This document shows positions 1 to 64,000 of a stretch of DNA of 64,000 nt, in pieces. The translations under genes and the position numbers were made by a program. The stretch's first letter is position 1, and every line of letters begins with the position of its first letter. The DNA comes from Labia minor (taxonomy: Eukaryota; Arthropoda; Insecta; Dermaptera; Spongiphoridae): positions 46,144,734-46,208,733 of the forward strand of contig OY720350.1 in the NCBI GenBank assembly GCA_963082975.1. The letters are read 5' to 3'. Under the pieces are notes generated by a model that was not told where the DNA came from, ran no database searches, and worked only from the letters and a program-made list of their open reading frames with translations.

Positions 1-532
1 AAACAATTTCAGAATCTGAAGAATTTCCAAAAGTTTTTGAAAGATTTAATAAATGGATCTCCGAAAATGGATATTTTACTGAACCAAATAAAAGTACTTT
101 TGTTACTCATGGTGATTGGGACTTGAAAGTTATGTTACCAAAACAATGTGCCCAATCCAATATTTTACTTCCTGATTATTTTAATCAATGGGTAGATATT
201 CGTAAGGTAAGAATTCTTAAATTATCATAATATTTATTATAAGTTATTTGAAATTGTAAAAAATAATTTTATTTTTTAAAGAGTTTCTACGAATTAAAAA
301 ATTATTTTCCCAGAGGAATAAAGGATATTTGTGCTAGATTAGAACTTGAACATAAAGGTTCACTTCATTCTGGAATAGGTAAGACACATAATATCTGAAA
401 AAAACTTATCTAATTTTAAGATTTATTTTAGATGATGTTAGAAATATAATTTCAATAATTCGTGAGTTGATTCTACAAGGATTAGTGATTCAACCTAATA
501 GTTTAAATGAAATTAAGAAATTAATTAAATAA
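1..532 (+). CDS. DEDDh 3'-5' exonuclease, ERI1/ERI3/Snipper family (3' part only)
   Basis: Three exons are visible: 1-206 (cut by the window edge), 282-378 and 432-532, with GT donors at 207 and 379, AG acceptors at 280-281 and 430-431, and stop TAA at 530-532. The frame reads THGDWDLKVMLPKQC, then WVDIRK, then HSGIDDVRNI. In the ERI1/ERI2/ERI3 branch of DEDDh nucleases the GDWDLK block follows the Exo II region and HSG-DD is Exo III, supplying the catalytic His and last Asp. Such enzymes trim RNA 3' ends (histone mRNA, 5.8S rRNA or siRNA, depending on member). The short linker between GDWD and Exo III resembles ERI3/Snipper more than SAP-domain ERI1, but the N-terminus lies outside the window, so the member is not settled. 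The C-terminus ends about 20 residues after Exo III. Confidence 0.85.
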
Positions 533-1209
533 ATTGGATTATACATTTAATTCAATTTATATAAACTTTAATATTATTACATGTTAATTTTGCTAATATA
601 TAAAGAAATATTCATAGTTATAATTTATAATATGAATTATAAGTTTTCTTTTCTATTATAGAATAAAAGAAAATTTATTTTTATTCAATTGTTATTTTAA
701 ATCAACTTCCAAAATACATAATATACATTTATTATTATATAAAATTATTTTCTTATTTTTATTTTTATATCTATCGTTTTTTCTTTTTGTATGTTTGTAT
801 TTTAAGTTTTAATAATATTAAAATATAATTATAATAGAAAAATGCATTGTTTTATTTGGAATAAAATATATTTATATTATATATATATATATATATAAAT
901 ATATAAATATATAATAATAATAATAATGAACAAAAATCATTTCCTTTAATATTTAGAAAATACATAATTCCCATTAATATTTTATTTGGAATTTTTTTTT
1001 GTCATAACATTAAAACAAATGATTTTATAAAATCATTATCACAATATATTGAATTTAAAATATTGATTGACTATTTTATAAATTCAAAATCATTAAATAA
1101 TAATAAAAAAAATTTCGATTGAAGTGCTTCCATAAATGAATAAAGAATACAAGTTTTTATTTAATTATATTCATTAAATATAGTGACATTATGAAAAAAT
1201 AAATAAATA
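533..1209. other. AT-rich spacer between convergent genes
   Basis: Tail-to-tail spacer between the exonuclease (+) and STE24 (-). It holds a TA/TAA microsatellite at about 877-926 and several AATAAA/TTTATT motifs that could serve as poly(A) signals for either gene. I see no coding potential. Confidence 0.6.
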
Positions 1210-4029
1210 TCAGTCGGAATGTGTTCCCTGCACAAGAGCTCTAAGTCGTTCTAGAAGAGGAGGATGCGAATGATGCCAGGCTGAATACAAATTATCGTAA
1301 ACAGGAAAGCCAAGATTATCTGCATTTAATTTGATAAGAGCACGTCTTAATTGGTTCGACATTCCAAGACTTGCAGCGAAGGCGTCTGCTTGAAACTCAT
1401 GTCGGCGACTTAGAATCGTCATCACAAAGTTCAGTAACTGAAAAATTTTTATAAGAATTTGTATGAAAACTAAATATGTATTAATTTGTTTCTATATTGA
1501 GTTAGATAAAAAATGTTACCGCATTGTAGGGTGTGAATATAAATTGGAAGACAATCATAAACCCTATAAGAACAGGTTGAACATTACGGAATCCAAAAGC
1601 TGAATACATTGCTTGATATTCAAAAAGAAAGGCAAAAACCCAGATAACTAGTAAAAGGTTAACCTAAAATAATACAAATATAATTAAAATTATATTTGAA
1701 ATTGGGAATAATCTTTCCTCAAAACTGTACCTGCATAATAATAATTCCTTTCAATACATGATTTAATTTCCAGTGTCCCAATTCGTGACCTAAAACTGCT
1801 AGTACTTCATTATTATCACATCCTTTACCAGTATCTTTAGTTTCTTTTTTCTCAGAAGCATCAGAAGGTACATAATCCTTTAGAAGCGTGTCAAAAAGTA
1901 CAATTCTTTTATTTTTAAAAAATCCATAAAAGTATGCATTACTGTGCATTGAACGTTTTGAGCCTGTTAATATAAAATTACAATTATATTAAAAATATTC
2001 CTAATGAAAAAAATTCAAAAAGTCTACCTTCGACTACATAAAGTTTATATAATGGAAATTTCAATCTAGCAGCTAGTTGTTCAATACGAGTTTTAAGCTC
2101 TCCATCCGGAAGTGGTGTATATTTATCAAAAAATGGGGCAATAAAATTAGGATAAATTGTCATCAAAAAGAGAGACATTGCAACCGTGAATAACCATAAA
2201 TAAATGAAAAAATAATGACCACCATTTTTGACAATCATAATAATTCCAGTCACTAATGGAAACATAATTAGATGACCGATGAGGAATGCTTTTATTTTAT
2301 CTTTGATAAAAAATCCCACAGTCTAAAAGTCACAGAATTTAGGGTTTAAGAATATGCTTGAATAAGAATATATTTAGTAAATATTTATGTATAATATACT
2401 CGGATACTAGAACTTACTTGTTTATTAAATCCATGTTTTTCTTCTAAAACAAAAGTGTGATAAGCACTAATTGGCAAATTTATTATTGTATTAAATATAT
2501 TAGTAATAAGGAGAAACATAAGACTTTGAGGAATTTCACTATATTGTGAATAACCTAATTTGGTTAAAGCTAATTGACTTAGGTTCCAAAAGTATTCAAA
2601 CCCAGAGAAAATAATTAAAAGCTGAAAAAAATAATATATAATTAGATTAATAAATAATAAATATATTAATTTTAGGAAATATAGTAGGAAGGTGTTAAAT
2701 ACACGTTCCTTCTTTAAATTTAAGACATAAAAGTGAAAAGATCAAATTCTGTGTGTCATATTAGCGCCATTTAAAATATTAGATAATGAAAGTGATTTTT
2801 ATTAGAAAGACCACATATTTGTATAATTTATTTATTTATTACCGTCCGCTTGCTCCAACTCAAGCGGACTGAGTCTGACTTAGTACTTGATAAAGAACGT
2901 TGTACGTTTATTTAACTAAATAAATAAATTACAAATTGTGGTCTTTTAATAAAAATCACTTTAATAATTATGAAAAAAACAAAAGTTTTAATAAATATAT
3001 TCATGATAAATATAATCAAAAAATATCAGATTATTAACAATTTATTCTCATAACAAAAAAAAAATTATTTCAACTTATTAATTTAATAATTTTAATTTGT
3101 ATTTGAAATTAATCATTTTTTTAAAGAACAGTGATAATTCAATCAAATTTATGAAAAATTTAAAGAACCAATTTTTAAAAAATCGGAATCAATATCAATT
3201 TACCCAAAATTTTCTTTACCTATTTTATTGCTGAATATAATTCCCATAAATATATATTTATAGAAATAATATTCTTAAGATTTTCATAAAAATAAATAAT
3301 ATAATTTTAAAAATCGTTATTTATTTTTGGGAAAATATCAAAACTAAAATCACAAGAGTCAACCGGCATGTTTTGGGTTGCTTATGAAAAAGTCGGATTG
3401 ACATCTATCTTATATTTGACAAGAATTATAGTTTTGCTCTTATATGACCACATAAGCTTATTTCTGAAAATTATATTTTTGGATTCAGTTAACATTAAAT
3501 CATATATTAGATAGTATTAAGATTTCAGAAAACATAACTTTCTTTATATTTAAAATGATAGTCACAATAGGAAATATTAGTAAATTAAAGTAAAATTAAT
3601 GTAAAAAGATAAGAAATTATTGTGCAAGATATGGTGATTTCATAGTAATAATTATTGATATACCGATATACTCTAATATGATTTTAAAAATCTAAACTGA
3701 AAGAAAATAATAAAAATAGAATAATACCGAAATGATTATAATATTAATCATATCTTTAAATATTGAAAATGCACTTTTATCTTGGCCATAAAGTCTTGCT
3801 TTAGTATATGTTTCATTATTTAAAATACCAACTAGCTCATTTGGCATATTTATTTTAGTTTGATACATTTTGTGCTAAAATTAAAAAAAAAATGAATTGA
3901 AACATTTATTGGAAAAATCATTTAAAAAATTTTCTTTACCTGACGTATTGCTAAATATAATTCCCATAAATATTCTACCCATAGAAATAATAAAACACCA
4001 TAAAAAATGATTTGCTCTTCATTGGCCAT
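1210..4029 (-). CDS. ZMPSTE24: CAAX prenyl protease 1 (STE24/ZMPSTE24), seven exons
   Basis: Zinc metalloprotease of the ER and inner nuclear membrane that removes the -aaX tripeptide from farnesylated proteins; in vertebrates it also matures prelamin A. Exons in transcript order: 4029-3940 (ATG 4029-4027), 3874-3728, 2621-2418, 2322-2028, 1963-1731, 1663-1520, 1437-1210, all joining in frame to about 446 residues, close to the family length of 430-475. The N-terminus has the [12 protein letters not shown] membrane segment and then [11 protein letters not shown], typical of the family. The M48 zinc site HELGHW lies near residue 305 in exon 5. The third ligand Glu is in HEFQADAFA near residue 385, in exon 7. 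Several hydrophobic helices lie between. The protein ends [12 protein letters not shown], without a clear ER-retention signal. Intron 2 holds a MITE and a copied exon-1 fragment (listed separately). Confidence 0.96.
2789..2962. mobile_element. Foldback MITE in STE24 intron 2
   Basis: About 174 bp with near-perfect terminal inverted repeats of about 46-50 bp: the left end starts AAAGTGATTTTTATTAGAAA and the right end is its inverted copy, finishing at 2962. Inside is a perfect GC-rich hairpin, GTCCGCTTG (2844-2852) and CAAGCGGAC (2861-2869) around an 8-nt loop. There is no coding capacity and I found no convincing target duplication. The superfamily is unknown. Confidence 0.75.
3211..3275 (-). 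pseudogene. Degenerate duplicate of STE24 exon 1 and its donor site
   Basis: This stretch matches the true exon-1/donor region at 3931-3993: 35 of the first 40 positions are identical, including the donor (antisense TTTACC) and the block TATAATTCCCATAAATAT. Read on the minus strand it still gives YLWELY-AI, but the next codons become AAA TAG where the real exon has CGT CAG, a stop just before the donor. It lies in intron 2, downstream of the real exon 1, so it is a dead fragment copy rather than an alternative start exon. Confidence 0.7.
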
Positions 4030-5516
4030 TTTGCTATATTGTAAGAAATATACCTATTATCTAAAATCCTATTATGACCGGTAGAAAAACTTAATATTGT
4101 ATTAATTACGACATGCCATGATTTGCTGTCAAAGTTTAAAATGAGAGATGGTACAAAAAAGGTGATTTAAATTCTTTTAAAAGAAAAATTATTTTTAATA
4201 TTTTAATTATTATTTTATTTATATTAAATATAAAAAAATTTTAATCAAATATTATTATTTATTTAAAATAATAATTAAAATTTTATTTTATTTTGACATT
4301 TTAACAAGAAAAATTATTTTATTAATATAAATTATTTTATTATATATTTATATATATATATATTTTTAATCAAACAAATAAAAATATTATTTTGAATTTA
4401 ATTTTTTTATTAAAAGTTTTTTATGATGTTAATATATTAAGTATATTATTGTAATATACGCTCAACTCTGTTAGTACAGTAACCCGAAATTACCATTTTG
4501 TTATTATAGGCTGTAAATAATTAAATGTTTGAAGATGGAAAAAATAAGAGAAAAATCAAATTTAACATACAAAATTATATTTAAAAAAAATATATATATA
4601 ATTCTTTTTGCTGTTTGGTCCATGGGTCCATGTATCATATTCCACAAAACACCTCTCCAGCCAAGGGGTGCGCAAACTTTTTAAGAGGGGCCCCTTCAAA
4701 TTATCTATGATTTTGATGAAGATTTTTTTAAAGAGGGTATATCATAACGAAGATAATAAAAAAACAATAATACAAGAAGAATTTACATTTTATTTTAAAA
4801 AATTACTATTTTCTATTTTTTTTCTAAAAATCATTAATTTTTACAAATCTTTTTTCTAAATAATGACAATCATCGAAACTCCTTGTGTAATCTTGCCCGC
4901 TCCATAGTTTACGAATCTCTTCGTCCTATGTTTTCAAGACAAAATTTCTTACCACTTAAAAAATTTCCATAACAAAAAAAAAAAATGGGTTAACTCAACT
5001 AAAGGTTGCTCGGAAATTCAACCAATGTATTTATATTTTATTAATATTATTTAATTCTTATCAATATTTTACATAATTCTAGTAATAAAATTATATTCTG
5101 TAAATGAGCGGTTTTCAAACTGGGGGGCATGGATTATTTTGTGTGCTGGGGAGGTGCCAAATTTTTTTATTAAAACTTTATTTTTATATCATAATATATA
5201 CAAATAAATAGAATTTTATATCGTAATTCTGAATTTTTCAAATTATTTCAAATTTCTTTTTGACTACTGAATCGATTTGTTGAAAATGAACATGATATAT
5301 TTGAATTAAAAACCATTAAAAAGAAAAAAAATGATAAAACTATCATGCTTAATTAAAATATCTATATTATTATAACTATTTGGTGCCATAATCTTCAAAT
5401 TATAATAATATTATCTATTATATATTATTTTATAACAATTATATATAAGTTATATTCAAAATGTTAATTAATTTGAAAGTTGCATGCAATTTGATTGAAT
5501 TGAATAAATATTAATA
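4030..5516. other. Gene-free stretch with hAT-like terminal fragments
   Basis: Upstream flank of STE24. Apart from AT-rich sequence I see two GC-richer patches that look like decayed hAT ends: GGGGTGCGCAAACTTTTTAA at about 4665-4685, and GCGGTTTTCAAACTGGGGGG at about 5108-5127. Neither has a recognisable partner end or target duplication. The 83-codon open frame at 4608-4859 overlaps the first patch and shows no gene-like composition. Confidence 0.45.
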
Positions 5517-6027
5517 CGAGGACAGGTCAATAAGTTCGTGACTTTTTGAAAGAAACGCATGTTTATGGATAAAAGATAATTTTATTCTAGTCTCCTTTGA
5601 GCTCTATATACTTCGTACAACGTTTCTCCAATTTTTTTATCCCTTCCAAAAAATTTCTCGAGGACATCAAAATATATTTGTTTGTGAGTTGATTTCTTAG
5701 TTGGAGTCAAATCTCTTTCCGCTGAGCCGTTTCTTCAGGTTTGGAAACAAGAATTAGTCACTCGGTGCTAAATCCGGAGAATAGAGCGGATGAGGGAGCA
5801 ATTCATATCCCAATTCATGGATTTTCATGGAAGTTCACTTTTTTCATTTTCTTCTCCAAACTCGATGTAGTCTGCTATTAATGGATGTCAAACAAAAACT
5901 AAAAGACCCAGCTGGTTCAAATTTCGACAGGAGGAAGTGGATAGTTTCCTGCTGACAAGAGCAGTCTTGCCATTTCATTTAAGAGACAGGAAATCCAATA
6001 AGTCACTGACTTACTGACCTGCTCTCG
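5517..6027 (-). mobile_element. Internally deleted mariner element, copy 1
   Basis: 511 bp flanked by TA on both sides (5515-5516, 6028-6029). Terminal repeats: left CGAGGACAGGTCAATAAGTT, right the inverse of CGAGAGCAGGTCAGTAAGTC. Read on the minus strand it keeps a transposase start region (ATG AAA AAA GTG AAC TTC CAT) fused straight to the C-terminal part, whose frame resembles ELGYELLPH, SPDLAPSD and FPNLKK, the last catalytic block of mariner transposases. Most of the catalytic domain is missing, so it is non-autonomous. Copy 2 at 26412 appears to have the same deletion junction, and a third terminus starts at 63939. Confidence 0.88.
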
Positions 6028-6636
6028 TAGAACTTAGAACTTAGTTGTCCAATGAAAGAAAGTAACTTCGACGAGTTTTAAATAACTTTTTTCAATTAAT
6101 TATTAACATATTTTATTCAAATAAAGAATTTAAATTTGAATAAATTAATTTTTTATAATTTAAATTTGACTATATATAATTTTTAAAAATCAAAAAAAGA
6201 TTAAGGAACATAATATTCCATTAAACTATCTCGGTAGCGAAAGTTCTTGGCTGCAATAACAATATTCCTCCACCTTCTTCATCTAATTCCTATTTTCTTC
6301 CAATTCCTTAAATCTATCTATAAATTTATATTTATAAGTCTCAAATTGGACACAGTAAAAATTTGACAATTTCTTTGAAAGGATTGTAATTAAGAAGAAA
6401 AATCAACTTATAAATAAATATATAGCCAAAATCCCTAATATAATTTAAAAAAAAATAAAATAGATCTCAGAAACCTGAAATATTAATAAAATTAATAATA
6501 AATCAAAAACAAATTAAAAAAAAAATTTTATTTAATGAGTTTAAAATTTAAAAAAAAATAATTAAATACATATACATATAATAAAATAAGTAAAAATTAA
6601 ATTATCGATTAGCTTAATTTAAAAAACCACAATAGC
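6028..6636. other. AT-rich spacer, nothing recognised
   Basis: Follows the 3' end of EXOSC2 (which reads leftward). Long A and T runs, no open frame with gene-like composition, no repeat structure that I can support. Confidence 0.5.
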
Positions 6637-8083
6637 TTAAACATTCATTAGATTAAGTTGTTGTCTAGTTAGCGTTGCAATTTCATACATTTGTTCAGTA
6701 TTTAATAATTCAGAGACTGTATATTTTAAAGAAATTTCATAAGCTGTTACTACAGTGGTATCATATAACATAATTTTACTATTTGCTAGAGCAAGAATAC
6801 AATTTCTTAATCTAGCAATTGCCGTTCTAATAGGTTTAGATATAACTTGGTCAAGATTTTGGGTAAATCCTCCTGAACCACCTTCTTCATAGTCAATAGT
6901 TGGACTAATCCATATGAATCCATTTGTACCAAGAATAATGCTTGCTCCACAGATAAGATTGTGAAAATGAGTTTTCCGACGTTTTATTAATGAAGGACTT
7001 ACTTGAACTAATATACCCTGGGAAAGCTAAAAAAAGGATAAGATATCATAACAATATTTAATAATTAATTAAATTGTTAATTACTTTGCCATATTTTAAA
7101 CTTCTTGTATGTAAAGATAAAGATCCGTCGCTATATACTTCCTGAACTTCAGCACTGATAAGATCACCTTCTCGAAGATATTTACGCATCATGTGTTCAT
7201 CCTCAGCTGATCTTCTTCTCTAATATTGAAAAACAATATATGACAAAGTATATAATAATATTTATTATTTATATCAATTCCAATAAATAAATAATTCTAT
7301 ATAAATTCATCTCTCTTCATGATAATAAATAATAATTAAATTAATAATAAAAATTATTTACCAATTCTCCACCAGGTAAATTAACTGATGATAATAATAA
7401 TAGAGAATCCAATTTCGAATGAGTGTCTACTTTCCAACGTTTTTGTTGAACTTCAGTAATGCGTCCAACAACAACATCACCGATCTTTCCATTATATCGT
7501 GTTTTGAGTGGTCGGACAAGAACTAATTTATTAACCCGTTCTACAACACCAGCAACTGATGCTTTTAGCTCATCATCATCCATATAAGTACCATGCCCTC
7601 TAAAATCCAAATGAAATAAGAAAATTCTATAATTTTAATTCAACAATGTTATTAGTAATAACAATAAGTAACATAGAAGGAACTAATGAAAGAATATAAT
7701 TGTTGTAGCAAGAATTCACAAATTCATTAATGCTACAGAGATAATTATTTAAATTTAGAATTGTTTTGTATCAAAAAGAGACATTATCATTTCAAGAAAT
7801 TCACCTCATAAATTCTCCTTGACAAACAACTTCACCAGGTGTAAAAAAAGTTGGTGGCCTTTCATTAATTGGTGGTAAAATTGGATCAATTCTATCTCGT
7901 GCCAGACGAATGAAGACATTTTGTGACATCTAGTTTCAGAGAAATGTGAAAATTATTAATATATTTTTAATATATAATATTTAATCTATATTCAAATGAT
8001 AGAATAAATTAAATTTTTTAATATAAAGATATTCTTTTTACCATATTTTCTCTATTAATTATAAAATCCTTTGATAATTCCAT
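6637..8083 (-). CDS. EXOSC2: Exosome complex subunit Rrp4 (EXOSC2), five exons
   Basis: S1/KH cap subunit of the RNA exosome, which helps thread RNA into the core for 3'-5' decay and 5.8S rRNA processing in nucleus and cytoplasm. Exons in transcript order: 8083-8042 (ATG 8083), 7929-7805, 7599-7362, 7219-7085, 7026-6637, giving about 309 residues against 293 in human. Visible signatures: the N-terminal FTPGEVVCQGEFMRGHGTY block (the PGE and GHGTY motifs of Rrp4), the S1 stretch NGKIGDVVVGRITEVQQKRW, LREGDLISAEVQ, SLHTRSLKYGK, and a C-terminal KH-like region with ICGASIILGTNGFIW. All introns are short with standard borders. The start lies 269 bp from the CCT8 start on the other strand, so they may share a promoter. 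Confidence 0.96.
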
Positions 8084-8352
8084 TTTGAAAATTATTGAGA
8101 GACTTTTTTTATAAGGTTATTTTGATTTTTTGTGTGGCCATTTGAAACAAAAATATTAAATTATGGTCGGAAGTTATACGTCATATTCCATCAACGTACT
8201 CTAGAGACATTTTACTCAACTAAATATAGAAATTGAAGTGATCCTTCTGATTTTGTCTATCTCTTACTTAAACATTCTTCAAAATCATACAATTCTTTGT
8301 TAATTGAAATAGTGAAAAATATATTTTTTTTTGAAATATAATCAACACTAAA
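8084..8352. promoter_or_regulatory. Bidirectional promoter interval, EXOSC2 / CCT8
   Basis: The 269 bp between two divergent start codons must hold both 5' leaders and probably a shared core promoter. The middle is less AT-biased (about 8150-8215). I see no clear TATA box or named factor site. The call rests on gene arrangement, not on a motif. Confidence 0.5.
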
Positions 8353-11300
8353 ATGGCATTACACGTACCAAAAGCTCCAGGGTTTTCCCAAATGTTAAAA
8401 GAAGGAGCCAGAGTAAGCTCTTTTTGAAATTTTATTAACCTCTTAAATCTCACATGGTAACCATAAAAGGGCATTATATTCATTAGATGCTTTTTGCCTC
8501 AGTATTTTTCAGGTTTGGAAGAAGCTGTATTTCGAAATATTAATGCTTGTATTCTATTTGCACAAACAGTAAAAACCGCCTATGGCCCCAATGGCATGAA
8601 TAAAATGGTTATTAACCATTTAGAAAAATTGTTTGTTACTAATGATGCAGCTACAATTATTCGAGAGTTGGAAGTTGAACATCCAGCAGCCAAATTAATG
8701 ATTTTAGCTTCACAAATGCAAGAACAAGAAGTAGGGGATGGTACAAATTTTGTTATTATTTTTGCTGGAGCCCTCTTAGAACATGCCGAAGATTTATTAA
8801 GAATGGTATACAATTACTTATTATTTAAGAAATAATTTCAAATTTATCAATATAAAAATATATATATTTTTTTAAATATATTTAAAAGGTATATATTCGA
8901 TCCCCCCTACACCTCGCAGAATTTGATGAAACTTCGCCAGTTGATTCTTTGATTAATTCTAAGAAACTTTTTCCTTAGGCATTTCTTTGGAGAACTTCTA
9001 GTTTTCGAGATAAAAAGGATTAAAGATTGAATATCAATCCATTGATATCCCATTTAGCTACCATGTCTTATCAGGTTGACCAGCAGAGGGCGCGACTAAT
9101 TTTAGGTTTTTTCAGTTCGGATTGTATATAGAAAAATTAAAAAATTAATTAATTAAATAATTTTCCTATATCCAAACCGAACAGAAAAAACCAAAAATTA
9201 GTGAATATGTGAATAATTAGTGAATTAGTCAATGAAAATTTCTTAATGGCTGCACATTTCGACATTCATAACCATCTAATTAATATTCAATCTTTAATCC
9301 TTTTTATCTCGAAAACTACAAGTTCTCCAAAGAAATGCCTAAGGAAAAAGTTTCTTAGAATTAATCAAAGAATCAACTGGCGAAGTTTCATCATATTCTG
9401 CGAGGTGTAGGGGGGATCGAATATATACCATTTAAAATATTTGATCAGAAGTTTTTTTTACAATAAATAGACATCGAAAATTCCTTTTAAGACATTTGAC
9501 ATAAAGTAAATGAATGATTAATTATTAATTATTATTATTATTAATTTTAATTAATACTGTTCTATTGAATCATTTGAGTCAAACTTGACATCATTCAAAA
9601 GAAACGGAATGGCAAATTAACTAGTCTTATTAATAAAATATACAATTTTAAGGGACTCACTCCAACGGAAGTTGCTGATGGTTATGAACTTGCTCTAGAA
9701 AAAGCATTAGAGATTTTACCCAAACTCACCTGCCACGAAATTAAAGATTATAGAAACGAAGAAGAAATTAAAAAAGGAATTCGTAGTTCAATCATGTCTA
9801 AACAATATGGCTATGAAGACTTTTTATCAAATCTTTTGACTAAAGCTTGTGGTAATTTTTGATACTTAAAATATAATATTAGTTATAAATTATAAACAAA
9901 TTAATACATTTTTTTGAGCCACTTATTACTATAGTAATTTATAAAATTAATTTTTCTCTTTTATTTGATTAAACATATTTTTTTTGTAATTTAGAATAAT
10001 TATCGATAATTTAACTTAGAATATTTTAATCTTACATTTGTTTCAGTGTCTATTTTACCGGAAAATACAACTTTTAATGTTGATAACATTCGTGTCTGCA
10101 AAATATTGGTCAGTAATTTGTTAACATCCAAATAAATATTCAATTTGTCACTTTTAAAAAATATTGAAATATTTAATAATTGTTAATTTTAATAGGGTTC
10201 TGGAATTACAAGTTCTCAAATGATTCACGGAATGGTATTTAAACGTCATGTTGAAGGGGATGTCACAAAAATAACACAAGCCAAGATCGTTGTTTTCACC
10301 TGCCCACTAGATATTTCACAGACGGAGACCAAGGTTATATATAAATTATATTTAAAATAAAAACTAAATCGTTCTTAGATTAACATAATAAATATTTAAA
10401 TTTAGGGAACAGTATTGATTAAATCAGCGGAGGAATTGTTGGAATTCAGTAGAGGTGAAGAAACACTTTTGGAACAACAAATTCGTTCCATTTCCGAAAC
10501 AGGGGCAAAAGTTGTTGTCGCTGGAGCTAAATTTGGAGATCTCGCTCTCCATTACCTCAATAAATATGGAATGATGGGTGTACGATTAAATAGCAAATTT
10601 GACATAAGACGCCTTTGTAAAACGGTAGGAGCCACTGCTTTACCAAGGGTAACCGCACCCACAAAAGAAGAAATGGGTTATGCTGATATAGTTCAGGTAA
10701 AATTGAAAATTAAAATTAATTAAATGTTTCATAATTTAGAAACAAATATAATTAATTTAACTATTGTTTTTAAAAAATTTACAATTATTTTTATTTTAAT
10801 AAAATAAAGGTCGATGAAGTTGGAGATACCCAAGTTGTTATCTTCAAGCTTGAAGGAAATGAATCTCGTATTGCGACAATTGTTATTCGAGGTTCAACTG
10901 AAAACTACATGGATGATATTGAAAGAAGTATCGATGATGGTATTAACACATTTAAATGTCTCACAAGAGTAAGTAATTTAATATAAATTTACTAGGTAGA
11001 TTTTACAACAAATTTATCAAATTTATGATATTACGAGGTATATCATCTTTTTATTAAATTGAATGTCGGAGGTTATCGATGTCCAAAAAATTATATAATA
11101 GAAGGATTCTATTATGTAATATATATATTTTTTTATTAGCCTTTTTAAACTTTTATTCATTTATTTTCAAATTTACTCTCCTTAGGACTTTTATTCAATT
11201 TTAAAATGTATTAATTTAATATTTATATTTTCTCTTTTTCGATCTAAAAACTGAACATGATTGAAATGTAAAATTAACAAATAAAAATTTAATATTTATT

Positions 11301-11803
11301 TAAAATAAATAATATTTGTTTTAAAATCATTTTCTGATTTACTTTGTTAATTTCTTGTTTATTTTTTTTAATAGGATGGTCGTTTGGTAGCTGGAGCAGG
11401 AGCTTTTGAAATTGAATTAGCTCGAGAAATCTCCAAGTTTGCTGAAACCCAACCTGGGCTAGAACAGTATTCTATTAGTAAATTTGCGACAGCATTAGAA
11501 TCTTTTCCTAAAATCTTAGCTGAAAATACTGGTGTCCGAGGAACCGAGGTTATCTCTCAATTATATGCAGATCATGAAGCTGGAAAAATTCATAGTGGAT
11601 TTGATATTGAGGCTACTAGTAACCAATACACAAAAGACATGAAAGAAGCTGGTGTTTTTGATCTTCTCTTCTGTAAACAATGGGCTATTCGATATGCTGT
11701 GAATGCTGCTTGTACTATCTTAAAAATTGATCAAATTATTATGGCTAAGCGTGCTGGTGGACCGAAACCAAAACAGGCTGCTGCCCAAGATGAAGATGAT
11801 TAA
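8353..11803 (+). CDS. CCT8: Chaperonin CCT/TRiC subunit theta, eight exons
   Basis: ATP-driven cytosolic group II chaperonin subunit; the hetero-oligomeric ring folds actin, tubulin and other proteins. Exons: 8353-8412, 8503-8805, 9653-9851, 10047-10108, 10196-10333, 10406-10696, 10810-10968, 11375-11803, joining in frame to about 546 residues (human 548). The start MALHVPKAPGFSQMLKEGA is nearly the vertebrate N-terminus. Nucleotide-site motifs are present: AYGPNGMNKM, LFVTNDAATI and EVGDGTNFV near residues 50-110, then LNSKFDIRRLCKTVGATALP and GSTENYMDDIERSIDDG. The C-terminus ends with an acidic DEDD tail. One variation: the usual PGGGATEIEL block of exon 8 reads AGAGAFEIEL. Intron 2 is enlarged by a palindromic MITE (8888-9429). 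Confidence 0.97.
8888..9429. mobile_element. Palindromic MITE carrying a CTCF-type motif, copy 1 (CCT8 intron 2)
   Basis: About 542 bp. The ends are inverted copies starting GGTATATATTCGATCCCCCC; the outer arms are about 150 bp and nearly identical. An inner second stem (about 9095-9145 with 9146-9195) surrounds an AT core. Between outer and inner stems lies an asymmetric region: the left side carries the motif at 9080-9093, and the right side is unrelated sequence. If TA is the target duplication (8890-8891 and 9426-9427), it would be a Tc1/mariner-type MITE. It has no transposase. A second copy is at 27811-28350. Confidence 0.85.
9080..9093 (+). promoter_or_regulatory. CTCF-type consensus within MITE copy 1
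   Basis: CCAGCAGAGGGCGC fits the CTCF core consensus CCASYAGRKGGCRS at every position, in otherwise AT-rich sequence. The same 17 bases (with GAC after it) are present in MITE copy 2. Whether this organism's CTCF binds here is inference. Confidence 0.55.
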
Positions 11804-12955
11804 GTTAAAAATGCATTAATTTTAGAATTAATACAATTTCTTTATTAAACACATCTCACCAACAATTCACATCATTTCTCTTTAAATAATTTATAACGTT
11901 CCAATAACTAATATTTTTTATAATTAATAAATAATAATAATTCTTAGTTATTAATATCTCATTGTATTTTTTTTTTGACAATAATATCATCTTAATAACA
12001 TGTTTATTTGTTTATAAGTAAATAATCCTGATATTTATCCTAGCATTCTTTTTTTCATTTTCCAGGTATTTCTTAATTTAATTAGTTAATTGTAATTATT
12101 TTTAAATTAAAAATTAAATAAATTTCACATTTCAATGATATATTTATTTGTAAGTTTTGTTTCTTGCCATGGCATGTTGGAAACACATGGATTCATAAAA
12201 TCTCGATTATGAGATAGAAATTTTTAAGATTAAATTTAAGGAGAGGGAATCCATGAAACAATAATAGAAGTAATTATTCAATTTTTCACTTTCATTAAAT
12301 ATTTTTGTGAAAAAGAAAATGTAAAAATTTATTATTCAATAAATATAAGATAAATTATAGATTTTGTCTTATAATATGAGGCGTGGGATCACAAAAAATT
12401 TAAGATAACCCGTTAAAAACATGATTCTTAATAAACAGGAAAGGAAAATTTCAAATGCACACAACCCCAATCTAAGAATGGGTGTTGTGCGTTGCAAATA
12501 AGGAAATTCCCGTGGAAACAAATTAAGTATAAATTTTTTAAAATTAATAAAAAAAAAATAGTTTGGGTCTACTTCCTTCTTCAACAAAGGTTGAAATCAG
12601 TTGAAATGATAAATGAATAATTCAAGATATAAATATAAAAAGCAAAAAATCAATTATATTAAGTTTAGGAATTTGAGTAAAACAAGAACATTAAAGAAAA
12701 TAAAACAAATTGATATTGAGTTTAAAGAGATAGGTTATATAATGAGTGGAGATAAAAGACTAGAGAAATATATATTTAAATAATAATTAAAACAAAATTT
12801 TGAATTTTTAAGCTTATCAACATTGATGCAACTATCCTTTCTTTTTACATGTTTTAATTATAAATCAACTCAATTTTACCTATCTACTCTAATCCATATA
12901 AATAAGATATAGATTTTCTTAATCTCAAAAATTTTTTGGAAATTTTCACAAGAGA
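11804..12955. other. Intergenic spacer between CCT8 and the CEP112-like gene
   Basis: 3' flank of CCT8 with AATAAA-like signals shortly after the stop, then AT-rich DNA leading into the 5' flank of the next + strand gene. The small open frame near 12369-12587 has no recognisable features and I do not call it. Confidence 0.5.
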
Positions 12956-14220
12956 ATGTTAGCAGCTTCAGGGGACACTGCTGTTGAATTGGATCACGAA
13001 TTCGATAATCAATTATTAGGAATAAAATTTTCAGCATCAGATATTAGTGCTCAAGGTTGAATATTTTCTTTAAATAAATTATTAGATATATATCAAATAT
13101 TTAATAACAATATCTATTTATAGATGCTCAAATATGTCGGGCATGGATAAATAGACTCACAACCACCTCAAGTTCTGTTAGTATGCATAATAATTCTTTG
13201 GCAGCAAGATCCCGCAGGAATCATTATCTTCAAGTACTTCTCAATCAAATTAAGAAAGGAAAACTAGAAACTCCTTTCAACGAATCGCCTCCTTCTCTAG
13301 ATGTTCAATTGCCACCACTCGATTTACAAGTATTTTTTTTATATATTTTTTTAAATTTTTATTAAAAGTATTTTTATAATTTAGAAACCTAAATACCAAT
13401 TTAATAATAAAGTATTCAGAATATAAAATAAAATTTATTTTCAAAATCTTAAAAAAAAATATATAGATTAAACCATCAAAAAATAGGTTTATTTACATAT
13501 ATTTTAATTAACATTATTTACATTATTATTATTAAACTAACATAATTTTAGGCCTTTTTCTTTTTTTCTCTCCAGCTGCTTTTGCTAAAGGAAGCGCAGC
13601 TTCAGTTCCTTCTAAAATCTTTCCACTCGTAATTAAAGGTTTAGCTAATAAAATAGAAAGTTCCTTTCGAAGCATATTTACTTGGCGTTTCATTTTCGTG
13701 CAAGTCTCATCAGAGGCTCTTTGTGGAGCGTCATCTTCATCTAAAATGATGTCCATTTCATGTTTAGCTTTTTCAACCCAACCGCGATCAGCATTTGCCC
13801 GGCGACATGTCCAATCCGCTTTGTCTAATTTTCTCGCTAAATTTACTCGTTTTTTAATAGATGACAACCACGTGGGGTCAACAGGAAAGTCGGTAGCAGT
13901 TTGAATTGATTTTCCGAGTGTTTTCCATAGTCGAAGATATTGATGCTCTTCACTTGGTTCTACTAAAACTAATGTCAAACCGTCTGCTTTGCCACGAGCA
14001 GTTCGACCACTTCGATGCACATAGGATTCAGCAGTTCGAGGAACCTGAAAAATTAGATGATCTTTTTAATTTCATGAATCAAATTTATAATAAAATTAGT
14101 AATTTTTCATTTAAACATCAATTAGCTCATTTGATTAAACAAATCAGTACTATTGTTCTTTTTAAAAAATATGTACATTTGAATATTACTAATTCAATTA
14201 ATTTACAAATCAATTCTTCC

Positions 14221-14259
<39 letters not shown>

Positions 14260-17200
14260 TTTTAGAAACAGTTATATTTATAAATCATATCATTAGAAAA
14301 TCACTAAAACTTTTTATATGTATATTTTTAAATTCGAAGAAATAATTCAATATTTTTAAATTAATTATAATAATTCTTCTTTATTACAAATTTTAAAAAA
14401 ATTCAAAGATTTTGTTATTACCTGATAATGAATTACATGCTCGACACCAGGTATATCTAATCCTCGAGCGGCTACATCTGTAGCCAAAAGAAGTCCATTT
14501 GGATTTTCTTGGAAACGTTCTAAATTTTTCAATCGTTGTCTTTGTGCCAGAGATGCATGAAGAGGAAATGGCCGACATTGAAGAATAGTTAAAAGATTTG
14601 TTAATCTACGGACACAGCCTACACTATTACAAAAGACAAGGGAACGTCCAGCGTGCCTGGTAATAAAATAATAAAGATATAAATCCTTTTCATCAATTGA
14701 GCATTGAATTCGGGATTCAGTAAGGGCTGAAGCTGTCCTAGTTTCAGTAGTAATATCAACAATCTTTGGATCAGACATTCCAACATCTTTAATCACTTGA
14801 TTTAGTTTTTGTTCTGATGTAATTTTGCGTTTACGCCTTACTGGATCATGAGTGAGCGTCAATGTAGCTGAGAAGACAAAATTTTGTCTACTTTTAGCGA
14901 GTTCTGATGCAGTATTCAATCTTTGAAGTAATTGTTGTAATTCTTGAAAATGTCCTCGTTCTAACATTCGATCGGTTTCGTCAATCGCAAGAAAATGAAG
15001 GCTATTCACTCCTTCACTTAAATGGGGATCACCATCTTCTAACAATTCCCATAATCGTCCAGGAGTTGCAACAACAATATCAGGACGTTTTTTTAAAAGC
15101 CTTTGTTGGCGTTCAGGTGCAAGACCTCCTACCAGAACAGAAACACGAATAGATGTAAATCGTGCAACAGAAGTAAGATGACGACCAACCTAAAAAAAAA
15201 ATAGTATAAGATACAACCAATTATATGTTAAATAGAATAATTAGAAAATAATTATATTTAAAGTGTAATATACTTTACTTTTAAAAACCTATTTTATAGA
15301 TAAAATGTCTTTAATTTATTTTTATTGATATTTCGTTATAGCATTAAAAAAATTCGATTATTATAATAATTATAAGTGCTAATTATTAAAATTAAAATTT
15401 TATATAAAAATATAGTTAAGGATAAGTCTTAATCACCTGAATTGCTAATTCGCGAGTAGGAGTTAATACAAGTGCCCATAATTTAGGTTGATTGTATTGT
15501 TCCTTTTTTTTAAGAATTCCATACAAAATTGGTAAACCAAATGCCAATGTTTTTCCACTTCCAGTTTCTGCTGCGCCTAAAATATCTTTCCGGCCTAATA
15601 TTGCAGGTGGTAACGTTCTTTTTTGAATCATTGTTGGCTGAGTAAATCCTTGTACATGAAGTGCTTTGAGAAGAGGCTTAGGCAGACCATAGGAAGACCA
15701 AGCTTCCATTCCTTCCATGTGCTCTTCACCCTCGATACTCTCCGAAAGATCTATTTTAGCTTTTTTAGATTTTGGACCTTCATTCTCATCCTCCAGTCCA
15801 TCCTCTTCATTTTCTTTTTCATTTTGTTCAATTTTATCTACTGAGAATGGTTTCAATTTTATTTTATTCTTATTTTTCTTTTTTTTTTTTTTTAATTTAT
15901 TCTTTTCAACAGGTTGCTTCTCAGTGTCACTAGTGCCCTGTTCTTCAACATTATCTTCACCTTTGGATTTTTTTAATTTATCTTTTTTCAAGTTTTTTTT
16001 GTTCAAAGAAACATTCTTTGAACCAACATTAGGAATTATTTTCCCCTTTAAAAATAAAAGAAAAGAAAAAATAATATTAATAAATAAATGGATAAAAGTG
16101 AATATAAATTCAAATATAAATATTTTAAAAAAGTTTAAGAAGAATCATATTTACTTGAACGATAGAATAATCTGTTAACTCTTCTATTCCAATTAAATTC
16201 TCCACTCCTTTATTTATAAATCCTTCATCTAATTCCACTGATTTCCACACCAAATTATTTGATTTGTTTTTCTTAAATTTCATTTTAAAAATTTATTAAA
16301 ATAAAAACGTGGTTAGTTATTTAATTGGGAAATAAAAATTACTCTGCGATCACAGCGCAATCTATATTTGATAATTTTCTAGGACCGCGAAATTTTGAAT
16401 TCGAACACTGATAATATATACCAGAGATGGCGAACCTTTTTGAATGTCCGTACCACAAAATTATAAAAAATCTTTTTGAAATAACTAATGTGCCACAAAA
16501 TTGTCATGATTTTTTTTCAGTACCTGAACCCCTTTTAGCGTTAATACGTATATAATCGAATATTTATGTATAACTTCTAACTATCCTATAGAAAAGTGTT
16601 ATAATTTTAAATATTAAATTTTATACAAAAAAATAAAATGATTATTAAAAAATTTGGATTTTATTTGTGGTAAAAATATATCTATCCTAAAAAAATGGTT
16701 TATTATTTTTTTTTATTTTTATTTTATGGAAATTCTTTAATTAATTTTATATTATCGTAGTGTGGACTCACAATATTATTTCCATTATTTAACTGAATTT
16801 TAGGTAAATTTACATTTCGATATTTTGAAAGAAATCCTTCTTGTTTTATTATTCTAATAACTTTCTTTCTATATCTTAGAAGTTATTAAATATTTTTAGA
16901 AATTATTAAGATATCATCACAATGAAAAAAGTAATAATTATTAAAATAAATAATCTTGTCTTTGTGCGTGTCATCAAAATTTGCAAACGTGCCACTTATG
17001 ATACGCGTGCCATAGGTTCGCCATGCCTGATATATACTAATTTAAAGTATAATAAATAAATAATTTTTAAAAGTATTTATTATTATGTATTATAATAATT
17101 ATTGTAGTTGGATACTTCATTTGAATATGATACGCATATCGGAACAACCGATGACGATATCGAAATTCCCCAATTGGTCACTAATACAACTCGAACCCAT

Positions 17201-20200
17201 AGTTCTTCATGGAGTGATATTTCAGGGTCCACTGCCCAACAAACACCGCTAAGAGAAAGTGTATCTATGAAACCCTTAAATCATGATTCATTAACAAATA
17301 ATGAATGGTTTTTTGAAGAACAAGGTGGAGGCGATCCATTTGCTAATTTAAGTAAGAAGTAGAATCCATTTTTATTTTTTATAAATTAAATTAAAAGTAA
17401 ATAGAAAGAAAAATGAAGATTAAGTTTTAGATGTTTATTATAAACAGTAATATTGTTTTTTAAACTAGTATTTAGTTAATATTTGCAATACTCATTAAGT
17501 AGTTTAGAAGTATTTGTTCACGAGTCATCATACTAAGAAAGAGAAGAAGGGTAGATACAATAGTAGTTGTTAAGAGTTTTACCAAAAACAGATTGTATAA
17601 TTATATTATTCTTAAATGAAATTAAACTTTATAAAAAACACAGAGAAAGAAAAAAACACTAAATTGAATATTTTTTAGCAATTCCATTCAAAAACCAAGA
17701 ACTTGATAAAAGCCATCATTTGCATTATCATAAAGCTCATAAAAAGAAACAGAATCCTCCACCTAAACATATTAACTCTATTAAAGAAAAAATAATGATT
17801 GCAGAAGGTGATCAGATCCATGATGAATGTTACAACATTCAAATTAAACTTGAAAAACAAATTGCAAATAATGAGGCAATAATTGCACGATATCAGCAAG
17901 CTTTAAATTATTTCTATATTGGTCATTCATTCGTAAATATTTTTTTTTCTATATTTATAATTATATATATATATAAATAATAGTATATATAGTATAGTAT
18001 AATAAGAAAATAAGTATATATAAGTATATGAACATTTTTAGGAGGGAAACAATGATTATACTTTAATTGAATCAGAAAAAAGTGTATTAGACCATAAAAT
18101 AACAGTTTTAAATGAAGAAATTTTGAAATTACAGGTGAAATTTTTTCCTCTAAAATATTATAATTTTACTTTAATTAATATTTAAGTATAATAAATTATT
18201 TTTCTTATAGGAAACAAATTCGAAATTATTAAATGAAAATGAATATCTTCAAAATTCTTTATTTGAACAAATGAAAAGAGAACATTCGCGTTTAGATTCC
18301 TTTAATAATGAAATTTCTGTTTTGAAAAAAAGGTATTATATTACAACGTATATATTTGCCTCACTATTAGAATAATAAAATAACTTAGACTCTATATTTT
18401 ATTAATTAGTTACATATATAAATTGCTTAGGAAAATTTTTTTATGAAATTTAAGTGTATTATTTAAAAATATCTATTTACCTACTTAATACTAAAGTAAT
18501 TATATGAAAATATATATTAATTAAATAATTATTATTTTTATACGAACCCGTTGCAAACAGTGTTTCCAATTTAAGTCTAAACTGAATTTGTAACTAACTT
18601 CATAATGTTACAGATATCACATACATGCATTCGACGGAAATTATTTTTATAGATTAATTTATGGAAATAATATAAATAATTCCTACATATTAGTATAATG
18701 TTTTTTTAGATTAGATTCCAAAAAATTAGAAATGCCTGATATCAATCAATTTCGATCAGATATGAATAATATTTATAATAATTTCTTTGTTCGTCTCAAA
18801 GAAGCACAAAGAAAAATAAATTTACAAGAAGAAAAATTAGAAAATTTGACATATTCTATTTCGAAAACCATTGCTGAAGAAGAAGATCAATTATCAACAG
18901 AGAGAAAATTGAATGTAAGAATATTATTTGTTTACACCACACAGGAGTGAGCAACCCGCAGCCCGCGGGTTGCATGCGACCCTCCAAATATAATAGTACA
19001 ATATCATTTTATTAGCATCCTAAACTTTTTGCGGGCCAATTGATTACTTTTAAGTTAAAGATATATTATAATAATTGTCACAACAATGAGACCTTGAAAG
19101 AATTAATAATTTATTAAGTTGTTTTTTGTATGCGGCCCGCTAAAAATTGTTGCGGCCCGCCCAGAAATATCGAACTTTCATTTGGCCCTTTGATAAAAAA
19201 GGTTGCTTACCCCTGGTTTACAATTTTAATCAATGAATTTTTAAAATATTATTTAAAAATTTTAAAAACAAATTGTTTTTAGATACTTTCCGATTCTTTG
19301 TTACAAATTCATAGAGAAGAAATAGAAAACTTAAAAGGAAACTATGATGCTGAAAAAGAAATTTTACAAAATACTATTGGAACCTTAGAAAAAGTCATTG
19401 GAGAAAAAAATATTGAAGTAAAATATTATTCAGATATAGGGTAAGGTTGCTCAAGTCGTACCCCTTAAGAAAAAACTCGTATAAAACTTAGGATTTATCA
19501 AATAAATAAAAATGAAATCTGTTGTTCACAACATGTACTAATATTGTAGTTATTTATTATAGTGTAAATAAAAAATCTATAGGCTTTCACGTAAAATAAA
19601 CTAAATTTTAAAATACTTACATCGGTACGACTAAAGAAACCGGTTTTCCTAAGTCGTATCACCTATAGCCTAAGTCGTACCTAAGGATTAAATTAAGCAA
19701 CAAAATTAATGAAAATTTATTTTTTATTAATCTGTTTACATGATACGTAATCAATCAGATAATTCAGGTATTGCAAACAACACTTATATATTTTTTTGTC
19801 CTTTTATCAACTCCAGTCCATAATTTGCATTCAAGTAACTAATCATGCTTTCTTCTCGATCTTCTTCGCAAATAAAACTAAACCAATTATTTTTCTTCTT
19901 TTTAGTTTTTAATGCCAATTCCTTTTTATTAATTTTTGCATTTCTTACATTTACTTTATTCTGTGTTGAAGTTATTTCGATTGACGAGGTAGAGCATCGA
20001 CTGTTTCGGTTTATTATTGAGATAGGAGCTAAATTATTTAAATCAATTTTTATTTGATTTATAGACGCTTCCGTTTCTTTCTCAAGAATTTCTTTATATT
20101 CCTGTGTAGCCACTGCAGAAAATTCTTCTTGATTATTGAAGTCCTAACGGGGGAGTTCGTAAAAAATTTTCAATCACAGGGGTAGAAGCACAAAAATCAT

Positions 20201-23200
20201 CATCAAATTCCTGCTTCTTACCTGTTTAAAACTATTCAAAGGAATATCCATTCGCACTGATTTTGAGTAGGCAATTTCCAATAGTTCTGACTCAGTAGTT
20301 TGTTTAATTGTGTTTCCGGGATTTGTTCTTAACCAAGAAGATGAAACTTCGTTATAATTTGTTTTCAGAGATTTGAAAAACGATGTGTCCAAAGGTTGGA
20401 AACGGTGAGTTGTATGAGCAGGAAAGCATAACATTATAATACCATAGTCGTACGCTAGGCATATTCATATCTTTTTTTTCTATCAATTATAAATTCGTTT
20501 TGACTGTTCTGAGATAATTATGGCTAAAAAATAAAAAATTAAAGCAAATTCAGTTGAGAACAGGTTAAAAAGTAATTAATTTCTTAATTCATACCAGTAC
20601 GATTTAGGAATCTCATATGGGTACGACTTAAGACACAGTACAAGTTAGCATTAAAAATAAGCATAACCAAACATTGAATAAAATCAATAAAATTTCGTTT
20701 CGGCCAATCCATTATACATGTTCTTCTGAATTTATATTTAATAAGTAAAATAATTTTAGGAATAATAAACTTGCAATATTAACTTCCAAAAATATACAGA
20801 AAATTGTAAGTAAAAAATGAAATAAACTTACTTGATGAGAAAATTTATAACAAACCACTTTTAAAGCGGAAAATAACACTTAAAACATCTGGTTGACACA
20901 TATACATATATTCCATTTTGTTGTATGCGCGGTAGTCTGCAGAGTTCGTTCAAAATTCAAGTGGTGCGAATTAAGCACTGGTATGACTTGAGCAACCTTA
21001 CCCTATTTAATCATAGGACTAAACATAAAAATACGGAAATTTATCTTATTCATTTAAAATTAAATTAAAAGTAAAAATAAACTTAGATTGACATTCAAGG
21101 GTGAGATAAGGAATTTTTATTTTTGTTTTACATGTAATTTGGCATAAGTAATATCCCCCTCAACGCGACTCCGCAATTACCAATCCTGTTAGAAATATTG
21201 CTGAAAAGTATTATTTACCTTAGGAAGTAAAATAAAAAAATATAAATATAGTTATGTATTTACTTTTAGAAAATATTCAAAATAAATTGATTTTTTTAAA
21301 AATTGAAGTTGTTAAAGATTTGGGCCACTTATCATGAAAATCTGATAAAATTTTATGTTACAGAGAAGGCAAAACCGAGGGATATATCGTATAATTCTGG
21401 TTTTTGCCTATACCTATTATGACATGATTATTAATGTTAATGGTACCTAGGACTATTCGGTATTCATAGCAAAAATTTCAGCTTTATTCTTAAAATAATA
21501 ACTAATAAAAAATAAAAAAGTAAACTTTTCGGCAATATTTCTAACAGGATTGGTAATTGCGGAGTCGTTGAGGGGGATATTGCTTATGCCAAATTACATG
21601 TAAAACAAAAATAAAACACATAAAGTTGAATTTAAATATTTAATTAGGTAACTTTTAATAATTAAAAAATGTACATAACTTAAATAAAATGGGACTATGA
21701 TATTTCTCTTGTCTTACTTAATTATTTGAGGGTTTCAATTTTTCACTGTTATGCTGAGGTAAAATGAATGCCATATCCTCACCACATACAATGCATCATA
21801 TCACTCCTTCGAGACAATTTTAGATAAAATCTTTTAAATAGTAAACAATGAGGAATTTGTAAATGAATAAGTCTTAATATTAATTTTAAAAAATGTGCAA
21901 AAACGTAGAGAATACATTATGCTTACGCCCAGTGTAATTAATACTAAAACAAAAATCTATCATCCTGAATTTATACTAAATCTACATATAAGAAAATTAT
22001 GAACGATGTAGAATTAATATACTGAGATTACAATCTTTAAATTATTTGATACTTTTTTCGTTAACACTTTCTTTAATTATTTAAATTATTAATAATTTAT
22101 GATAATCTTAATCTTTTAAAATAAATAGATTACAATATTTCTAAATCATTCAAAATTTTATTTTATAATTATTACATTTAATTTAAATTTAATTTCTAAC
22201 ACAATTTAAACAATGTTTAATCAAACCATAAATCAATATTACAATTATTCTTAATATTTTCTTATTAGTTATTTTTATTTCAATGTCAAAAGAAAAATTG
22301 AGATTAAAAAAAAGTTGTTTGAAGGACTTTTTAGTCAACTTCTTCGAAAGCAGGATCCTTCGGTGATGGGGCTGAAAAATTAGGTGGTATATTTTGTTGT
22401 CCAGGACTATGAATTTTAGTCATTAGTGGCTGGCAAACTTTTTGAATTTGTTCAAGTCGATAATCAAATTCATGTTTATCAGCAAGTGCATTATTATCTA
22501 ACCATGATATGGTTTCTTGGATCTTTTCTTTTGCTAAAGTGGTTTCATCTTTAGGTAATTTCTCACCAGCTTCTTCTAAAGATTTTTTAGCATTATATAC
22601 ATACGATTCAAGTACATTTCGTGATTCAATTCTTGCTCGATGTTTTTCATCTTCTTCTTTAAATTTCTCTGCATCAGATACCATCCTGTCTATTTCTTCT
22701 CTGGAAAGTCGACCCTTATCATTGGTTATAGTTATATTGCGCGATTTCCCACTTCCTTTTTCCATTGCAGATACATTGAGAATTCCATTAGCATCAAGAT
22801 CGAATGTTACTTCAATTTGTGGAACACCTCGAGGAGCGGCAGGTATTCCATTCAAATCAAATGTTCCTAGAAGATTGTTATCATTCGTCATCGCTCGTTC
22901 TCCTTCAAATACTTGAATTGTAACGCCAGGTTGACTATCTGCATAGGTAGAGAATGTTTGTGTTTTTTTACAAGGAATGCGGGAATTTCTTTCAATAATT
23001 TTGGTCATTACACCACCAGCTGTTTCAATGCCAAGTGATAAAGGAGCTACGTCCACTAAAAGAAGATCTTGAATTTTTTCACTTGAATCTCCGCCGATAA
23101 TAGCTGCTTGAACAGCGGCTCCATAGGCGACTGCTTCATCAGGATTGATTGAAAAATTTAATGATTTTCCACTAAAGAAATTCTGAAGAAGACTTTGTAT

Positions 23201-25803
23201 TTTCGGGATTCGAGTTGAACCTCCAACTAAAACAACATCATGAATTGAACCCTTATCTAATTTTGCATCGTCAAGGGCTTTTTCAACTGGTTGTAAAGTA
23301 GATTTGAAGAGATCAGAACAAAGTTCCTCAAATTTTGCTCTTGATATTTTAGTATAAAAATCTTGACCATCCATTAAAGCGTCAACTTCAATGGATGCTT
23401 CGGTGCTTGAAGAGAGGGTACGTTTAGCCCTTTCAGCAGCAGTGCGAAGTCTTCGAAGAGCCCGAGGGTTTGAACGTAAATCTCTCTTAAATTTTCTTTT
23501 AAATTCATCAACAAGATAATTAACTAATCGATTGTCAAAGTCTTCTCCTCCAAGATGAGTGTCACCAGCTGTTGATTTTACTTCAAAAAGACCTTCGTCT
23601 ATGGTTAGGATCGAAACATCAAAAGTGCCACCGCCAAGATCAAAAATCAAAACATTTCTCTCGTTTTTCAAATTCTTATCTAAACCATAGGCAAGAGCAG
23701 CAGCGGTTGGTTCGTTTATAATTCGAAGGACATTCAATCCAGCAATAACACCAGCGTCTTTTGTGGCTTGCCGTTGCGAGTCATTAAAGTAAGCAGGAAC
23801 TGTAATAACGGCGTCGCAAACTGTTTTACCTAAATAAGCTTCAGCTGTTTCTTTCATTTTCGTTAAAACCATTGACGAAATTTCCTCCGGTGAGAATCTC
23901 TTCATGTTTCCTTTATAATTAACCTGTAGCTTCGGTTTGCCATTGTCATTGTAAACTTTAAACGGCCAATGTTTGATATCTTCTTGAATTTTGGAGTCAT
24001 CATATTTTCGTCCTATAAGTCGTTTTGCATCAAAAATGGTGTTATTTGGATTCAAGGCTACTTGATTTTTTGCAGCATCCCCAATCAGTCTTTCTGTATC
24101 GTTAAATGCCACATAACTTGGCGTAGTACGATTACCTTGGTCGTTGGCAATGATCTCCACCTTTCCTTGTTGCCAGACACCCACACAAGAATAAGTGGTG
24201 CCCAAATCAATTCCAATTGCTGGTGCCTTCATACTTTCATTTATCTTAACAATTATAAAAATCTAAAGTGAAAAATTCACAAGATTTCCTCTTACAAGAT
24301 CCAAATGATTTGTTTATCTCATCTATAGTTTTTAATTTAACTTACAAATCACGGCCTCCTTTTCTTAATATATATATACGATCCAGTCGTTTACTAGAAA
24401 ATTCTTTCGTGTTCTCAAAGTATTGGGTATCTATTCTGCCCTGACGGTGATAATACATACACAGCCCCTTCTTCTTTTAATATAATTAAATTTGATATAT
24501 TTTTTAATGGAGTTCAAGTCTATCTAGCAAAAAATATTTCACTTACTATTATTATATTAATGTTTGAATATAATATAAAATATATATATATATTTAATTT
24601 AAATTTTAAATTTTATAATTATATTATATAATTATAAAATATTTCATTTTTTTTTATAAGGTGTGATAAAAGAATAAATTAAATATATAAATAATTTTCC
24701 CTACATATATTTCAGGAGGATTATGACAATAAATAGGTTAAAATCATTCGAGAAAAGAGAAAAAGGGGGTTTTAAGTTCATTCTTTAGAAATAATATTTT
24801 TAACAAAACTTAAAATTTGTAAAAAAAAATAATCGTTTATTATCGTATTAGGATATAGATATAACATAGCAAACTTTTTTTTAATTCATTAATACTCCTT
24901 GAATTATACTCTATTTTTATAATTAATAATATTTTTTTATTAATTCCCTCTAGTTTTGATATTTTATATCTAATTTTTAAATAATTTTCAAGATTCCTAA
25001 GATATTATACATTATACTAGTATTGATTATTATATTAAAAAATTAATTAGTTTTAAACAATTAATTTCTATAGATAAATCAATTAAATAAAATAATCAAA
25101 AATCAAAGTGAAAGATATAGAAAACAAGAATGGACTTTACAACATGAAATTCAAGCACGAAATCAGTTTCAAATAAAAGTAATTATCATTTGACTGTTTC
25201 AATTTGTTTTTTTTTTCGATAATTTAAGAGTTTTATTTAATATTTAGGTAGAAGAATTAGAGAAACTTGTAAATACTCTCCTTGAGAATGAAAGAATATT
25301 GAAATATAAATTAGAAAGACGTGCCTCTCAATTGCAACGAATGCATGCAAGCGCTGAGTTGGAGGCCGCTGCTCGGAGGGTGGAATTGGCTGCGAGGATG
25401 AGATACGATAAAAATCGAGAATTGTCCGTTCTTGTCTCCGATCTTGAAAATCGTTATAAAACAATATTATCTGAAACCAACGAGCGAGCAAGACGTCAGC
25501 AAAATAATGATCAAAAAGTAATAAGCATAAAAAAACAATACAAATTTTCATTTATATTAAAAAAAAAAAAAAAAAAATTATTTTTTTCTTTTTTAGAAAA
25601 TTAGATATTTACAATCAATTATTTTAAGATCGGGTCTTCAAAATCAGTCTAATTTAACATTTGAAAATAATCTGGAACTAAATTTTACCTCCGCTGAACC
25701 AGAACATGAAGCTACTTCTCTTCTACCTGAACAGACAATTACCATCCCTTCTGAAATCAATAATGAATTAAATTTTACCTCTATTAATAAAGAAAGAAAT
25801 TAA
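12956..25803 (+). CDS. CEP112: DUF4485 coiled-coil protein, CEP112 (CCDC46)-like, eleven exons
   Basis: Exons: 12956-13055, 13124-13329, 17108-17351, 17679-17932, 18042-18134, 18211-18332, 18710-18914, 19283-19417, 25074-25178, 25248-25517, 25597-25803. All junctions use GT/AG and keep phase, giving about 646 residues (human CEP112 about 955). The N-terminus (residues about 10-100) has [38 protein letters not shown] and LETPFNE, the DUF4485 pattern (LD-EFD, W-I-L, LL--MLK-G-L--PF) of CEP112. The rest is hydrophilic with long heptad-like coiled coil from residue about 215 to 575, then a short acidic tail. CEP112 proteins are centrosomal and little understood; function here is by family. Intron 2 (3.8 kb) hosts DDX24, and intron 8 (5.7 kb) hosts Hsp70, both on the other strand, plus several transposons. 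An orthologue is likely, but other DUF4485 proteins cannot be excluded. Confidence 0.8.
13532..16283 (-). CDS. DDX24: ATP-dependent RNA helicase DDX24/Mak5, four exons, nested
   Basis: Nucleolar DEAD-box helicase related to yeast Mak5, needed for large ribosomal subunit maturation. Exons in transcript order: 16283-16155 (ATG 16283), 16045-15437, 15189-14422, 14044-13532, giving about 672 residues. A Lys-rich nuclear/nucleolar tract occupies residues about 50-115. Motifs: Q motif GFTQPTMIQ, motif [10 protein letters not shown] (about 201), Ia TPTRELA, GG and TPGRL, motif II DETD (about 316), motif III SAT in [30 protein letters not shown], and motif [11 protein letters not shown] (about 512). 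The [10 protein letters not shown]-terminus and the FSATLTLTH context are typical of DDX24. Motif II reads DETD instead of DEAD. The whole gene sits inside intron 2 of the CEP112-like gene, on the opposite strand. Confidence 0.96.
14224..14256. repeat. TA microsatellite in DDX24 intron 3
   Basis: A run of about 14 TA dinucleotides inside the intron that joins the two C-terminal DDX24 exons. Similar shorter TA runs occur near 877, 4346, 31317, 36150 and 45431. Confidence 0.85.
16422..17029. mobile_element. Non-autonomous hAT-type element with perfect 8-bp target duplication
   Basis: 608 bp bounded by ATATATAC at 16414-16421 and 17030-17037. Terminal repeats: left CAGAGATGGCGAACCTTTTT, right the inverse of CAGGCATGGCGAACCTATGG. 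The 8-bp duplication and CAG.G ends are diagnostic of hAT. The inside is AT-rich without a transposase frame. It lies just upstream of the DDX24 start codon (16283) and inside intron 2 of the CEP112-like gene, so it may sit in or next to the DDX24 promoter. Confidence 0.9.
18942..19215. mobile_element. Short hAT-type MITE in CEP112-like intron 7
   Basis: 274 bp with ends CAGGAGTGAGCAACCCGC and, inverted, CAGGGGTAAGCAACCTTTTT. The subterminal sequence is GC-rich (GCAGCCCGCGGGTTGC near the left end, GCGGCCCGCC repeats near the right). Flanks show GTTTACAC (18930-18937) and GTTTACAA (19216-19223), an imperfect target duplication with four extra bases on the left. No coding capacity. Confidence 0.75.
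19439..21003 (-). mobile_element. Defective pogo/Tigger-type DNA transposon in CEP112-like intron 8
   Basis: 1,565 bp flanked by TA on both sides (19437-19438, 21004-21005). Terminal repeats: GGGTAAGGTTGCTCAAGTCG at the left, and the inverted right end GGGTAAGGTTGCTCAAGTCA. The motif AAGTCGTA/TACGACTTA recurs in subterminal regions (for example near 19664, 19673, 20619). A transposase remnant lies on the minus strand (next entry). The TA duplication and remnant protein place it in Tc1/mariner-pogo. It begins only 21 bases after the donor of CEP112-like exon 8. Confidence 0.88.
19784..20434 (-). pseudogene. Pogo-type transposase C-terminal remnant
   Basis: The open frame 20434-20174 reads [19 protein letters not shown], the DDE_1-family block (HTTHxLQPLD) that precedes the last catalytic Asp region in pogo/Tigger/jerky-like transposases, followed by [11 protein letters not shown] and then loss of frame. 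A second minus frame, 20113-19784, is hydrophilic and would be the tail. The DNA-binding N-terminal half and most of the catalytic domain are absent, so the protein cannot be active. Confidence 0.75.
21116..21615. mobile_element. Foldback MITE with long inverted ends in CEP112-like intron 8
   Basis: About 500 bp. The left arm (21116 to about 21210) begins TTTATTTTTGTTTTACATG and is repeated inverted at the right end (about 21530 to 21615); the two arms, about 85-90 bp, differ by only a few bases and a small indel. The interior is AT-rich and non-coding. No clear target duplication. It lies in the same intron as the pogo element and Hsp70. Confidence 0.8.
21616..22330. other. 3' flank of Hsp70 inside CEP112-like intron 8
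   Basis: AT-rich sequence between the MITE and the Hsp70 stop codon. It should contain the Hsp70 3' UTR on the minus strand; TTTATT (AATAAA antisense) occurs several times, so the exact cleavage site cannot be chosen. No other feature is seen. Confidence 0.5.
22331..24232 (-). CDS. Cytosolic heat shock protein 70, intronless, nested
   Basis: A single 633-residue open frame. ATPase domain signatures: [14 protein letters not shown] (about 5-18), [14 protein letters not shown] (about 196-209), [13 protein letters not shown] (about 333-345), and [14 protein letters not shown]. The substrate-binding domain follows ([33 protein letters not shown]). The C-terminus is EEVD, the TPR co-chaperone docking signal of cytosolic Hsp70. 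GGMP repeats before the tail are absent, and the lid and tail are slightly short. Lack of introns, a TATA box and a heat-shock element upstream all fit an inducible gene. It lies within intron 8 of the CEP112-like gene on the opposite strand. The start is [11 protein letters not shown], one or two residues longer than many insect Hsp70s. Orthology to a named family member cannot be set. Confidence 0.96.
24233..24350 (-). other. Hsp70 5' leader
   Basis: About 118 bp between the TATA region and the start codon, A-rich in the sense strand as is usual for inducible Hsp70 leaders. The segment 24251-24342 is repeated, at roughly 88% identity by eye, at 26313-26403 in the same orientation. Confidence 0.6.
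24366..24414 (-). promoter_or_regulatory. Hsp70 core promoter: TATA box and gapped heat-shock element
   Basis: A TATATATA run at about 24368-24378 lies about 140 bp before the start codon. Immediately upstream (higher coordinates) is GAA (24397-24399), TTC (24402-24404) and TTC (24412-24414), in the 5-bp register of heat-shock elements with one degenerate unit (TCG at 24407-24409). This is the expected HSF-binding arrangement for a stress-inducible gene. Confidence 0.65.
24415..25073. other. Rest of CEP112-like intron 8
   Basis: Between the Hsp70 promoter and exon 9 of the host gene. AT-rich with no recognisable feature other than the acceptor at 25072-25073. Confidence 0.5.
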
Positions 25804-25984
25804 ATACTTTATTTTTTTTCTATTTCACCAAATATAGAAATAAAATTCAAATAAAAACGATCAATCTTTTATTAAAATTAATTATTTTTGTCAAAGTAAG
25901 ATATAAATATTACTTTGCGTAATTAATGGAATAAACAACCTTGAAGATTTTCCTGAAATCTATTTAAATGACTCTCTTAAGTAT

Positions 25985-26299
25985 ATGAAAAAAAAAATCA
26001 ATTATTTGTCCACTCAAAAAACACTATCGAGAAGAGAGCAGACCATTTTGCCCCGTCTCAGAATAGGTCACTGCTTCTTTGCACACGGACATGTGATTCT
26101 GAAAGAAAATACCCTTTGGTGTACTATATACGATATGAGATTCACAGTAGATCATGATCTTGTCAAATGCCCATCGTATGTGTCGGCAAGTACTTCATGT
26201 AAAATTCAAAATTTAAATATCAGGGATCTATTAGGAAAGGCTGTAAATTTTGAGAATTATTTTAAGTTACTTTTACAAAATATAATATTTAATTATTAA
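25985..26299 (+). pseudogene. Fragment of a Jockey/I-type LINE, 3' end of ORF2
   Basis: The open frame contains QTILPRLRIGHCFFAHGHVIL, FTVDHDLVKCPSYVSA and NIRDLLGKA, matching the common pattern RLRIGHTRLTHGHLL...LTVEHILxECPxY that follows the RNase H/RT region of Jockey- and I-clade LINEs. One of the conserved Cys pairs is lost (CTIYD instead of CxxC). No reverse transcriptase domain lies upstream, so it is a truncated relic. It ends close to the copied Hsp70 leader segment. Confidence 0.65.
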
Positions 26300-26312
26300 G
26301 TATTTATTTGTA

Positions 26313-26403
26313 AATTATAAAAATCTAAAGTAAACAATTCACAAGACTTCCTCATAAAAGATCTAAATGATTTGTATATCATCTGTAGTTTTTAATTTAA
26401 CTT
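26313..26403 (-). repeat. Second copy of the Hsp70 5' leader segment
   Basis: Matches 24251-24342 along its length: shared blocks are AATTATAAAAATCTAAAG, ATTCACAAGA, AAATGATTTGT and AGTTTTTAATTTAACTT, with scattered substitutions and one 2-base gap. No Hsp70 coding sequence follows on its downstream side (lower coordinates), where a LINE fragment lies instead. The mariner element starts a few bases beyond its upstream side. Confidence 0.75.
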
Positions 26404-26411
26404 TAATTTAT

Positions 26412-27178
26412 TTAAACAGGTCAATAAATTCGTGACTTTTTAAATTTCCTCTCTCTTAAATGGAATGGCAAGACTGTTCCTGTCAGCAGGCAACTAGTCG
26501 AAAAATTTGAACCAGCTGGGTCTTTTAGTTTTTGTTTGTCATTCATTAATAGCAGACTAGGAGGCAGCTAGCCGAGAGTATAACGTAGTAATTTTCTACT
26601 CAATAAGTCGGCGTTCGATTCCAACTAAGAACAAATTTTTCTAATAAAATTCAATTTAACATCTGCTGCCTCCGGCTCCAGGAACTATCAGTTCCTGGTT
26701 CTATACAGGAGGAAGGTAACGGGAAACTACCGCATTAACATTCCCAAGAAAAATCTTCATGGCTGGGCAGCTTCTAAGGCTATCCTAGTCATGATGATAG
26801 CCAAACTCCGAAAGGAAGACGGCACCTTAAGAAGAAGAAGAGTAACAGACTACCTCGTGATTTGAGAAGGAAATAAAAAAAATGAATTTTCATTAAAATC
26901 CAAGAATTGGAATACGAATTGCTTCCTCATCTGCCCTATTCTCCTGATTTAGCCCCGGGTGACTATTTCTTGTTTCCAAACCTGAAGAAATGGCTCGGTG
27001 AAAAGAAATTTGACTCCAATCAAGAAATCATCTCACAAACAAGTATATTTTGATGTCCTCGAGAAATCTTATTTTTTGGAAGGGATAAAAAAATTGGAGA
27101 AACATTGGAGGAAGTGTATAGAGCTCAAAGGAGACTAGAATAAAATGATTTTTTATCCAGAAACCTGTGTGTTTCACA
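26412..27178 (+). mobile_element. Internally deleted mariner, copy 2, split by a SINE
   Basis: The left terminus matches the mariner end (CAGGTCAATAAATTCGTGAC), followed by the 5' leader as in copy 1. The sequence is interrupted at 26559-26845 by a SINE and resumes to about 27178. After the start region the frame jumps directly to the transposase C-terminus: SPDLAPGDYFLFPNLKKWLG, SYFLEGIKKLEKHW and CIELKGD are visible at about 26910-27140. The junction (AAAATCC joined to AGAATTGG) appears to be the same as in copy 1. The right terminal repeat has been lost or replaced. Confidence 0.85.
26559..26845 (+). mobile_element. tRNA-derived SINE inserted in mariner copy 2
   Basis: 287 bp flanked by CAGACT (26553-26558 and 26846-26851); the uninterrupted mariner copy 1 shows the empty site. 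The head is tRNA-like: A box TAGCCGAGAGTA (26569-26580) and perfect B box GTTCGATTCC (26613-26622), 43 bp apart. A GC-richer body follows, containing the hairpin CAGGAACTATCAGTTCCTG, and then an AAGAAGAAGAAG tail. This is the structure of a Pol III-transcribed SINE. Confidence 0.85.
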
Positions 27179-27439
27179 TTATTTATACGGAGATAAAACT
27201 GACATTTCAGCAATCATTTATGTTTATTCAGAGTATTGCCGAAATGTTGGTTTTATATCCAAATAAATAATTTTTCACTTAACAAAAATTCTATAATCTT
27301 TGATGTAATTTACATTCTAAAATAAACAAATAATGTTCTATGTAATATACAATATTTATTTGAAAATAAATTAAAGTTACAAAATACTATTTACAAAATT
27401 TGTTATAATAACATTAGTAAACATAATTTTTTTAAATAT

Positions 27440-27775
27440 TGTTTTGTCTTTTGTCACATATTGTATTTAATTTTCCACATAACATACTATCTTGATTGAT
27501 CCTCCAGGACGTAATCTTTTCAACTTCTCAACTGTACAAATTTTGGTCGTTAAAGTAAAGTCAACATACACAGTTTTTAAGCATTTTACCAAAGGGGAGG
27601 CCAAGTAAATCATTCAGGCCCAATCGCTTTATCCATCTTTCATGTAAATTATCATTCCTGGAAAAACAGATAATGGCTCCCCGTTCTCTTGAAGGAAATG
27701 AATTTATTATACTACCAATATGAGCACAACCAGAGATTTGCAAAAATACCAAATTTTATACATTTTACATAAAAT
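27440..27775 (-). pseudogene. Decayed THAP-type zinc finger fragment
   Basis: On the minus strand the frame from 27752 reads ISGC, INSFPSRERG, CFSRNDNLHERWIKRLGL and KMLKNCVC; after an in-frame stop and a frame change come YFNDQNLYS and KLKRLRPGGS. This resembles a THAP domain: N-terminal Cys pair, FP, RWI, C-x2-H (here C..Y) and the L-R-PGA signature. The first Cys is replaced by Leu and the His by Tyr, so the zinc site is broken. Source may be a P-element transposase or a host THAP gene. Only weakly supported. Confidence 0.45.
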
Positions 27776-27810
27776 TAATTTAAATATGTATATGATTAAT
27801 ATGAAGCCGG

Positions 27811-28350
27811 TATCTATACGATCCCCCCTGCACCTCGCAGAATTTGATGAAACTTCGCCAGTTGATTCTTTGATTAATTCTAAGAAACTTTTTCCTTAGG
27901 CATTTCTTGGGAGAACTTCTAGTTTTCGAGATAAAAAGGATTAAAGATTGGATTTCAATCCATTTATATCCCATTTAGCTACCATGTCTTATCAGTTTGA
28001 CCAGCAGAGGGCGCGACTAATTTTCGGTTTTTTTCAGTTCGGATTGTATATAGAAAAATTAAAAAATTAATTAATTAAATAATTTTCCTATATCCAAACC
28101 GAACAGAAAAAACCAAAAATTAGTGAATATGTGAATAATTAGTGAATTAGTCAATGAAAATTTCTTAATGGCTGCACATTTCGACATTCATAACCATCTA
28201 ATTGATATTCAATCTTTAATCCTTTTTATCTCGAAAACTACAAGTTCTCCCAAGAAATGTCTAAGAAAAAATGTTTCTTAGAATTAATCAAAGAATCAAC
28301 TGGCGAAGTTTCATCAAATTCTGCGAGGTGTAGGGGGGATCGTATAGATA
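27811..28350. mobile_element. Palindromic MITE carrying a CTCF-type motif, copy 2
   Basis: About 540 bp, co-linear with copy 1 (8888-9429) over its whole length, including the asymmetric interior. Ends are TATCTATACGATCCCCCC and its inverse. As in copy 1 the outer bases match between the two ends of the copy but differ from the other copy (TCTATACG here, TATATTCG in copy 1). It lies upstream of CNOT11, next to the THAP relic. Confidence 0.87.
28001..28014 (+). promoter_or_regulatory. CTCF-type consensus within MITE copy 2
   Basis: CCAGCAGAGGGCGC again, identical to copy 1, although bases a few positions away differ between the copies (AGGTTGAC versus AGTTTGAC before it, TTTTAGG versus TTTTCGG after it). 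Confidence 0.55.
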
Positions 28351-28774
28351 TAATATACAAGTAATTTTCCCTAAATCAGCGCCCACGAGGGGGTGGTAGC
28401 GCCCACTTAGGGAATCACTGATCTAAATATTTGTATATATAGATATAATATAATATATAATTTATATTATATATTTCTATAATAATAAAACCTACCTTAT
28501 AAACCATTTTGTTGGTCTGTGGTTTCAACTCTCCTCATTTAAATGTCCCCCCTTGTATGTGGCACCCTCTACTTTGTTTGAATAACATGTGTTTTTGCTT
28601 ATTTTTAATAACTAAAGTCTGCTAAAGTCCCCGACTATCCATAAATTGAATAATTATTAAATGCCAACAATCTTTTATAATTATGAGATGAAATGTAATA
28701 AATCTATTTGTTGAACCTCTATAATATATATATATATACTTGGTATTAAAAAAATAAATTATTTTAATTACACA
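28351..28774. other. 5' flank of CNOT11 with a possible hAT end
   Basis: GC-rich patch at about 28369-28423 (AGCGCCCACGAGGGGGTGG, AGCGCCCACTTAGGGAATCA) whose inverse begins CAGTGATTCCCTAAGTGGGC, similar to many hAT-type termini. No partner end is seen. The rest should hold the CNOT11 promoter and leader; nothing specific is recognised. Confidence 0.4.
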
Positions 28775-33011
<4,237 letters not shown>

Positions 33012-33160
33012 TACATTAAATATTTCATTTTATAAGTTAAAATCAAAAGAATCTTATATTTTATATATGACATAATTTTATTTTAATCAATAAATTAGGG
33101 AATATTAAATATAAATATATATAAAAATTGAATAAAAATATGATAAATTGGTATAAATGT
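33012..33160. other. Short convergent spacer CNOT11 / BRK1
   Basis: Only 149 bp separate the two stop codons, so the 3' UTRs either are very short or overlap. An AATAAA (33087-33092, +) follows CNOT11. Confidence 0.6.
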
Positions 33161-34009
33161 TTAAGATAGTGTTTCTCCTTTGGTTACCTAAAATTAAAAA
33201 AAAAGCATTAGAATAACGAAATGTCAATTGTAATTGAATTATATTGTTATATAAAAATAATTTTTTAAATGAATACTTAATTTTTAGTTAATGGTCCGAA
33301 ATTTAAAAAAACAAAATTTTTCAATATAAATTAATGAAATAATACATAAAATATTTTTAAAAAGTAAAGTTCCTTAGATAACCAACATTTTTTACTTAAT
33401 TAATTATATTTAGAAAAATGAATTAATGACTGTATTTTTTTATTCATTGAATTTAAATAGATTAACTTAATTTAATTTTGATAAACATTAATTACTATGA
33501 TATTTAATTTTATGAATAATTATTGTAAATAAAAAGATAATAAAATATTTAATTTAATTTCAAATTAAAATTTTTTAATAGAAACATTGATTAATATATT
33601 TTATCAAAATTTATTAAAAACATTTTGGTATAGGATATCACCATTTATAAAAATTAAGTGGAGGGGGGAGATATAGAAAAAAATAGGATTTTATTTATTA
33701 ATAAAAGAAACTCTGAATATAAAAAACAGAAATCTTACCCTTGCTTCCAAATACTCTACTCTTCTTTCTAAAGTTGTCAATTTTTCATTTAAAACAGCTA
33801 AACGCGACCGACATGACATATCTTAAATAGAAAAAATTTCATAAAATACAATGAATCAAGATTTTGGCGATTCATTATTATATCTTACCAAAAGAATTTA
33901 AAAAGTCAGTTATTTTCTTAATACTTCCTGTTATAACTTCAATATATTCCCTATTAGCCCAGTCTTGTTGAATTTGTTTTTGTATAGCTTCTCGGTGTAA
34001 AGCAGCCAT
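33161..34009 (-). CDS. BRK1: BRICK1/HSPC300, WAVE regulatory complex subunit, three exons
   Basis: Smallest subunit of the SCAR/WAVE complex, which relays Rac signals to Arp2/3 for branched actin assembly. Exons in transcript order: 34009-33889 (ATG 34009), 33821-33739, 33187-33161 (only 27 nt including the stop), giving 76 residues (human 75). The frame reads [56 protein letters not shown] and KGETLS, nearly the vertebrate protein and one continuous coiled coil. Exon 3 is tiny but its acceptor (antisense CT at 33188-33189) and frame leave little doubt. Too short and too split to appear as one open frame. Confidence 0.97.
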
Positions 34010-37000
34010 TTTCCCAAATAACAAATTTGCTATTTATACTACTTCGGTATTAATCGGATATGTTCGGGAACTCGATGCTAATATGAAGTGTAAACCGCGT
34101 CTTTTAAATTGCTTATATAATAAGAATAAAGGAATTGAATTTTGGATTATAAGAAATTATCCAATAGTTTTTAAGAACTTTTAATTTTAATTTTATAGAT
34201 ACATATATACAGTAAATATTAAAATTAATTTTATATACTATTTTATAGATTTTAATTGACATAATATTAATATATTATTTAATAAATATTGTAACTTTGT
34301 TAGAAAAGATATTTCTTTAAGTCTCATTTATCATTGTTTATCCAACAGAAGCTATCTTAATGGTCATAAATAAATAATTCTGATATTTTATAAATATTTT
34401 CCTAAATATAATAATTTAATGAAGCAACAAAGATGACAGATAGACTTGGAGAAATTTATTTCGCTTGTTAAATTAGAATAAAATAGTTTTCTAAGCCTAA
34501 TAAAATTCTTTATTTCTTATTAATAAAACATCCTACTAAATTAAGAATATATATGGTATGGCCAGTAGATAATTCAAATATTTAATATATAAATATATTT
34601 CAAGATAAATTTTCTTTATCTGAAATAAGTACATTATGACTTTTTTCCATTCAATATATTTAAAAATATTTATTTTAAATTTTTAGATGCGCAAATAATT
34701 ATAAAAAAAATCAACCTACAAAACAATCCGCTTTATGTTGCTTATTCACAAGCTAGATTTAAGTTTATTTTATATTTTCATTTCAATATAACATAAAATA
34801 CTTCAAAATTCTATGATCATTTTGTCAAAAGAAGCTAAGTTATTTATTTATAAGCATTAAGGGATTAAATGAGACTATTATTAGCACTTACTCATCATCA
34901 GTTGAGTTTCAATATGTTATAATAACTTATAATCTTTATTATATTAACAACTAATTTAGTATAGACCTTTCTTTTCCTTTATTTTTGTAGTTATATTTAT
35001 TTATTTAATGATTATAAATTATTATACAGAAATGCCTTCTTACTTTACGAATTCATTCAAGTTTTAATATAAATTTTAATTTTTTATTAAATTTGTTTTA
35101 TAATAAATATGATATAATTTTGTATGTATATTACCTTATTCATACTTCAAATATTTCTTGTTTGATATTTCTTTTTTTCAATTTCGATCACCTTTTACTA
35201 TTGATTAATAAAACCTTTATAATCATTCTAATTATGAATAAATAAAGAATCATAATAAAAAGAAATTTATTTTTGGTATTGAGGGGGCACGCAGTTGTAT
35301 ATATTGTTAAAGGATATGGATTCAAAGGAAGGGGGATCGTTTATATACCTTCGGCCAAACTACTTTATACATATATTAATACTTTAAAAAATTTGTATCC
35401 ATTAAATCTGAAAAGGAGCGATAAATTTTTAGAAATTTCACTTATACACGCATTTAATTTTTAAGAAAGGTATACATATATAATTGTTGGGGAGATTATG
35501 CAATCTAGTTCTAAAAAACGCTAAAACCAAATATTGCTGAGAAACACCGGTGTCAAGTCATCGGTTGATAATTTTTATTTTAAGAAAATATTTACAAAAT
35601 ATAATTATTCTTTTTAATTACTAGTTTTATATTCTAATATTCCTTTCTTAATAGCTCATGCATAGGGTTATTACTAAATTTATATATTTATACCAATTTC
35701 GATTGTTTTATTTATATATTGTAGACCAAGGAGATTCCGGTAATTCGAACTTCAAATCCCATTAAAAGAAATTAAAAAAAAAAAAAAATTAAATATATAG
35801 ATATATTCAATAATTTTTTAAACATCTCAGATATCAAACTATAGTTTATTTTCTTAAAAAAAAAAAAAATGCATTTTTTAAAATTAAAATAATTCCGCGA
35901 GCCCCCTCTCCAAAAATTCTTTTCATCTTTATATAAAAAATTAAATTTTATTTATAAAAACCAATTTTTTTTTTAAATTTTTAAAAATCTAAACCATTTT
36001 TTTAAATAAATAAAAATTCATTTATACTTAGCCTACCTGTATTGATGAAATGAAGCACTGCACTGCACTGCACTCACTCCTGCACATAAATAATCTATTT
36101 TCTCTTTGAAAGCTCAAAAAAGTAATCTACTTTCTCATATGATATATTATATATTATATATATATATATATATATATTTAGATTTTTTTCTAAATTAAAT
36201 TAGAAATATCAAATAATTTTTAAATGTAAACACTCGAATCTACCACTAAACCACTGTAAAAAGAATGTAATTAAAAATCGTATTAAAAAAGAAGAAAAAA
36301 ATTTCCAATCTACACCACTCACGATCACATCACAATGAGGGTTTTGGCCCGGGCCCACATGATAATAAACATTTTCCACCTAATTGTATCAGAAAATGAA
36401 AAATGCGCACGCACGCACCCACAATGATTTTCTTTATGAACAACTTTCACTAGGGAAATTCTTCCTGAGAGGATGAAAAATAAAACCTAGAACACCTAAA
36501 AAATATTTTTTTTTTCACTCATTCACAACACTGAACCGAAGATGAAAATAACCCCTACAAAATGAAAACAATAAAAATAAAAGAAGTTTAATAAGACTGA
36601 AACGGAGGATAAAATAAATAAATAAATAAATAAATAAAACAAAACACATTCAACACTAAAATCTTGAAAATAGAAAAAATAATAATTATAATTTATGACT
36701 TTTTTCCTCCTCCTCAAGAAGAAATCACTCATCCACATTTCACTAAGAACTTGGATGTCCTATTGAAGGATTAAGAATAAAACCCAATATAAAAACACAC
36801 TCACACAAAATCCACTAAAGTGAATTTTTTTTTTCAATTTTGCAAATTTTAATTGAAAAAAGAATAGTAGAAAATTAAAAAGAACTTAAGTAAGCACAAC
36901 TCACTCACCCACAACCAATTTTTCTTTTTCTTTAGCACTTATTTGATGCACTAAAACTTGATGAGGGTAAAACTTCACAACAACTTAACTTTTATATTAT

Positions 37001-38220
37001 CAAAAACTTTTATTATTTTTTTTTAATGAAAAACAAAACACATGATTATTATTTCTGGATCTTAACTAAAATGACACACTCGGTTGATTTAAAAAAATAA
37101 TAATTAAAAAAAAATAAAAAAAAAAAAAAATAAATAAATAAAATAAAATATTCGCACTAACACTGTCTGCTTGAAGTATTAGAAAAAAAAGTTCAATACA
37201 CTGCACTGCACTGCACACAATTCATAGTTTTTGTTTATTTAATTCTACACTATACTAAGTGATTAATATTATACATGAAAAATGTTTTATTAGTGCTTAT
37301 AAGTGAATTGCTTAAACATATCACTAAATGGCTTTTTAAAATGCCTTTATTAAACTACAATTAAATTTTATTTTACAATAGTTAAAAAAAATAAAGATTT
37401 CAAAAATCAATTATATTTTAGATAAACATTTAAGTTTTATATGTATATTTATATTAATAGATTAAAAAATAAAAATATATTTAGCTAGAATTAATCTATA
37501 TTTTTTTAGTCTATAAAATATAGCAAACAAAAAAAATTTTTTTTTAAGGATTTACCTTAAGAATTTCTTTAAATTAAGTATTCATTTATAAATATCGTCG
37601 ATGTATGTTAATAGAAATTTATTCAGAGTTTGTTTTCTATGTAAAAAAAAATATTTATTGCAAGTTGAAAAATATTAGCTAGAATTTAAGAAATTATTTT
37701 AAAAAATATTAATAAGAATATATTGATAAGTATAAGATGATTCTAGCTAATTATTTTGAACTTGCCTTAAATAGTTCATTATTTTTATTTAATCTTTGTA
37801 TGGTTCTAATATTTGATAAAAAATACCTATATGAATATAATATGAAGACTGCTTTCTTATATATTTTGTTTTTAATATTGCTGTAATATTTATATTAAAA
37901 CCAAACAAAAATAAAATAAACATGTTATTAAAAAAAAAAAATAATAATTTAAAATTCAAATAAGTTCATTATATCTAATTATTGGTAAGTATAGATATTC
38001 AATTGCAATTAATTCAAGTACAATTCAAAAAATTTAATAAAAATTATAACAAATAAAAAAAAAATATTCCAAAGAGAAAAAAATTAAAAAGTTTTAAAAA
38101 GATTAAAATAAAATTTTATATTTTTAATATATTTTAGAATTAAATTTTACATTGCTCACTAATATGTAAAAAATATCAAATTTATGAGTTTTATTATTAA
38201 AATGGTAATTTTATGTATTA
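34010..38220. other. 4.2 kb intergenic region between BRK1 and spenito
   Basis: No coding exon recognised. From about 35890 to 37260 the sequence changes character: many C-containing short words (CACTCAC, CACGCACGCACCC, GGCCCGGGCCC at about 36346-36356) and two blocks of CACTGCACTGCACTGCAC at about 36055-36075 and 37198-37216. A TA run lies at 36150-36177, and long A runs near 35770, 35858, 37040 and 37110. A fragment GGGGGATCGTTTATATACC at about 35333 resembles one end of the palindromic MITE but has no partner. It may be distal 3' UTR or control DNA of spenito. Confidence 0.45.
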
Positions 38221-40557
38221 TTAAGCCCCTCCACCTTTAACGACCACAATAACTAAATGGTCCTCTTTCATGCCTTCTTCCGAAAGATTCGGTGCGGTTC
38301 GTTTTAATAGATTTGTTGAAAATTCACATGGAGGGAATGCATACAACACACCTGTAGATTCAGTTTCTTTATTTAAAAATGGTATCACACCAGCTGCTTC
38401 TTTCTGTTTTAAATAGGATACAAGGTTTCTTAAAGGTCTTGTTTGAACACTTGTTTCTTCACCCACAAGAGAAGCTGATGAACCAGGAAGGCCCAACAAA
38501 ATAGCATGTGCAGAACTAGATGATATTCTTTTCGAAACATCTTCGAGTTTAGGCAAATCAAGTCTTAAACGTTGAGTAATTCTTAAGAGATTTTTATTAT
38601 CTTCATCTTTCATTAAAGTTTCCACAATTTCTGAATCTCCATCAGCCAGATGACATTTGGCAGGGAACAAAGAATTTTTCAAAATGAGTGCCCCTTGCCA
38701 AGGAGGGCTAGTTGCACTGCAACGCCGGGCCAGTTCTAATAAAGTGCGTACTGATGATGCAGGTGAAGTGGCTGAATTAGAATTAAGAGCTGTTCCACCA
38801 TTACGCCGGTTTTCACTGCCTCCAGATGAGCCAGAATCGACACTTGCAGCTCTCCTTGGCCTTCTAGGACTTCGAGGAGAAACAATTCCTCCAGCAGCAG
38901 TTCCGACAGAAGATAAATCATTATCTCTAGTTCTCCATTCTTCATCCCTTCCATAAGTATCATAAGAACTACTAGCTGTTCCAGTTCCTACACCTCCACG
39001 ATAAGAACCTCTACCTCTTCTTTCATGATGCCATCCTCCTCCTCGGCCTCGAAATCCTCGACCATATCCAAGAAATTCAGTAGTGTTTTCAAAACCCCAC
39101 GAAGAATCATAAGCTGCATCATAAGCATCACCATCATAACTACTAGCAGGAGCACGAGGCTTGAAATTGCTCGAGAATACGGTTTGAGGTGCACCTGGAG
39201 GAGAGACATCAGCAAAGTCAGCTCTAAGTCGTCGATCTGGGCCACCCAGAGGAAATCCTCTCATTTCTTTTACAGCTGCTGTTGCAGCGTCAATTGAATC
39301 ATAAAGAATATAAGCACAAGAATCTCCTTTTGAATATTCAATTTTTTTAATTGCCCCAAAACGGTCAAATTCTCTCTCTAGAGCATTAATTGAAGTCCAA
39401 GGACCAAGACCACCAATCCATATTCTTGTGGTTGGACTCGCTTTTCCATATCCAATTTTACATTGAAATTTGCCTATATATTGTCCACTCAATTCGACTT
39501 TAGCCCTATGAGCTTGATCTAAATTTTGAAATCGAATAAAAGCATAAGCATTACCTGTGTTAGGCAAGGGACGTTTAACATCAATATCTTCAATATGACC
39601 ATATCGACCAAATATTCTTCTTAATTCTTCTTCTGAAATATTGATTTCAAGATTTCCGGCAAAGAGTGTACGTGTTGCAAGTGGATCATCCTCTGGTGGT
39701 ACATGATGAAGATAATTTGGAAATTTATCTTTCTTGTTATCTTGATATTTATCAAATGGAGGATGAGGTTTAAAAGCACCACTGCCAGGGGGTAGCATAT
39801 GCCTAGGAGGACCGTAATGATGAGGGGGTCCAGGAGGGGCCAAATGGGCAGGATGATGTAAAGGAGCTCGGAGGAAATCACTATGATGATGAGGAGGGGG
39901 TCGAAAATCACGATGAGTTAATGCAGGTGGTGGTCCATAAGCTCTGTCATAAGCCCTCTCACTTGGACGATGGCGTTCAGGCGATCGGGATCTCTGATGA
40001 TAATAACGGCCAGCACTGTCATAGTCAGGAGTAACGCTGCGTCGTCGATAACCTTCACTACTCCGTGAACTTTCATAAACAGCTTCAACTATTGCTAGTT
40101 TGTCAAATACAATGATTCTTGGCTTTGAATGTTTAGCTTCCCTAGCATCTTCACTATTTCTAAACATAACATATGCTACACGTTCATCTAAATCATGAGA
40201 AATCCTTACAGAGAGATCACCAAATTTTTTATATTCTCTATAGAGAGTATCTTTAATCACTTCATCGGACGCTTTCGGATGAAGGGCGCTAACACAGAGT
40301 ACCTTGTAGGTAGGATATGAACGATAATCATCTCGGTGGGATGATTCAGAAGGATATCGTGCTCGGGGACTCGGAGAACGTCCTCGGCTCCTGCGACGAA
40401 CACGTTCAGGTGTTAAACGTTCATCTGAAGAATCATCATATCTGCCAAGGCTGGAGCGACTCCGTTTTCGTGGCGGTGGGGTCTCGCGATCAGAGCTGCG
40501 TTTCATGTTGCGAATTTTTACAGTGATTTTCGATTTCTCACTTCGCGGAGAGAACAT
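38221..40557 (-). CDS. nito: Spenito / RBM15-type RNA-binding protein, intronless
   Basis: Split-ends family protein with three RRMs and a SPOC domain; in flies and vertebrates it recruits the m6A methyltransferase complex to RNA and acts in splicing. A single frame of 778 residues: RS/basic N-terminus (1-80), RRM1 (about 84-160, YKVLCVSAL...RVAYVMF), Pro/His-rich linker (about 205-290), RRM2 (about 296-370, RTLFAGNLEI, AYAFIRF), RRM3 (about 377-450, TRIWIGGLGPWTSINALEREF, GFPLGGPDRRLRADFAD), RGG-type stretch (about 500-530), and SPOC (about 607-775, PWQGALILKNSLFPAKCHLADG, LRITQRLRLD, VIPFLNKE, GVLYAFPPCEF). Met18 (MKRSSDRETPP) is an alternative start. An AATAAA on the minus strand near 38188-38194 could give a very short 3' UTR. 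Confidence 0.96.
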   Translation of the reverse strand: MFSPRSEKSKITVKIRNMKRSSDRETPPPRKRSRSSLGRYDDSSDERLTPERVRRRSRGRSPSPRARYPSESSHRDDYRSYPTYKVLCVSALHPKASDEVIKDTLYREYKKFGDLSVRISHDLDERVAYVMFRNSEDAREAKHSKPRIIVFDKLAIVEAVYESSRSSEGYRRRSVTPDYDSAGRYYHQRSRSPERHRPSERAYDRAYGPPPALTHRDFRPPPHHHSDFLRAPLHHPAHLAPPGPPHHYGPPRHMLPPGSGAFKPHPPFDKYQDNKKDKFPNYLHHVPPEDDPLATRTLFAGNLEINISEEELRRIFGRYGHIEDIDVKRPLPNTGNAYAFIRFQNLDQAHRAKVELSGQYIGKFQCKIGYGKASPTTRIWIGGLGPWTSINALEREFDRFGAIKKIEYSKGDSCAYILYDSIDAATAAVKEMRGFPLGGPDRRLRADFADVSPPGAPQTVFSSNFKPRAPASSYDGDAYDAAYDSSWGFENTTEFLGYGRGFRGRGGGWHHERRGRGSYRGGVGTGTASSSYDTYGRDEEWRTRDNDLSSVGTAAGGIVSPRSPRRPRRAASVDSGSSGGSENRRNGGTALNSNSATSPASSVRTLLELARRCSATSPPWQGALILKNSLFPAKCHLADGDSEIVETLMKDEDNKNLLRITQRLRLDLPKLEDVSKRISSSSAHAILLGLPGSSASLVGEETSVQTRPLRNLVSYLKQKEAAGVIPFLNKETESTGVLYAFPPCEFSTNLLKRTAPNLSEEGMKEDHLVIVVVKGGGA

Positions 40558-43500
40558 GAATTTCTAAAAGAAAACGTTTTAAAACATTACACTGTGATTC
40601 TGATTCGCTTTGGAATAAATTAAGTTCATAGGAAAATATGATAGTAGATATTCAATTTTCACTTTGTATTTTTCAAAATAAACACACTCTGCAAATAGAA
40701 TTGCAGTCCTAATTGTCCAATTGAAAAATCACAGGTTGAAAAATTCTTAAGAAAAATATAAGAAATATACAATGGCAGATACAAAGTGTTTGAAACCGGA
40801 AATGTTTATCTTTGATCAATGAATTATACAAGCCAAGAATATTCAAGATGTATTCTTACGCCACGAGGCTGATTAATTCTCTTACACTAAATTCACACTA
40901 AAACAACAAAATATTTGAATTTATTAATATATTAATTAATTTTACGAAAATATTTTTTAAATATTAGTTAAAAATAAAAACTAATTTTTAGAAATATATA
41001 ATGTTTTTCTATCATCATTTCGCCCTATATTTTTACCAGTTTGCATTTTATCCTGTACTACGATAAACATTTAATTACTTTAATTACTTATTTGCTTAAA
41101 ATAAATTAAATATATTATTTATATTAAATATATTATTTGTTTTTGATAAAAATTTATTAAATTAATTTAATACTATTGTTTTTATGATTTAATATTATAT
41201 ATTATAAAAAGGCGCTAAATTTAAAAAATATTATTTTTGTTATAATATATATTAGATTTCTTATGTTATCAATATTATTAGATAGTAGATATAGTAATTT
41301 TTAAACTTAAAAAATATTATTAGTTATTAAAATAATTTATAATTTTTAATTAATCATTTTTTTATATTAATTCATTAATTTCTTATAATTGCATATTCTG
41401 CCATCTTATGAATCATATATGTTAAACGCTCTAAGAACCAAATTAAAATAGATTTTCATAATAATATTATTTAAACATTATATCAATAATATAAAGTTAT
41501 TTTCTTTCATTCTATATTAATAATCTTTGAAAAATTATTGGCTGACAGATTTCTGCCTGTCAATAATACACAATGAAATTGTATTAGTGATAATCTATTA
41601 TTAATTTAAAGTTTTTTTTCAGGAGATCCTTTAACTTTATCACCCGATTTTTCTTAACTCTATTAATTAGTTTTTCTGGATACTTCCTAATGTAACATAT
41701 GTATTTTCACACATTTTCAAAATGAAAATTCAAAAACAAATGATAGCAATACAATCTAATATTGTTAATCACCCATTTCAAAATCCTCCAAAAATTGATA
41801 ATGTTTCAAAAGTCAAATCACTTCTAATAATTCTTTAAGACAATCCTTTTCAGTAAATAATTTATCAGTCTCCTGCATATAATTTACAACAAAATTCTCT
41901 TATAATTATAATGCTGGTTCTTTATAAGTTTGTAATTATCAATATCTTTTAATTTAATTACCCTAATTTTAATGTTTTAGGAAATCAGTAGATGAAACCA
42001 TTCCAAGACTTGAGAGAAGTTAGAAGAGTTTTTATTCACATTTTGTGATCAAATACAATTGAATTTGGTATTAAAAAAAGTTTTATTTATATACACAATT
42101 TTCTTAAATATTAAAGTTAATATCAATTTAAATAAGATCTTAAATATAAATTATTCAATAACTCTTTTTACATGCCCTCCTAGTCTTTGTTGTTTTATTA
42201 ATTTATTATAATTATTTATGGCATATAATTTTTTTGTAAACATTTATATTTTCTTAGCTTTTTAAAATTATTTTTATTATAAAATTAAGAACTTTCTAAA
42301 GATGTCCTTAGATTTATATGTGCAATATAACAATATTTCGAATTGCTTACTATAAACTGTTTATTTCAGTTTTTGAAAAGAAAAAAATTTAGAATAGTCG
42401 CATAATTGGCGATTACAAAACAACCAGACTAAAATAGTTTTATTGTGATGCAAAATTCATTAATTATTAGTTTACAAACCGGCTATTTTTCACAAATTTT
42501 CTAAAAGTTTTTATTATCAGTGTTGGAAAAAATTTAACCAAATGTAAAGATTTCAATTTTCAAGTATTTTTATGTCAAAATGTTTATATTTAAATATATA
42601 AACTTATTTTAAAATAACTAAAATTATTTTTTTAAATATTTTTAAAAATATTATCATACTTTTTATATTTAGGTTCATTATTGATACTAAATTTTTCTTC
42701 AGAAAACATCTTTTGAATGTCTCAATATAAAGCAAGTCAAAACGCCATCCTTAGTGAACCCAATTCGATTCAACAAACTAATAATTTAATAATATAATAT
42801 CTATTGTATGGAAGGATAACTGAGCTTAAAATATAATATGCATATTATACTTATCTAAAAATAATTAGAAGTGATTACAACCATAATATATATACAAAAT
42901 ACCGATCAGAGTTCATTGATTGAATTTTAATTTGGTTTTAATAGTATTTAACAATTTTAATAATAATAGGGGTAAAAAATTACATAATCTGGGCAGAATT
43001 ACCTATCTCTTTTTTATATTTTGAAGTTGTTAATAAGTTGTGAATTAACCAGAAGAGGATACCACTTAGCAGTAAAGATAGTTTTATTTATTTTACTTGT
43101 AATTTTAATTTGTTAATATTTAATAACTTTTACAGAAAATAAATAAATAAATGTTTGAAAAAAGAATTCAAGAGGTAATTAAATATCCTATTTTTATATG
43201 TGATTGAAGAGATGAATTCAAGTTTTGTGAATTAATAAATAAATATGTTCCATTTACGAAATTTGGAAATTAATGGAAATATATCTATTTAAAAATTAAT
43301 ATAACAACTAGGACATAATGCGCCAATATAGGACACTTTGAACTTAAATTTCTGACGGACCATTCAAAACTGCTTTATGTTCTGCTGAAAAAATAATCTT
43401 AGGTTAAAGAAATATGAAGCAGCATAGTTTATATTATAATGCTTTTATTACACCAGAAAAATATTTATTAACAAAAAAATAAATTACCCAGTAATTGACC

Positions 43501-44279
43501 GGTTTTAATAGTGATTGGCATTTAAAGTTCCAGTTTTTAACAATGCTTCTCTTATGATCAAAAATTGTGCAGATTCGAAGATTTTAATGCAAGAAAATAT
43601 TTTTAATGCAGAATTAATTAAATATAGTAGTAAATCCAAAAATGCACAAAAAACCTTTTAATTTTTATTTTCTTATTCTTATTCTTACAATAGAAGCAGT
43701 CAATAATCTTTCTTGATGGTTAGTTAGCCATTACAACTGGCAGGTGACATTTGCTTGATTTTTATGTCGCACAATATACCAAAAATTTATTAGAGCCTTA
43801 TATTAAGAATGAAGAATTAGGAATGAAATAGCATACATATTTCAACCTGAAACAATGTTTTCTTAATTCCTTAGTAAGAATTGTTGACGAATTGCACTTG
43901 CCGCTGTTGAGTTGATGATGACTCCATATTCAATGTTTTAATACCTTTATTAAATAAATAATAAATAAGTAATTTTATTAAATAGATTAATTTTAAAATG
44001 GCATAACCTAAAAGTTGAAAAATAAAATTAAGTCAATTTGGTATCATTCTTTTTCTTTCTTAGATCATCCTTAATCTATTCAAGTTTGTTAACTTATTGA
44101 TCAAGTTTTTCTAGATATCTATTTTTATTATTGGCATAGAATTTAAAGATACTACAAAGAAAATTAACCGGGTCAAATTGTACGATTTTGGTGGCAAATT
44201 GCATGTCACCTTTGCAAGAAATAGGCAAAGCCTGATTATTATTATTATTACTAAAAAAAATTATTTGAAACTTCTATGG
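40558..44279. other. Spenito upstream flank and gene-free region
   Basis: The first few hundred bases should hold the spenito leader and promoter (antisense). Beyond about 41000 it is AT-rich with many stops in all frames. The pieces at about 43330-43380 and 43690-43950 are less AT-rich, but I could not match them to any family. Confidence 0.45.
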
Positions 44280-44725
44280 CAGAGGTTCTTAAACTTATGT
44301 ACTCCGCGAACCCCCACTTGAAACATTTTTTTTTGACGGACCCCATCCAAACTTTAGGTACTTTACGTCATTTTATTAGTTAATTTCTGGCTTACGATCT
44401 CATAAAAACAAGGATATATGATGAATATTTCTAACAGTGATTGGTGAATAACGATTTTTTTGCATATTGTAGAACACATTTTATTAGAAATTATAATATT
44501 GAAGAAAGAAAATTCAGCTAAATATGAAGATGGAAACGGTAGCAATAGTTTTCTTGCACATTTCGTTGAATTTGGATATTTGATCTCTGTTTCCTCACAA
44601 AGCCATGCCATCGCTCCTTTTATATTAAATAAAGTTTTAACTGACTCATCATTTTCTCGGGCACCTGTACGATGGCTTTGCGGACCCCAGTAAAGGCTTC
44701 GCGGACCACAGTTTAAGAACCTCTG
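44280..44725 (-). mobile_element. hAT deletion derivative of the element at 54851
   Basis: 446 bp with ends CAGAGGTTCTTAAACTTATG and, inverted, CAGAGGTTCTTAAACTGTGG, flanked by TTCTATGG (44272-44279) and TTCTATGC (44726-44733), an 8-bp duplication with one mismatch. Its first roughly 230 bp are the inverse of the last roughly 230 bp of the full element (57978-58207), and its last 50 bp match the other end. The transposase is deleted. So it is a non-autonomous relative in opposite orientation. Confidence 0.9.
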
Positions 44726-44733
44726 TTCTATGC

Positions 44734-46740
44734 TACAAATATTTTATGCAAATCTTTATATCGTTATTAATTATTACCCGTGTTTATTATTAAGTAGGAT
44801 TAAAAGAAGAGGAAATGAAATGATAAAAATAATTTGAAATAAGAAATAATCTGATTTAATATGACAGTATGAAATTATACATTTGATTATATAAATTAAA
44901 TATTTTTATTTATAATTAAAGTTCAGGAATGCTTTTTCAATTTTAACATGGTGGTTCTATTTTGATAATTGTTTTAGCTAAAAACAGAATAGCTTCTGTA
45001 TTAATTTTAGATTTTGTAATTATTGAATAACTTTTTCAGAGGATCTGATAAAAAATTAATTTCTATAAAAGATATAATTAGCAATTTCTATTCAGAAAAA
45101 ATACAAAAACATGATATAAAATATAAATAAAATTATTAACATAATATTGATTAATATTTTGGAAAATTCTGCTCATATATAAATATTTTTTAAAAAAATT
45201 ATTTATTAAAACAACTAAGAATGACTATAAGAATTTATTTTGAAATATTGGAAATTTTTTTTGATATGACCCTAAAATTTATTTCGGTTAAATAAAATAA
45301 TATTAATTAGATTTTTGTGCTTAACTCTGTAGCACAAAAATATAATAAATATTCTATAAATATTTCAGAAATTCTATTTGTTTGAAAAATTTAAAAATAA
45401 TATATTTTCTTAACATACCATTTTGTGGATATTTATATATATATATATATATATATTAATATAATTTTTATTTTATAAATTTATTAAAAAATTTATAAAA
45501 GTTATTTATTTAAAATTTCAAGAAACTATAATATTAATATTTAATAATTAATAATCATTTCAAAATTTGTTATTGTTTTCTTCGTAGTGAATTTTCCCGT
45601 TCTTATTTTTTCATCATTAAGTTTATTTTAAAAATAAAATTTTCTAAAATGTATTCATTTTTTTTTTAAATTATTATTAATATTAGTATTATTATATAAT
45701 TTATTTATAATATATTTACAATATTTTTAAATAATACAAATTAATTTAATGTAAAGGTAATAACAATCTTAGTTTTCTGTCATTGAGTAAACCAAATAAT
45801 TTCTTTATACACACACACATTTATTCATCATTCATTCATTCAATTAAAAAGATACGCACGCAGACCAACCGCCCCAAACAGAGCAAACAACAGGCGGATT
45901 ATAACCAGGGCGTACAACTTGAGTCAGACTTTATGACATGACATATTAAGCACAAACAGATTTTTTCCTTTGAAATGGATTTCTCAAATACACAAATATA
46001 CAATAGTTATTTATTAATAAAATGTATTAATGAACATTTAATGAATATATAGAAAATTTGAACTGAAAAATTAAATAATATATATAATGATTTATCGAAT
46101 TTACATTTATGAATATTTCTCTTTTCTCTAGTTAGATAAATAAATGTATAATAAATATTTAAAATATATGGAATAATATTTTGGAAATATAGATATTGTT
46201 TGTTTTGAATTTTAATTAAAATTTTATTGAAATTAATATGAGTAGTTAGAAAGTAAAATTACATAAATATTTAAAAATTGAAATCAAGACAAAATAAAAA
46301 GTTAAATGTTTGAAGAGATTCCTTCTGGAATATGCCCAAGTATGAAATGATTTTGAAAGATAATACAAGTATCGAGGTATCTTTAGTTTATAATTATAAA
46401 AAAAATAGTATCTATTATTTCTAAATTAAAATTGTATAATTTTTAATTAATATTTTATAATAATTAAATAATTGTAAATTGTTTTAAAATAACTTAAAAA
46501 AAAATAATATTTTATGAGTATAACATTTTTTTGTGAAAATGTTTTTTTATTTAATCAATGAAAACAGAACATTTAATTTAATATTTATTTAACTGATTAT
46601 TATTTTTTAGTTAACTTTTTTAATTTTTTATTTGGATCATTTGTTAAATAAGACTAGAATTTGTTCTATGATATTAAGATCAAGGAAAAAAATATGTATG
46701 TGCTTAATATGTTTTGAGGAAACACTTTAATTATTTCAAA
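44734..46740. other. Gene-free AT-rich region with one GC-richer island
   Basis: Mostly AT-rich, with a TA run at 45431-45458 and a CA run with ATTC repeats at 45811-45842. Embedded is an island at 45848-45945 that on the minus strand could encode VVCSVWGGWSAC, reminiscent of a thrombospondin type 1 repeat start (W..W..C), ending at GTATCT, a possible splice donor. Too little to call an exon. Confidence 0.35.
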
Positions 46741-46744
46741 TTGT

Positions 46745-46965
46745 TGGCACTGGATTGCTTCAAAAGCAGTGGTGTTTTATCCAAGGAATGAGCCACAAAG
46801 AGAGGGAGAATTACTGCCAATGCCGTTTCTTCCATCTCTTTTTTCTTCTGTACTCAAATGTTTATGTCCACAAGTACGTCGCCAATGTTCTGGTTCATCG
46901 GGGTAGATCCCTGGAGCATCAACACCAACCACTTTATGGAGTCATCCGATCATGGTTGAATGTCT
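46745..46965 (-). other. Unexplained GC-balanced island with a 50-codon open frame
   Basis: In a strongly AT-rich neighbourhood this stretch has balanced composition. On the minus strand it is open for about 53 codons, reading VGVDAPGIYPDEPEHWRR, CGHKHLSTEEKRDGRN, NSPSLCGSFLG and then stop. The composition looks like coding sequence, but I do not recognise the family, and there is no clean polypyrimidine tract at the upstream boundary. It could be the last exon of a gene on the minus strand or an old transposon piece. Confidence 0.35.
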
Positions 46966-46969
46966 AGAA

Positions 46970-47385
46970 AATAAATTATTAAATAAAAGTTATTAGATTA
47001 TTTATATTTGAGTGAATGAATATTTAAAAGTTGATTTCTATCTGAAATTTTTATTTTTATTATAAATATTTCTATAATTAATCAATCAAGTTGAAAAATT
47101 AAAAAACTTAATAAAAATAATCTTATCTTATTATGCTAGCTAAAATTGTATATATGTATTTATCTATATATCATGGTTCTCAAAAACCGCTCTAACGATT
47201 TTTTTCAAATTCACACTAGATATAGTATTTATAAAGAAAAATTAAGTTTTATTGATGATATCTCTTGAAACATACAGCTTCATTATTAATTTCTTAATTG
47301 AAAATTATATATTATATGGAAAACGTCAAAATTTTTAATACTGCCTGCTAAGACAGTAAAAAAATGACAATTTTTTATCTAAATA
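46970..47385. other. AT-rich spacer, nothing recognised
   Basis: Between the island and the tRNA-like repeat. No open frame or repeat structure that I can support. Confidence 0.4.
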
Positions 47386-47456
47386 CATATAGTCCAGCGG
47401 TTGGACTGATGTTTTAACGAGTGGATTTCGTCGGTTCGAAACTCGCCGGGTGAATC
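47386..47456 (+). repeat. tRNA-like Pol III promoter sequence (SINE head or tRNA relic)
   Basis: TAGTCCAGCGG (47390-47400) matches the A box TRGYNNARNGG, and GGTTCGAAACT (47433-47443) the B box GGTTCGANNCC, at tRNA-like spacing. The D-arm hairpin AGTCCA...TGGACT is intact, but the 5' and 3' ends do not pair as an acceptor stem, so this is not a functional tRNA. Probably the head of another tRNA-derived SINE. Confidence 0.45.
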
Positions 47457-47649
47457 GTTATTTAAAAATGAAAATAATGATTTTGTTATTTTTTTTTCTT
47501 TTTATCTATTGTTTACTTTTTAATAAATTACTATTCTATATTTATTTATTCATTGTTCTTTTATTAATAAAGTTTTAGATAGTTTTATAAGTTTTAATAT
47601 TTTTTCAATAAAATATTATTCAATATATTTATTAATATTATTTTATTTA

Positions 47650-48560
47650 TTATTATTGAGTACCCGAAGTTCCATTCATTTTAATCAGATTGATGCAATG
47701 ATGCAACAGTTAATAATTGTAATATTGTAATAAATTTCTATCTTGAAAATTGTTACATATTATTCAGGATATTTTAAAAACTATTTCTTTCTTTAATTAA
47801 TATTCATTTTTTCTATAAGTCAGATATATTTCCAAATATTAAATAATTTTTGAAGTGAAAACTTCTTTAGCGGCGTTGAGCACTTTTGCGGGATGGGGAA
47901 AAAGTATAGAACTCGCGTGATCGTGACCAACACCATGAAACCATCTGCTTTCAAATTTCTTATAACAGAGCGCGAAATTTGAATTGTCATTAGAACTGTT
48001 TTATAATTCTTATCTCTAACATAAAATATATATTTATTATGTAAAGTTCATTTCATATATACATATATAATCAAAATTATACGAAATGAACTTCACATAA
48101 TAAATATATATTTTATGTTAGAGATAAGAATTATAAAACAGTTCGTATTGCAATATTTTAAACAAAGTTGTGTATTTATATATATATAAATATAAGTTAC
48201 AAATTTGTTTAAAATATATGTTTAAAATAATATATAAGTTATATATATATACATGCATATGAAATTCATCTTTCTCGTGAAATAGCGCGAATTTCGTCTG
48301 TTTTAAAATTTCTTACGCAGAAGTTTTCACTTCTGTCGGCCAGTCCCACGACTGCCAATTTTGCTTTTTTAATTCCGAAAAGCTGCAAAGCACGTTTTTT
48401 TGTCTTTAGTTTGTTTTATAACCACTTGGGGCGCTAAACAGTTTTTCAAAAAAACACTATAGAAAAAAAATATATGTACCTATATATTATATATTTATGT
48501 ATTATTGAGGAGCACAAGTTCATTAATTTTAATCAGATTGATGAAAATGTGTAACATTTA
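47650..48560. repeat. Direct repeat pair flanking a composite insertion
   Basis: About 90 bp at 47650-47740 and again, diverged, at 48498-48585 (shared: TTTTAATCAGATTGATG, TTAATAATTGTAAT). Between them lies a block with GAAGTGAAAACTTCT at 47852-47866 and its inverse at 48319-48333, and a long perfect palindrome (next entry). Only the 15-bp ends are inverted copies, so the element class is unknown. Confidence 0.5.
47993..48144. mobile_element. Near-perfect palindrome, 62-bp arms
   Basis: Left arm 47993-48054 (starts GAACTGTTTTATAATTCTTA), right arm 48083-48144 (its inverse), 28-base AT spacer. I count one mismatch between the arms. Non-coding. Probably a small foldback MITE nested in the composite repeat. 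No target duplication found. Confidence 0.75.
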
Positions 48561-48606
48561 ATAATTGTAATAAATAATTAAAGAATTGTGTATCAATATT
48601 TTTTAA

Positions 48607-48720
48607 AGGGTAGAGCGAGAGCTCGGTGTCCCAGGTATTAATATTACCAGCCAAATCCAATAATAATGAATCATTTTTTTTAACTTAAGTACCGAGCCGA
48701 GGCTCGGGGTCCCGGTACTT
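48607..48720. repeat. Pair of CTCGG/GTCCC repeats
   Basis: Two related GC-rich units about 80 bp apart: AGAGCTCGGTGTCCCAGGTA (about 48618-48637) and GAGGCTCGGGGTCCCGGTAC (about 48698-48717). The second also forms a local palindrome (ACCGAGCCGAGGCTCGG). Possibly the remnant of a repeat tail. Origin unknown. Confidence 0.5.
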
Positions 48721-48904
48721 GAAATAATAATAAAATATTATAAAATAAAAAGATTTCTAAACTTTTTAATTAATTTAATTTTACATTTCTTCTTTATTTT
48801 GAATAATCTACAAGTATTATAGATTTTTTTTATTTAATCATTTTTCATACAAAAATAATTTCAAGAGTGAACTTTATTTACCTCCAAGATATTTTAGAGT
48901 TTGC

Positions 48905-51900
48905 TCAACCAAACACCTCTTGACTGGCGTAAGTTACATATAAAAAGCCATCAGGGTCTTTATGGTCATTGTATACTTCTGCTAATGTTTTAGATAACGA
49001 AACCATTGATTTGTTGTTAACAAGAAGATAAAATGCCTGAGTTGGTCCTACTTTCAGTCTATTTCTGAAAAAAAAAGAAAAAAATCAGATTAAACATTTA
49101 TTTTGATTAAATATATAATTTTTATAAAAATATTTAAAATATTAGAGGATTTTGATTCATAGAGAATTGTATATAATAATTAACATTATGGTATTTAGAT
49201 TAAAGAAAAAGAAAAACTAATTTTAAATTTACAGAAATTTTATCGATTTTTATTTTTATTTTATAATTATTATTATAAATAATTTAATTATAAATTAAAA
49301 AAAAATATAGGCCACATTATTCGAAGACTAATATTAAGTAAGTATTTTTTTGATAATTATTCTATTTGTACTCTCTTTTTATTGCAATTAATAAAACTTC
49401 ATCAGAATGAAATAAATTAAAAGTTGTGAAAAAGAAATTAGATTATAATTATGTGGCTAAAATAAAATAAGATTAAAAAAATTGAAATTTTAAATCTAAT
49501 TAATATATTTTTTTCTTCTAGATAATGTTTCTTTTTAAATCTGTATCATAAATCTCCTGTTTTATGCTTCAAATGATGATATAGGTATATAATAATTAAA
49601 AAATACTACTTTTTTAAATAATTAATTTATGTCAATTAGCGATATAGCTAAACTAAATATAGGTTGATATTATTTTTGTTAAAACGCTGAAAAACAAGTT
49701 TTCAATTACAAAACAAAAGAAAAAATAGCATACCTAATGATTGAGACAAATTGACTCATTGTCACTTCTTGTGGGACGAGAAATTTCGATTTATCGAGAT
49801 TTGGAAGATTTTCTTCTCTGGCAAAACGCTCCACCATTACCTGCAAACATAAAAATATTTTTTTTAATTAATTAAACATGAGGTAATCTTATAAAATAAC
49901 GTTTTTCTCATGGACTAAAAAGAATAAAATAATTTATAGATAAATTCCTTCATATTCAACGAAAATCGTTGGGCTCATTTAGCTTTATTTATTTATATGA
50001 AACATCAAGTCAAAAATTTTTGATCCAATTTTGGATCCATTGAAATATCTATGAAAATTTTCAAAAGTATATCTCAATTTAAAGTTGATGAAAAATCGAT
50101 TTCAATTTGTCATAAGAGCGAACTGACAGACAGACATGAAGGTAAGTTGATAAAAATGTTATAATAATAAAAATATTTTAATATTTTTAAATCAATTTTA
50201 GATTTTCACCGGATATCATTTTCCGCTTTGATTAAATTGTCAGATTTCTTTATCATAATTTTTGATATTTCAAAAAAAATTTTCTATTAAATCGAAAAAA
50301 AATGTTTATTATAATATAAATAATTTATTATTATTTGAGGATTGTGTCATATAAAGGTAATATTAATATAGGACACACACACACACAATAAATTCCTGTA
50401 TAAAACCTCAAATTGAATTATTTTACTATTTGGTAGTAAATATAAAAAATAATGATTTTGCAGATTGCAAAAAGAAATAACTTTAAATAATCACTATTTT
50501 CAGAAATATTTTTCATTAGTATACAATTTTTACTAATCGGTGTCGGTGTCTGTCTGTCTCATGTTATTATTATATTAATTTAACATTGAATTGAATTTTA
50601 AATTAGAATTTAATTTCAAAAAACAAACAAATGGTAATTATTTAATAAATATTTAATTTTTTTAAGTGAAATTCCTTTTCATAATTTTAACTTAAATACC
50701 TCCATGAAGATAGGTTTATTTTCTAGTATACTTAAATAATAATGGTGTTGTGCTACTTCAGCAACCATTTATTTAACTATTACTATCCTGAGCCACATTC
50801 ATCCTATTTTCTCCCAATTCTCTCCTATCTATGGATATTGGCATTGATCGTTTATAAATAAATATATATATATATAAGCATTTAATAAAATGAACAAGTA
50901 TAAAATTTCGGTATACATAGTTATTATTATTAGAGTGAATAAAATAATTTTTGTGATGAGAATATAAACAAATGTATATTATATAAATAAATTCATATAA
51001 AAAATTTGATTAACTAATAGAATTTTTAATAATGGTCGACTTAATTTGTTTTTTGTGTATTGTTTCATGGCTTATTTAAATTTCTTTTCTCGATAGTCAT
51101 AATTGGATCCATTAATTTGTGGGCGTTGCATGAAACTTATTAAAAATTATCACCCAAGCGTGGCTAAAGATTTCCGCCATTAAATGAACAATTTCCTTAG
51201 AAGATGATATTTGGTCATTCATTTATTCACTCATCGGGAAGAATTATCTCTGGTCAATGATAAAAATCATCATATAAAATGTTGATAAGAAAAAAAAAAT
51301 GCGACAATTAATTATTATACTTCTTTTATTAAATAAAATAATATTTTGAATTTTAAAGGAACCAGAAAAGAGTATTAAATTTAATTTAAATTAATTATAT
51401 TAAATATTCTCTTTGTTTCACTTAATTTTTATAGCCTTTAATCTAAATAATGTCAATTTTATTTTATAAAAAATAAGTTCCTTATAACTTTACTAGTATC
51501 TATCTTATAGGGACAATCATAATTAAATTTAAATTACGAAAGTTAAACCATTTATTGATAAATGCAACTCACTCATTACTTTTCATTAATAATATTTAAT
51601 TTTTTTCTACAATGAATCATTCTAAGAAATTTTTTTTTTTCAATTTTTGTAATAAATTATAATATATAAATGATGTATACAAGTCTTTAAAACAGATCAA
51701 ATCAGTTTTATTTAAATAAGGATTATTTATGAAGATAAAATTATCTTAGGTTGTATATTATTAGCTTTTGCTTTATGCTCTTTGAATTTCTAGAAGGGCA
51801 TCATGATTCAATTTCACTCAATGAACTTGAACATCAATCAAATCAATGAAGAAATATGTCTGGGGTGAATACTATATAAGTCAACAATTTAGGATCATTT

Positions 51901-54608
51901 CTCAAAATTACGTTGCTTAATTTAGAAGAGTGGAAAAGACTGATTAGAACGGATTTACTTATTATGCAAGTTTTGAAGGTGATCAAGAATTAAGATGGTT
52001 CATAAAGATTCATTCCATGGAAATATAACCTAAATAATTTCATCAAATTAATTTTATATATTTTATTCTGGAATTAACTAATGGAATTTATTTTACAAAT
52101 TTATAAATAAGAGAGAGTAATATTCTGTGATCCCAGAGAAATTATTATATTTTTATCTTTTATGGGAAATAATTATTTGAAATTAAAAATATTCTCATAA
52201 GAGAGAGAGAGAGAATATGTTGATAAATATATATATATTCATTATTATGTTTAACCATTAAGGGAGTAATATAATTATAATATAATTTTTCAGAATTAAC
52301 AGGTATATATATATTTCAGAGATCTCTCCTGATATATTAGTTTCCATTTATAATGTTTAATGTGATTAAGAAAAAATATTTGAAGAATTTTCTCATAAGA
52401 ATATCTTATTTATGTAGATCAGTAAACTTTTATATTAGGTTATGTTAATTTAAAATTTAAATATAAATTTATTCATTAAATATATAAATGAACATGCTTT
52501 AATAAATATATATGTATATAAAATATTTTTTAAAATGAAAATTATTAGATTAAATTTATAATTTCTATAATTTAATTTTTTAGAGTGCAATGTTAATTTA
52601 TTTATGTATTTAGTGTGCGAAAGAAAGGCAGACATTTTTGGTACCGAAAAGACATCCTATTCCTTCCCCTTTCTTTTCTATAGTTGCTTTATGAACTCCA
52701 TCGTGGCTTAAGTATATTATGAATGGGATTTATAAATATTTTTTGTTTTTTTATAACATTGATAAAAAAGGGAAGTGTTTTTTTTTTGGAATAATTCGAT
52801 GATTACTAAATTAATTTAATAAATTTTGTGACTATATCATCTTGAAATGTGGTTATAAAAGCTACTAAAATTCACTTTATATATCAAATTTCCCTCATAT
52901 TGTTTTTTTTTTTCAAAATAGTCAATAATGCCATACATGGTTTCATGTATTTGGTATTAAGCCTCTTAAAACGTGGACAAGGGGGGGGGGGGGCTCACCT
53001 GTTGTTGAACATATGTTCGAGTGCTGGTTTGTAATACATAAATTTTCGTATAACATTTAGTCTTCTTTAGAAAATTTCTTAAATAATTATAATTCATATT
53101 TGGTTTTGTAACTAGCTATTACATGCTATTATTATATTATAATAGAATACCATAAAATTCTCAATGCAGGAGGATACTAAAAGTCCAGAAAAAAAAAATT
53201 ATCCCTACTTGCCTATGATTTTGTAGTATTTATTTGAAAAATAAATGATTAGACTATTGATCAGATCAAGTAGCTTTTATCATCAATCTAATTAAACTCA
53301 ATAAACGTAGGAGGTCTTACCTATATAAGATACAAAGATTAATATAAATATTGTTAAGACTATAGTTCTTTTAATTAATAATTTCCTATTAACTAAGAAA
53401 TTAACAAAGTAATAATGTTATTGAATCCGCAAATTCATAAAATAGATTCATTGTTAAATAAATTACTACATTTTAAATAAAAGTGTTAAAGAATAAGGTT
53501 AAAATAATGGTTTGAGAAATACTTTTCAAAGTGGAAAGATCAATTCTTGTGAGTTTGAATATTCCCTTCAAATTCTTAGGAACAGTAGTAAAACGCTTAA
53601 TACCTCACCAAATGTTCAAAAATTAATCTCAACTTGCAGATTGAATTTTTTTTTCTCTTTTTAAATTGTCACTTGAATCCCTTTTGAGAAAAGAACACTT
53701 AAACCAGTTCATTTATTTCACCAAAGAAATATTTTATTTTATTGACTCCCTTAACTTGTGTTTATTTAGTCTACACTCTACAAGTGAACTCAACAATTTC
53801 AAGCTAAATTAGTCATAAACATTGTATATTCATTTAAAAAAATAAAAATAAAATATAAAATTAATTGCTTTTTTTACATTCCCATAAAAATAGAAAAATA
53901 TATTTTATTGATTTTCAAACCCGGAAAAAAGCTAACTGACTTGATCTCTGTCTTTTTAATTATTTGAAATTAATTTTTAATTATTAAAATGAACTTGGGA
54001 GGGTCCGGTTCCTCAACTTCAAATTCTTCATACTAGTGATGAAGTTGAAATAGTTTTTTTTTTTACCTTATATTTTTAAATTATATAATTGTGAAACATT
54101 TGTTTGTATTTTTTTTTTAGTTGAGAAATGATTTATTTAGCATTTCACTTATAACAATATTACAAAACTTATATAAGATAATATTTAAATAGTTTTGTGA
54201 TTCATCAATGGATCATCTTTTTATACTCTATTCATTTTTTTTTTCATTCTTTAGTTAATAAAGAATGAAAAAAATTGTTTAACTCTATCTATTATATTTT
54301 TGTATAAATATTATATAAATTTTAAATTCTCAATTGAAATATTTACAATTTATAATAAAAGGCTCCAGGTTTTGATTACACTGGAACACATTGAAAAAAA
54401 TGATGTTTTGGTCTACAAAAATTAATTGACAATTTTTATTTATTTTAAAAATAGAATAGGAAAATTAATCAATACATTTACTTTGTAATAATATTAATTA
54501 TTATTAAAATATTATATTATTTTTCTGTAAAATTTAAAAAAAGTTGACTTACTGGAATTTTAGTTGGAAATTTCAGTCTGATGTTATGGACTTCGTCTCT
54601 TCTGAAAG
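48905..54608 (-). CDS. MAP1LC3: LC3-type Atg8 (MAP1LC3-like), last three exons
   Basis: Ubiquitin-like protein that is conjugated through its C-terminal Gly to phosphatidylethanolamine on autophagosome membranes and binds LIR motifs. Exons in transcript order: 54608-54553 ([18 protein letters not shown]), 49840-49734 ([36 protein letters not shown]) and 49064-48905 ([35 protein letters not shown], then TGA). This is the LC3 branch ([19 protein letters not shown]), not GABARAP. The first exon with the start and N-terminal helix is not found; it should lie beyond 54610, possibly past the hAT element or outside the window. The frame stops right after the conjugation Gly. Introns are 669 bp and 4.7 kb. 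Confidence 0.93.
49841..54552. other. Large LC3 intron, no features called except a poly-G tract
   Basis: 4.7 kb, AT-rich. GC-richer stretches near 50740-50840, 51060-51250 and 51780-51880 have no open frame I can identify. Possible decayed repeat with CAGACAGACATGAAG near 50125. A CA run lies at 50373-50388 and a GA run at 52201-52213. Confidence 0.45.
52981..52993 (+). repeat. Homopolymer of 13 G
   Basis: An uninterrupted run of 13 G in very AT-rich DNA, inside the large LC3 intron. Unstable in replication and prone to sequencing length error, so the exact number is uncertain. Confidence 0.8.
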
Positions 54609-55316
54609 CTAAAACAGAAAAAAAAAGAACATTAAAAATCAAAAAAAAAAAAATATATTATAATCATTATTATATTTATATTATTTTACTTTTTTTATTA
54701 TAGTTGTAATAACACTTTAATATAAATATTAATTAAAACTACTAATATAAAATAGAAACAGATGATGAATAATTTTTTTTTGATGAAAAATGCTTTATTT
54801 TATTTTTAAATGTGATTCTAATCCATGATGTCTCTCTGAATGATCTAGACCAGTGGTTCTTAAACTGTGGTCCGCGGACCCCTGGGGGTCCGCGAAGCCT
54901 TTACTGGGGGTCCGCGGTCCTCGGAAAAAAATCATCGTAAAAATATATACATATATAAATATTTAAAGTTCATTGTTTAACTATATCCTCCTAGAGAATT
55001 ACGGCTATAATTTAATACTATTAATAATACTATTTTATTTTATTAAATTGATAATTATGTCAATTAATTTTTTGTGAATAAATAAACATATATAAAAAAC
55101 TATATATAAAATTTGAATTTTCATCCATTCATTCATTTAAAATCATTTTTCGATTGTTCCTTTAAAATAACCCCTCTTAGGGGCTCGGAAGGGGAGGCAT
55201 ATAAGGGAATTTTCTTTCACTTTGTTATTGGGGAAAACCAGGGGAGGGGACAGTCTTACCCGGAAAAACCCAAATTGTCAGCGTCCACTCTGGGGTTTTA
55301 AACAGTTTTAAAGCAA

Positions 55317-55428
55317 ATGTTAATTATAAGTTCATTTCTCAACGAGTTGTATCTTTAAATTATTTTTATTAATGTTAATTATAAGTTCATTTCTCAACGA
55401 GTTGTATCTTTAAATTATTTTTATTAAT
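55317..55428. repeat. 55-bp tandem duplication in the hAT 5' region
   Basis: Two head-to-tail copies of a 55-bp unit containing AGTTCATTTCTCAACGAG, which look identical by eye. Lies in the leader side of the transposase. Confidence 0.88.
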
Positions 55429-55611
55429 TTAATTAATTATAATTAAATTATAGCTAATAATAGTTTATTATAGCTAATAATTTTTTTTAATTTTTAGTGT
55501 AATTTGCATGATCATTATTTTATAAAAACACTAAACACATTTTGCAATTTCCCAGAAAGGCTGTTTTTGAGAGTAAGTATAAGTTAGTTTTATGAATAAA
55601 AAATATTTATT

Positions 55612-55732
55612 TTAATAATATTTTAGAATCAAATTACGAAATTAATAATATTTTAGAATCAAATTACGAAATTAATAATATTTTAGAATCAAATTACGAA
55701 ATTAATAATATTTTAGAATCAAATTACGAAAT
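55612..55732. repeat. 30-bp tandem repeat, four copies, in the hAT 5' region
   Basis: Unit TTTTAGAATCAAATTACGAA plus ATTAATAATA, repeated four times with no difference seen (the last copy partial). It is followed to about 55866 by a looser repeat of ATTTAAAATGAT and TAAAACATTC. Could be transposase-binding subterminal repeats. Confidence 0.88.
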
Positions 55733-55961
55733 ATATTTATTATATAAATTAATATTCATTTAAAATGATATTAAATCATTTATTTAAAATGATTTAAAAC
55801 ATTTATTAAAATGATTTAAAACATTCATTTAAAATGATATTAAAACATTCATTTAAAATCATATTAAAACATAGCTAGTAAATAATAATTCGTTATATTT
55901 ATATTATATTTATATTATATTTATATTATTGTAGTTCAATGTTAATAAATTACTCCATAAA

Positions 55962-57821
55962 ATGGATCGTTGGCTACAAACTGGTTCAACACAGAAACGG
56001 AAAGAATCAGATGATGAGGCATCAACAGCAAACTCTACCAAGAAACGCAAAACTAGAAAATATTCGGATGATTATTTATCATTTGGATTTACTTATATTT
56101 GCAACAATGATGTGGAAAGACCAGTCTGCGTTCTATGTCAGGAAAGTTTATCCAATGAAAGTATGAAACCTGCTAATCTCAGACGTCATTTACAAACAAA
56201 GCACAGCGAGCATGTTAGTAAGTCTATCGAATTTTTTAAAATGAAAAAAGAAGAACTTAATTCAAGTCAGAAATTGATGGTAAAGACGGGATCTGGTGGT
56301 ATGAGTAAGAAAGCAGTAATGGCATCATATGAAGTAGCTCTACTTATTGCTAAAGCAGGAAAGCCGCATAATATAGCAGAGCAATTAATTCTTCCTGCTA
56401 CAAAAGTAATTACAAATATAATGTTAGGAACTAAAGCAGCAAACGATATAAATTTGATTTCATTATCAAATGATACGGTTAAGAATAGGATTGAAGACAT
56501 GTCATGTAATATAAAAGAAGAATTAATATCGAGAGTGCGCAAAAGTCACTATTACTCATTACAATTGGATGAAAGTACTGATGTCACTAATAATGCCAAT
56601 TTGTTAGCTTTCATTAGATATGAGTTTGAAAATCAAATACAAGAAGATGTATTGTTTTGTGATTCACTACCTTCACGAACGACAGCTAATGACATATTTA
56701 ACAGTTTGAATAATTTTATAACCGAAAATGAAATAGAGTGGCCAAAATGTGTTGGAATTTGCACTGATGGTGCTCGTGCAATGTCAGGTACAAGAACTGG
56801 ATTGATTGCTCTTATTAAAAATGTTGCGCCTCAGGTTGTTTGGATACATTGCTGCATTCACAGAGAATCATTAGCAGCCAAAAATATGTCACCAGATTTG
56901 AAAAGAACATTAGACGAAGTAGTTAAAATTGTCAATTTCATTAAGGCTCGTCCACTTAATTCCAGAGTTTTTAAAATTTTGTGTGAGGAAATGGGTAGTC
57001 AACATACACATTTATTATTACATACAGATGTACGTTGGTTGTCCCGCGGGAAAGTACTCATTCGCCTTTTTGAGCTTCGAGATGAAATACGATTGTTTTT
57101 AATAGATGCGCATTTTGAACTGACCGAATGTTTCAATGATTTTATCTGGTTAGCTAAGGTGGCTTACTTGACTGATATTTTTACAAAATTGAACGAACTT
57201 AATTTGAGCCTGCAAGGTACTGTTGTAAATATATTTAAAGTTGAAGATAAAATAGAAGCAATGATTAAAAAAATCGACTTGTGGTCGAAACGCATCCAGA
57301 ACGGTGTATATGAGTCTTTTCCAACTCTCAATGATTTCATAGAAAGCTCCAGTGAAAAATTGCTTAATCAAACGCGTCAATTATTTGTTGAACATTTAAT
57401 TACTTTGAAAAGCAACTTCAGGAAGTATTTTTCTACTCCTGATCCTTGCAATAACTGGATCAGAGATCCATTTAATATGGAAATTACAAATGCTAAACAT
57501 TTATCTGCACCTGAACAAGATATTCTCGTGGAATTATCATGTGATACAACTTATAAACTAAAATTTAACAAAACTGAATTGAGCAACTTTTGGTTACTTC
57601 TCAGGTCAGATTATCCTGCGCTTGCAAATAAAGCACTTCAACACTTGATTCCATTCTACACAACATATTTATGCGAACAAGCTTTTTCGGTACTATTTTA
57701 TATTAAGTCTAAATATAGAAACAAATTAAATGTAGAGCCGGATCTTAGATTAAAAGTTTCCAATATTAAGCCAGATATTGAGATTCTTGTTTCAAGAAAA
57801 CAACTGCATACATCTCATTAA
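55962..57821 (+). CDS. hAT transposase with BED zinc finger (ZBED5-like)
   Basis: 619 residues, no internal stops. Starts MDRWLQTG; a basic stretch KKRKTRKYS follows. A BED-type finger is at about 57-82 (CVLC ... HLQTKH). The RNase H-like catalytic core is seen in LQLDESTDVTNNANLL (first Asp near residue 203), VGICTDGARAMSGTRTG (second Asp) and WIHCCIHRESLAAK. The C-terminal hAT dimerisation region reads FWLLLRSDYPALANKALQHL and CEQAFSVLFYIKSKYRNKL. It resembles the transposases that gave rise to vertebrate ZBED5/EPM2AIP1/SCAND3-type genes. Bounded by intact element ends, so a working transposon gene rather than a domesticated host gene. The ATG at 55962 fits the family start; an overlapping frame from 55939 is a shadow. 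Confidence 0.93.
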   Translation: MDRWLQTGSTQKRKESDDEASTANSTKKRKTRKYSDDYLSFGFTYICNNDVERPVCVLCQESLSNESMKPANLRRHLQTKHSEHVSKSIEFFKMKKEELNSSQKLMVKTGSGGMSKKAVMASYEVALLIAKAGKPHNIAEQLILPATKVITNIMLGTKAANDINLISLSNDTVKNRIEDMSCNIKEELISRVRKSHYYSLQLDESTDVTNNANLLAFIRYEFENQIQEDVLFCDSLPSRTTANDIFNSLNNFITENEIEWPKCVGICTDGARAMSGTRTGLIALIKNVAPQVVWIHCCIHRESLAAKNMSPDLKRTLDEVVKIVNFIKARPLNSRVFKILCEEMGSQHTHLLLHTDVRWLSRGKVLIRLFELRDEIRLFLIDAHFELTECFNDFIWLAKVAYLTDIFTKLNELNLSLQGTVVNIFKVEDKIEAMIKKIDLWSKRIQNGVYESFPTLNDFIESSSEKLLNQTRQLFVEHLITLKSNFRKYFSTPDPCNNWIRDPFNMEITNAKHLSAPEQDILVELSCDTTYKLKFNKTELSNFWLLLRSDYPALANKALQHLIPFYTTYLCEQAFSVLFYIKSKYRNKLNVEPDLRLKVSNIKPDIEILVSRKQLHTSH

Positions 57822-58215
57822 ATATGTAAGTTATATTTAATGAGATAGATGCAGTTATTTTTTAAAATATTTCTTATTTAATATTTTCTGAAAAAAATTA
57901 TAAAATATTTATATGAATTTAATGTAAGTACCCATTATAATTTGTGAGATTTGTTGCTATGACAATGTTTGTATTTTCTTTCTTCAATATTATAATTTCT
58001 AATAAAATGTGTTCTACAATATGCAAAAAAATCGTTATTCACCAATCACTGTTAGAAATATTCATCATATATCCTTGTCCTTATGAGATCGTAAGCCAGA
58101 AATTAATTAATAAAATGACGTAAAGTACCTAAAGTTGTGATGGGGGTCCGTCAAAAAAAATTTTTTCAAGTGGGGGTCCGTGGAGTACATAAGTTTAAGA
58201 ACCTATGATCTAGAC

Positions 58216-59759
58216 AAATTTATCTGCTGACCAATTACATTAAAATCAAATAAGACATGTCAGACGTTTTCTTTATTGTAAAATCAAATGAAAATGCGTA
58301 ATAAAAAACATTATGATTAATGACGAATAAAAATATCCAGCGTATAATTAGAAGATTAGTAAATCGGAAATAAGTATTTATTATAATAATTTACATTTTA
58401 TTTTTTAGATTTTATTAGATTTTAAATTTTGAAAATTTGACTACTTAATCATTTAATAAACTATTATATATATATTTTACTTTTAAAATGAAAAAAATAA
58501 CAAACACTTATCCTAAAATGACATAATAAGACAATTATCTATATTTAATTTAATTATCATTTATTATATTGGAAATATTCTGAATATATTGGAAAAAAAA
58601 TAAAAAAAACAAATTAGGTGAATATTTTTTATTTCTTGAACATGAATTGTATAAAAAAAACAACCTTGTTACGTCCCTAAGCGGTCACCTTACTACGCGT
58701 AGTAGAAATTGCGAGAAGGGAATGGAAAATAATTAAACACATACCAGATATATTATTCAATGAAAATAATAAAAACAGTACGTTTCCAGTTCTATAAAAT
58801 TACATTATTATATAAATATTTATAAAAAAAAAGTCGATGGAAATTGTAACTAAAATTAAATAAAATAATGAAATGAATTGAAATTAATATCAGAATATTG
58901 AGAAATTAGCAAAAATTAATTTTTAAATTTTGGAATTATTATTGTATTATTTTAATAATATTATTAATATTTGATATAATTTTAACAAAAATTGAAAAAT
59001 ATTACAATAAAGGAAACTAAATCTATCCAACTAAAATTTTAAATACAAAAAATATTTAATTTCATAATTATTAATTAATTTATGGAGAGATCCAGAGTAA
59101 TTTTGTTTTCATATGTATTTTCAAATTTCATTTTTTTTAAAGATAAAAATTACTTCTTGTTTAAGATTCTAATTTTCCGTTATTTGATTATTTTTTTTTT
59201 TTACTTTCTGCAAGTAAGATAAAAATTCTATTAATTTCTTTCTCTTTCCAATTTATTTTTTGAAAAACAAAGAGATTTCGTCATTTTCTTGAATAAACAT
59301 TCACGAATTCTTAAATGTAAAGATGATTATTACATACAAAATTAAATCTAGTTCATATATTCCATATAAACATAAATATAGTGAATATAAGAAAAAAAAA
59401 ATACAAGGACGTGTCTTACAAATGATTCATGCTCAAGGTTGGAATTACACCACTTAAGAGACGAAAAAACACGAGAAAAATGTTAATTAGAACTGAATCA
59501 TCAATTGAATGCATACACATCAACGGCAAATTGTTTTAAATGATTTATTCCTTCATATTTTTAGACGCATAATATTAAATAATTGATTATTTACAATATA
59601 AATATGTTGACCTGTGGCCAGGTCCGAACCGACCGACGGTTTGAAGTAAATTAATTAGCAGCTACAGAAACAATTTCAAATAATTTTAATATATCTATTA
59701 ATGTAATAAAAAACAGATATGGATACATAAATAATAAATATAAACATTTTTAATTTTAT
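58216..59759. other. AT-rich gene-free region
   Basis: No gene or clear element. Small palindrome TACTACGCGTAGTA at about 58692-58705. I looked here for the missing LC3 first exon without success. Confidence 0.45.
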
Positions 59760-59774
59760 TTTATTTATAATATA

Positions 59775-60205
59775 TATGCAAGACCAGGCTGTGACGTCAT
59801 GAATGGCTGGATGACGTCATATAATTTTAAATCAAGAAAAAACTAATAAATATGATTTTCCCGAGGATAAAACCAATATAAAGTGCATGATTTGTGGTGA
59901 TATATAAAAAAATCTCCTCATTTGGTGTAAAAATAACCCTTCCCTTCCTATCGTCGATCGCTAATACTACCACTTCCGGTTTCCGGATTTGCACCAAAAG
60001 TTGATCAATTCATCCCACTGATGCATTAAGTAAATATACCAAATTTCATCAAAATCGGTTGAGCCGTTCAGGCTGTGCACATCTATACGGACGGACGGAC
60101 AGACATGCTAAAAATACTTTTTTCTGTTAAGAAAATGCATGATTCGTGTGAAATTTGGTGTGAAAACAATACCTCCCTTACTATCGTCGGTCGGTAATAT
60201 AGTAA
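59775..60205. repeat. Arthropod-type repeat with direct duplication and paired CRE-like sites
   Basis: Contains TGACGTCA twice (59792-59799, 59812-59819), a duplicated block of about 60 bp (59908-59968 and about 60137-60201, shared ATTTGGTGT, TATCGTCG), the phrase ACCAAATTTCATCAAAATCG common at 3' ends of arthropod LINEs/SINEs, and an ACGG/ACAG tail near 60090-60105. No open frame. Probably a 3' piece of a non-LTR element or derived SINE. Confidence 0.5.
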
Positions 60206-60780
60206 ATTCAAATGTATAGATGTGAAGTCACAGACACAAAAAAGATGGTTTTCAGAAAAATGTATTTGAAAAGTTGTCGATAAGAGCAAACTTCTTTATT
60301 TCCTTTATTTTTTTTTTTATTCACAACTGGGACAATTAAAGCTTAAAGGGAAACTAACTGAGTATCTGATGACGAGAATCCTTTTTCGTCCATGCCATGT
60401 TCTATAACAAAGATGCATTCCAGGCTTAATACTACGATAAGGGCAAAGTCAAGAAGATAGAAAACCAGATACAATATGAAAAAAATACCTGAAGATTGTC
60501 TGAAAGGTTCATTCAGGTGGTTAAAAAAATATTAGGTCCGATTTTTAGTTGGTCCTTCGTTTCTACGATAACCAGAAGATATATCTGGTATTTTTAATAG
60601 TAATTCATATATAAATGAAAATACTGCTATTTTAATAATCTTAAATTAATAAAAAATTCAATGTAATTTTGTCTTCTCTTGAGCAGGAGATATTGTTTAA
60701 AGACAAAATAATAAATGAATAAAATTAATAATACCATTTTGATAGATATTAAATTATTAAAGCTTAGGTGGTTGTTTTTA

Positions 60781-60942
60781 TTTATAACGGAATTTTGTAA
60801 ATTAAACCACATATTGATATTTGTTAGTGAAAATTTATTCAAAAAATACAAGCATATACACAACGTTTCGATTGCAGAAGTAGAATAAATTTACAATAAC
60901 AAATATCAATATGTGGTTTAATTTACAAAATTCCGTTATAAA
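60781..60942. mobile_element. Foldback MITE with TA target duplication
   Basis: 162 bp, TA on both sides (60779-60780, 60943-60944). Arms of about 60 bp: TTTATAACGGAATTTTGTAA at the left and its inverse at the right, with only a few differences. The spacer is about 42 bp (CAACGTTTCGATTGCAGAAG within). Non-coding; the TA duplication suggests Tc1/mariner origin. Confidence 0.8.
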
Positions 60943-60944
60943 TA

Positions 60945-63938
60945 CCATTTAGAATTTTAAAGGATTTAAATTCGATTTCATTTAAATTTCATTTAAATTT
61001 GACTTTTTAAATCATAATTAAAAATAAACACAAAAAGAAAAATGTCTAAATTAATGGTTATATTATAGTATTCTTAAAATTTTTTTACTCCCATTATGGT
61101 GATGCTGGTGAAGCAAATTAAAATACCCTTATTAAAATATTTAAAATCTAGTTAATATTCATAGATATAATTAAATTTGAGTAGTGGCGTAAAAATTGAA
61201 CAATATGTTTTAATTTAATTTAAATAATTATAATTTATAATAGTCAGTGAGCTTAAATTAACTTTTGAATAAGAACTTTAAAAGTTTTTTGACTACTAGA
61301 GACATCTGTTTATTTTATATTTACAAAAATATGCCCGTATAATAAAAAGGTTACCGAACTCTACTTTAGAAAATTTAAAATAAAACTTTCTTTATAATCA
61401 ATTTTAGTATATAAATAGTTTGGATTCAAATAATAGAAAAATGAATAAAATAAGAATGAATGGATACATTCACATTTTGATCTCAAATTTTGTAAAATAT
61501 TTAAATAATTATAATTTATAAAATAATTATATATCTATACATAACTAAACCTTATGATGATTAATGTTATGATTACTAAACTAATTAATTAAATTTTATC
61601 TAACACTAACAAATAATAATATAAAAATCAATTTTATTTTAATTTGTAAGTAATAATTTATTTCTTGTTAATCATTATTAATGACCATTATGAATAGCAT
61701 TTCTAAATAGTTAAATTTTATAATAGAAATTGTGATAACTTAATAGAAATCATATATTGTGATTACCATATGTTTACCATTTTATGAGCTTTTTTTCAAT
61801 GAATATCAATGAATATCAATGAATATAAAATAAAATAAAATAGATTCCATATGATTATTCCTAAAATGACTTGGATGGACAAGAAAATAAAAAAATTAAT
61901 TGAATGTAAAGTGGGTGATATAAGAAAAATATAATTAGATTAAAAATTTTATATTTAAGTAGATAGATAAAAAGAGAAAAAAAAAATTTCAACAAAATTT
62001 CAACAAAATTTTTATTTTAAACAATCTTAACGTTAGAAAATATTAAAATGTATATAATTGGTTAAATCTATTATTATAGTTAATTTCAGTAGTTTTATTT
62101 TTACAAAGTCATCATAGTAGGCAGTTAGCCTAAACATATTAATATAAGTATTTATATAAAATCTGAGAGACTCTTCTATTAATGATGATCATTCATGCGA
62201 CCAATCACAAACTTGAGTACCTTACCAACAAATTATTTATTGAGATGGTCAGTAATAAGTTCAAATTATTTTTTATTTTTCAAGATGAATTCAAATGAAT
62301 GAATGAATTAATGAATTAATGTGGATTATTCGTATTTTCTTCTTCCAAAATTTTTACCATCAAACTAATTATTATTAAAAGTGAGGTGAAAAAAAAAAAT
62401 CTGGAGTGTCTCCACTCTCGCAAATTTGAATTGGATTAAATAACATATATTAATTTAAATTAATTAAATTATAAATTAAAATTAATAATTCATATTTATA
62501 AAACCAGCGCATGTTTGGCTCTTTGTTGATGGCACCACGTCACGCGTTGGCGCGTGAGATTTGCATTGTTAAAAAAATAATTCTGGTACTTTCAGCGATT
62601 CAATCAAGCTGAAATTCTATATATAGCAGTTTTATACAATTATTAATCATGTGAAAAATTATCAAACATATATCTTTTTTTTTACGGTCACTTTAGAAGA
62701 AAAACAATCAAAGCGTTGTAGGTAATGACCCTCTTCCGGTTGAGCTACATTTCTCAAAAGTTGATAGAAAACTATGAATTTTGAATAATACCCATGTACC
62801 AAATTTCATCATTCTAGCTCAAACCGTTTTTGCTCTTACGAGACAGTAATTATTTGCTAAAAATTTGAAATTATTTGTAGAATTGAAATAAATTATTTCA
62901 AGAATTTGTGAAGCACACAACAGTTAAGCAGAGAGACCGCTAGATAAAGCAGCCAAGAAATGAGGATGCTGGCAAACGGATACTTAACATTTTGGCAATC
63001 ACGCAGTTTAGTATGGGCGAGTCTGACTGGCTAGTATGCAAGCGCCCTAAATTTTCAATTTCAAAAAAGAATTTTACCTACCTAAAATTGATGTCTAGTT
63101 AAATATAAAAAAACAACATTGACATGGTTATGAGATGTTATTATAAAGGTATTGATCAAAGTCCTTTATGATTAAATGTTTAAATTTTCACTCTGACACT
63201 GCAATTTTTACCAAAACGTTGAGTGTGTTAGTTGTTGAATCTTTTCTATGTAGTCATCAATGTAATTATTTATTTACATTTTAATAGGAATGAAAAAAGG
63301 TCGCTGGTTCAACATTCAGGAAGAATTTACTTTTATTTTATATCCCAATATTGCGAAGGTTTTTTCCGGGTTAGAACAACTCTCTCAGATTTAATTAATA
63401 ATTGAATTATTAATATAAAAATAATCCTATATATAATTTTCATATAATAATTAATGTTAATTAATTTAATAAGTAAATATAAATAATAATCATCCAATCT
63501 AAATTAATAATTCTAGGAATTCTGGTTAGGATAGGTCACTTAATAATATTTTAATTTTTAATTTTAAAGATAATGAGTCAAATTTAATTAATAAAAAAAT
63601 ATTTATAAAATATATATCCACAATTAATATTTTAAATACAGCTAAAGGGTTTTGTTATTGTTGTTTGTATATAAGTATAGGATGAAATTATTATATTTAA
63701 TTTAAGCACATTCGTAACCTTCAATGATTGTATATATTGAGAGATTCGTGAGTTATGAGTAAGAAAAAAAGGGAGAAAAAAAAAACCCTTAAATTTGAAT
63801 TAAATGTTTTTTTTTTTTTTGTTTTTATTGTTTTTTTTTGTGAAAGATGTAATTGTATAATTTGTATGCCGAATTGGCAAAGGCAAATAAAGATTATTAT
63901 TATTATTATATATTATTACAGCTAAAGAATTAATATTA
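60945..63938. other. Gene-free region with minor repeats
   Basis: Holds a three-copy GAATATCAAT repeat (about 61798-61828), a perfect GC hairpin CACGCG-TTGG-CGCGTG (about 62541-62556), a repeat fragment GTACCAAATTTCATCATTCT (about 62797) similar to the motif near 60035, a C-rich patch at 62930-63050 of unknown origin, and a TTA run at 63892-63908. No coding sequence is recognised. Confidence 0.45.
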
Positions 63939-64000
63939 CGAGGGCAGGTCAATAAGTCCGTGACTTTTTGAATTTCCTGTCTCTTAAATGGAATGGCAAG
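63939..64000 (+). mobile_element. Mariner terminus, copy 3, cut by the window end
   Basis: CGAGGGCAGGTCAATAAGTC, preceded by TTA (a TA target), then GTGACTTTTTGAATTTCCTG and the leader TCTCTTAAATGGAATGGCAA, as at the start of copy 2. The body continues outside the window. Confidence 0.85.

What the first reader, a model, noticed from the sequence alone, without database searches (positions are those of the whole stretch)
8888..9429. A palindromic MITE that may spread CTCF-type sites
Both copies of this roughly 540-bp MITE (here and 27811-28350) carry CCAGCAGAGGGCGC, a full match to the CTCF core consensus CCASYAGRKGGCRS. The motif is in the one part of the left half that is not mirrored in the right half, so each copy has exactly one oriented site. 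It is unchanged although nearby bases differ between copies. Transposon-driven spread of CTCF sites is well known for rodent B2 SINEs; I know of no such DNA transposon in arthropods. If real, this family could be seeding insulators in this genome.
Basis: partly seen in the sequence, partly recalled or inferred. Interest (0 to 1): 0.8.

Follow-up and report, generated by a model that had tools for sequence, protein, structure and literature searches.

The report
Insect mobile element spreading CTCF-like sites
A short jumping-DNA family in this apparently insect genome carries a sequence that looks like a binding site for the genome-organising protein CTCF and has spread hundreds of copies of it, but the copies seem to decay much like the rest of the element and nothing here shows that CTCF binds them.

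Summary
The window has two MITE copies of about 540 bp, each with one CCAGCAGAGGGCGC in an unmirrored stretch. The 604-Mb genome holds 240 exact copies of that 14-mer (reversed control 0). All 44 on contig C1 lie in this MITE, its fragments or its relatives. The whole CTCF core consensus occurs 435 times (reversed control 15); on C1, 58 of 83 such places (70%) are in the MITE superfamily. The element has an 8-bp target duplication (exact in 15 of 39 full-length copies). A CTCF gene is present.

The functional claim is not supported. The 14-mer decays about as fast as the rest of the element in most comparisons (1.9% vs 2.2% in 30 young copies; 13% vs 12% in an older sister family); one biased set of 40 looks more conserved. 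Only 2 of 100 listed older copies keep a full match. Outside the MITE, C1 sites mostly have T at the ninth base (21 of 25); MITE sites have G. So the element disperses potential CTCF sites, a kind known from mammals; occupancy is untested. In passing: the CTCF gene has tandem, apparently mutually exclusive exons giving two versions of zinc finger 4, and the two arms of each MITE copy are homogenised.

The parts
8888..9429 (+). MITE family A, copy 1 (542 bp), GGTA...TACC ends, in an intron of a TCP-1 chaperonin gene (CCT theta by recall)
   Evidence: flanking reading frames 8467-8835 and 9578-9862 match Pfam Cpn60_TCP1
8880..8887 (.). left 8-bp target-site duplication ATTTAAAA
9430..9437 (.). 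right 8-bp target-site duplication ATTTAAAA
8888..9038 (+). left terminal inverted arm
   Evidence: 8881-9038 vs 9279-9436, 97% complementary
9279..9429 (-). right terminal inverted arm
9080..9093 (+). CCAGCAGAGGGCGC, full match to the CTCF core consensus, in the unmirrored left stretch 9039-9094
9095..9202 (.). inner palindrome (54 + 54 nt)
27809..28352 (+). MITE family A, copy 2 (right tip decayed, no duplication)
   Evidence: (96.7% identical to copy 1)
28001..28014 (+). CCAGCAGAGGGCGC in copy 2

Best explanation
This is a non-autonomous DNA transposon (long-TIR MITE, 8-bp target duplication, superfamily unassigned). Its unmirrored left stretch has long carried a CAGAGGGC core. In the youngest family (A) the site is a full match to the CTCF core consensus, so transposition has scattered hundreds of oriented CTCF-type cores through a genome that encodes CTCF. 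Shown: the element, its copy number, its share of consensus sites on contig C1, the CTCF gene, and decay of the site at about the rate of the rest of the element. Inferred: CTCF can bind at least some young, accessible copies, as it does TE-borne sites in mammals; most copies have no function and lose the site as they age.
For: 240 exact 14-mers vs 0 for the reversed pattern; 44 of 44 on C1 lie in MITE copies, fragments or relatives. 435 full-consensus places vs 15 control; on C1 58 of 83 are in the superfamily. 8-bp duplication exact in 15 of 39 full-length copies, none longer. CTCF gene whose exons are 78-92% identical to an insect-type query. Decay: 30 copies, motif 1.9% vs 2.2% element mean; 69 copies, 59 intact vs 45-61 of 65-66 for nine nearby 14-mers; family B, 39 copies, 0.132 vs 0.120, 358 of 535 windows less diverged; family A vs B consensus 11 of 14 at the motif, equalled or beaten by 304 of 534 windows, itself included; older copies, 100 of 815 listed: 2 full match, 26 one mismatch, 40 two, 32 three or more.
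Against: No binding data. Outside the MITE, C1 sites mostly have T at position 9 (21 T, 4 G), MITE sites G, so this CTCF may bind the MITE version less well. Hints of conservation: in 40 copies chosen for an exact nearby 21-mer the motif diverges 0.7% vs 3.3% for the element, is intact in 37 of 40, and only 70 of 489 windows do better; by hand from the lists, 65 of 71 places with the exact 21-mer have the exact motif; in the 69 copies the motif diverges 1.2% vs 1.8-1.9% for the unmirrored neighbours and 2.8-4.4% for arms and inner palindrome. The 40 are biased to young copies and to sequence beside the anchor, and they are part of the 69.
Confidence: 0.63

Rival explanations
1. The MITE is actively seeding functional insulators: CTCF binds many copies and a fraction is maintained by selection, as proposed by the first reader.
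For: CTCF gene present; full consensus in 60 of 69 family A copies, the other 9 with one mismatch; the superfamily supplies 70% of full-consensus sites on C1; low divergence of the motif in the anchored set; TE-borne CTCF anchors are functional in mammals (PMC6979391, passages).
Against: Motif decays at about the element average in young and old copies; other sites differ at position 9; in Drosophila only 27 of 2,267 CTCF sites overlap TEs (PMC3491045, passages).
Confidence: 0.13
2. The CAGAGGGC core is an internal feature of the transposon itself (for example a transposase or host-factor site beside the inner palindrome), and its likeness to CTCF is incidental.
For: The core runs through older subfamilies with different flanks; it sits directly beside the inner palindrome.
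Against: The core is no more conserved than many other 14-mers of the element; no transposase partner was found to test it.
Confidence: 0.18
3. Pure coincidence: an AT-rich element with one GC-rich patch that drifted to a CTCF consensus in one subfamily and is not bound by anything.
For: Older subfamilies sit one or two mismatches away; no clear constraint. Another repeat carries a CTCF-like 14-mer one base off the consensus, so such likenesses do arise in repeats.
Against: A match in 64 kb is expected about 0.01 times even allowing one mismatch, although one element family counts once and the motif was picked after the fact.
Confidence: 0.2

Closest known systems
Rodent B2 SINEs and other mammalian TEs that carry CTCF motifs
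   Same: A repeat family with a built-in CTCF core that multiplies oriented sites; [quoted passage not shown]
   Different: B2 is a retrotransposon; binding there is measured, here it is not.
hAT-Charlie / MER20 DNA transposons carrying CTCF sites in mammals
   Same: [quoted passage not shown] a MER20 example in mouse; PMC6979391, passages).
   Different: Different element type (long palindromic arms, GGTA tips) and, it seems, an insect host.
Ctenophore and placozoan chromatin loops associated with transposable elements
   Same: TEs linked to loop or hub architecture outside vertebrates (PMC12221973, passages).
   Different: Other architectural proteins in ctenophores (CTEP1/2); [quoted passage not shown]
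Merlin-type MITEs
   Same: 8-bp duplication and GG tips are compatible (Merlin features recalled); IS1595-type transposase matches exist in this genome (56).
   Different: No shared termini found in the two such loci looked at (2 of 56).

Membership tests
MITE (non-autonomous DNA transposon) | Short element with terminal inverted repeats and no coding capacity | tested here: met
   arms 97% complementary; no open frame of 120 aa or more inside the element
MITE (non-autonomous DNA transposon) | Fixed-length target-site duplication | tested here: met
   8 bp exact in 15 of 39 full-length copies, none longer; 24 have no exact 8-bp duplication
MITE (non-autonomous DNA transposon) | High copy number | tested here: met
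   1,393 places with the left anchor at up to 2 mismatches; 815 older copies with intact flanks; the two sets may overlap
Merlin superfamily | Mobilised by, or sharing termini with, an IS1595-type transposase element | tested here: inconclusive
   transposase matches present but no terminal match in L183 or L184, 2 of 56
CTCF core site | Matches CCASYAGRKGGCRS | tested here: met
CTCF core site | Genome encodes CTCF | tested here: met
   C5:48.713 Mb, exons covering fingers 2-11 and the end of finger 1 (numbering)
CTCF core site | Same form as the other consensus sites of this genome | tested here: not met
   outside the MITE on C1 21 T and 4 G at position 9, MITE G; some T-type places are in other repeats
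CTCF core site | Occupied by CTCF in vivo | not testable with these tools
   no ChIP or CUT&RUN data
Exapted insulators | Motif conserved relative to the rest of the element | tested here: not met
   the biased set points the other way

The most novel reading that the evidence does not exclude
A recently active insect MITE supplies most of the strong CTCF-core sequences of its host genome and is changing where CTCF binds, in a lineage whose CTCF gene makes two alternative finger-4 isoforms; insect CTCF landscapes would then be open to transposon rewiring, unlike the picture from Drosophila.
Probability: 0.15. Interest if true: 0.8.

Novelty: new member of a known kind. Interest (0 to 1): 0.5.

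Why it matters
Transposon-driven spread of CTCF sites is documented in mammals, while in Drosophila only about 1% of CTCF sites overlap TEs. A genome with a CTCF gene in which one MITE superfamily holds most full-consensus CTCF cores (70% on the contig examined) would make the question 'can TEs rewire CTCF in insects?' directly testable with one CUT&RUN experiment. The near-neutral decay seen here lowers the expectation.

Tried and rejected
A TA duplication (my first reading of the two window copies) was rejected: across copies the ends are GGTA...TACC with an 8-bp duplication. Selection on the motif was looked for in several ways and not clearly found (with 75, 131); the exact-anchor set looks more conserved but is biased. 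Human CTCF fingers as query gave only generic C2H2 hits of 34-43% among the matches listed (more were not listed); an insect-type query found the gene. Merlin partner: not found in the two loci looked at. A site for the second CTCF isoform: my first pattern (24 vs 10 in control) rested on a wrong finger number and tests the wrong base; after renumbering the pattern CCASYAGRTAGCRS gave 226 vs 12, but 80 of the 100 listed are one 14-mer that often lies in close opposed pairs, as in another inverted-repeat element, so the test is inconclusive. Literature: only the listed rows were seen; I saw there no paper on an arthropod MITE carrying CTCF sites, nor on mutually exclusive exons in insect CTCF.

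Full report
What is there. The motif CCAGCAGAGGGCGC is at 9080-9093 and 28001-28014 on the plus strand and no other place in the window comes within one mismatch of CCASYAGRKGGCRS (expected 0.01). Copy 1 is 8888-9429, begins GGTA, ends TACC and is flanked by ATTTAAAA on both sides. It lies between two reading frames that match the TCP-1 chaperonin family, so in an intron; I recall the gene as CCT theta. Copy 2 is about 27809-28352 with a decayed right tip. They are 96.7% identical.

Anatomy. The outer arms are about 150 nt and 97% complementary; an inner palindrome of 54 + 54 nt sits at 9095-9202. The motif lies in the unmirrored stretch 9039-9094, just outside the inner palindrome. Of 39 full-length copies with recognisable ends (two of them, L074 and L090, share flanks), 15 have an exact 8-bp target duplication and none a longer one. 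No partner transposase was found; IS1595/Merlin-type matches exist in the genome (56), but the two loci looked at share no termini with the MITE. The superfamily is left open.

Genome-wide numbers. The window belongs to a 604-Mb assembly in 71 contigs. The exact 14-mer occurs 240 times (113 + 127), against 0 for the reversed pattern. On contig C1 there are 44, and all 44 were looked at: 8, 2, 17. All lie in copies, fragments or diverged relatives of the MITE. The full consensus occurs 435 times (207 + 228) against 15 for the reversed pattern. On C1 it occurs 83 times (counted by hand from that list): 44 exact, 18 others with G at position 9, and 21 with T at position 9. All 18 G-type places were fetched and 14 are MITE relatives. 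Of the 21 T-type, 19 were fetched and none is in a MITE copy, though L147 has a weak 47-nt match to family A near its site. So 58 of 83 (70%) full-consensus places on C1 are in this MITE superfamily. Genome-wide, T-type sites number 88 against 10 in control, leaving 347 G-type against 5 by subtraction. Some T-type places are themselves in repeats: L144 with L145, L146 with L180, and the form CCAGTAGATGGCGC (14 of 88, L147 among them) is one base from a 14-mer of another repeat.

CTCF gene. An insect-type CTCF query, recalled and not checked letter for letter, hits C5:48.713 Mb with 83-88% identity. The fetched locus L162 holds exons for fingers 4 to 11 at 78-92% identity to that query and an exon for the end of finger 1, finger 2 and the start of finger 3 at 64% identity to human CTCF (finger numbers). 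A first search with human CTCF had listed only generic zinc-finger hits, so that query was not specific enough here.

Is the motif kept by selection? There is no clear sign of it. In 30 copies most like the window copy the motif differs from consensus at 1.9% of sites, the element at 2.2%; that set was chosen by likeness to a motif-bearing query. In 69 copies the motif is exact in 59; nine neighbouring 14-mers on the right side are exact in 45-61 of 65-66; per site the motif diverges 1.2%, the unmirrored neighbours 1.8-1.9%, arms and inner palindrome 2.8-4.4%. Against this, in 40 copies chosen for an exact 21-mer close by, the motif diverges 0.7% and the element 3.3%, the motif is exact in 37, and 70 of 489 windows do better; by hand from the lists, 65 of 71 places with the exact 21-mer (C1, C2 and C4 up to 31.42 Mb) have the exact motif, while 55 of the 88 motif places on C1 and C2 have the exact 21-mer. 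These sets favour young copies and sequence beside the anchor, so I read them as age structure, not selection. An older sister family B was found from an old copy lying next to L017; 39 copies, the query copy included, average 12.0% divergence, the homologous 14-mer 13.2%, with 358 of 535 windows less diverged. Consensus A and B agree at 11 of 14 motif sites, which 304 of 534 windows equal or beat, the motif window included. B copies have their best match to the CTCF consensus at 1 mismatch in 2, 2 in 17, 3 in 11, 4 in 7 and 5 in 2 of 39; A copies at 0 in 60 and 1 in 9 of 69. A flank-anchored pattern found 815 older copies; of the 100 listed, all on C1, 2 have the full consensus, 26 one mismatch, 40 two and 32 three or more. 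The older subfamilies share CAGAGGGC but differ at consensus positions 2, 4 and 13.

Reading. The element long carried a near-CTCF core; its youngest family carries a full one and multiplied it. Whether this species' CTCF binds it is unknown. Outside the MITE the C1 sites mostly have T at position 9 (21 of 25), the MITE's have G; both are allowed by the vertebrate-style consensus. Functional seeding of insulators is possible but is not indicated by sequence evolution.

Place among known things. DNA transposons and SINEs that carry CTCF sites are established in mammals (PMC6979391, passages). In Drosophila only 27 of 2,267 CTCF sites overlap TEs against about 20% in rodents (PMC3491045, passages). 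CTCF is found across panarthropods (PMC5094011, passages). In the rows listed I saw no arthropod MITE reported to carry CTCF sites.

Two by-products. First, the CTCF gene has two tandem versions of the exon for the end of finger 3 and finger 4: each is 137 nt, not a multiple of three, with its own splice sites and only 44 nt between them, and of 45 codons 20 differ silently and 5 change the amino acid; four of the five changes lie in or just behind the recognition helix, including R to N at the +6 position by my numbering. Using both would shift the frame, so they look mutually exclusive. A test for matching sites was inconclusive. Second, within a copy the two MITE arms differ by 1.4% while the same arm differs by 6.4% between copies (47 copies), and variable tip bases match at both ends in most copies, so arms are homogenised within copies.

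Noticed in passing
L162:1868-2185 (G000:C5:48712700-48717200, minus strand): Tandem duplicated 137-nt exons of the CTCF gene encoding two versions of zinc finger 4 (helix end LKR vs MRN), 44 nt between them, 20 silent vs 5 amino-acid-changing codon differences of 45: probable mutually exclusive exons giving CTCF isoforms of different specificity.
   Followed up: partly
8888-9429 and 46 other full-length copies: Left and right arms of a copy differ by 1.4% but the same arm differs by 6.4% between copies, and variable tips are symmetric within most copies: concerted evolution of the arms (47 copies).
   Followed up: partly
genome-wide, e.g. G000:C1:20679519-20679745 and C4:23749910-23750135: The 14-mer CCAGTAGATAGCGC, one base off the CTCF consensus, makes up 80 of the first 100 of 226 places found and often lies in opposed pairs 200-800 bp apart, as in another inverted-repeat element.
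   Followed up: no
28370-28420: Beside copy 2 lies a GC-rich stretch ending GGGAATCACTG; similar stretches in L163 and L174, and perhaps L167 (hAT-like tips by recall), carry a full CTCF consensus.
   Followed up: no
55935-57821 (+): Open 628-aa reading frame that looks like a hAT/ZBED5-type transposase by recall; no Pfam match at E 0.001.
   Followed up: no
G000 contig C10: Many C2H2 zinc-finger genes: most of the listed hits of both CTCF protein searches lie there.
   Followed up: no
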